From Theobroma cacao (Eukaryota > Streptophyta > Magnoliopsida > Malvales > Malvaceae), in assembly GCF_000208745.1 (NCBI RefSeq), contig NC_030852.1, positions 30,830,969 to 30,894,968 on the forward strand: a stretch of DNA of 64,000 nucleotides, written 5' to 3'. Both the position numbers and the translations under genes were made by a program. The notes under the pieces are model-generated. The model searched no databases, was not told the DNA's origin, and saw only the letters and a program-made list of their open reading frames with translations. Each line of letters begins with the position of its first letter. The stretch's first letter is position 1. This document shows positions 1 through 64,000 of this stretch, in pieces.

Positions 1-3000
1 TCTCAATTTCTTAATTTCAATAAAAAAATTATTTAAATATTTAATTTTAAATCTATGACATTATTGAGCCGAAAATGATGGCGCGATTCTCTACAAATTT
101 GGGTCTTCTGACAAACAAGTCATGGCATCTATGAAAGATCAAACATGTGCTGATGTAAAATTTTCCAATCAGGTAATTAAATGGAAGTTATTAGCTCTTC
201 TAGAATCAGCAAACGAGGCTAAAGTGAGAACTGAAACCATCTTTCTCACCCCGGCCATGTCCGAAAAGTCAGAAGTCTATAGATATTAATTAGAAAATTA
301 TTGAAGCTGGGTAACCCTCCACATCATGAAGAAATGGTCCTCGCCTTTCTAGAGCTACAAACGATTTATTCAGTTCAGATCGTGTCCACAGGGGGACTAT
401 ATTGTTACACCAGTTTTCTTTAAGCATCATGTACATGTCAGCGCTTGGAATGAAATTAATAAATGGGTAGGCTTCAATCCACAACCGTTTACTTTTGAAG
501 GGATCACATTCCAGGAAATTCCCCACAGAGGTTCGATGCATTAGGCTATTGAACTTGAACCACATAATAAAATGGCATGTGACATCAGCTTTTGCGTACA
601 AAATCACAAGTTGCTGACAACAAAGCAATCAATAATTTAATACGAACAAAGTTTTGTTAAATCAAAGTCCATTTATCCCGCGATGCATAAAGGAGAACAT
701 TTATATCGATATTAAGTTTGATTATAGCTAGGTAGTAGTACAATTTTTGAACAAGCACCACCAAGTTCATGCCCATGCCTTGGTCCGAAAAGCGGTGGAG
801 TGAAAAAACAACAGGTTAGTGCAGTTACTAATTTGCAAATGCATCGGTTACAATTTGGTTAGGTTGCTAGCCAGCTCGTAGTAGATTGTCTTCCAGAAAT
901 TCAATTGAAGACTGAAGATGAGGAACCATGAGAATGAAATTTGTATGGATTTTGCTCTCGGCATTGATACTTGAATGCTGAGGGTCATCTGAGCTATGAG
1001 CCATTTACCCGTTTCACAGACAACTTCACTATTGGTGGGGTCAAGCAACCTGAACCTCGGTTTAAGTGGGTTGCAAAAGGTCCAATAATAATTGTTTCAT
1101 GATAACCCAAGCTGCTGAGCCCCGCTCCTGAATCTGGTTCGAAGCTCGTGGCGAGTTCCACCTTGAAGCCCACATATGTCGAATAACCACATGAAAATAG
1201 CGATCGGCTGACAGCTACAGATTCTGGATCCTGGACCGGTATGAATTTCAGGTAGAACAAGTTCATAAATAATGCTTGAAAAATATCCTTGTAATGTGCA
1301 AGTTTGAGATGAGCATGACCCAGGGGGGTCAGGAACCTAGGTCTTTGGTTCTTAACTTCTTTTCCCTTCTCTCTTATGGACATGGACGGTCTCACCTCAT
1401 TGTTGGGAGGCCTACTTAACGGGCCTAGTGTCTTACAATGACAGACCTCGGAAGCACCGTCCTAAATCAGGCCTGCTAGTTGCCACGTCCAGTTCATGGG
1501 CCCATTTATCTGTCATTACATTGTTGCACCATAGCTGCAGTCTTTTAAAGGGTTGTCCTGGAGTTCATGATTCTTCAATCTTCTGCACCCATTGACTGGG
1601 AAATCAGAAATTTTCTATCCTCACGCAGAAAAACAAAAGCACTGTCACTGCCCATTGTGTCCCCTTGGTTAGTTTGGGCAATGGGAGTGAAATCTAATCA
1701 CTAGAGGATAAACTAACTATAGTCTCTAAGCACACATTCACTCTCATACTGATTCTGTTATAAACTAGTAGTAGTAATAAAAAAGAAATTCTTTTTTTCT
1801 TTTCGAAAAGTTTAGAATCAGCCAAAGTTTATCAGTGATTAAGATAAATAGTTGTGTAAATTCCCTTTGTAGCTTTATTTTGCATATACAGTTCTTCACT
1901 GCCATCGACTGGTTTTACATCACAAACAATTTTGACAACCTAACCAATCATCCAATCATATGCTTAGCGCTCTCAAACCTTTCCATCATCACCAAGGATA
2001 AACTTCTATCCATGCTCACCTAAAAGACCAAAAAGCAAATACATACTTGAAAACAGTCAGTAAAATAAAGGAGGGGGCCAAAAAAAGTGCTACAGAGTTT
2101 TACTCTTTACCTAAAATTAGAGTCCGTGACAAGCGAACTTGTAATAATAACACAAATATATAAATAAAAATATAACTATTAAAAGATTTAAGATCCCACG
2201 TTCGAATTATTGAGGCCCATTTTTTGTTTTCCAATTTTTACAGTAATTTTCACATACAAATCTCATAAATGTTTTAGCAGGAATCTTGAACCAATTAGAG
2301 CACTTGATTTGATCACGTCGTGTTGTCTCAAATTAGGACACCCCGCTTTCGCTGTTTTCCCCGTGCGGGAGATGCTCACCGCCTTTGTGTTTGTTCTTGA
2401 GTTGACACGCGGTCATTGATAGACCATAATGTCCTCTACTTTTTGCTGTATTTACCATGACACGCTTACTGCTTAGCTATAGCTTAGCTGCCTTTCCGGC
2501 TTTCTGTTTTAAATTTTGAATTTTTCCAATAAAGTTATGCTACAGGACAACCTAAGTTTCACCTTTTCAGTTTGGACCAAACTGCCCTCCTTTCTGCTTT
2601 TCAATTTAGGTCACCTCAATTTCAAACCTTTTTTCTTTTTTTTTCTTTTATTGTAGCATTTGTATTGGGAAATTTCTTTTTCTTTTTTCTCTTAACTTTC
2701 CCAAGGACAAATTGTCTTATCCAAGTGCGGAATATCACCCTAAACAAAATTATAAGAAATATTATTATATAGAACTTAACAGATTCATGCATTTATAGAA
2801 TCATTATTAGTAATTACAAATGTGTAAAACTCATCATTTCAGAAACCCAATTTTCTAATTTTATATATATATATATTCTTTGAAGTCTATTAAGACAAGC
2901 ATACATGTGACTTAGGTAATGATGGTCCATCATTGCCTAGAATTATAGGCATTTTACATTTATCATCTTATTCTTGCATTCCATATAGTATAATTTTATA

Positions 3001-4294
3001 TGGACTAGTTCAATATGCACACATATGCATATGCCATCCATACATGTAATAATCTCTTTTTTTGTCTTCCTATTGGTCTAGCATGCATATGTGATTTAAC
3101 TTGAATTACTAACCATTCAAAACAAAATCTACAATTATTTATTAAAGTATTCATAGTAGGTCAGCATTTAGTAGCTGGATTTCCTAGATTTGGAATAATA
3201 CCCAAAGTTTACATGAATTCTTTATTAAGGGTAGTTGAAAAGGAATTTTTTTTTAGATTGCTTGTTGAGATAATAAAACCAAGCATTTGAGTAGTCTTTC
3301 TTCCTTCTGAAGGGTTATTGAATCAATAAAATAGAATTTTACTAGGCAAATAGATACAAGCACATCGAGCCCCTAAATTTGAACTGACCTTTTCCAATTA
3401 GTTTAGCTCAAGGGATTAGAAAAGAAAGTGACTGGCCGACTAAGGACCCCAAAAAGAAGCATTGCTTAATTATATCAATCAATAACATTGCAAATTGTTG
3501 CACCAGATTGCTTCACATTGTGGCAATAAAAATTGATTACAGCAACCAAAATTGCTCCATTTGGCTGGAATTGTTGGTTGGGAGGGCCTGAGCCAGTATA
3601 GAAGGTCTTGCATTATCAAGCTTGAATGCTAGTTATTACCACAATGTCAGAAAGTTTTAAATCTGCCCCACACTTTCTTCCTGAGAATATTAAAAGATAG
3701 GCAAGAGGAAGAAAGGAAACTACCCACCTAACATAACTATATCCTTTAAACAAGTTCACGCACCTAGGATGGGGATAGTATCCTAGAAATTTCCATTGAA
3801 GGGGAAAAAAAAAAGTCTGATACTGAAGATTTTGTAGCTAAATTAAATAATTGGCCAAAACGACAAAGAAAATAGAAAACTTGAAAGACAATAAGGGAAG
3901 GAAGAGGGGTATTGTTGGAAGTTAAAGAGTTGTCGTCACTTCTATCAAAATATTATTTTTTCTTGTAAGAAAACAACGAAATGGAGCATGACATAACATA
4001 ATTTAGAAGCCGGCCCACTCTCCGCCCTGGTGGTTTTGATTGGGTTGAGAGAGAGAGCTGAGAAAGGAAAAATCCCATCTCCATTGTTGCCAACCTTGAA
4101 CACATATCGAATTGAATTCCTGTCTGTTTCAGTTTCCAGGGATTGTTTTGTTGTTGTTGTGGCCTGTTGCTGTGAAGGCTTTCTCTTTCTCTCTTGATGG
4201 GCTGTTCTTTGTGACACTTAAAAGTTCTGGGAGAAAAAAAAAAAAAGAAAGAGGAAGCTTACTTAAAGCTGAAGCTCTTTAGAATTTTTCTGCA
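1..4294. other. Intergenic, upstream of the GT31 gene
   Basis: No gene is recognised here. Two minus-strand open frames (290-628 and 994-1395) have no family signature and no splice structure I could extend. The 1080-1500 stretch is more GC-rich than its surroundings and may be a decayed repeat. The remainder is AT-rich with short homopolymer runs and a TA run near 2863. The last roughly 100 bases before 4295 contain a purine-rich stretch that probably belongs to the 5' leader of the galactosyltransferase gene. Confidence 0.5.
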
Positions 4295-7200
4295 ATGGGT
4301 TTGAGTAGACCTCAAAAGCCTGGCAATGGAGTTTCTACCAGATGGGTTTCTCTCTTTTGCATTGCCAGCTTCTTCTTGGGTGTTCTTGTTGTCAACAGGT
4401 TTTTTTTCTCTCTCTCTTCTCTAAGTGGAGTGCGCATGATCAAGATCTTGTTTTGAAGTGACAAACTTTGAGATTTGCTGTTCCTTTCAAATGGGTTCTA
4501 AAATTTAGAAGCTATAACTGTTGTGTCATTTCCTTGCCATCTTGTTCCTGTATGTACATCTTGGAGGATCTTGCTAATTTGGTGCAGAATCATGAAGAAA
4601 AATGCCTCCCGATAGGTAGATTTGGATATTAGTTTGTTGGATTTGTGGTTCCAACTGTTGAATACAGTGTCCAGTGTTCTGTTTTTGGTATTAGGTGGAT
4701 CATGTGAATGATTTTGTATAATTTTTAACTTGTTCATGGGCTTGTCTTTGGTTGATCGGAAGATGCATAAATCAGTAAGACCTCTGGTTCATGGGAGGTC
4801 TCAGTAATACTTGCTTTGCTCTTCCATTGTTCTGCAGTAGCTTATGGAGGCTGGAGCAGATTTAGTAATATATGTCTCTGGAAAATAGCAAGATCAATCC
4901 CATTGAATTTGGGTTTATAACATCTGCAGTATGCGGAGTTCTTATTTGAGAGCTGGGTTTTTGAAAAGTTGATTTTATACTCTGGTTCAAAAGCCAGGAA
5001 TTTGCTGATGGGTAGGAAAATAATAGCGAAACACTGAGACTAGTATTTGGCAGATTTTAAAAGGATATAAAATGTAGATATTAGCCAGCTGGTGGAAGCT
5101 AGTGAAAGAGATATCCGTGACAAGGAAAAATGCTTTTGGATAGTAGGAGAAACTGGTTCTTGAACTCTGATAAGCCGGGATATCACAATTAAACATGAGC
5201 ATCAAGTTGTCATCTGATGTTAATGCATCTATAAATTATCATTTACTAAGGTCACTTTTTTCAATTCACCTTTTCTTTGTGTGTCAAACTTTGAACAAAT
5301 CAGTTACATTATATCCGTGCTGTGGTTTCTAGAAAGGAATCTGTCTCTTTAGTTCAATCCCTAGTGGAGGTGGGATTCAGTCCTAGGTTCCCTATCATTG
5401 CTGGTCTGCATTTCTATGTTCATTACGTTGTTGCGTTTGTTTGTTAATGCTAGTTTTCTGTGCAACTATGTAAGTATGCATTGACTAGTGGCTTTTCTTA
5501 CAGATTTTTGGCTATATCTGATCCAGCCAAAATGGATGAGGAGGCTTCTTCTGTAAAGAAACATCAAAGAAACGAACTTCATCCCATAGTTAATTGTGAT
5601 AAGGTAAGTTTAGAGTACAAAGTTGTCATAAGTGATATTGCATGCAAAGAATCTTGACGGTGTTGTCTATATTATAACAGGATGCTTCTTTTCAGGCAGG
5701 TGATATTCTTTTTCAAGTTTCACAAACGCATGATGTAATTATGTAAGTTTATATGTATGGTTGAAGAATTCTTTTATAGGTTATGGATTGTGTTTTCACT
5801 TTATAAATCAGTTCTTATGTTTGTTTTGTTTTTTATCTTTGAATTGAATGCCCAAAGTAAATCTTGGGTGTCTAAAATGTGCTTAGAACTTAAGACGGTT
5901 CGCATGATACATTTAATCATTTCAGGACATTAGACAAAACAATCTCCTCATTGGAGATGCAGCTAGCTGCAGCTAGAGCTGCCAAAGCAGATAGTGATGA
6001 AGGATCTCCGATGGTCACAAAATCAGGAATTGAGAATGTGAAGGAACGCCAGAAAGTTTTCTTTGTTATGGGAGTTATTACTGCATTCAGCAGTAGAAAA
6101 CGAAGGGACTCAATCAGGGAAACTTGGATGCCTCAAGGTTTGATTCAATATTCTTTGGACATCCTATCAAGCATTTTCTGGAATCTAGTCAATTATTTAT
6201 ACCTTGAGGTTATGGTTCTTAGGGAAGGAGTTAATGAGGTTGGAGAAAGAGAAGGGAATTATAATGCGATTTGTTATAGGACACAGGTAACCTCAATTCC
6301 AATTTTGAAGCTTAACTTTCACATGCTAGTTATCTTGCTTAGAATGATAGTTTGGATGCAACATGTGTCTGTGGTTCTCAGTGCAACCCCAGGTGGTGTT
6401 TTGGATCGTGCTATTGATGCTGAAGAAAAGCAGCACAAGGATTTCTTGCGCCTGGTATGCTCCTGTTTACTTGCCTTGTATCAAGTTGATTAATTATATT
6501 CTCTAATTATGGTGTAAAAAGCATTATGATGGATGCATTGTCTTACAATGGGAAGAGCCAAATATCTATAAACCTTTTTGTTTAAAAAAGATGTATTTGT
6601 ATAACTAGAGTATGGTTTTAAACCTGGTTAAGTAGAGGAGAAAGATTAATCTAGTTCTCATGTACTTTGGGGTTAAGACTTAGTTGACTTAAGTAGTTAC
6701 CTGTACCACTTCTCTACTCTAACCTCTTGCCTGGACCCAGTTTAAAAACTGCTACCTGCTTTTTCTTGTCCTTTGCTTATAAATATTTTTAGTAGTTTCA
6801 AATATTATCTTGATGAGCACTTCAATGAAGGTAGGTTGATAGTTACATTATTGTTAAACATCGAAGCAGGACTTGTTGGTTTTGAAACTGGGACTTTATT
6901 CTCAAGAAATTTGGTGGATTTTAAATCATGAATTAAAAAAAAAAAGGTTATTTATAGTTTCTGTGAAGCTTACATGGAATTGCTTTTTCATTTTTGGCAG
7001 AATCACATAGAAGGTTACCATGAATTGTCATCAAAAACCCAAATATACTTTTCCACAGCTGTTTCTAAGTGGGATGCTGACTTCTATATTAAAGTCGATG
7101 ATGATGTACATGTAAATCTGGGTTAGTGCTGTTGCATTAAGTTTCTCAACACCTTCGTTTCTTCTTAATAAACAGATTTGTATCAGGGTTACTAAATTGA

Positions 7201-8448
7201 TTTGGAATATTCTACAGGCATGGTGGGTTCTACACTGGCCCGCCATAGATCAAAACCACGCGTTTATATTGGTTGCATGAAGTCTGGACCTGTTCTGGCA
7301 CAGAAGTAAGGATTGAATTTTGTGTATATTGCAATCATCATTGCTGCATTTTTTTTCCCACCATAGTTACCTCTTGCTCCTGTGTGCAGAGGGGTTAAGT
7401 ACCACGAGCCAGAATATTGGAAATTTGGTGAGGAGGGAAACAAGTATTTTAGGCATGCAACCGGACAAATATATGCAATCTCCAAAGACTTGGCCACCTA
7501 TATCTCAGTCAACCGGTTAGCCTTTTTCGGCAATATCATTTATTCATGTTATTTTTCTTAATGATACATTGATTATATGTTTGTTTTCTGTCTAGGCATA
7601 TACTTCATAGATATGCAAATGAAGATGTCTCTTTGGGTTCCTGGTTTATTGGTCTTGATGTAGAGCATATAGATGATAGAAGTCTCTGCTGCGGTACTCC
7701 CCCTGGTAAGATGGTTGCCATTATGCTTTCCCCATGCAGCTTGCTATTTTCATGATTTGATAGTTTTGGTTTTTTATAAATGCTGTGTTGAACTGAAAGC
7801 AATTGGTTAGCCTTTTAAACTAACCTCATTGTTCATTGGTGAAATTATCTAGCAACTTTACATAGGTGATCTCTTCTTTCTACTTCCTAAAAAGTTGTTT
7901 ATGTAGCTGATGCTTAAGTTTTTATAGCTAGGTTCTTAGAACCATACTGGCTGATCAATTCTGGGAGCAGTAGAAATTGTTAGCCATGATTTTGAGACCT
8001 TTGGGCATTTTCTTCCAAGTCATATTTTGCTCTCAAACAAGATATTCAAGATAACTAGCAATTAAAGAATTTTTTTTTTTAAAAAAAGGGAAGGTTAAAG
8101 AGAAGAGGAATGACTAAATGCTACGGTAACTATATTATTTCCAATGGAAACTAAAAAAGGTTGAATCTTCATAGTCAAATAGCTAAAATTAATTCCTTAA
8201 ACTAATGCACTGTGTTTACTCTGTATTCTCGATTCTCTCTTGCCATCAAGAGTGCATAAAAATAGTCTTTCCTTGACAATGTTTAAATATCTTTGGTAGA
8301 TTGTGAGTGGAAAGCTCAAGCAGGGAATCCCTGTGCTGCATCATTTGATTGGAGCTGCAGTGGCATTTGCAAGTCTGTAGAGAGAATGGAGGAGGTGCAT
8401 CAGCGTTGTGGGGAGGGTGATGAAGCCATCTGGCATACCAGTTTTTGA
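4295..8448 (+). CDS. GT31 beta-galactosyltransferase (DUF4094 type), probable GALT31A orthologue
   Basis: A Golgi type II membrane glycosyltransferase of family GT31, expected to add galactose to arabinogalactan-protein glycans. Eleven exons: 4295-4398, 5504-5603, 5681-5742, 5926-6137, 6223-6286, 6382-6454, 7001-7121, 7218-7305, 7390-7515, 7596-7705, 8300-8448, giving 402 residues. Residues about 16-35 form the single signal-anchor. The N-terminal stem (DUF4094) contains the family's [10 protein letters not shown] block. The catalytic domain has the SSRKRRDS motif, the metal-binding DDD at 238-240 inside KVDDDVHVN, the GCMKSGPVL block and the NEDVSLGSW block, and it ends with a cysteine-rich tail. 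Length matches the family (about 390-410). The family is often named beta-1,3-galactosyltransferase; position in the conserved block suggests GALT31A, reported as a beta-1,6-galactosyltransferase. Linkage specificity cannot be read from sequence. Confidence 0.93.
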
Positions 8449-9443
8449 AAGCATACCACTAACCTGGTTGTAATATATTTGTGTATGTTTGATCCATGCT
8501 GTGCATCAAACAAGGCCAGCGCCTGCCCCGATTTTTGCCTATTCAATGCCTCGGGGCAGTTGGTACAGGATTAAATTAATTGAAAAAAAATGAAAATCTT
8601 TTAGTTTTGAAGTGTCACTCTCTTTAACTGAAATTGACAAGAGCAGGTTGGCATTGTTGTACAATGTATTTGAAGCATTAGAAGGTTAGATCACAGACCA
8701 TTTAAGGGTTCGCAACAATGTTTTGGTCACCATCTTTGAGTGGCGGACCCGTTTCGGCGTGGTTGGTGAAGGAGTTGCTTTCTAGGGCCCGGAAGGCGCT
8801 AGTTTTGATGTAGGCCTAAAGGATGTTGACATGACCAAACCACGGGGGATTGTTGATCAATCAAAGAGAAGCTAGAAGACGGCAGATACGTTGTCGGAAT
8901 TCTTCAGTGGCAATAGGCAAAACGCAACGGTCGGAATGTTTCTTTTTTTAGTTTTTTTTGTGTTGAAAATGTTAATTAATTAATCAAGCATATGCCTTAG
9001 ATTGTCTTTACTTATTACCTTACAACTCTACGGTAGGATGCTAACATCTTGATAAGATCGCCCCATCTCTCAAACTGTGAGTCCTGAGGAAGACTGCCTG
9101 ATGCTGATTAATCACCAATTGCTCAAGAAGGAACCCAAGGCTTAAAGTACAATCTATCTCCAAAATTATTTGGATAAATATCCATTTTGTCCCATGATAT
9201 CCCATTTAAAGGAATAAAACTATATATATATAAAGTGGTGGAATCAGAATTTTATGTTTAAGGAAGCAAAAAAAAAATACAATATTTATAGAGGTGAAAG
9301 TATAAATTTTGTTAAAAATAGAGTAAAACTATAAAATTAAAAAAATAAAAAATTATTAAATTTAAAAATTTTAAAGGGACGGGTTCTACACACATGGGAT
9401 ATAACATTATGAAAAGTGGCATCAATTGAGAAAAAGGCTTAGA

Positions 9444-10130
9444 GCTTGTTTAGTTTAATTTTTTTAACTTAAAAGTTATTATAAAGCTATTAAGAAAAAT
9501 AGTAGTATTTCCAATTAAACTAAAACTATTTGATAAGCTATTTGACAAAATAAATTATATAAGTTCTAATTTTGGTTAAAATTATCATAAAGAGTATTAA
9601 CGTTATATTTAATTAATTAATAAATCAAAGCAGAACAAGTTTGCTTCAAATTTATATATAATTTTATATATTAAAATAAAAAAATTATACAGAAACGAAG
9701 AGAGAAAACTTTTAAATTGTAACTAAATGTAGTTTTGAATATTGAGTTTTCTTTTCTCTTAATCTTTGTAGAAACAAAAAAATCTCAAATTTTGCTATTC
9801 TGTTATTGAGTTTTCTATTTTTTTAATAATTTTAATAGAGAGAGGTAAAGAAAAAGAAAATTGCGATTTATGTTGAAGAACGATGATTTGCAAAGGAAGG
9901 GAGAGAAGAGGAAATCGATTAAGAGAGATAAGTATTTTTTGAAAAGTTGACATGTTTTTAAAAGAAGAAAAGAAAAAACTCCTCTCTAAAGCCTTTCTTA
10001 AGTTTTTTTTTTAAATTTGTTTTTTTTTTAAAACTACTTTTTATTTTAAAAGTGGTTCAAAATCCTATTGGACTTGATTTCTATTTTTGAGAAGTAAATA
10101 AATTGAAAAAAAATGCAAGATCAAATGAGC
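9444..10130. mobile_element. Possible decayed MITE (weak terminal inverted repeats)
   Basis: The 13 bases at 9444-9456 and the reverse complement of 10118-10130 agree at 8 positions, and all five mismatches are transitions. That is what decay of methylated inverted repeats would look like. The interior is AT-rich, non-coding and rich in poly-A and poly-T. No target-site duplication is visible and the inverted repeat is short, so this could be chance. Confidence 0.2.
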
Positions 10131-10240
10131 ATATATTATGAGAGGTTTTGATGGTCAAATACATTCATTATGGGGTATATAATCTCTGAAGAGTAAAGAT
10201 TTAAATTTTATTTTTTTTAATTAAAAAAAATATATTATAA

Positions 10241-10400
10241 TTAAGAACCATTCGTAAGGATTCTTTGTATTCCTAAGCCTTCGATAATGAAGCATATTGT
10301 AGTGAAGAACTGTCCATAAAAATTCCTTGTATTCCTAAGCCTTTGATAATCAAGCATATTGTAGTTAAGAACCAGCCAAAAGGAATCCTTGTATTCCTAA
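10241..10400. repeat. 62-bp tandem repeat, about 2.5 copies
   Basis: The core TTGTATTCCTAA recurs at 10265, 10327 and 10389, exactly 62 bases apart. Flanking blocks such as AAGCATATTGTAGT and TTAAGAACC repeat with a few substitutions, and the third copy is incomplete. No coding frame runs through it. Confidence 0.85.
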
Positions 10401-12719
10401 CAGTTATACTAGGATGATCTTGAAAAGTACTGCAACTTTAGACATCACAGTTTTGTGTTGTATCTGCTTTTCCATGTGCTCTATTTTGATTTCGGTAGTC
10501 AACCAGAAGTTGGAAAAAAGCCAATTAAACGAGTAGATCGTGTTCTAGTCCTGGAAAATGAAAGTGTGATTTTGTGGTTCAGTGTTTGCAGCCAAAAACC
10601 GCACGGAAAAACCCTACAAATCTCAAAGAGATTTGATAGTTATATTGAAATCAACCCAGAGACGATTATCCTTCTTTCCATGACAATGATGTACATGACC
10701 ACACTTACAAAAAAGCCACGGACCATCTTGTTTCAATTACAGCACTGTTTTCACGTTCGACTTCTGGCCGCCCTATTCACCGCCATGTAGGGCATGCTCA
10801 ATCAGTCTATTTCCCGTCCTAAAATTCCACTTCCTCAAAGCCTAAAAACCTTTGGTGTAATTATAATTGGAGGGTCAACTCAAGCCTCTAAATTGAGGCT
10901 GTGCGGCTGTTCATACCAAACTTGATTCCATTATTTTAAAACGCGATGTTTCACAAAAAAATGTGATCAGAAAAGCGAGTCGAGACCATTTTGATTTTTG
11001 TTCCGGGACCCAAACCCAATTTCCATTTCCATGGGAAGTACAATTTGCATGTGGAAAGCATGGTCGGTTTTGGAGTTTGATTAGCCTTGCACTCGGAGAT
11101 CTATCTCGTGGCTATTAGGCCTCTAGCACTCCTGTAGAAACTCGTTAAAGTCAGAGAACGAGAGTACAGTTTCCACGCCAAACCGATGCCTTGACATCAC
11201 AGGGCAAAGGCACATGATAAAAATAATGCAATTGGTGAATTGACAATAATGCTTAAATGGCTCATAGTCTCATGGTGGTCGGTTTTTCTATGGGATCCTA
11301 ATCTCTTAGGTACATTGGGGTAGCTATGCCTAATGGTATTGTTTTTGGAGAATTTAAAATCATTATTTTTGAGATTTTTTTATGCTTAAGAATACAGCCT
11401 TGTCATTAGAAAGTTAGGAAGTCTTATTAAAATTTAAAATCTCAATCACTTGTACGGACAAAAAACCTCCTTGGGATTTCTCACGCCCAAGTATTCAAGG
11501 GCTAACAAACAAATTTCAATCTCTTCAAACATATACAATATGTAAGCAAAAAAGCATCGTGAAGTAATTAGAATAATTTATTAGAAAGTTTCAAGTCAAT
11601 TTTGTTGAAAGTTGAAACCTTGTTGTAGATTCAACACTCTCAATTAATTGACCAAAAACAAGTCATAATGACCAAAGTTAACCGTACGCTTGGGGGGTCC
11701 TAATATTTTATGTTCCTGGTCCTAACAATCCAGTTTGCATTCAGATTAAACTCCTATGTCAGTCAGAAACTGGCAACGTTAATCCGCGTCCAGCGTCCTG
11801 GCTGATTACTTCAAGGATTGAAGTCAAACTTATTGCTTGATTTTTTTAATTCAAGTGGAACAATGTTAACATAAATTTTATTGAAAAAAAGGCTACACCA
11901 AACCCTTGCCCATTGTCGGTGACAGCTTCCCCTTCAACAAAATTACTATTACATTAGCTTTCTGGTTTCAAATTAACCTTCTATTTAAGTTTTGACAAAG
12001 ATTTTGATTAGTGATTTTCAGTACATGCTATTCAAAGATCTGTTCAAGCATGGACTCCCACTCTGTTTTCAAGAGAGGGACGATGGGCAAGCTCTCATCA
12101 AAACCATAAGCTAGTGACTAGAACCCCATTAATGATAAAAAATTGACTCACCATTTGGATAGATTGATGATGTGATTGTTCAAAATAAATCCAGATTTCA
12201 TTATGCTGTAACTATATAAATTAGGTAATTACTGTTATAAACATGGTTAAATAATTCAATTGCTAATTATTTTCTTTCGATAAAATATTTCATGTAGAAA
12301 CTTTTGACATGAATTTTGAATGATTTATTTTGAATTTTTTTTGTCAGTAATTTTACTTTTTATTTGGCCTAAATATAAAATTTGCATGTGATTCAGGCCC
12401 CATAAACATGTTTGACAGCACTAATGTATGAGCTGCGCCAAAAACACTAAACAGAGACATAAAAAGATGAAAGTTTATGGAGAACCAGTACAACATAGTC
12501 GTAGTAGAAAATAGCGTTGAAAAAGAAAAGTAAAACGAGTATGGGACCCGAAAGAGAGAAAAGGGCAAGGTCAGGCAATGTGAAAAATGAGGAAACGCGG
12601 CGACCACAAACTCTGATTGCCATGTCAAGACAAGGTATGTGAGATGCCTCAGTATTTAAGCCAATAAATAAAGGGAAGAAAGCATATGCCTCCTCACCAA
12701 CAGAGCGCGAGGCAGCCAT

Positions 12720-12753
12720 CCAACCCAACCCAACCCAACCCAACCCAACCAAC
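12720..12753. repeat. CCAAC pentanucleotide microsatellite
   Basis: About six uninterrupted or nearly uninterrupted units of CCAAC, read as GTTGG on the other strand. It is not the plant telomere unit TTTAGGG. It lies about 600 bases upstream of the START-domain gene. Confidence 0.9.
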
Positions 12754-13334
12754 TAGCAAAGCATTTTTTAACTAAGAACCCATTCAAACGTTTATCCATA
12801 TTTGCTCATTTAGTGCCCAACATTTGCCAAGTCTCTGCTCTTTGTCTTTGGCCAAATGTTGGAAACCCCTCGGTCAGAACAAGTAAGAGTAGAAAAGTAA
12901 ATAGCAACCTTATTTTATATTGAGAACAATAATACTGGTAAGAACGTAAAAATCTGTATGGAAAAATAAATATTTGGTAATAGTAGTCTCTGTTCGTATG
13001 TGGGCCTATGGTAATCCACGGAACACGCCTCTCTACCGCTTATAACCAATTCCTTATCCGTAAGCGCTTCATCAATTGTTGTCTTGTTTCTCCTCGGCAA
13101 TTCCCATATCTTTATCTCTTCACTCCAATCATTTCCTTTTTCTCTTATTATTCCCGTCCTTTTTTGTGAAAAAAAATAAACCCCTTTCAGCTTAAATTTT
13201 GTGGTTTGTTTGGTCTGGTTTTAGTGGTTTCTTTTTTTCTCTCTCTATCTTCAAGCGAACCCTCGAGTAATCCTGCGCTTAACGCTCACTCTTTCGATTT
13301 CCATCGAGGGTTTCTTTCTTTCTTTTTCTCTGAG

Positions 13335-15915
13335 ATGGGTGTGGTTTCAGTTTTTTTGGAGATTTTGAGGAAACCCACAATTGGGGATGTGTTGAGCGAG
13401 TTAATGATGTTTATAGCTCCTTTATGGGTTGCTGTAATAGTTGGGGTTTTGGTTGGATGGGCTTGGAAGCCAAAGTGGGCAAGTTTAGGCAGAGAAATGT
13501 TGATGGATTGTTCTGGTTCCAAGGATTCAACTCCTGCTGCTTCAGAGTCTTCTTCTCCTGGTTTTGGTTCCATTTCAAGCTTGAATTTGATCAAGTTTCA
13601 GTTACCTAGTTGCATCCCTTGGATTACAGATGAAGGGGCTCAAAAGGATTCTTTTTCTTTGCCACCTACCATTGATTCCAATTGCAGGTTTGCAACTTTA
13701 TCAATTGCTTTCTATTTGCCTTTTTTTTTAAACAAAAAATAGCATTATCGATTGGATAGCAATTGGGATTGTAGGGAATGATGTTATGAGCTGAAAATTT
13801 GCCTACTCTTAATAGCTTTTAAAAGTTAGTTTGGGGACTATGTTATTTGCAGTTGTAAATGTTATATGAGATGGAAGTGGAATGGGAATTGGGATTGTAT
13901 TTGATTTTCCTAACAGCTAATATTTGTGTAATTGGGCAGTTCATCACAGATTGGGAAGGAAAAAACGGGTTTTGTGACAGATGAGGATTTAGAGCATTTG
14001 TGTAAATTAGTTGAAGAAAAAGATGGAGGTCCTGCTTGGATTCAGATGATGGATCGCTCTACACCAACTATGGGCTACCAGGCTTGGCGAAGAGATCCTC
14101 AGGTATATTTCTCCTCTTGAATATTTAATATAATATATTAGGACTAGTAAACTAAAAACAAATTTGCAAATGACTATGCTTGTTGGTTCTGTTCGCTATG
14201 TAAATTTGTTTATTTGCATCTTTTTTGTAGTAAATTTGATTGATTGAATTATGCTTTTATTGTTCATAAGACTGGCCCTCCACAATATCGTAGCCGGACT
14301 GTTTTTGATGATGCCACTCCTGAGATGGTGAGGGATTTCTTTTGGGATGATGAATTTCGAGCAAAGTGGGATGACATGCTTGTTAGTTCTGCAACTATGG
14401 AGGATTGCCCCACCACAGGGACCATGGTGGTCCACTGGGTTCGCAAGGTTTGCAAAACATTTTTTACTATTTTCTTTTGGTGGTTTTCATTTTTGTGTTA
14501 CATTATTTTCTAAAGTGTACTTTGTTTTGCAGTTTCCCTTCTTCTGTAGCGACAGAGAATACGTGATAGGTCGTCGGATTTGGGAGTCTGGGCGGTTCTA
14601 TTACTGTGTTACTAAGGTCATCATCCTGTTCCATTCTCTGGTTTTCAGCTCTGATTAAAAGTCCAAAAGTTAACAAGCCATCTCTATTATGGCTTTCTGG
14701 GCTAGGAGATAAGCCTCCTATATTATTCTGTTTTCTTTCTGCATTTATAGTGAGAAATAACATGGTTGCAACTGATATTTTAATCATATAATTAGTTTGG
14801 ATATCTCTATACCTTTTAGGTTTATAAGAATTTTATGTTGCACAACAGAAACGGAAAATAGTTCTAACCTCACTAGGGAAAGAAATTATGCGAGATGATT
14901 GCCTAATCTTTGAGTTGTATTAATCTGTTAATTGCTTGGCTGAATCCATATTCTTTTATGAATTTTATGGTACAACTCAACTGAGTCTTATTGCCTAACA
15001 ATAGGCTGCTGACTATAACAGTTTATGCCATGGCAGCATCATGTTGGCCAACTCTGTTTTATATAGTTTTTGAAGTGCAGAAGTTAACTTCTTAGCATCT
15101 TTTTACACATTTCAGGGAGTACCATATGCCTCTGTGCCAAGAAAAAACAAACCCAGGCGCGTTGATTTGTACTATTCAAGTTGGTGTATCCGTGCAGGTA
15201 TTAGACTTCACATCATGTGTTTTAGGTTTAAATTATTTTTCATTTTTTCCTGTGCTGTTAGGAACTTTGAAACTTGCTCTTTCCCAGGAAAAGAGAAAAT
15301 TCGTTTTGGTTTTGTACCAAAAGTAAAGAAAGGGAGAATATCTAACTCTTCCTGTAGATAGATTTCCTGGGAATGCCAATTTGTCATGGTCCATTTATGT
15401 TTCATTAATTTCAAACACATACTGCAATGTAAATTCCAGTCAATAATTTGTATGTGTTATATGTCAAAACAGTTGAATCGAGGAAAGGCGATGGCCAGCT
15501 GACTGCATGTGAGGTGTTACTTTTTCATCATGAAGATATGGGTATACCATGGGAAATTGCAAAGCTTGGAGTCAGGCAAGGTATGTGGGGAGCTGTGAAG
15601 AAGATTGACCCTGGCTTGCGTGCATATCAGAAGGAGAGAGCATCTGGAGCGCCCCTATCACATTGTGCTTTCATGGCTCAGATAAACGCCAAAGTAAGTG
15701 CAGACTACCTGAGATCCTTAGAAAGCAACAGTAGCGATTCATCAGAGCTTGAAACACATAATAAATCTGAGAAACCATTGGGGAGGAACATTCCCAAACT
15801 TCTAGTTATTGGTGGGGCTATTGCCCTTGCTTGTAGTCTTGATCGAGGGCTCTTGACCAAAGCTGTTATATTTGGAGTAGCCCGAAGATTTGCAAAAATT
15901 GGAAGGAGGTTGTAA
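13335..15915 (+). CDS. START lipid-binding domain membrane protein
   Basis: Plant START (StAR-related lipid transfer) protein of the phosphatidylcholine-transfer-protein-like group; ligand and role are not settled. Six exons: 13335-13687, 13940-14102, 14271-14447, 14533-14616, 15116-15197, 15473-15915, giving 433 residues. Residues 24-43 form a hydrophobic segment, then a Ser-rich linker. The START domain spans about 125-350 and contains RDFFWDDEFRAKWDDML, TGTMVVHWVRKFPFFCSDRE and the HHEDMGIPWEIAKLGVRQGM block. A second hydrophobic stretch lies at about 396-411, followed by a basic tail ending RRFAKIGRRL. I chose the ATG at 13335 because relatives start just before the KPTIGDVL-type segment; an in-frame ATG at 13206 would add 43 atypical residues. 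The 3' UTR probably carries a 39-bp repeat and an AATAAA at about 16138. Confidence 0.9.
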
Positions 15916-17490
15916 TTCAGAATGCATTTGTCATCATTCAAGGATGCCAGCGAAGCAAATTGCCGCTGCAATGAAGTCAGATGTTGCCCTTCTCACTGTC
16001 CTGCTTTAAAGGATTGAAAGGTTGTATAAGGTTTTTTCTGTTGGGGCCATGAAGCAACTTCATATCCGGTGAAATAGAAAAGATCAGATAGTTGGATTTT
16101 TTTAAATGGCCATGTCAACAAAGGATCTCATGCTGCAAAATAAACAGAAAGCAAGTTTCCTTTCTTGTTCAGTTGCTCATCTATCTAAATTCTTTTTCTC
16201 GCTTAATTAGAGCCCTTATCTATCTTAATATGTTTCCTCCCTTGATTATAGCCCTCATCTATCTCAATACTTTTTCTCCCTTGAATGTTCTGGAAAGCAT
16301 GGAATGCAAGGTGGATCACTTATTTAAGCAGTCTGCGAATTTGTCAACGGAAGTTGGTGATGGCAAGCCATTCTTAGCAGACCTTTCATTCTTCCCTCCG
16401 ATATTTGTTATGTTTCATGACTATTAAGACAAAGCTAATAATCCTCGAAAATTAAGACAAAGCTATTTATAATTTTATACTACTACTGAAACTTAAAACG
16501 CAACGCTAGGAACCCCTGGGACTAGCCTAGCAGGACTCTTGCCTGTACTTAGAGGGAGGAATTGTCATAGGTCATTTAAAAGGAAAAGAAAAAATTATCA
16601 GTAACATGATAAGACAGATGACTTGATGCCAAACGTGAGCATTGGGAAACTGATCAAGCGACCTGGTATGATAGCATCTGCAAGTTGCATAGCATCCTAA
16701 ATCATGTTTGTCAATTCAATCTGGTTTCTTGGTAGCCCTCAACTCAACTTTGTTGGCAAACTTGTTCCAACCGTGTATTTCTTCAAGGTTGTGATCATAG
16801 TAGGACCCCTCAGAGGCTTCATACTCGTACGCAACGCTGATATGCAATTTTTGCTTACTTTTCTGGTAGCTGATCATCAAACTGATTTCCAAGACGTTCT
16901 ATTTTACCCCCTCTTTTTCTGATTGCTTTTGACCCCCAAGACATAAAGAAGTTTCTGCTTCAAGCTTATCGACGACACATCCTCCACAAGTGAGATCAGA
17001 TGAAATCTCAAAAAATAGAGAGATCCTCGATCGTTGTTCCTGGTGGGTCGCTAATTGTCTTTCTCCATGTTGAATTGGGAAAGATAATACGTGCATTATA
17101 AAACAGAATTAAGGTATAATTTGATTTTCTTTTTTTTTTGTTACTTTTTTTTCAAGGGTGGTATGACAGGTAAAGATCGGTTCAGTACTATTCGACCCAA
17201 AAGCGCAAAGGAATAAGTCAATTTCTTCCTCTGAGGCCAGAGATGAACACAAATTGAAGAAAAATAGTAAAAATTTGCTTGGAAGTTGATCCATGATCCA
17301 TGATGCTAGACCCGATTTAAAACATGAATATAAATAAAGAATATCAATTAATTAACTAAAGTTCCAAATTTGTACATATACAGTATGAATTAGTTTCTAC
17401 TTGAAAAATTAAAGCCCCTCTGTTTCAAACTCAAAATTGTATTACTTCAATCCGAATGCAACAGAAACCCCTGAATCACGATATTAGCCA
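15916..17490. other. Intergenic between START gene and small gene 3
   Basis: The left part is probably 3' UTR of the START gene and includes a 39-bp tandem repeat. The right part should contain the 3' UTR of the minus-strand small gene. Open frames here show no recognisable domain. Confidence 0.5.
16173..16290. repeat. 39-bp tandem repeat, three copies, downstream of START gene
   Basis: The core ATCTATCT recurs at 16179, 16218 and 16257, spaced exactly 39 bases. Each unit ends in a CTC-CTT-GATTA-like segment. The period is a multiple of three and one plus-strand frame stays open across it (16092-16427), reading a 13-residue unit like ALIYLNxFxPLI. It lies in probable 3' UTR, so coding is not claimed. 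Confidence 0.85.
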
Positions 17491-17745
17491 CTAGTAGGAA
17501 ACAAGGGTCTCAAAGCAGTTCAGCCCGTCCAACTCTGGTGCAAACCGGGGAGCCCGGACCTGTTGCTTCTTCTCAACGTTTCCCTCTTGCTTTTTCTTCA
17601 TGTTTTCAGTCACCTTATTGGTTACCCCTCTGCTACCAAGGAAGCTGTTACCATCTTTATTGGTTGTGGAGGCAAAGGAGGGCCTGACCGCCTGTCCCAA
17701 GAACTCGGCACAAAAAGCATCAAAGGAACTGAAGATTGAGTTCAT
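17491..17745 (-). CDS. Small stress-type protein with C-terminal FAPxxDGLxxxETLV motif
   Basis: A single-exon 84-residue protein of unknown biochemical function. The N terminus reads MNSIFSSFDAFCAEFLGQ, the middle is Lys/Gln-rich and probably disordered, and the C terminus carries PRFAPELDGLNCFETLV at about 67-82. It looks like a family of small plant proteins, some described as wound- or elicitor-responsive; from memory, one or two such genes lie beside GBS1 in Arabidopsis (At1g32920/At1g32928). The frame extends upstream to an ATG at 17928, but a TATA-like tract at 17863-17872 would put transcription start near 17838. That makes the ATG at 17745 the first in the mRNA. No transit or signal peptide is obvious. 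The neighbouring gene at 23110 shares the tail motif. Confidence 0.8.
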   Translation of the reverse strand: MNSIFSSFDAFCAEFLGQAVRPSFASTTNKDGNSFLGSRGVTNKVTENMKKKQEGNVEKKQQVRAPRFAPELDGLNCFETLVSY

Positions 17746-17862
17746 GTTGATTGCTTGCTTGGTTGCTTGTTCTTCTTTTAGTTGGATTGCTGACCACCTG
17801 GAAGAGTTTTGTTTTGCGAAGATGCTGTTTTGATTGATGAGAAACCAAGGCTCGAAGGAGGC

Positions 17863-17872
17863 TATATATATA
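17863..17872 (-). promoter_or_regulatory. TATA box of small gene 3
   Basis: A TATATATATA tract lies about 120 bases upstream of the ATG at 17745 when read on the minus strand, in otherwise mixed sequence. It implies a 5' leader of about 90 bases and decides between two in-frame ATGs. Confidence 0.55.
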
Positions 17873-18151
17873 GGGGAATCAGGTCTTTGATATGTAGAAG
17901 GGAAAGGAAAGCTAGCCTTGGCTTCCAAGTTGTTTCTTTCTTTATTTCTTCTCTTTTTGTCGGATTAGGACTTTAGGATTTCGCGTAACATGCGAAAAAG
18001 CCTGGATGCTCCTATCTTCAAATGCGTGTAAGTCGGCTCCTGGTGGGACCTGGAATCTCCTTGGACTTGGAGGGAACTAACCTAACCGAACCAAGTCCCG
18101 TCTGTTTAAAAGATAAAAGCTCTTCTAATCAAATCCGAGCCGTCCATTAAC

Positions 18152-18358
18152 GGTCAAGGCTGCTTTACTTTGGGAAGGCCGGTGCGCGACTTTGTCTATT
18201 TTGACTGGACAATTCGACGCCCTCCAGTCGTATTGCTAATATAATAGTAGTACTATTATTTTAGAAGGCCCCCGCCATTGTGAATGGATGGTCTGGATGG
18301 AGAGGACTGCAGCAGAAGCACTAAATATCTAGGAGTTCCATGGGTTGGGTCGTTGACC
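18152..18358. promoter_or_regulatory. W-box cluster upstream of small gene 3
   Basis: Three W-box cores (TTGACC or TTGACT, either strand) lie at 18152-18157, 18201-18206 and 18353-18358, about 400-610 bases upstream of the ATG at 17745. WRKY factors bind such sites, often in wound- and pathogen-response promoters. Function is inferred. Confidence 0.35.
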
Positions 18359-21300
18359 CGTTCCGTGATTGCTTGCTACTTGGCAGGATCCAGATTGCGT
18401 TAATATTACAAGGAAATGGAAAGGTTAACCGAACCTGGCACTTGGCAACCTTGTTCTACCACCTCCAATTTCAAATAGCTTTCAAACAGTCTCAATTGGC
18501 TCAACCTTATCTTTTCCTCTTATGTAATTTTTTAAGGTAATCTTCATAAATACTAATAGCAACAAATTTATGAATAGTTGGACAATCAAATCGGATACTC
18601 TTTAACATATGTTTTTGACCTGGAAGTGAGGATAAGGAGGTGTTTCAAACTCTTTTGATGGGTTTGGAAACATATGGTACCATTATCCACACATGTAAAC
18701 ATGTTAGAGGTCAGGAGCTGTTATCATCTACAAGCTCAATGAAGTTGTTCACAAGAAATGTATTTATGAACAGAAGACCCAAAGTTTTTCTGGTTACAAG
18801 TTGGCATTGAATTAGATGTTTCAGCTTTGCACAGAATACAGACACAGGGGCCGCTACCAAGCACCAAGACGTGTTTTTTCCACTTTCCACAATTGCCGCA
18901 CCGGTGCGCTCACTATTCCTTAATATTTTCAATAGATATAGGACCCCAGTATTTGGGATGGCCGGGGTGGGCCATCACACTCCATCTTAAATCGCCCCCT
19001 TAAAAAGTGAGCCATACTGCAAACTTTGATGGAAAAATTTTGTCCTGTAAGGGACTTTGGATAAGTGAATGACGTAGCACGAATGGGACTTAACGTTGCG
19101 ATTTATAATATTTCCGATGCTTGAACGCTTTGAACTGTTAGTAGTTATGATTTATTGGATCACTTTCATTTCCGATTTCACACCTCCAAGATAACGCATT
19201 ACTCGATGCTTTGAAGTTACCCCTTTTCTGCTCAACTCTTTTATATATATATATAACTGTTTATTGCTTACTTGGGTCACTTACGCATATGGAACAATAG
19301 CGGTCAACGGGTCAAGTATTTGTTAAATTTGAAAATTTTGAATCCAAACTTATCAAAATTTAATAATTTATATATTTTTAGTTTATTCAAATTCAATGGA
19401 AAATTTAAATAATATAAATTAATTTTAAATCATAATAAAAACAATCAATGAATTTTATTAAGTATGAAATTAATTATAAGTAGTTTATAAATAAAAAACT
19501 ACTATATGAACCTAATATATTTAATATTAAAATTATTATTTATGATCAAGTTCCAATAATATATATTTTTAAACCATTAATCTTGCACTATAATTTTATT
19601 ATATAATACTGTAAACAAAGTTGTCAATTATAAGGTACTTAATAGGGCAACATGTTCCTGTTTTTCTTTAGTAATATAACGGAACTTTCCTGTTAGTTTC
19701 CTGATGATATCTCTTGTTGACAAACCCTTTTATTGGGACCAAGGTCTACTTGCATAGCAGCGTAGCTCTCTTCTTCCTTTGACCTTGTAAGATAAGAAAA
19801 TAATATTAATCAAGTGAACGCGTTGAAGAAGAAAGTTGACCCAGACATGAGACCAAGAAATTTCAAGTCGAAGCTCCTTTTTCCTTTCTCTCCAGAAGGT
19901 TCAAATTTTAATTAAGGTGTAATACAGATATATTAGGACAATATGAAAGTGAAGCCTTAATCCTATTTATGTATTTTCTTTTTTGATGTAATAATCTAAT
20001 TGTACCTATCTATATAGACATAAAATAACAATAAAAGCAACTAACCAACAAATATAATAACTAATATCATGTAGCGTTTGCTATCATTTTTAATATCATC
20101 GTGGTGACCTAAAAACCCATATTTGGTATAACATTATAAATTATTAGTGATCTTAAATCTTTGTGTTGGGTAATACATAGGAAAAAAAATCACCTAATAG
20201 AAAATATGCAAAATAATTTTTTTTATGAATAATAACATTATTCATCAAGTAAACAGAAATTTCAATTTTTAATTAAATAAACAATTTATAAAATAAGAAT
20301 CCGTTGATTTATAAGAGCATATAAGATATGTACCAATTTTGATGAGTATGAGTATAATAATCCTCTAAAACAGTCAATTCTTATAAAGGCCAATGTCATG
20401 TAGGTTTGCTTTATTAATTGAATTAGTTTAAAAATAGTTTTTTATAGTGTGTTGATTGAATGGTCACTTATAATGAAGAATATCTTATAGGTCTACATAT
20501 ATTTGATTCTCCTCCTTCTGACATTTTACATTATGTTTTTGCAAATAAGTTAGGGATAAGCTGGGTTAGTTACATCACATTATTTGCTAATTGATTTTCC
20601 ATTATATAGAAAAAAATTTTGAAGAGAAAAGTTTTTGCACACGTGCCATTACAACAATTGTTTTTGATAATCTAAAATCACTGTCACATAAATTTTTAAA
20701 TTATTATCAAACACTATAATCTAATCATGCTAAATAAATCATTTTAAAATTTAAAGAGATCACCTTATGATAAACATAATCTTACCGGCTTACTTAATTT
20801 CAAAAAAAGAAAATCTAAAACGTTTTCAAATTTTCATTAAAATTTTGATAAACAAAGGTTTCATTTTTGGTTATTATCCTTATTTCAGTGATAATTTACA
20901 GTATTTTTCAATTGGAGATGGGTAAGGAATAACCTTTTTTTTTTTTTGAAATTATCATCCTGCTTTCATGAACATGAAGGGAAATAATTTTTCTCCTCCA
21001 TCAACAAGAAGAGCAAAATAGGAGCAAAAACAGAGGGATATTGGTTGATATACACCTACATAACACCCAAGCCTACCCCCCAATGCCCAATCACTCATCC
21101 TCTTCAAAACCATAAACCACTCCCCTGCCTTCATAAAAAAGGAAATGTGATAAAGCATACAATCCCTGCACTTTACATCTACGCAGGTGGCATTAATTAC
21201 ACAAAAACTCGTACAAAGACATGTTTGTTTTTAAGATCCTAAAAAGAAAAGCATTTTTAAGATGGAGGGAATGATCTGTCCTTGTAAAAACCAAAGGTTT

Positions 21301-21689
21301 GAAGTTTCTTTCAGAGATAGAGTGCACAACTTTTGTTTATGTTAGCTGGTGCATGACTTCCTGATTATAAAAAGAGTGTGGCATCAACATCCAATCAACA
21401 AAAGGAGAAATGCAAGACAAGGCCCATATTCGTTGGTTTCACACCGTCAAATTCTCCCACAATCTTAATTTCTTTAAAGCGCAGCCATGTTCTTTTTTTT
21501 GACCGCATCACTACCACGACCGGTGCCAATAAAAAAAATCAGCACAACTTTGAGATATTTTTATCTTTGTCATGCAATCTCATCTTAATCCAATTAAAAC
21601 CCATACGTTACGTTTTTTTAGATTTTTTTTTTGGGGGTTGATTGCTTACCAAAAGGATTAGAGTACTGTATTTCGGAACTGTGGTGTTA

Positions 21690-21690
<1 letters not shown>

Positions 21691-21723
<33 letters not shown>

Positions 21724-21735
21724 TTATATATATAT
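21691..21735. repeat. Compound (CT)n(TA)n microsatellite
   Basis: About ten CT units are followed directly by TA units interrupted once by TTTA. It lies in non-coding DNA. Confidence 0.95.
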
Positions 21736-22766
21736 GCGCTCAAGGTCTCGTTAGAACAATCCCAAATGAAATAATCAGTATCCCAATGTTTTAATTGACC
21801 ACAAAGTGTTGCATATTCATTATTTAATTAATTAACTTTGCAAAATTTACATGTTTTTTAAAGAATTGTAAAATAAAGATTCTAATTCAAATATTTAGCC
21901 TAATAAATATGGATCTCAAGCTTACAAAACCAAAAAGGTGCCTTTTTTTAAGGTACCTATACCCTAAGTATGCTGGGGCAACCACCATTGTCTTGAAACT
22001 TGCGTGACAATGCCGAAGCATCTGTCATGTTGATGATAAAATAATGTAAACTATTGACTATTCTTCATTATCAAAAGCGTTTGTTGTCCGTTGTTTCATA
22101 ATGAAAAGAAACTAAAACAAAGTACGAAATAAGAAATTTACACCTTACATAAGGCAACCAAATTAGTCCAACCAAATAATTATATTACGCTTGAAGCCTC
22201 AGCGGAGTTAATTAAGAAAGTGCCATCCCAATTCCTACAAGACATATGGCCAAAGAATATATGTAAATGTCAATGCGTGTAACATGTCATCGGTCCATAT
22301 TCCAGGCAGAATCAACGCACGCCGAGAAGACCGTGACAATGGGAATTGGCGAGCTACTTGCTTTTGCAAATCATAAATGATTGATTGAAAATTTCCCGCC
22401 TGATCGTAGTGACTGGTGACTTGGTCATAGCTGGCCTTTCAAAACTTTTAAAAAGAGCGTTATTCTCCTAAGATTCAAACTTCAAAGCCCATGGCCTGAC
22501 GGAGTCGAACGCCATCGAGCTTAAGCAAACACGACCCCACCCATTTTTCAAAAACACGAGCCTGTCCGCCCCCTCTCTACGCTCTAGATTACAGCGCCTT
22601 TCTCCACAATCAACGCATCTTTCCATTTACTAGATAATTAAATTGATCAAGTAAAGGAGATTCTGAAAAAAACCGCTGTTCTGTAGGGGGCCACGGTCCC
22701 TTATTATTCTACCGTTCGGGTCCACCGCCGTCACTTTCGTCATGCCAAGCTGGCAAGCCTTAGGAC

Positions 22767-22932
22767 ACGCGGCCGTTTTCTATTGGTTAAGGAGAGTTGA
22801 GGATATCGTGGACTCGACGTGGTAGAGAAGCTACACACACATTTTTTTAATTTGAAAACCGGACCCAAGAGTTAAATTAAATTCCGTTAATTGAGGAAAC
22901 GGGAAGCTGTGGCAAATTCAGAAAATATAAAA
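22767..22932 (+). promoter_or_regulatory. Core promoter of small gene 4 (CGCG box, CCAAT, TATA)
   Basis: A TATAAAA box at 22926-22932 lies about 180 bases before the ATG. Upstream is a reversed CCAAT (ATTGG at about 22782) and an ACGCGG element at 22767-22772 that fits the CAMTA-binding CGCG-box consensus. Spacing suits a transcription start near 22960. Factor binding is inferred. Confidence 0.4.
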
Positions 22933-23109
22933 GCTCCAACCAGGAGGGAAGGATAAAATAAGTTTGCCGAAAGGAAGAGAAAAGGAAAAGGAAAGCTGGT
23001 GGTCGGGATCCGGCGAAGTTCGTCGGGTTTCGCCCATTTGTCGTTCGAGCTTCGAAAGAAAACAGTCTCAATCTGAGTTTCAATCGCAGAAATAGATAGG
23101 ATTCGGAAA

Positions 23110-23800
23110 ATGAAGGGATCTGGGCCTCTTGTTGCGACTGTGCTCGCTGCTTCCACGGTGGCTCTCACATCTTCTTCCTCCTCTGGACTCGATGTTTCTT
23201 TTTCTCCTACCTCCTCCGACCAGGTACTTTTCTTTTTGAAAATTTTTTCATTCAAAATTTTAAGGCTTATATGATACCTCTCATTTCAAATTTTAAGTGA
23301 ATGTTTCGTTTCGTAATTTTTAACTGATTCCTGTTTCCAATGTCTAGTCACTGCTTTTTCTTTTTAATTTTTCCACTATATTTCAATGCAAAATTTTGAC
23401 TGCTTAAATAATTATTTAAGTGGCTTGCTTTAGGATCTAGATTTGCCTTTTCTTTTCAATTTCCCCATTTTATTCGCTGCTTAAGTTACTAATTCGTTTT
23501 TTACCCTTCCTTTTTATAATTTTTAACTCTTAATTTCTGTCAATACGATTAATTGTGCCTTTAATTCGTTAAGTTTTTTGCTTTTTCCTAAATCATGGAT
23601 TTTGATTTTGAAATCTATGGATTCAAAAGGAAACCTTTCCAATCTCTAGTTCTTGACATTCTACATTGATTGATCAGCGCTATAACTCGACGGTAAAGAA
23701 GGGTACCTCGAGGAACTGTACGGCGTCAGAAAAGGAGAAATTCGCGCCACGATTTGATGGGTTGAGGTTCATAGAGACGTTGGTCACAGCTCACAGATAG
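23110..23800 (+). CDS. Small two-exon protein with FAPxxDGLxxxETLV tail
   Basis: A 78-residue protein of unknown function, from exons 23110-23223 and 23678-23800 joined in phase 0. It begins MKGSGPLVATVLAASTVALT, a hydrophobic segment that could be a signal peptide, organelle-targeting sequence or membrane anchor. A Ser/Thr-rich middle follows, and the C terminus is KFAPRFDGLRFIETLVTAHR at residues 59-78. The tail agrees with the tail of the gene at 17745 at 10 of 16 positions, although the N termini are unrelated and the exon structure differs. It lies 3.4 kb upstream of GBSSI. The intron acceptor has a poor pyrimidine tract, but the join restores the conserved motif and a stop directly after it. 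Confidence 0.75.
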
Positions 23801-25908
23801 CGGAATAGAAACACAAAAGGCCGCCCTTTTGTCGTGGTTTTCTTCATCTTTTTTGGTCATTAACAGGTCGCGCTAAACTATACCCCCTTCATTTTTAACC
23901 CAAAAATTGGTTGTTAATTGCTATATGATGTGAGATTATAGAGTGCCTCTTCCTTTTTTGGTTTTGTTTTATAATTCCCAGTTATTTTTTCTACGCTGGT
24001 TATGTCTGTCGATTGATTTTGATGGTGAAATTAGAAAAACTCTAATTTCTGAGCGCTTTAACTTTTTGCCTTGGTTAACTTATTTCAGTTTTCATCTTGT
24101 TGTTTCAGAGGAAATTTTAAATTTTATAATAACAATTTGCCAAGTGTCGTAATTGTATCTTCAAGGAATCCGGCTGGAGATGGAATCTGGGCAGGTCACG
24201 GGCGCATTGCCTTTTGCATAGCTTTCCTTGTTATGAGGTGTCGCTTATGTGTTTCTATCGTCTGTCAACTGCAAGAAACTTAAGAGTTACAACAAAAAAC
24301 TAAGTTAATTACTATTTATTTTAACTTAAGAGTTACAACAAACAAATAGTAAACCCATTTGAAAGGTTTCCCGTTCTAATTTGTGGGAGAAATTTGAAAT
24401 TGATGAGATATAAAACAAGAAAAAAAAAAAAAAAGCTTGATCAAATGATCTATAATTCTTCTGTGCTTCCATTTTTAAGTAAAAAAAAGTTTTGCCAGGA
24501 GCAACCAATTTAATCTTGGTAAAGATCCGCTTACTATATTAAGTAATGAAGATATTTACTTTTTCATTGTAAAATGATTAATGCATATTGAAATTGATTT
24601 ATGGTTGAAATTTCAATGACTTTAAATTGAATAAGAATGTAAATAAAAGCTAATTAAAAATGAGAAACGATATGAACAAATTATGACCTTAAAATTGTTT
24701 GAAAAAGACGTGTAAATATTTCACTATTTTTATTAATAATGGAGAGAATTTATCCTTTAATTTCTACGAGTTTGAGCTATGGACAAGTCACCAGTTTTAT
24801 ATATCTTATTTGATTTGGCCACTGGCATGTAAGTTTTAAGCGACAATTATGTTTAGTTTATTAGTTTGTGTTGGTCATTGTCAAGGAAAGGCGAAGAGTA
24901 AGACAAGAACAGAGAAAGATCGTGAAGCATGAGGGATATGCCGATATGACAGTGGGAATATACTCGTTTGGTGCAGCCTCTTTGAATGGTTGGCACACCC
25001 TAGTACATAACTTCAAGCTTTCTGTTACGTTTTCTTTCATACAAAGGCACAAAACATTTGGGCACACTTCTTTCGTGGCGAATATAAGCCATAGGCTGGT
25101 TGATCTTTGGTTAGATGGGAAAGAATGTATTCGTTAGGTAAAGCCCATTGGCCTTAGATGGAAATGTAAAACCATTAGATTTTTTTGGTAGGTAAAACGT
25201 GCATTCTCCAGTTGTTAAAGAAAGAAGGGTGCCTAGATTTTTCAGTCGAGAACTAACGATGTGATAATGCTGATATTGCAATTGTAGACACATTTAAAAG
25301 GTCACCACTCTTTTCATAATATCAAGTTGTGGTCCGATAAACTTAGATGTCTTTGACGCGTTAAAATCTTCCAAGCTTGGATTTCCACTTCTTTATTTTT
25401 ATTTTTTTCTGAGAGCATAAGAAGGAATTTTGGTTGTAGTTTTCTTAACATAATAGTACCATTTTAGCCTTACATGGAGATGCTGTTTCCATAGGTGGCC
25501 CGTGCGAGGCGTCGAGTTCCAGTTTTGTGAGAGCAAAAGCTTATGCAAGGGCCGACCCCCCCACCCCAGCCCTTTGCGACACGCTAAAGATCCACGCGCG
25601 CCTTTCCTTTTTTTCTTGAACAAACAAATCCTGGCCAGAAGGTGTTGGTGCAGAAATAATCTATGGAGAAAAGTAGAAAAGAAACGTGTGACTCTAAATT
25701 GTGATGTTTTTCTGTATCAGAGGAAGAACAAAAAGTAAAGTTGATATCGTGAATTATTGTAACGAACATGTGAATTAGAGGCGTAATATGCATCATTTTC
25801 TTGAACTTGGCTGGCATTGCAGCTGTAATTTCCTCTTTGGAAGATGCAAAAATTTATTACCGCTTGAAAAATATTGCTTTTAGCAAGAATATAAATTTGG
25901 TCTTCTTA

Positions 25909-25917
25909 AAAATATCT
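25909..25917 (+). promoter_or_regulatory. Evening element (distal), GBSSI promoter
   Basis: Exact AAAATATCT, the clock evening element recognised by CCA1/LHY-type MYB factors, about 1.33 kb upstream of the GBSSI ATG. Confidence 0.35.
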
Positions 25918-26303
25918 CATAATTTAAATCAACAATACTATTTCAATATTATAATTAAGTATTTGATTCATTAATTGATGAATGATTTTTTTTTAAAAGG
26001 TAAAATTCGAATTCCTTAATTCAATTAATAATACTTTAAGACTAAAAATTTACCTCGAAACATTTTTTTTTATACTTGCACTGAATTCCATTATTTATTT
26101 CACATTCATATTTAAGTGTCATAATGGGTTATGCTATTCATTCTTGAAGACGAAAATCGTGCCTGCATTTAGCTTAGCAACTTGATCAGAATTTTAAGTA
26201 AGTTAATGTGTCCACAAATTGAGTGGCAGGTGGAAACCCAAAAAGCTAAGAACATTGAATTTCCAACCTCTCACGGGGGAGAGGCCAAGAGTTCTCCTGG
26301 GAA

Positions 26304-26312
26304 AAAATATCT
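26304..26312 (+). promoter_or_regulatory. Evening element (proximal), GBSSI promoter
   Basis: A second exact AAAATATCT, about 580 bases upstream of the TATA-like box at 26885. Arabidopsis GBS1 transcription is known to be under CCA1/LHY control, which makes this copy plausible. Confidence 0.4.
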
Positions 26313-26826
26313 TCCACCTCACATGCATTGCTGGTGAATCATCGTGATTGAAAAACTTGGGGACTACTACCAATTACTAAAAACGAAGGGGGAAAAACAT
26401 GTAGCCAACCTGCTCCATTACAAAATAAGCACAGCAGAACACAGGGTTCCGTGGCTTCTATGCCGTCAGTTAATTAGTTTATTAAAAAATTAATTTGAAG
26501 TACTAAAATTATAAAATCTCTTGGAAAGCAACACTCAAGTCTCTGAGGAAGAAACAGACATTTGTTGGACCCCACCAATTATGGACCCTGAACCTCGAGA
26601 TTGCACTCTCCGGTGTCGTTTTTAATCCACTTGGAGCCATTCCTCTGTTCAACGTGACAAATTAAATAAGAAAAAGAAATATCATTTATAAGCTCACATT
26701 TCTACACTGAAGAATGACCGCTAATTTCCAGCATATTCGTACGGATGCTAGGGGTCCCACTTTACACTTGGGAAGCAGACTTGAGGGCTTAAGCGGTGGA
26801 AGGACACTCAACCGTTCTCGTAATGC

Positions 26827-26890
26827 CACGTGTTGTGGCACGGTCAGCAATGCAATCAGTGCAAATTGGCAGATCCTCCATGGATATAAG
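26827..26890 (+). promoter_or_regulatory. G-box and TATA-like box of GBSSI
   Basis: A palindromic CACGTG lies at 26827-26832 and a TATAAG at 26885-26890. Together they would place transcription start near 26917, leaving a short non-coding leader exon before the donor at 26969. Confidence 0.4.
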
Positions 26891-26968
26891 TGACCACTTC
26901 AACTCCCGGGTACTCCGAACTGAACTCAACAACGTACGAGTCAAAAGGGATTTGTAAGCCTTGAACTG

Positions 26969-27207
26969 GTGAGTAACCTAGATTTCTATGCATGGATTTC
27001 CTAACTGATTTTGAGAGATTCACGGAATCTGTTGCGTAGGTTTCTGTTTCTTTGATGGTGGTACGCGCCAAATTTGAGACATTTTCAAGTTGTTGTTACG
27101 TTATCTGTATAAAAATTAAAAAAGTTTGCTTCTTTTTTTTACTTATAATGATTTTTGGACATGGGTTAAGTTGTTTATCTCCTTCTCTTTCTTCTTTCTG
27201 GTCTCAG
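26969..27207 (+). other. Probable 5' leader intron of GBSSI
   Basis: A strong donor (CTG then GTGAGT) at 26969 pairs with an acceptor ending at 27207 after a long pyrimidine tract. Leader introns are known in several plant waxy genes. The ATG follows 29 bases after the acceptor. Confidence 0.5.
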
Positions 27208-27236
27208 CTTTCTCACTAATTGAAAGTACCCGAGCA

Positions 27237-30200
27237 ATGGCAACAGTGACAGCCTCACACTTCGTTTCAAGAAGTTCACATGTCAACAGCCAGGAAACAA
27301 AGGCCAAGCTGGCACAGATCGGCATGAGGAATCAAGCCATGACTCACAATGGTTTGAGGTCTTTGAACCAGGTAGATAGGTTGCAGATGAGAACCCATGC
27401 AAAGGCTGTTGCCAGGCAAGCTGTGAAAGAGGGACACCCCACTGCAAATGACAGGCCTTCCGGGAAAATTATTTGCGGAACAGGGATGAACTTGGTCTTT
27501 GTGGGAGCTGAGGTTGGTCCATGGAGCAAAACTGGTGGACTCGGTGATGTCGTTGGTGGACTTCCTCCCGCAATGGCTGTAAGTAGAGTTTTATGAGTAA
27601 CAGTGCAATGAATCATAGCCTTTTTTTTAAAAAAAAATCTGAAAACAAGTACTGTATAGTTTGCTGTTAAATTTTGCTAGTGAAGTATATTTGACACTAA
27701 GCCCTATCGCTTAACATTGAGTAGGTCAGAGGACACCGTGTTATGACAGTGTCTCCTCGCTATGATCAGTACAAGGATGCATGGGACACCTCTGTATTAG
27801 TTCAGGTACGGTTTCCGATCCTGTTAAATTCAAGAGAAATCGTATTCTGTTTATTTGGTACTTCCAATTCCATTAAAGTAAGTTATGTTTGGATTGTGTT
27901 CTTAAAGATCAGCTCCTAATATGCAGCTAAAAGTCGGGGACAAAATTGAGACTGTTCGGTTCTTCCACTGCTACAAACGTGGAGTTGATCGTGTCTTTGT
28001 CGATCACCCTATGTTTCTTGAGAAGGTTTGGAATTATCATTTATTTGTTTAATGTTTCTGTATTAAAGATTCAATTAGTTCTGTTCTTATTTCCCCTTTT
28101 CTTTTCTTTTCTTCTTCTGTTTCCTTATGTTCACTGTTCTGATGATTCAGGTATGGGGCAAAACGGGATCCAAAATATATGGCCCTCGGACAGGTTTGGA
28201 CTACAAGGACAATCAATTGCGATTTAGCTTGTTATGCCAGGTAAAACGATTTGAGTATGATTCGTCCCTTTCAAATTGTAATCATATCATGAAAATAAGG
28301 CAAGCTGATTTTTTCAAAGAATTTAGTGATGTAATTGTAACCTCTCAATAGATATAATTGAAAGCTGCGAAGCTGGCATGTGTATAAGGTTAGGTGATAC
28401 TGGTACGACAAAACAGAATTCCCCTGTAGCTGCAACAATTGTAAAAAGTTGGATAGTTTATCACATCCAGTTTAAACACCTGGGCTGTCGGTTAAACCTT
28501 TGGTTTTAACTGTCTAATCAGAAACAAGCTGATAAACTTATGGCTAGTGTTCTCGTGTAGAACTTCCAAAGACTAGCTAGTATTAGATGTTTTAGTGTAA
28601 AAACTAAAGGAAACTTAGTTGGTACTGCTCTAGAAACTGTACTGCTGCTTGTTAGACAAGATTATGGTAACTGAAACTTTACTTGGATTTGTAAATTGTG
28701 AAAAACGGTCCACAATATTTCATGTTATTTCCATCTTACTGATGGTGTGGCCTATAAGTTGCACCTTGTATGTCGCCACTTAGCCAGTCAAGTTAAATTA
28801 GTATAATTTTTTCATTTGCAGGCTGCTCTGGAGGCACCCAGAGTTTTGAATTTAAATAGCAACAAATATTTCTCAGGACCATACGGTATCAACTTTTCCA
28901 CTTCAGTCTTAACCTTGAAAGTTAACTCTTTTGTCATGAAATGATTTAGGCTGATGTGCATGACCGTCTTCTGCAGGGGAAGATGTTGTCTTCATTGCCA
29001 ACGATTGGCACACTGCTCTTCTTCCATGCTATTTGAAAAGCATGTACCAATCCAGGGGCATCTACATGAATGCCAAGGTATGATGGCCTCTGGTTGAAGT
29101 AAATATGATCTTACTAATTTGGACCTGCAGAAGCTTAAAACTTACAGTGTGCTCGATAAATATCGCAGGTTGCCTTTTGCATCCACAACATAGTCTATCA
29201 GGGAAGATTTGCCTTTGCAGATTTCTCACTTCTCAATTTGCCCGCTCGGTTCAAGAGTTCATTTGACTTCATGGATGGGTATGAAATAATATTTGATATT
29301 TTTGCCATAATTAGGAACTTTGCTTAATATTATTTTGGTGAATTATTTTCTTTAGCCAAGGACTTAAAAGGTTTTGATTGACAGGTATGACAAGCCTGTC
29401 AAGGGAAGGAAAATTAATTGGATGAAGGCTGGAATTATAGAATCAGACAGAGTCTTGACTGTAAGCCCATACTATGCCCAGGAGCTTGTTTCTGGTGCAG
29501 ACAAAGGTGCTGAACTTGATACCATCATTCGTAAAGCGTGCATCACTGGCATTGTGAATGGCATGGATGTTCAAGAATGGAATCCTGCCACTGACAAATA
29601 CATCAGTGTCAAATATGATGCAACAACTGTAAGTGCTTTTTATAACTTCCAATTTCTCGGTCGTTTGTTTAATTAGAAGACATGTCTTATAATAAATGCC
29701 ATTGCAGGTAATGGATGCAAAGCCATTATTGAAGGAAGCTCTTCAAGCAGAAGTGGGGTTACCTTGTGACAGGGATGTTCCAGTGATCGGCTTCATTGCT
29801 AGGCTAGAAGAGCAGAAAGGTTCAGATATTTTGGCAAAAGCTATTCCAAAGTTTATTGGAGAAAATTGTCAGATCGTAGCCCTTGTTAGTGTCAAATTTT
29901 GAAATGCTTCCTTCCTGTGGTTGTTACTGTTGCTTCAATGAGTTGAGTGTTAGTAAATAATGGATGTATTTTCATTTCAGGGAACTGGAAAAAAGGCCAT
30001 GGAGAAGCAGCTTGAGCAGCTAGAGCTCCAGTATCCTGACAACGCTAGAGGAGTAGCCAAATTCAATGTTCCATTAGCCCATATGATTATTGCTGGTGCT
30101 GATTACATTTTGGTCCCTAGTAGATTTGAACCATGTGGTCTCATTCAGCTGCATGCTATGCGATATGGAACCGTAAATGCTTTTGACCATTTCCTTTTCA

Positions 30201-30894
30201 GCAACCAACTGATTTTGACTTCATGAATTTACAAAAGCAACTGGTTATACTAATCTTGCTCTCATAGTACTGAAACTATAAAACTCTACATCTGTTCTGT
30301 GCTTCAGGTGCCAATTGTTGCCTCTACTGGTGGACTCGTTGACACTGTCAAGGAAGTATACACAGGGTTCCAAATGGGAGCCTTCAGTATTGAAGTAAGT
30401 AGTAAAAAATGTTTTTGTCTGTGTGAAGTGCAACGAATGACTTGTTCATTTTTCTGTCATCTACCTATAATGGAAGATCATTCATCTCCACGGTGATGTT
30501 TTTGCAGTGTGATGCAGTGGATCCAAGTGATGTAGATAAGGTGGCAAGAAGTATCAAGAGAGCTCTTGCAACATATGGCACTCAAGCCCTGAAAGAAATG
30601 ATCCAGAATTGTATGGCACAAGATCTTTCATGGAAGGTCAGTCTTCCCATTATTGAGCATGCAGTTTCACTTGGTGGATTATGGTTACACCAAATTTAGA
30701 GCTCAAGGAAGAATGAATTCAAATTAAATAATTCTCTATTTCATTGGATTGAAATGGAAATTGGTTTATTTATGCAGGGACCATCAAAGTTGTGGGAGAA
30801 GATGTTGTTGAGCCTAGAGGTCGCTGGCAGTGAACCTGGTATTGAAGGAGAGGAGATTGCTCCTCTTGCCAAGGAAAACGTTCCCACTCCCTGA
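27237..30894 (+). CDS. GBSS1: Granule-bound starch synthase I (waxy protein)
   Basis: Plastid ADP-glucose glucosyltransferase (GT5) that makes amylose inside starch granules. Thirteen exons: 27237-27578, 27725-27805, 27927-28025, 28151-28240, 28822-28885, 28977-29077, 29169-29278, 29385-29628, 29708-29884, 29981-30172, 30308-30394, 30508-30636, 30778-30894, giving 610 residues, the usual size. Residues 1 to about 75 are a Ser/Arg-rich chloroplast transit peptide. The catalytic domain begins [19 protein letters not shown] with the ADP-glucose-binding KTGGL at 98-102. Near the C terminus come RFEPCGL (Glu486) and the STGGL loop at 506-510. The protein ends KENVPTP, typical of dicot GBSSI. All residues I can check are intact, so the gene looks functional. 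GBSSII cannot be fully excluded, but the motifs and gene order favour GBSSI. Confidence 0.97.
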
Positions 30895-32347
30895 GCATGG
30901 AGACTAATGGGTTTGAATGTTCAAGTATTGACTTCAGCAAGCAAAGGCATAGCGCTAACTACTAAGTACCTTCTTTCTTTAATACAACTATGTTATCTAT
31001 CAACTGTGGACAGCCATTTGCTTGAGCGGTGGAAAACAAACTCCCCTGCAGGTGCAGTCGATGCTTTTTTGGAAGGTGAAAAGATAGGAGCTTGTGTAAA
31101 GATATAGTAATGAAGGTAACAGGTGTTGTTGATGTTCGCGATAACTAAACAGGGAACCAATTTCTGTGCATAGCTTTATGCGTTATGTCAAGTAAATAAA
31201 AGAGTCTTCAACTTCTAGAAATAAGGTGGCTTTGGAATGTGTATGATTGCATCATATTTGAGCTACTACGAAAATGCTGAATGTTATGACCCCTGCCCCC
31301 CGCCGCCCAACCCATATCAAATGGCATTTGATTGAGAATGGGCCATTCACCTTCAAGCTGGCCCAGAGAGAAAAACAGACATAAACATTACTTTGGGAAA
31401 ATCCAACTAAAATAAAACAAAAAAAGGGGTACACATACAGCAATGGGGTCTGCATGTACCACTGGTAGTACTATACCTTTAGACATTGAACCAACGGCTG
31501 AGATCAGCCCCTCAGGGTGGAGCCACCGAAAGCGACTCCCAATCACTTTGCTTTCCATGGATGCCACGTATCTGATGCTGATTCTCTGTCGTCTTCCCAA
31601 TGTCACGCTGAAAGCGTAGCGCACTGAATTAAATACTTTGACACTAATAATCGAATTAAGTAAAAGAAATTGTTAATAAGGTCTAAAGAAAAGTGAACGG
31701 TGACCCATGTGAAGAGTGTCGGAGAAGCAAACCTTTGGCCCCACCAAAAATACAACAGCACAATCACAATATATAAACATTCGGTGAGCATTTATCGTCT
31801 GCTCATAAATAATCTACCCCTTTTGATTGCGAATCATTAGCTAATCCCCATCGTGAAAATCTTGATCAACACTCTACAATCGCCGCCTCTAAGAATTCTG
31901 CCGCCCTTTATATCAACGTCAAGTTATTCAATCCCGGCGCAGACTCTGCCAACTAAACCCAAACAGAGGGGGAAGTCCTTACGTCTAAAGCCTTTTTTTT
32001 TTTCTTACTTTTCTTCTTTTGCCAACCTAAGCTCCCATTGCTTTCGAGGTTTGCTTGTCGACATTGCACAGCTGTCTGCTTGAGTGATAAAGGCCGAACT
32101 CTCCGCTCACTCATTGCTCTACTACTCTTATCAACTCTCGCATCAGCTCATTACAGTTGTCACTCGAAGCTTGTAAGAAAGTGACTGAAAAATCTTGAAG
32201 AATTTCTTGTTTGTTGTCTTGCTTAACACTTTTGGCGACTCAATTTGCGTGTTCATTGACGGCTTTTACCTTTAAAAAACAAAGATACTTAAAAGCCATT
32301 TTGCCCCTGCACACTCACTCACTCACTTTACCAACTGCTCTGTTCTC
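30895..32347. other. GBSSI 3' region and glucanase promoter
   Basis: About 300 bases of GBSSI 3' UTR ending near an AATAAA at 31195-31200. The remainder is presumed promoter and leader of the glucanase gene. No other coding sequence is supported, and frames at 31388 and 31853 show no family. Confidence 0.55.
31195..31200 (+). terminator. Polyadenylation signal of GBSSI
   Basis: Canonical AATAAA about 300 bases after the GBSSI stop codon, a typical 3' UTR length. Confidence 0.5.
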
Positions 32348-33858
32348 ATGGGGTTCCCTAGATTCTTCTGCTATGCTTCTATTATTCTTTCAATTTCAGG
32401 TACTGGGTAACTCACACTCTAATTTTATTTACTGGGATTGAATTATAATGCATTAATTTGCTAATTTTTGTTTGCATTTCCTTTTTGGTTATTGCAGCTT
32501 ATTTGTTTCCAATTATGGTTAATTCAATTGGGATCAATTATGGACAAATAGCCAACAATCTTCCATCCCCAGAAGACGTAGTGCCACTAGTAAAATCAAT
32601 TGGAGCCACCAAAGTGAAACTCTACGATGCAGATCCAGGAGTCCTTAGCGCATTCGCAAACACCGGCGTCGAATTCATCGTAGGTTTAGGCAACGAGTAC
32701 TTGGACAGGATGCAAGATCCGGCTAAAGCAGAAGCTTGGGTCAAGCAAAACGTTCAAGCCCACTTACCCGCTACAAAAATCACATGCATCTTCGTCGGAA
32801 ACGAGGTTCTCACTTTCAACGACACTACTCTCTCAGACAACCTTCTCCCGGCAATGCAAAGCGTTCACACTGCGCTGGTTAACCTCGGACTCGACAAACA
32901 AGTAACTGTCACGACAGCACATTCCTTAGCCATTCTCGAAACCTCTTATCCGCCTTCAGCTGGAGCGTTCCGTGAAGATCTGATAGATTGTTTAAGCGAA
33001 ACTTTGAGTTTTCATCAAAAAACTGGGTCTCCTTTTTTGATTAATGCGTATCCGTACTTTGCTTATAAGGGAAACCCCAAGCAAGTTTCGTTAGATTTTG
33101 TTCTTTTTCAGCCTAACCAGGGAGTTATCGATCAAGCGACGAATTTACATTACGACAACATGTTATACGCTCAAATCGACGCCGTTTATTCTGCTTTAGC
33201 TTCGTTAGGTTACAAGAAGCTGGCCGTTCATATATCGGAAACTGGGTGGCCTTCAAAGGGAGATGAAGATGAGGCTGGAGCCACACCCGATAATGCCAAG
33301 AAATATAATGGGAATTTGATTAAATTGATGTCGAAGAAAACAGGGACCCCACTGAGGCCGAATTCGGATCTTAATATTTATGTTTTTGCCTTGTTTAATG
33401 AGAATATGAAACCAGGTCCCACTTCAGAGAGGAATTATGGGTTGTTTAAGCCTGATGGAACGCCGGTGTATCCTCTCGGGATTAGTACGAACGACGTAGT
33501 TGGGAGTAATACAACCGCCGGTGGAAGCATTGGGAATGCCGTGACGCAACCGTCTTCTCCGACCAGTTCTTCCACAGGCTATTTGTCTATTTCTTCCGCA
33601 ACGGTAAGTTTTGGGTAAAAGTTGGGAGCTTTCCACATTTCTAACGGTTAATTTCCTCTTTTTCATTGCGGATATTCCGTTATCTTGATAAGATTTAAGA
33701 CACACCATTCGTTTAGTTCTGTTTGCGACTGATAATGACAAACTCCGTAATGGTGACATTTACGTTTTTCAATTTTTGGTTGATAGCAGGAAAGATATCA
33801 ATTCATCGGGCATGTACTGCTGCCGGCCTCATTCTTATTGATTAAAACGTTGGTGTAG
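32348..33858 (+). CDS. GPI-anchored glucan endo-1,3-beta-glucosidase (GH17)
   Basis: Hydrolyses callose-type 1,3-beta-glucans at the cell surface or plasmodesmata. Three exons: 32348-32399, 32498-33603, 33790-33858, giving 408 residues. Exon 1 starts MGFPRFFCYASIILSIS and with exon 2 encodes a signal peptide of about 26 residues; the longer frame from 32458 starts inside an intron and is rejected. The GH17 domain runs from SIGINYGQ (about 27) to about 345, with acid/base Glu120 in VGNEVL and nucleophile Glu265 in ISETGWPSKGD. A Ser/Thr-rich linker follows, and the last exon adds a hydrophobic end (GHVLLPASFLLIKTLV) that fits a GPI signal. There is no CBM43/X8 domain. It is closest in style to Arabidopsis BG11/BG14. 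Reading into the last intron would give a short soluble-type ending. Confidence 0.92.
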
Positions 33859-35234
33859 AGACGAATTCAAAGCTCTTTTTTTTTATCAAGATTTAGAGAA
33901 AATTTTTTCTTTTTTTTTTTTTTTTATTAAAAAGGGCAATGGAGAGGGTGATATAAAGAGAATAAGGGGCAGCTTCGTTGTTAGGGAAAGGTAAATTCTG
34001 TTTCTTTGCTTGTACGCTAACATTGTGTCAGGGGGAACACCATCAACTTTACCTTGACTGCCATCCCACCCAAAAAAAAACAATGGAAGGGCATGTAAAT
34101 AGATATCCAACGAGCCCTAGTCTGTCAACTTTTTAATTTAGGGTTGATAGAGGCAACCGGGGCAATGGTGGGTGGTGGTGGCGTAAGCTCTGACTGGGAA
34201 ATTGAACATGATTCGGGTTGCTTTTGATCTTTTTAGCTGGCACTCAAGTGTGATCTTTTTCACTTTTTGGTGTTATTTTTGCAGGGTGTTAGGTTGTTGA
34301 TTGAGAGAGTTTGGTAGAGGGAGGGGACCGCAGCTTAGACTAAGTTTAAATGATGATTATTAATTTGCTACATTATTGTTTTTTGTTATCTCCCTTCTTG
34401 TTGTAGTGAACAATTATGAAATTTTTTATTTTATATATCTGTTCAGCAATCATCTCAAACCAACAACCTGATTCCCGTCCCTGTTCAGCATAAGAAAAGA
34501 GAAGGAAAAATGAACAGTCTCAAAGTGATTTGGGTCCTTGTTTTATTAATAAATACTATAATTATATCTTTATATTATGCCATCGAAGATTCGGTTGAAA
34601 GTTGGTAGGGGCATGATTGACGTTAGTTTAAAGGTTCACTAAGAATAAGATTCCAGATAACTTGTTCTTTTCTGCCTTACAAGACAAATTCCCATACAGA
34701 AAAACACCTTTCATGTAATGAAAAGCAAAGAGAGGATTAAGAATGTCATTGCTCTAGTATCTTAAAACATTTACATCCATCGCCAAACATTAATAATGTC
34801 AAATGACTTGGTAGAGATTAAATCATCTTCCAATTTAATCGCTGAGTCAGGTGACAGATACTTCTGTAAAGAGGTGATAATAGATTGGTTACTACCGCAT
34901 TGTTCATAATACAAATTACGCACCTATAACTATAAGCAGACCTAGTACTCTGACCAAAATTTCTTTCAAAAAATTTTAATAAATAATTGAACTAATATTT
35001 GCCCCACCTTTGAGTTGTGTCACCCTGTCGCTGTCGCTGTGAGTTGGTTATGTCCACGCCAGTGCTAGGGTCCCCTATCTTCTATAACATGTGGGCTCCC
35101 AACGGCTTTCTCGGCCAAGTAAAATCATCAGTTCATCACATGGTACAACAGCGAGTATGAGGTGAGCCCAGACTAACCTCAAATGGAGGCAGCTCCAGAA
35201 GCAATAGTATCGTAAAATGCACTCGATCAGGGCC
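33859..35234. other. Convergent intergenic region
   Basis: Lies between the 3' ends of the glucanase (+) and the ubiquitin protease (-). It should contain both 3' UTRs. A long T run sits at about 33907-33925. No gene is recognised. Confidence 0.6.
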
Positions 35235-41132
<5,898 letters not shown>

Positions 41133-42921
41133 GATCGATGAATCACTACCCTACACAATCAACCAAACACAAATTCTTTTAAAAACCGAAAAAAAAAAAA
41201 AGAATCATCAAAACTCCAATCCAGAAATCAAACAGATTTGAATCACCTACAGAGATCAGAATCAAAGCAGACAATTGGTTGTTCGTCGACGAGAGAATGT
41301 ACCGAAATTGGGAGAGACAATTTGAAAAAACAAAAAAGAAGAAAGAAAAGGGAAAGATGGAATATTCGAGGGAACCCTAAACAGGTCGGGGAGGAAGGGA
41401 GGGAGAGAGGGGTTTGGGGTTGGAGTAAATTGGAGAAGCCAACTTAAACTTACCGTCTTTTCAACGATCTTGTCTTTTTTCAACTTTAAGTCACGCACCT
41501 TTTTATAGGCGTCCACGATACAACGATAAATAACCCGAATCATACTTAAATTTGAATTATTATATATATATATATATTTCTTTTCTTTTCTTTTTCTTTT
41601 CTCTATTTACTGTTTTTAACTCCTTTTTCCCTCGTTTTTCCATTGCAATCAGAACATGTCAATGACCGTTCGTACCTTAAACACCGGTTTTATTGCAAGG
41701 ATTTTTTTTTTTTTTACTTGCAGCCATATCGTGAGGAAAAAGAATGCGTTTAAATTAACATTAAATTTTGATTTCTCCTCTTAACAATTTGATGACTCAT
41801 TTTCTCTCACGTAATCGATCTCGTGGATTGTGAGTGATTCAATATTCAGTTACTACTACTAGCAATAATATTTTTATCCAATATGGCAATCAATGATTAT
41901 TATTATTATTATTATTACTATACTATATAAATACAAGTCCATCTTTGATTCTTCTTATCTTCTCTGTCAAATGAAAATGGGGAGGTAAGGTAGGTTGTAA
42001 AGGGCCAAAGAAAAATCTACTCGCCTTCTTTAGTAATGACAATATATTACTACAATTATGACAACGAAATATGAAAGAGCACTCAAATCTTCTTTATTGA
42101 TAGCCGTGTTATCTCCAATCAATATTTTCTTGTTGCGTGAAATTAAATATTTATTTTATTTTATTTTATTCATGCTTTGATTTGCATTTAAAACAACCAC
42201 AAATCTATATTTTTTTTTTTTGGAACAGGATCTATTTTTATAACTTAAGAATGAAACAAAGTGAAAATGGACACTTTGATGACTGTACCATGAAGAACAC
42301 ATTTTACCTATTGTAGAGATTTTTACCTTTGCTTCCACAAATATATATATTCCTTGGAACAACTTGGGATACAAAATAAAGGAATGGACAAGCGATTATC
42401 GTTCCACCCTTCCAAACCAAAATGATTCGCAACCCAACGCATCAAGCAACACATGACGATTGGTTGATTTCAAAAACCCACACTTGTAACCTACAATGGA
42501 TCTGATGTAATATATATGGTGGTTTTGTTCATTAGTTTCGTAAATGTAATACTATACATTAAGGATTGTTCATCGAAATATTTAAGTGGAGACAAAATTA
42601 AAACTTTTCTTAAAACTCGGGGCAGCCACGCAATACTACCAAAAAATCCGTCTATGTATATGTACACGAATATTACATTTTCCAATCAGACAACAGACCG
42701 GCACTAACATCTAGCAACTCTTCAAAGCCAATAGTGAATCGCCATTGCCGCTAAAAGGAAAGTGGTCGCTGCATGCAGAGATTCATCTCAAAAGGTGACG
42801 ACCGCATGGAAGATAAGACTCGCTATCAGAAACACAAGAGCACTGTCCAAAAGTTAAAACTACGAAGCCCATTTCTTCATATTGGGTAGCCAGTTGAAAA
42901 GATGAGTAGACAGGCCTCAAG
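41133..42921. other. UBP promoter and PHD-gene 3' region
   Basis: Begins with the UBP 5' UTR, including a candidate intron 41151-41246 on the minus strand. It then holds a TA run near 41560-41577 and an ATT trinucleotide run near 41895-41917. The part next to 42921 should be the 3' UTR of the PHD gene. No gene is seen. Confidence 0.6.
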
Positions 42922-45900
42922 TTACATGGTCCCTATCTCGTCTGAGCTGGCTGAGGCCTCGCTCCCCGCTGGGCAAGCCCCGCCTCCTTGGATATCATCC
43001 TCGCTGAACATGCTCTCCTCACTGGAATTAGACAAAGGCCCAGCATCATCCTCGCTGAAATCTACCTTCCTTCTCCTTTGGACATCTTTTATTCCTCTTC
43101 CTTGCAAAGCCAGTCGCCTTCGCTTCCTTGCTTTCCTTTTGCCCTTGGGAAACTCTTCCTTCTGTGACTCGAGGCTTTTGCTTTCTACCTCCTTAGTAGT
43201 TCTTCCTTTGCTGTATTCATTATCCTCTGACTCGTCAGCATCAGCCTTGCGCCTTTTCCTACTTGAATTAGTCTGTGTACATAATAATGTGATTTTGATC
43301 TTTAATTAAAATCCAACAATGATAAAATTCATTAAAATTTACAAGTCAAGAACTGTGAAATTATGGAAAGAAAAGGAAAAATAAAAAACAAACTAAAAGT
43401 TAATTCCAAGTAAAAGGTACAGCATACAGAAAAACTGAATTATTGTCTAGGTGATATTTAACCACTACAAACCCTGTAAAATTCTTTTCCCTTGTCTTTG
43501 CTACCTACTCCTTTCCTATCAGTTTTTGTTATTTTTACACAACTTTTGGCTTCATATTTGAGTAATTATCACTAACAACTGCTTACCAATGCTGGCATCA
43601 AAAGACAACGCATCAAACCTCATAAGAAAGATCAAGCAAAATACTTTAGAATACTCAATCGCAGCAAGGCAATTGTCATGCCAATAGATGACATAAGCTT
43701 TAGACTTGACATTAATGATTCAAATTTGTTATAAGCATGCCGCATGATTGCATCAATTTCTTTCCTTTTTATTCACTAATATTTCCAATCTTCATTGGCT
43801 AAACTGAAAAGTGAAAGCAACAACAATCCACATTGACAAAATTGCAAGACGAGAAGCAAATTATGATCATTAATCACAAAAGAAACGTCACAGAAGACTG
43901 GTTTTATGGTTTTGGGTCTCATAAGGAATTTTCCTACTTGAAGTCCCATCCCTTATTCCCTCAGCAGAACACAGTGCACAAGCAAAGTAGTAAAAGATGC
44001 TCAGCCTATGTGCATACCTTGGGGCCACGATCAACCAACTGAGCCCATTCTTGTCGATTTCTTAGACAATCAAGAACAGCTTGAGAATGACTAGAATATG
44101 CATAGCGTTCTCCATTATGTTTCCTCAAGTTAGGCCAGTGCTGGAACAAAAGCAGAAAGAAAGAGAATGAGAAGCAAAATTTCTCCCCTACAAGTACTAC
44201 AAGGGATAAAAGAAAAAAAGAAAGAAAGATGGCATAAGGCAAACAGTAGGCACTCTGCCTGACAGAAGCAACATACCGGCAGGACTGCATTGCATAGTTC
44301 TTCATATGCCATTCGCCTGCCTTTGCTCATAATCTCATTTATCAAGCCTGAAAACATGAAGAAGAATATTACAAATGGCTAATTGGAGGGTAAACAAACA
44401 AACATGAGATTCGTCCTAATTCAGGAAATTTTGGTACAACTAGACTTCCTTGAGAGGCAATTACCAGGTAGAGTACGAGGTGCAGAACCACGAACTATGC
44501 CTGTGTCATCATCAGATATATTCCTTGGTGAACTACGTATAGATGACAAAGTTTGGTCATTGGCTTCAGTGGAAGAAGAAGGGCCACTGTTTGTGGTTGT
44601 GGTGGGTGCAGGCAGTACATTCTTGTCATCTCTTTTAACAGAAGCATCCATGGCAGATCCAGTATCTTGTCTCTGATCAGGTGAAAGTAGCGCTTTGTCA
44701 GTCCTTTTAGCCTCATCATCAAGCTCACGAGAACCACGCGACGCATCTTTAGATGCATCCTTGTTTTTTCTTCTAGAAACCTACAAATGAATTAAGGACC
44801 ACTCATCAAAGCTGAATCTTGTTAAAAACCTCTGTTACCAATGCAACTAATACTTAAAACAGGAATGCAAGTTGGCACAAAATGTCAGATAAGGAAGTGC
44901 ACATATTACCACACTGTGATCCTTTCCTCCAGAGCTAGATGTGCGCTTTATTAGCATACTTGTTGCAGTTGGAGATGCCAGCTGAGGAAAGCTACCAGTG
45001 TGCCGCACACGTGGAACACGAGGTACTCTTGGAGAACTATTAAGTTCTTGATGCAGAAGTAAAGCAAGCTGAAAATGAGGAAGTAAAGCGGGAGAATAAA
45101 TTTGTCAATGGAAGCTGCTAAAAATAAAAAGAAAAAAATTAAAAAGAGAAAGAATCATAAATTATTTTATTAGAAGATAGCACTTGATCTCACACCTCTT
45201 CATCACTCAGAGTAGGAGAATTTGATGGTGCAAAAGGATGTGCTGATGTTGGATGAGTAACCTTAGATGCTGGCTGGGTACTTGAATGATTTAACTTTTC
45301 ACCTTTCTGGGGGAAACCTGAAGCTGATGTCTTATTTTGTTGAACATGTGGAGCAGAATGACTTTGCATTGACCCGGCAGGCTCACCAGAGACTGAGGTA
45401 ACTGAAGTATTCTGCACCGAAGATGCCTTTGAAAATGAGGAAGGCACATAATCTTTAGATTCAGATATAGTTCTCCTAGAAATGGAAGCATGTGAAATCC
45501 TGCTTTGGTGTGACACTTTTGAAGCAGAACCAAAAGAGGATTTGGGACGCTCTTTTGCTGTCTTTCGTGATAAGTCATGCCTGTCTTCATCCCTGGGTAC
45601 ATCACTTGCAGCATGATCTTTCTTAATGCTTGCATTATTGTCAGAAATTACTCGTTGCTTAGTGTTAGGATTAGAATTCTGAGTATCTGTAGGTTTAGAG
45701 TTATCAGGAATAGATGACATGGGGTTTACGGCAGCAGATGAAGTGGAAGATGACTTTCCAACACATACTACCGTTTTATGCTGGATAGACTGTTCTTCAG
45801 AGGTTAACACATTTCCACTTAATTTAAGCTCTTCACCAGATCCAGGAACAAGCTTGGATTCTGAAGAACTTTTCTGCACTGGCTCAGGAACTTCTGAACC

Positions 45901-48681
45901 CTCCAAATCGCGTTTTAGCAAAGAACAATCACCAGACATTTCGTTAGCTTTATCAGAATGACAGTCAGCAACCGCTTCCGACACAATGACCTTTTCCTTA
46001 CCATCAGAAGATTGTGAACTGCCTCCAACCACATCATTCATTTGGGAAGTTTCTGATGTCTGATGCAAAGATTTCCCTGTGTCTTTAGTATCATCATGAG
46101 GAGAAGATTGAGCAGTTAAGACGACCTTAGAACCATCATCATAATTCATTTCTTTTTTCACCTCAATATCAGGTTTAATTAAAACATGAGGCATGCAGAC
46201 ATTAGAATCTTTAACAATCTTATTGCCCTGAGCTCCCAGGGCAGAACTAGCCAAATCATCAACTGGATGCTCCTGAAGACTTGGAGAACCTTCTACACCA
46301 CCATCTACTTTGTCAATTGTCATGCTATCACCCTATTGCAAGAATATAAAAAGGTTACTAAAAATAAGGAGTGAAACAAAAAGCATATCAGAAATGTTTG
46401 TCAAATACTCCTCCTCTACCATTTACACACACAAAGGCATGTCAAGGATTGCATGCAAACTGCACGTAAAACTAGTTGTCAACAGCAACATTTAGATGTA
46501 AGTGATGCTTTCAATGTAACATACCAAAATTTTAACATGATACTAACATTTAGAGAACAAGGATAGATACACCTGAAACCAGCCTCTAACTATGACAAAG
46601 CAAACTAACAGTGTAGCATCATAATTTTTCAATGAAACTAATACAATGAAGCTATAACTTCTTTAAGTTATGGTGTTTTTGTTTTTCACATCAAGATCTC
46701 TCAGGTTGATGTTTTATATGCAATTGGAAGTTCTCTAAGCATGGTCCACTACTGTACTTTGATCTTTTCCAATATATGTATGCCTGCAAACCATGAATAG
46801 GCATATATTCTTTAACCAACAAAAACCTTTTTGAGCTAGTTTGCTTTAGTAATTTGTGAAAGTTTCCTCTCCAGCATGATGGCCTTGGCTACCCTTTCTA
46901 AGCAGCTTGCCCGTGTCTATTATCACTGTGTTCCCTAGATCAAAAGCAAAACCTATTTACCAAGAAGCTGAGGTTCGACCTACTACACCATTTTAAGGCA
47001 ATTGCTTTTTATTTCACATGACCCAACATCATCACAGACTTGCTTCTAGAAGATTATAGATTGTAGAGATTGCGTTAGTCCTTGTGACATCAACTAACAG
47101 AGCTTCATTTCTTTTCTGCTAGATAAATTTAAAAAAAAAAAAAACCAATTACAACAGATAAAGCTACAAAAATAATTTCCATCCAGGGTAACAATAAATG
47201 AAAGACATAACAAAGATACCTCTTCTATAACAGGAGTTATCCCAGGATCTTTGTGCTCTAATGGCAATGCAACAACATCTTCTGTTGCAGGAGAGCTCTT
47301 CATAGCTGCAGGAATTCGGTGGTCAACCTTCTCCTCCTTCAGTTCAAATCTAATGGAACAATCATGTCCAGACATACTAGAAGTTGAGGCCTCTGAAGCA
47401 CGCTCCTTTGCCACTAAGTTGTTCTGAGGCCTTTCAATTGCATGGTTCAATGCAACATTACCATCCGATGTGGGTTCTTGAAGCACACCGTCCCTCAAAT
47501 TTTTGTTCTTTACACTCTGAACATCCATCTTGAAAGACTTCGAACCTCTGTCTTCATAAAATTCCAATTGTTTTGCATCACTGCTGGGCCTAAACACTAG
47601 TAATGAATGAAAACAAACACAAAAACAACAAAAAAACCTGGAGTCAACATGCATATGCCAACTTTGGTAAAGATGAGACTCACCATTTCCGTTCATTTCA
47701 ATAATATGAAATGTGTGTTCTTGACAAATAACTACGGTTCTCATGATAACAAGATAATTTTAATCTCTGCATGTGTATATATTGTACAGTAATAAATTGC
47801 ATTGAAAAGTAAGTTAAATAACCTGTTTTATGGGACTGAGCAGCTCTCTTCTTCTCATAAGCCTCTTTCTCAGCAGCACTTCTAGACTTCTTCTTCGCAC
47901 TCCTATCTTTGGATGCCCCAAGCTCGTCTTTCTTCCGCTTACTGGAGGGTATCACAACAGGCTGAAGTACACTCCTATCCTTCCTTGCCCCATTCTGCCA
48001 ACGTTTTCCATCCAAATCCTCACCCTCACTCTTCTTCCCTTCCTTTAAGGCATCCTTCATTGGATAAATCGGAGCGCCAAACACCCTCTCCTTAGACAAA
48101 GAAAACAGAACTCCGGCACCATTATCAACCAGATTCCCATTCTCATTCTCATTTTGCATACCATTTTTATTATCATCATCTTTCTTTTCATCCCAACATG
48201 GGAACTCCCTATACTGGAAATTGAATTTTTTAGGCACATACCCTGTACACTTCCACAACTCCGGTGTAAAAACCCCAGACAAACCTCCAAACAAACCCGG
48301 CTCCCCTCCAGGAACCCCTTGAACATGGACACGCTCTTCCATGGGAATATCAGTCCAAAGCCTAAAGGGCCGCCGAGGAGGCACATGACCCACATAACTA
48401 CTCTCTATCCTAACCGTTTTTGTCGGCAATTCAACAAGCAATTGTGCAACCTCCTTCTCCTCACTGTCATTACGGTTGCTCTTGCTCTTGCACTTGTCAC
48501 AGGCAAACAACTCTTCTGCCTTGGTGTAACGCGAGCAGCGCGTGTGCACCCACACGCCGCACTCATCGCACTTCACCATCTCTTCACCGTCGTCGAAATT
48601 GACGCCACAGACGCAGTCCACGGTCCATGAACCGTCTCCCCAGTCGTCATGGGGGTCAGCCCGATGCGTACGGCCTTTCAT
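42922..48681 (-). CDS. PHD-finger nuclear protein (At1g32810-like)
   Basis: A probable chromatin protein. Eight exons in transcript order: 48681-47823, 47596-47220, 46332-45196, 45068-44910, 44780-44465, 44347-44277, 44140-44018, 43272-42922, giving 1130 residues. The PHD finger at 23-64 shows the full Cys4-His-Cys3 ligand set (C23, C25, C38, C41, H46, C49, C61, C64), with Trp44 where an aromatic-cage residue is expected. A conserved-looking stretch follows at about 88-165 (VGHVPPRRPFRLW). The middle is long, Ser/Lys/Glu-rich and probably disordered. Exons 6-7 encode a compact conserved-looking module (GRRMAYEELCNAVLP, HWPNLRKHNGERYAYSSHSQ). The C terminus has basic nuclear-localisation-like clusters and an acidic Ser-rich end. 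The exon 1-2 join uses the acceptor at 47597; the next AG breaks the frame. The histone mark bound is not predictable. Confidence 0.88.
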
Positions 48682-51600
48682 ACTTATGATCCTAAACCCT
48701 AATTAAAATAAATTTAAAAGACCTAACCTGAAATTCCTAAATTTTTAACCCCCGCAATTCACATTGAATTAAAAGTGTTTTGCTAATTTAACCGCTTTTC
48801 CTCTCTCTTTTTGCCGAAATTGAATTGAAATTGATGAATGAGTACCTGGAAACATATAATTCTTCGTTGTTACGCTGATTTATGGGACTCCCTCGGTGTC
48901 TGCAGAGGGCGACGAAAACGGCTTCTCCCTTGTGCACGAACGGACCGGAATTCAAAGGGAACGAAATTAAAACCAGAACGACGAATTCTTTTGGCGTCCG
49001 TCTCTTTCTTGCCTCAGCGGCTCGGCTTCAAAATATCCAAGCCCATTTTCAATTGGTGGCCTGAGCCCATCCCGCCTATGACCCAGCGTCAGAAGGCTTT
49101 TTTAATTCACGAGTGAATTACATTTTATTTATTTACTTTTTTTTAAGTATATCTGATTCATTGAGTAGTTTAACTATGAAATTTAGCATAATATATACAA
49201 AAATTTAAATAAATTTTTATATTTTTATTATGTTGAATCATATTTTTATATTTTTATTTTTAATCAAATAAATTTTATTTATTTTAAATCAAAAAAATTT
49301 TATAATTTATAATTAACTTAATCAAAATCTCATTTGTTATTTTATATCGCATGATGTTAATGTGATATGTTAACATATCATAATTGATGATTATATAACA
49401 TATTAATTTTATATAATAGTATAGTCATGTGGCCTTTTCACCATTTATATCAATATTATATCAGTGTTATATAAATATAAAATGATAAGTAATATTTTTA
49501 TTAATATTAATTAATTAATAATTAATCATGACTCTTAAGAGTTTATTTAACTCAAAATATAAATACAAAAACCTTGTTGAATATGATAAAATAATAAGAG
49601 TTTATTTGAATATTCTTAAATAATTTAAAAACTTATTTAAACATTTTATATCATAATTTTTTTTCTTGAATTAAATTTTTTGATATTTTTACACATTGAT
49701 TCCGTTACCAAACTTTATTATAATAAATATAATCGTGAACTATTTCATATTTGTAAATAAAATCCTAGACGAGCGCAAGGTAAATAAAAATCTTTACATT
49801 ATAATAATTGTTTATCATTTCATATTTGTAAAATGATAAATTGTAAATTTAAATAAAACAAATTATCGTAGCTTAACGAGGAAAGTGTTTAATATTTAAC
49901 AAGACGATGCAAGTTTTGATTCTCATGAATTGTATTTTTTCAACAAATTTAAAGTCCATTGATTATGTTAATTAGGAAAAAAATTATGACTAAATCAAAC
50001 TGAATTAATCATATTTTTACTGAATTAACTCATTTTATAAAATTTTATCAATTAAATAAATTTTAACTAATAATGATTTAAAATTTTTAACATATAATAG
50101 TTGACCTTTATTGCTTTACCTACTTTTCAACTTGTGTTAGCTTAGTGACAACTCATTGTTTCTCTTTTGTTTTTTTTTTTTTTGAGGTAGCCTTGAAGAA
50201 AGATATTTATATGTTTTCTTAGATTTGTTGCCTAATTAAGGACCGTGTTGACCGAACTTATTTAAGTTGTATTTTTTTAATTTATTTTTCTTCTATTTGC
50301 ATAAACACATTTAAGTGTTCATTAAAAAATATACCATACTTTTTTCTTACTATTTAATAGTATCTATTTATTGCATGTTCACTCGTGTAGAAGACATGGC
50401 AGGTCAATTTTCATATCCGAATATTCGCCCAGTGAATGAAAAAATATTTCCACATGGATCATACCTAAATTATTATAATTAATAATTAATAATAATGCTT
50501 TACTGTTTTTCTCTTTTTTTTTTCCTTATAAGTAATAGATTGCTTATACAAGTAGTAAAAGATGATATGAATGCTATAGATGATGCTGCAATTATATATG
50601 CAATTGAGTTTGTGAAATTCTATGGATAATGATTAAGTGCAAACTCATTACCTACAAGTCAATATTTTGAATAACTATTTCAATATTAAAAAAATACTGT
50701 TGGAGTGATTATGTTTGGTAAATGTTTGAGATATTAATACAATACTAAAATTACTATAGGTATTTACATATTTGACTTTAAATAAATAGTACTCAATTTC
50801 CTATACAGTATATAGTTCATGCCTTATTATATTCCTTAAATATTAAAAAAAAAGAAAAAAATGAAGTTTGATGTAAGGTATATTTTTCTATCTACCACGC
50901 CCAAGGAAGGAAGTTCAAAATCGCAGGTGCTCGTCGCCAAATCCAAGTCAACATTTGCTTCATACCACGGTTGGCAAATTGGCTACCCCGACAATTTCTT
51001 CAAATTTACCAAAACGCCCTTCATCGACCGGTCCAGTTGTCCTTTAGTTTCAGGTCACCAGTACGGAGAGACAGGAACAGCGGTAAAACCAGCGACAGTA
51101 ACTCAGTGGTGGTAAACAGTCCATAGGTAATAGTAACCCGACATGTCATAGTAAGAGACATGATGGGATGTGCAAAACATCATAGTACATGCATGCATCC
51201 GAATGTCATGTCATACATGGATATGTAAGATCAAGAAAGAATTTACTTTGGCCTTTTTTTTTTTAGGTTTGTACATTCCAACAAACAAAGCAAAATCCTT
51301 TTTCTCCTTTTTTTCTTTTTTTATATATAAGCTTAGCATTTTGTTGGAAGCCATTATATATTTGATTTTACTTATTTAGGTCGATGTGAAGCAGATCCTC
51401 TTGGGTCTCTCTCTCTCTTTTCCCTCTCTCGGATAATCACTGTGAAACAGTGGTAGAAAAAGAAAAAAAAAAAGAAAAGAAGGAAAAGGAAAAAGAATTA
51501 CAGACACTGTAAGAAATGAAAAATCTTGCCTTTTTTTGACTATCTTACTTTGTTTTGCTGTTATTTATTTCCATTTCGTTTTCTCCGTAGTGATCTCGAG

Positions 51601-51825
51601 GTGGGTTTGTAGTTTTGTTCGTCATCAATGGAGATGATTGTAGCTTTAGCTTAGCTTCCAAAAAGATTCATCATTTTTATATTCCCAACATTTCAAAACT
51701 CGATTTTTTTATTTTTTTATTTTTCTCTTTTTTTTTTTTATGTTTGGGATTATAAATTTCAGGGCTTTTTGTTGATCAGTTGATAAAAAAAAGGTAGCTT
51801 TTTTTTTAGGAATAATCATCAGGCC
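48682..51825. other. Divergent intergenic region between PHD gene and CID11
   Basis: A 3.1-kb head-to-head promoter region. The first 400 bases are GC-richer and probably hold the PHD-gene leader and promoter. From 49120 to 50860 the DNA is very AT-rich and non-coding. The last kilobase becomes richer in GC and pyrimidine tracts and likely contains the CID11 promoter and long leader. The 84-codon frame at 50861 has no recognisable features. Confidence 0.6.
51322..51330 (+). promoter_or_regulatory. Candidate TATA box for the CID11-like gene
   Basis: TATATATAA about 500 bases upstream of the ATG, followed by CT-rich leader-like sequence. The distance implies a long leader or a leader intron. 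Other TA-rich tracts nearby could serve instead. Confidence 0.3.
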
Positions 51826-54800
51826 ATGGCGGTTGTTGAGAATGCTTCGAATCAAGATGCGGCTGCAGCAGCAGTAGCATCAAACGATCAGGATCAGTCA
51901 AAGCAAAACCATGTTCGGTCAAGGATCGATCCGAGCTTACACCAGAACGATCAGGGGTTGTACAACAAGATCGGTGGTCCCCTTCATCGATCTAACGGCG
52001 GGGATTTGCAGAGGAGCAATGGTGGTGGTGGGGGTGAAGTTGGGGATAGCTTCAAGAGAGATATGAGAGAGTTGCAGGAACTGTTCTCTAAACTTAACCC
52101 CATGGCTGAAGAGTTCGTGCCTCATTCACTTGCTAACCATGGACTCAATGGAGGGTTTTACACTGACAACTCTTTTTTGCATGACAACAATAACATCACA
52201 AGGAATGGCCATGCTAATGGCAATGGTGCTGGTAGACGGGTATGCTACCAAAACCCCATTTTTTGATTGATTGCTTTGTTTAATAGTAAGCGAGGATTAT
52301 TAGTCATGTTGGTGGGGTTCTTCTTATAGTTTTTTTTGGGGTTTCAAAAATTCACTGGGTAATAACTTAAAACTGATTTATCTGAGTTTGTGACGTACTC
52401 CCTGCCATCCAATATCCCAAGTTGGTGTTTGGATGTGCAGTAACTATGCCATTTCTCTGCTTGCTCCAAAATGCAGTAAAAGGAAAGGCAAAGGAGAACA
52501 AAGGTTTTTATTCTTATGTTAGGATGTTTGGTTGTCACGGGAACAATTGGAGGAAACCTGATTATTTTATATGGTTGAGTGGGGATTAATTTCTATGTGC
52601 ATTTTAAACAATATGAAATTTAAAATTCCAAATTTAGCAATCTCTAGTTTACCTCATCTCAATTGTGGAAAAGAGCATCATCTGTTCATTGATGGTTGTC
52701 TTTCTCAGAAGAAAAATTTCAGTCAAGGGAAACGGAGAATGAACAGCAGGACAAGTATGGCCCAGAGGGAAGAGATTATCCGTAGGACTGTCTATGTTTC
52801 TGATATTGACCAACAGGTATACATTCAGCATTTTGCACTTTGTTTAGTATTCCACAATCAATTCTGCAATTTCTGTTTTAACATCTCTTTGGTATGTAGA
52901 TTCATGTAGTCTTTTGCTTGTTGGGATGTAGGTCACTGAAGAGCAGCTTGCAGGTTTATTTGTGAGTTGTGGGCAGGTGATATTGTTTTCATTGCTTATC
53001 TTGATGGTTATCATCAAAACAAAGTCTGAGTGAAGTTCTTTCCTTATATAGGTGGTTGACTGCCGCATATGTGGTGATCCTAATTCTGTACTACGTTTTG
53101 CCTTTATTGAGTTCACTGATGAAGGTGATGTTCAACTATGGTCTTTGGTGCATAGTTTAGGGAGATTATCTAACTATAAAATGTGATATTTACTTGCTTT
53201 TTACTGTTTGATGGTTTGGCTGTGCAGAAGGTGCACGGGCTGCTCTGAATCTGGCAGGGACTATGCTTGGATTCTACCCAGTTAGGGTGTTGCCTTCCAA
53301 AACAGCTATAGCACCAGTTAACCCAACATTTTTGCCGAGGGTGAGGCTCATTGTGGCAATTTATCATACTGGAACTTGTTGATATGTTGTAGTCTTTGAT
53401 GCATTTTTTATTTCCTTCACCTATTCAGCCTGTTAAATATCTGTTATTTTGATTTCAGAATGAAGATGAACGCCAGATGTGTGCAAGAACTATCTACTGT
53501 ACAAACATTGACAAGAAGGTGAGAAGCTTTTCGCATTTTGGCAATGTTCATTATGAATAGTGATCCTGATTGCAGAGTAAGGACCCTTTACAAGAATTGT
53601 ATGATTTTGCGCTCTGCAGGTTACTCAAACTGATGTTAAACTCTTTTTTGAAACAGTCTGTGGGGAGGTATGTTATTCCATTAACTCAAGAGTCATGTTT
53701 CTTCTGTTTATTACATCAAAAACCTGTTTAGGGATGCATTTAAAGGGACATCTTGTCTAATGTAGGTATACCGCCTGAGGTTGCTGGGGGACTATCACCA
53801 TTCAACTCGCATTGCTTTTGTTGAGTTTGTAATGGTAATTGTTTCTTCCTCTTCATTCATGTACATTTTTGAACATGGCTGAACAAGTTTTCTCTGGTTT
53901 CTGAAGGGTTTGATGAGGTAAATGGGGGCTTTTCACATCTTCGCATGACTTACTTTTAGATAGGTTTAGGCTAGCCACTGAGTATGAGGTTTGTGTCGAC
54001 TCTAGGATATTGGGTTTTGTGATTGTTTTCTAAGCTTACATTTTGTCAAAAAGTTCAAGTGCATTTGGTAGGAAGGACGGAGGAAAGGAAAGGCAAGGTA
54101 GTGAAAAGTAAAGACTGTTCCATTGATATCCATCTTGGGGATTTATTGTTAAAGTTCAGAGAGGAGATGCTTAAAAATTTCAGTGGTGTTTTGGGACATC
54201 TATTTCTCCTGAAATTTTTCCTAAATTGAAAAGAAGCTTGAGGCTCTAAGAATGTTCAATGGAGACACTGATGGAAGCAGATTCGAGCAGCTTTTCTTGT
54301 TCAAATTCACCTTGGAGTTGCTCAAAGTAGTACCAACAATCAGGAAAACCAAATTGATTTGTTAGCTTCCTGTCAACAATCGTATCTCAACTGCTTGTTG
54401 GAAATATAACATGCAATTCACAAACTATGACAGGATTCTTACATTGTTTATCATTTCATCCGCTAGTAGTCTTTTGGTCTCATGTAGGAAATTGAAAACA
54501 ACATTGCATTAGAACTATTGGCATGGTCTCTTGGATTACCCTGATTTTCTAATTTGCTAATGATGGTTAAGAGAACAATGTTAACATGAAACATTGCTAC
54601 TACCTGATGGTCTGTAGAAGATATGGTGCTTCTTTTTCTGATTCATTTTTTCCGTATTTTCCTCTCTCTGCATTACCTTAATAAATTGAAAGGCTATCAA
54701 CTTGAGCTATTTTTTGAAGTGTGCAACTAGTTGCTAGGCAAGCTAATCTTCTGTGCCAAACTAGTTTGGTGTTTCATTTTCTGTACCTATTCTTGAGCAG

Positions 54801-56284
54801 ATGTCTCGTAACTGCTCCATTTCCGTCCTGACAAAATTAAAGGCTCTCGTTGAAGGAGATTAAGCATAACTCATTGATTGCGTAAAAGGATTTAGAGATC
54901 TATAAAACTTTAGTTGGCTAAATGACATTATTTATCACTAAATCAAGCACGCCAGCTGCATGGATTTGGAATTTTCATATCAGTTGGATTCTATTTGGCT
55001 GAAAAATTGTAGGCTTACCTTTTCTGGCTTTATCAGTTAGCCTTGACAATCATTGCTCACAAGTTGCATAACAATAGGCTTAATTAAAATTGTTATTTCT
55101 ATATTTGATCACTACGTGAAATAGTCTACATGTGATATAAACTACTGATAATATGAAACTATTGAGATAGATTTTACAGTTTGTTAAGACTCCAAGCAAG
55201 TAAATTTCCATATGATGCATGTTTCTTTAAGTTGATTTCCATGTGGTGTTCTGTCTATTAGGGGTGAACTTTTGTTTATGTCCATTTTCAGCAGACCCTA
55301 TGTACAGTTTGGATTATGTCTTTTAGGGCCCGCCAAATATTTCCAATATTAATTATGGATCTCTTGCCATCCTTGGATAAAGGCCTTATTAAATCTTCAG
55401 TTAGTGATAGCACAATGGTGTAAGGTGGGGTCAGGTTGTGTGCCATATGCACCTGAAACTTTAGAAGAATGTATTCTTCTCTTGTACGGAGAACTTGCTT
55501 ATCAATAATTGTAGTCTTCACTCTAATGCTTCCTTAACGGTTGATGATGCAAAGATTGGCCATTCAGAGCTGTGGTTTAGTTTGCACTGTTTAAAGCCCA
55601 GAGGGAAGTAACCTTAAATGATAGGATTCACCTGTTGTATTCTAGTATGGTAGATTTTGTAGCAGTTGCATGTATGCTTGTTAGCATATCAATTTTTTTT
55701 GTTTGTAAATAGAGTGATTATTTGCTTAATACTGTAAAATGTGAATAATTGAATAATTGAGGTGGACTTGCTTGCACAGATAAGCTAAAGAGTAGTTTTG
55801 ATCAAAAAATGATGTGTTGTTACTATTGAAGGAACTATGTATGGTGGTTTGGATCAGGACAACAAGATTGTTTGCCTCTGGTTACTGAACCTACATTGGC
55901 TTATCTGAGATGTTATCCAAGTTTTTGAAATGAGTTTAAAGTTTGCAAGTGATATGTAGCTCCCTTTTCGTCATCTCAAGATTGGGTTGCTTCAGTTTAC
56001 ATGAATGAATGAATGAATTTTTAATCTTCTCTTGTTCACATGCAGGCTGAAAGTGCGATTGCTGCTCTCAACTGTAGTGGTGTGGTTCTGGGGTCATTGC
56101 CCATAAGGTCGGATTCCTGGTTTTTTCATCATTTCCGGAAATGTTGTCATAATTTCTCTCCAAAGAGTGATTTAAGTATTTATGAAAATTGTCTTTAAGT
56201 CAACCTCGGTTGTTGTGTATGATCAGGGTAAGCCCATCAAAGACCCCAGTTCGGCCACGTGCTCCTCGCATTCCCATGCACTGA
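51826..56284 (+). CDS. CID11: CID11-like RNA-binding protein (PAM2 plus two RRMs)
   Basis: Binds RNA and the C-terminal domain of poly(A)-binding protein, a role in mRNA translation or stability known for the CID8-13 family. Ten exons: 51826-52239, 52709-52816, 52932-52976, 53052-53124, 53228-53340, 53459-53518, 53620-53667, 53766-53834, 56046-56107, 56227-56284, giving 349 residues. The N terminus is Asn/Gly-rich. The PAM2 motif LFSKLNPMAEEFVPHSL is at 87-103, with the LNP and FVP signature intact. A basic stretch (QGKRRMN) follows, then RRM1 at about 164-245 (RNP2-like VYVSDI, RNP1-like LRFAFIEF) and RRM2 at about 261-338 (IYCTNI, RIAFVEF). The tail SPSKTPVRPRAPRIPMH is typical. The CID11 symbol is given by similarity and gene order; CID8, 9, 10, 12 and 13 are close relatives. 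Confidence 0.92.
53835..56045 (+). other. Long intron 8 of the CID11-like gene
   Basis: A 2.2-kb intron that interrupts RRM2 just after its RNP1-like strand; all other introns of this gene are under 500 bases. I looked for a nested gene or transposon on both strands and saw none. The frames at 54023 and 55288 carry no domain. Confidence 0.8.
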
Positions 56285-57599
56285 ATCATCTTGGCGCTCC
56301 GAACTGATTTTAGTACCAGTTTATATATATTTAAAATACATACACACACCCATGTAAAGATGTTTCCCATGTTGATGGTCTGCCTGTTCTATATATATTG
56401 TCATCCTCTGCTGCTATGCCCGGGATCATTGTTACTATAGGAGTCATCTTTTGTTTATCCTTGCAACTTGCAATACATAGAGTTGGATGGAACTTCGAGG
56501 CTTTGAAAGATGTTATGCATTATTGCTCACTAATGTGGATTGGGTCTGTCCCAAAATTAAACTTCTCTTTGCACTTTTTGGTAATTAAAGGCTATATGAC
56601 TGATGAAGTGGTTCTTTAGTACTTTTGGGTGTTTGGTACTCTGCAAGCTTTGGCTAGATGACTAGTGGAGATGGCTGCTCTATCAACTTTCCCCCCTTCC
56701 CCCTTTAGTCTTAAACTTGTGTATATGATAGGATTTTTTGGACCAGCATTAATTCAAGCTAGGTTGACCTTAATACTGTATTTTTGTGACATTACATGGT
56801 ATGTCCATGAAATCACATAAGTATCTCTGCTTAAGGCAAAGTCATTTCCTTGTGAATAAATACATGGTTACACCGTGGAACCTGTTATGTGATAGCTATT
56901 TGGTTTCAGAATGAAAAAGCAAGGAATGCGAGCTTGCTTGGTGAAAATTTGGAATTGCCTGCTGATGGGGGTAAGTTGTTGGAGAAAGGGATTCTAGAGA
57001 ATTTAAGTCTTAGCTTTTATTTTTAAGATGATTGCTCTGTATATTATTTTCATTGATCATTTGCCAAGGAAAGTTTTCCCTATATTGAGTTTCTACTAAT
57101 GCGCTGCAGCAAATGTATCAGGATATCTAAGCTCTCTTTGGAATGTTGTAAATTGTAACGTCAATTTCCCATGTTAAACTCCGTGATTTTTTTCTTTTTG
57201 GGTACACGGGTTAAGCAGGTCCAGCCAAACTTCCTATCTGATCTTGTCAAGTATACACCCATTAATTCATTGAGAAGAATCAGAAGAACGATTAGAATAA
57301 GCTTACCATGTAATCATGCGATCTACAGAGTAACGTGCATGAAATTTCTTCGCTTCAAGGTGCACAGGATATGACTGGCACGTAAGTTTGTTAAGAGAAC
57401 TAAAAAGATAAACATGTAATTGTAGTGGTGAACAACTATATTATTGCATGGCTGATTTATTTTAGTGGTGAACAACTATATTATTGCATAAGGGTTTCCA
57501 TTATACAAGATAAACATGTAATTGTTGCAAGCACGCTGTGAGTGATTTCCGAAACAGAGGTTGCCATGTCCAACGGATGCCAGCATTCTGTGAAAAAGC
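56285..57599. other. Convergent intergenic region, CID11 and ADH 3' ends
   Basis: Contains the CID11 3' UTR on the left and the 3' UTR of the minus-strand dehydrogenase on the right. Nested direct repeats lie at 57405-57526. No gene is recognised. Confidence 0.6.
57406..57526. repeat. Nested short direct repeats
   Basis: A unit of about 27 bases beginning TAGTGGTGAACAACTATA occurs at 57423 and 57463, 40 bases apart. It is bracketed by two copies of AGATAAACATGTAATTGT at about 57406 and 57508, 102 bases apart. Confidence 0.85.
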
Positions 57600-60388
<2,789 letters not shown>

Positions 60389-60879
60389 TTTCCTCTAAAT
60401 GAAACGGCGGATATTGCGTCAAGCTTGTATCAAACACTTTCTCAGTGTGTCTTTGATGAGAGTTCTCCGATGAACTTGACCGCACGGTTTTGTGATGGTT
60501 TGCAACTTGCAAGGATATGGCTATAGACCTAGACTTGGAGAGGGCGGGTGCTTGAAGCTTCTTTCAAGCGTGATATATGTAGAGCTCAGAGTATTTTATC
60601 AATCTCACATGGGCGAAATGATTAAAAAAAGAGAATATATGCAAGGAAATTCCTAATCGGTGCTTATTGTTTATTTAATCAAAAGGCATTTCAATAGTTA
60701 AGGAATTCAGTATAGTGAACAATTAAACTGGTGGAAAGGAAAAGGGAATAGGGGTACTCAAAGTCAACATCATTTTAAAAGGACAAAAAGGGGTAGTAAG
60801 ATATTACTTGGCAAAAAAACAAAAATGGAGTTTTAAAGTCGTTAGATGTTATTGTCCAAAAAAAATAAATTGGAACAGG

Positions 60880-61164
60880 GTATTTCAATATGGTAGAGAT
60901 TCTAGCCATCAGGGAGGCGTTCTTTCTATTTTCAGAGTCGCTGGGGCAAATTCTTGCAGCCTCACGGTGGAGAGTGACTCACGAAATGCAATTAAGTGGG
61001 TAACTGTACCTTGTGAGGCTCTTTGAAGATTTAGAAAATGGTTGTTACATATAGAGGCCTTTAAGAAAAAGGTCAAAGATTGGAGAGTTTGTCGCATCCT
61101 AAGGGAAGGAAACCAAGAGGCCGACGCCTTGGCCAAAGAGGGTGTCAAATGTCAACAGGGATGA
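60880..61164 (+). mobile_element. Decayed RNase H (RVT_3-type) fragment of a LINE retrotransposon
   Basis: The motifs are those of the RNase H domain found at the end of plant LINE ORF2 and related RVT_3 proteins. An early segment LAIREAF lies in one frame (about 60899-60920). VESDSRNAIKWV (from about 60967) and REGNQEADALAKEGV (to about 61146) lie in another, and contain two of the acidic residues of the active site. The frame shifts between the first two segments, and a TGA at 61024-61026 interrupts the second frame, so it is not functional. The 61165-61640 stretch may be its 3' non-coding tail, ending near an A-rich tract. No 5' part or target duplication was found. Confidence 0.7.
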
Positions 61165-63201
61165 AGACCTTTCAGAGATCTGTTGTATTGAAAGAGTTGT
61201 GTTAATGGCAGACAGCTACTAGTGATAATAATGAATGCATGGAAGCCGCTCAGAGCCAGCAGGTTCATGTGAGACACCTGTGGTAGGACCGGGTTGGCAC
61301 TAACTCATGAAAAGGTCGTCTGCTGGTGATAAGATTTTTGGTCATGGAATTATGCTGTGTTTTCTTTTGTTTTTTAATGGTAGGCTACATGTTCTGGTGA
61401 TTGTATTGAGGCCAGGATCTACGTTGTACGGATGTATTGTGTCAAAGGCGCACACGGTTGCCATGAGATGCCAATAGGAAAAGGGGTTATCTTGATCTCA
61501 CATGCAACAAATTATGAAAAGTGGGGTTTCTGTTGTAAAGGTCCTATGTGACGACAATGAGTCCAATGTTTGTGTCAACTAGCACATAATGGTAGTTTTT
61601 TTGTAAAGCTGATATAGATGAAATGAATTTACCTTTCAAAAACAAAAATATAATTAATTAAGAAGAGCTTACTTTCACAATTTGAGACTAGAGACTAGAA
61701 GAAATGGGACAAGGAAGGCTTGATAGAAGGATTGCAGGCTGGGCAAAACCCTACAAGTTGGCCCCTACCCCTATTCGCCATAACCCAAGCCTGGCATGAG
61801 TTAATTTCCCCGGGCTTAGAAGTTAGATCAATATCATGGAAGATTGCTTAACTGAACTAATTGCCGATGCAGTAGCCGAAAGCCATACGCAACAGAAGCA
61901 TTCACGCTGAGAGACGACAAATTTCTTTTGATCTATTTGAACAAAATTTCCAATTTCCATCGTCCAAAGAAAACTACCAAGTTGTTATCTTGTGGTGAGC
62001 GGTCCCCAGCGCGTTCATCACATTCATGAGCAACCAAATTCCAGTTCCCTGCTTCATACTAGTCTAGTACCCTTCTTCGCTGACCTTTGGCTCTTAAGTC
62101 GGTCTCTTGTTTTTTATTTTTTCCTCTAGGGGCAAAAATAAGAATTTCTATGAGGATTGAGGCCAGAAAGCAACCCTCATTATTGAGTTCATATAACAAA
62201 CTTACCATTAATTAATAACTCAACGTCAAGAAGGTATCAATTGGATAGATTTTTTCAATTTTGGAAAATTATAATCAGAATAATTTAAAATTCAGATGCA
62301 TATGAACGATTTTCAAAAGAAATTCTTTATGCTGTATAATTAAATCCCTTAATATTGATTCTTTTCTTTTTTGGGAGGGAGTCAATGATATGGTCCTCCT
62401 TAACCAAAGAAGTCGCTATCTCTATCTTCGCGTGATCTCACCTGCTTGCTGGAACACGACAGTTTCAAGTCTGTGTCAGCTTTCAACCTTAAAACGATCA
62501 TAAGGTCAAGATCGTCATCTTGGAGTTTTGTCAAACGCGTGGGCCGCCAGCCAGAAGCTGAGATGTGCTGGGTGTTCCAGGGCATAATGGGACCTCTCTA
62601 TCATTGCTACAAATGAAACAAATACCCTTTATCAAAAAAAAAGAAAAGAAAAAGAAAAACACATATATCTTCGGATCATAATCCCTTCATCAAAAAAACG
62701 ACTGGCCCTTGGCTCCTAGCCTACATAGCTACGAATTCTCCCATACGTACAAGAGATTATATGAATTCTCTCACCGCTATTTTTATGGTATATAATGTGC
62801 ATTAATTATCAATAGTTCCTTCCAAATGCTACATAAAGAGACTATATTTGATATATTGGTCATGTATATCTTTTATGCACAATCAAGTCACTAAAAATAT
62901 GTTATCTCATTAATAAGATCAAATTAAATATTTTTAAAAATTTAATAATAAAGATAAAATATTCTTATTCTTTTTAAGTTTGGATCGAAGTAACACATAA
63001 ATTTATTAATTTTTTAAATAAACATTTCATCTAAAAAAAATATTTTTCGTTAGATACTTAAATTCAATCGTTAGTCAATTATTAGCATTTTCGTCAATTT
63101 ACTTACGTAGTAAGAATAAAAAAAATAATTTTATCCTTTAATTAAATTTTCTAATTATTATTATATAATTTTATTATTTTTATTATTAATTAAAAAAAAA
63201 T

Positions 63202-63280
63202 CCCCAATTTGGGGAACACCGGAGCTCCCCAGTGGAGCACTGGTGCTCCCCTCCCTTGGGAGCACAAGACGATGCTCCTC
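63202..63280. repeat. GC-rich foldback island
   Basis: Inside very AT-rich DNA lies a block of short inverted repeats: CCCCAATTTGGGG at 63202-63214, GGAGCTCC at 63221-63228, and GGAGCACTGGTGCTCC at 63234-63249. A GGGAGCAC at 63258-63265 can also pair with 63243-63250. Several alternative stems are possible. No known element is recognised. Confidence 0.7.
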
Positions 63281-63651
63281 TTTCTACTCTTTTATTTTTT
63301 TACTTTTAAAAATATAATAATATTTTTAAAATTAATAAAAAATATTTTAATATTTTTATAATTTTTGTTAACGGTATTTATATTCTTGAGACCGAATGTT
63401 CAGTTTAACAACTAATATATTTATGTGTAATTATGATTAAAAATTAAAAATATCTCATTATTTTACTCTAATAATAAAAAATACTTTTTAAATATTAATT
63501 AATAAAAATATTTTTTTTTTTTTACCACGGTTTCCTCCCTCCCACCTTTTCTTCCTTGTCATTGTTCTCTTTTTATCTCTTCTTGGTCCTCCTCCTCGTG
63601 TTGTCCTGCTGGTACAAGGAATTGGTGCCACATAAACTTTTCATGGTCTGC

Positions 63652-63707
63652 TCATGTGTTTTCAAAATCTCGCTCTGGATCATGTGTTTTCAAAATCTCG
63701 CATTTCC
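63652..63707. repeat. 28-bp tandem duplication
   Basis: TCATGTGTTTTCAAAATCTC occurs at 63652 and again at 63680, with the next two bases also shared. Two copies in non-coding sequence. Confidence 0.9.
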
Positions 63708-64000
63708 AGAGCCATTGGCCTTGAAATTGTTTCAGATGTCTGGATATATTTAAAAGCCCAGGTCACATTGGGTTGACATTTTAATAGCAATAAAAATTCA
63801 TTCAATCTTTCATAAAAAAAAAAAAAGATCTGTTTTTGTAAGCTCTAAATCTATTTGATTGGGTCACTGGGTTTGAACAAGGAGTCTCCACTCGTTTTTG
63901 CAAAGGCATCTACAACCATTGAGGATAGTTTTTTGTAATGCCCTGTGAAAGCAGTACAACTCCAGCTTTTTAAAAAACCAAAAACGAAAAGTTAAACGAA

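What the first reader, a model, noticed from the sequence alone, without database searches (positions are those of the whole stretch)
17491..23800. Two neighbouring small genes share only a C-terminal FAPxxDGLxxxETLV motif
The proteins at 17491-17745 (-) and 23110-23800 (+) have unrelated N termini, opposite orientation and different exon structures, yet end in RFAPELDGLNCFETLV and KFAPRFDGLRFIETLV (10 of 16 identical). The first looks soluble with a Lys/Gln-rich middle; the second starts with a hydrophobic segment. This suggests an old duplication with strong constraint only on the tail, as expected for a short interaction motif or a processed peptide. I know no assigned function for the motif.
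Basis: partly seen in the sequence, partly recalled or inferred. Interest (0 to 1): 0.75.

Follow-up and report, generated by a model that had tools for sequence, protein, structure and literature searches.

The report
Two plant genes sharing one tail
Two neighbouring small plant genes of unknown function end in the same short protein tail, which in one of them is almost unchanged across flowering plants, so it probably docks onto a common but still unknown partner.

Summary
Gene 1 (17491-17745, -) ends RFAPELDGLNCFETLV; gene 2 (exons 23110-23223, 23678-23800, +) ends KFAPRFDGLRFIETLV. The window is Theobroma. Family profiles align over 19 tail columns (hhalign 96%, E 3e-9, score 32.6; 30 column-scrambled controls at most 12.9); the heads do not align. 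Neither protein matched Pfam, NCBIfam or, credibly, the PDB, and no held paper prints the tail.

The tail is not the only constrained part: gene 1 also keeps MNSxFSSFDALCAEFLGQ at its start and gene 2 a hydrophobic small-residue head; the middles drift. Gene 1 hits with a species name are eudicots; gene 2's tail KFAPRFDGLRFIETLVTAHR runs from Amborella to grasses nearly unchanged. At 22 loci of 18 eudicot species the two have neighbouring locus tags.

Best reading (0.5): one old docking tail on two heads, a membrane or secretory one and an inducible soluble one, so the second can compete for or redirect the partner of the first. Main rival: a peptide released from the tail. The partner is unknown; nothing was tested at the bench.

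The parts
17491..17745 (-). Gene 1 coding sequence, 84 aa, intronless (AT1G32928-like / 'Avr9/Cf-9 rapidly elicited protein' family)
   Evidence: translation; family
17692..17745 (-). Gene 1 conserved head, residues 1-18, MNSIFSSFDAFCAEFLGQ; predicted helix 5-19 (low confidence)
   Evidence: conservation, 113 sequences; AlphaFold2, block pLDDT 60-62
17548..17691 (-). Gene 1 variable Lys/Gln-rich middle, residues 19-66
   Evidence: mostly below 2 bits per column between residues 27 and 65
17500..17547 (-). Gene 1 tail, residues 67-82, RFAPELDGLNCFETLV
17863..17872 (-). TATA-box-like TATATATATA about 120 bp upstream of the gene 1 ATG
   Evidence: sequence; scan
23110..23223 (+). Gene 2 exon 1 (residues 1-38); 23110-23178 encodes the hydrophobic small-residue head MKGSGPLVATVLAASTVALTSSS
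23224..23677 (+). Gene 2 intron, phase 0, GT...AG
   Evidence: sequence; spliced product identical to P0122
23678..23800 (+). Gene 2 exon 2 (residues 39-78 and stop), carries the whole tail
23738..23797 (+). Gene 2 tail, residues 59-78, KFAPRFDGLRFIETLVTAHR; helix 66-77 predicted
   Evidence: conservation, 111 sequences; six-frame scan; AlphaFold2, block pLDDT 81-84

Best explanation
The two genes are old neighbours, transcribed away from each other, whose products carry one homologous C-terminal docking tail, (K/R)FAPxxDGLxxxETLV, on two different conserved heads. Gene 2 presents the tail behind a hydrophobic, small-residue N-terminal segment (membrane anchor or secretory signal) and a free linker; its tail is nearly invariant across flowering plants, as expected of a docking helix for a conserved partner. 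Gene 1 puts the same tail on a soluble protein with its own N-terminal helix-like head; it belongs to a stress-responsive family. I infer that both tails bind the same or related partners, so that a burst of gene 1 product under stress competes with gene 2 or brings its own head to that partner. Shown: the shared tail, its homology, the conserved heads, the free middles, the neighbourhood. Inferred: the binding, the common partner, the competition, the membrane.
For: Tail homology without head homology. Head-linker-tail pattern of conservation in 113 gene-1 and 111 gene-2 sequences. Gene 2's tail in Amborella, magnoliids, monocots and eudicots. Gene 2's last residues are modelled as a helix with pLDDT 81-84. 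Tail-only search among proteins of about 94-297 aa: 98 hits, 9 with gene-1-type and 89 with gene-2-type tails and no convincing third head. Neighbouring locus tags at 22 loci of 18 species. Stress listing of AT1G32920/AT1G32928 (passages of PMC3701873, PMC12397292, PMC5705785). Precedent for the mode of action: non-secreted RTFL/DVL small proteins bind BSK kinases through C-terminal residues (abstract and passages of PMC10613268).
Against: No partner is known and no complex was modelled. The gene 1 tail was NOT modelled as a helix and that whole model is poor (mean pLDDT 56), so a shared helix is not shown. Gene 2's head is only borderline hydrophobic (19-residue Kyte-Doolittle 1.28 in P0122; class means 1.36-1.63). 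The two tails differ at 6 of 16 positions and in charge, so they may have different partners. Expression of gene 2 is unknown to me. In the cacao annotation QQP08 the two locus tags lie 1,021 apart and the longest contigs differ, unlike the window.
Confidence: 0.5

Rival explanations
1. The tail is the precursor of a signalling peptide: gene 1 is a PROPEP-like cytosolic precursor cut on damage, gene 2 a secreted precursor with a signal peptide, and both release FAPxxDGLxxxETLV peptides.
For: Size, variable middle and conserved C end match PROPEPs, which are about 100 aa, lack a signal sequence and are cut by metacaspase 4 on damage (passages of PMC6547358). A basic residue stands directly before the tail: R in 99% and K in 96% of weighted sequences. 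Gene 2's head is hydrophobic, and several source names say 'Secreted protein' or 'precursor'.
Against: Both heads are conserved residue by residue, more than a disposable leader needs. The tail is hydrophobic with no obvious modification site; the basic residue can equally be part of the motif. No peptidomic evidence was found or searched for beyond the tail letters (no paper).
Confidence: 0.22
2. The tail is a localisation or stability signal (for example a C-terminal degron or organelle address), so the two proteins share a fate but no partner of their own.
For: It lies at the very C end at a fixed distance: 2 residues in 109 of 120 gene-1 tails, 4 in 114 of 115 gene-2 tails.
Against: Nineteen to twenty near-invariant residues are more than known short C-terminal signals need (recalled). 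Conserved Phe, Asp-Gly-Leu and Glu-Thr suggest a specific surface.
Confidence: 0.15
3. Gene 1 is a small nuclear coregulator whose two acidic-hydrophobic ends mimic activation-domain motifs; gene 2's tail resemblance is inherited but functionally unrelated.
For: Pattern of Phe, Asp/Glu and Leu in both ends of gene 1 (the likeness to activation motifs is recalled). Tomato ACRE75 is nuclear and raises Botrytis resistance (passages of PMC7821246), if it is a relative, which I could not establish.
Against: Gene 2's tail is basic and even more conserved, so the motif does not need acidity. Head and tail of gene 1 are not repeats of each other.
Confidence: 0.08
4. The likeness is convergent or chance.
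For: Heads, exon structure and orientation differ.
Against: also the lasting neighbourhood.
Confidence: 0.05

Closest known systems
AT1G32920/AT1G32928 ('Avr9/Cf-9 rapidly elicited protein'-named) family
   Same: Gene 1 belongs here: hits are named 'like AT1G32928' in Hibiscus trionum and 'Avr9/Cf-9 rapidly elicited protein' in others.
   Different: The label reflects expression; no function or tail is described in the passages seen. Whether it equals the studied ACRE75 is unresolved.
AT5G42110 family
   Same: Gene 2 hits are named 'like AT5G42110'.
   Different: Two held papers print AT5G42110 (listing only, both comparative Brassicaceae genomics); I saw no function.
RTFL/DVL small proteins
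   Same: Non-secreted small plant proteins that act through C-terminal residues binding a kinase (abstract and passages of PMC10613268).
   Different: No Pfam match at E up to 10, so not members; works-like only.
PROPEP plant elicitor peptide precursors
   Same: About 100 aa, no signal sequence, conserved C end, induced by stress (passages of PMC6547358).
   Different: The tail is not the Pep motif (recalled); cleavage not shown; gene 2 has a hydrophobic head.

Membership tests
AT1G32928-like family | Full-length similarity, both conserved ends | tested here: met
   120 of 156 hits shown, E 4.8e-48 to 1.1e-9; rows named 'like AT1G32928' at 70-76% identity
AT1G32928-like family | Induction by stress or elicitor in this species | not testable with these tools
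   Only literature on relatives; 4 W-boxes against 1.3 expected but no CAMTA-type VCGCGB site against 2.7 expected in 1.5 kb upstream
AT5G42110-like family | Full-length similarity with MK(G/K) head and FAPRFDGLRFIETLVTAHR tail | tested here: met
   433 hits, 120 shown; rows named 'like AT5G42110' at 63-73% identity
RTFL/DVL | RTF/DVL domain | tested here: not met
   No Pfam family at E up to 10 for either protein
PROPEP | Conserved C-terminal peptide on a precursor without signal sequence | tested here: inconclusive
   Architecture fits gene 1; release and Pep motif not shown
PROPEP | Cleavage by a metacaspase and perception by a receptor | not testable with these tools
   needs peptidomics and bioassay
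ACRE75 (Solyc11g010250) | Sequence identity with gene 1 family | not tested

The most novel reading that the evidence does not exclude
A two-precursor peptide or docking system: one tail ligand, near-invariant across flowering plants, is held in a membrane or secretory form by gene 2, and eudicots added a damage-inducible soluble form, gene 1, as its neighbour; both act on one unknown receptor, kinase or chaperone.
Probability: 0.2. Interest if true: 0.85.

Novelty: new variant of a known kind. Interest (0 to 1): 0.6.

Why it matters
A tail of twenty residues kept almost unchanged from Amborella to grasses points to an unidentified, conserved partner in flowering plants. A second, stress-linked gene family with the same tail, kept as a neighbour in eudicots, gives a ready comparison for finding it: bait both tails and look for the shared protein. 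It would also give a first handle on a family known so far by expression labels.

Tried and rejected
Pfam, NCBIfam and PDB by sequence and profile gave no credible relative; the few PDB rows (E 1.8-3.5) match low-complexity middles. Tail letters in print: 0 papers in the held library. A third tail-bearing head was sought by a tail-only search restricted to about 94-297 aa: only gene-1 and gene-2 types, plus apparent gene-model fusions such as one with a thiolase piece; shorter third families could be missed. An internal repeat in gene 1 (head against tail) was tested and rejected (probability 0.3%). Gene 1 as ACRE75 could not be decided. AlphaFold2 models are too poor for a fold search, which I did not run. 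CAMTA control of gene 1 in this species has no support in 1.5 kb upstream. The weak third match [16 protein letters not shown] at 38764 scores 2.6 and lies in an apparent ubiquitin protease gene (identity recalled).

Full report
What is there. Gene 1 is an intronless 84-codon gene on the minus strand. Gene 2 is a two-exon gene on the plus strand, 5.4 kb away and pointing the other way, whose spliced product is identical to an annotated T. cacao protein. Gene 1 is 98% identical to a T. cacao protein (P0002), so the window is Theobroma, cacao or a close relative.

The tails are homologous. BLASTP finds only the tails (10 of 17 identical, E 1e-5). Profiles of 65 gene-1 and 63 gene-2 proteins align only there (probability 92%, E 6.7e-7). 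With the tails cut out, hhalign gives 96.1%, E 3.3e-9, score 32.6, against at most 12.9 in 30 column-scrambled controls; the heads give 0.1%, and the gene 1 head against either tail less than 1%. Shuffles and a six-frame scan of the window agree.

Conservation. I aligned 113 gene-1 rows (of 121 including the query; 8 with odd ends dropped) and 111 gene-2 rows (of 120; 9 dropped). Gene 1 has two conserved ends: F5, S6, S7, F8, D9 and E14 at 95-100%, and in the tail A69, D73, G74, F78, E79 and T80 at 100%. Columns between residues 27 and 65 mostly carry under 2 bits. Gene 2 keeps A9, A13, A14, S15 and A18 at 92-100% in its head and F60, F64, D65, G66, L67, I70, T72, L73, T75, H77 and R78 at 100% in its tail. 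Before dropping, 120 of 121 gene-1 rows and 115 of 120 gene-2 rows held a tail under a loose pattern; the missing ones are cut or frame-shifted models and one E-to-Q variant (P0207).

Spread. Every gene-1 hit with a species name among the 120 shown (of 156) reads as a eudicot, down to Papaver, Macleaya and Aquilegia (names read by me, 36 hits not shown, some rows unnamed). Gene 2's tail also occurs in Cinnamomum, Asimina and Aristolochia, in monocots such as rice, maize, barley, Musa, Typha, Wolffia, Vanilla, and in two Amborella proteins. No gymnosperm name appears in the rows shown, but 313 of 433 gene-2 hits were not shown. I read this as gene 2's tail being the older one and gene 1 having gained it in the eudicot stem; the direction is inference.

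Neighbourhood. In 27 gene-2 rows the contig length equals that of a gene-1 row; in 22 of them (18 species, among them Macleaya, Malania and Escallonia besides rosids) the locus tags are within five gene steps; Durio, Melia, Vitis, Liquidambar and Vaccinium share the contig length without showing it. The rows were picked for matching, so this is a count of cases, not a rate. Against it, the cacao annotation QQP08 has the two tags 1,021 apart. In Arabidopsis the names imply different chromosomes (AT1G and AT5G), so the linkage was lost there.

Structure. AlphaFold2 gives weak models: gene 1 mean pLDDT 56.2 with one helix, 5-19, in the head and none in the tail; gene 2 mean 61.4 with a helix at 66-77 in the tail, block pLDDT 81-84. 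The shared tail is therefore helix-prone in gene 2 only, so far. Gene 2's head is borderline hydrophobic; the spacing A9-A13 and A14-A18 would suit a packed membrane helix (inference).

Function. AT1G32920 is listed among stress-response genes with WRKY, ERF, JAZ6 and MPK3 (passages of PMC3701873), and as a drought-recovery hub gene whose repression in drought needs CAMTA1 (passage of PMC12397292); AT1G32928 rose more in infected rough lemon than sweet orange (passage of PMC5705785); AT1G32920 also stands in a table of common stress-regulator targets (PMC5961379). In this window I find four W-boxes (1.3 expected) but no CAMTA VCGCGB site (2.7 expected) in 1.5 kb upstream of gene 1, against mononucleotide shuffles. 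Putting these together, I favour an inducible soluble carrier of a tail that gene 2 carries constitutively or at a membrane; gene 2's expression is unknown to me. RTFL/DVL proteins binding BSK kinases show that small non-secreted plant proteins can work in this way. The PROPEP-like peptide reading stays open because a basic residue always or nearly always precedes the tail.

Novelty. The members exist in databases as unnamed or expression-named proteins. What I found in no call is a description of the shared tail or of the pairing; my searches were in the held open-access library only.

Noticed in passing
P0267, P0269, P0271, P0298, P0309, P0313, P0323, P0324: 8 of the 88 new proteins continue past the tail as TAHRW..., as if a splice donor followed CACAG and the intron was kept; in such species the stop codon may lie in a third exon. 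In the window the stop follows directly.
   Followed up: partly
P0039, P0040, P0043; P0242; P0057 and P0119: Gene 1 is often in tandem copies (Salix brachista, Macleaya) and one poplar model fuses two copies with both tails.
   Followed up: no
P0268, P0297, P0299 and other grass proteins: Grass gene-2 relatives have a different head, MKWGLAAAVASAAAVAAASGAELLACDC, more like a signal peptide with cysteines, on the same tail.
   Followed up: partly
window 26-60 kb: Order starch synthase (27126), glycosyl hydrolase 17 (32458), PHD protein (48681), PAM2 protein (51826), ADH-like (59425) by Pfam looks collinear with Arabidopsis AT1G32900 down to AT1G32780 (recalled).
   Followed up: partly
window 15448-15915: An ORF of 155 aa without a Pfam match lies upstream of gene 1's 3' side.
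   Followed up: no
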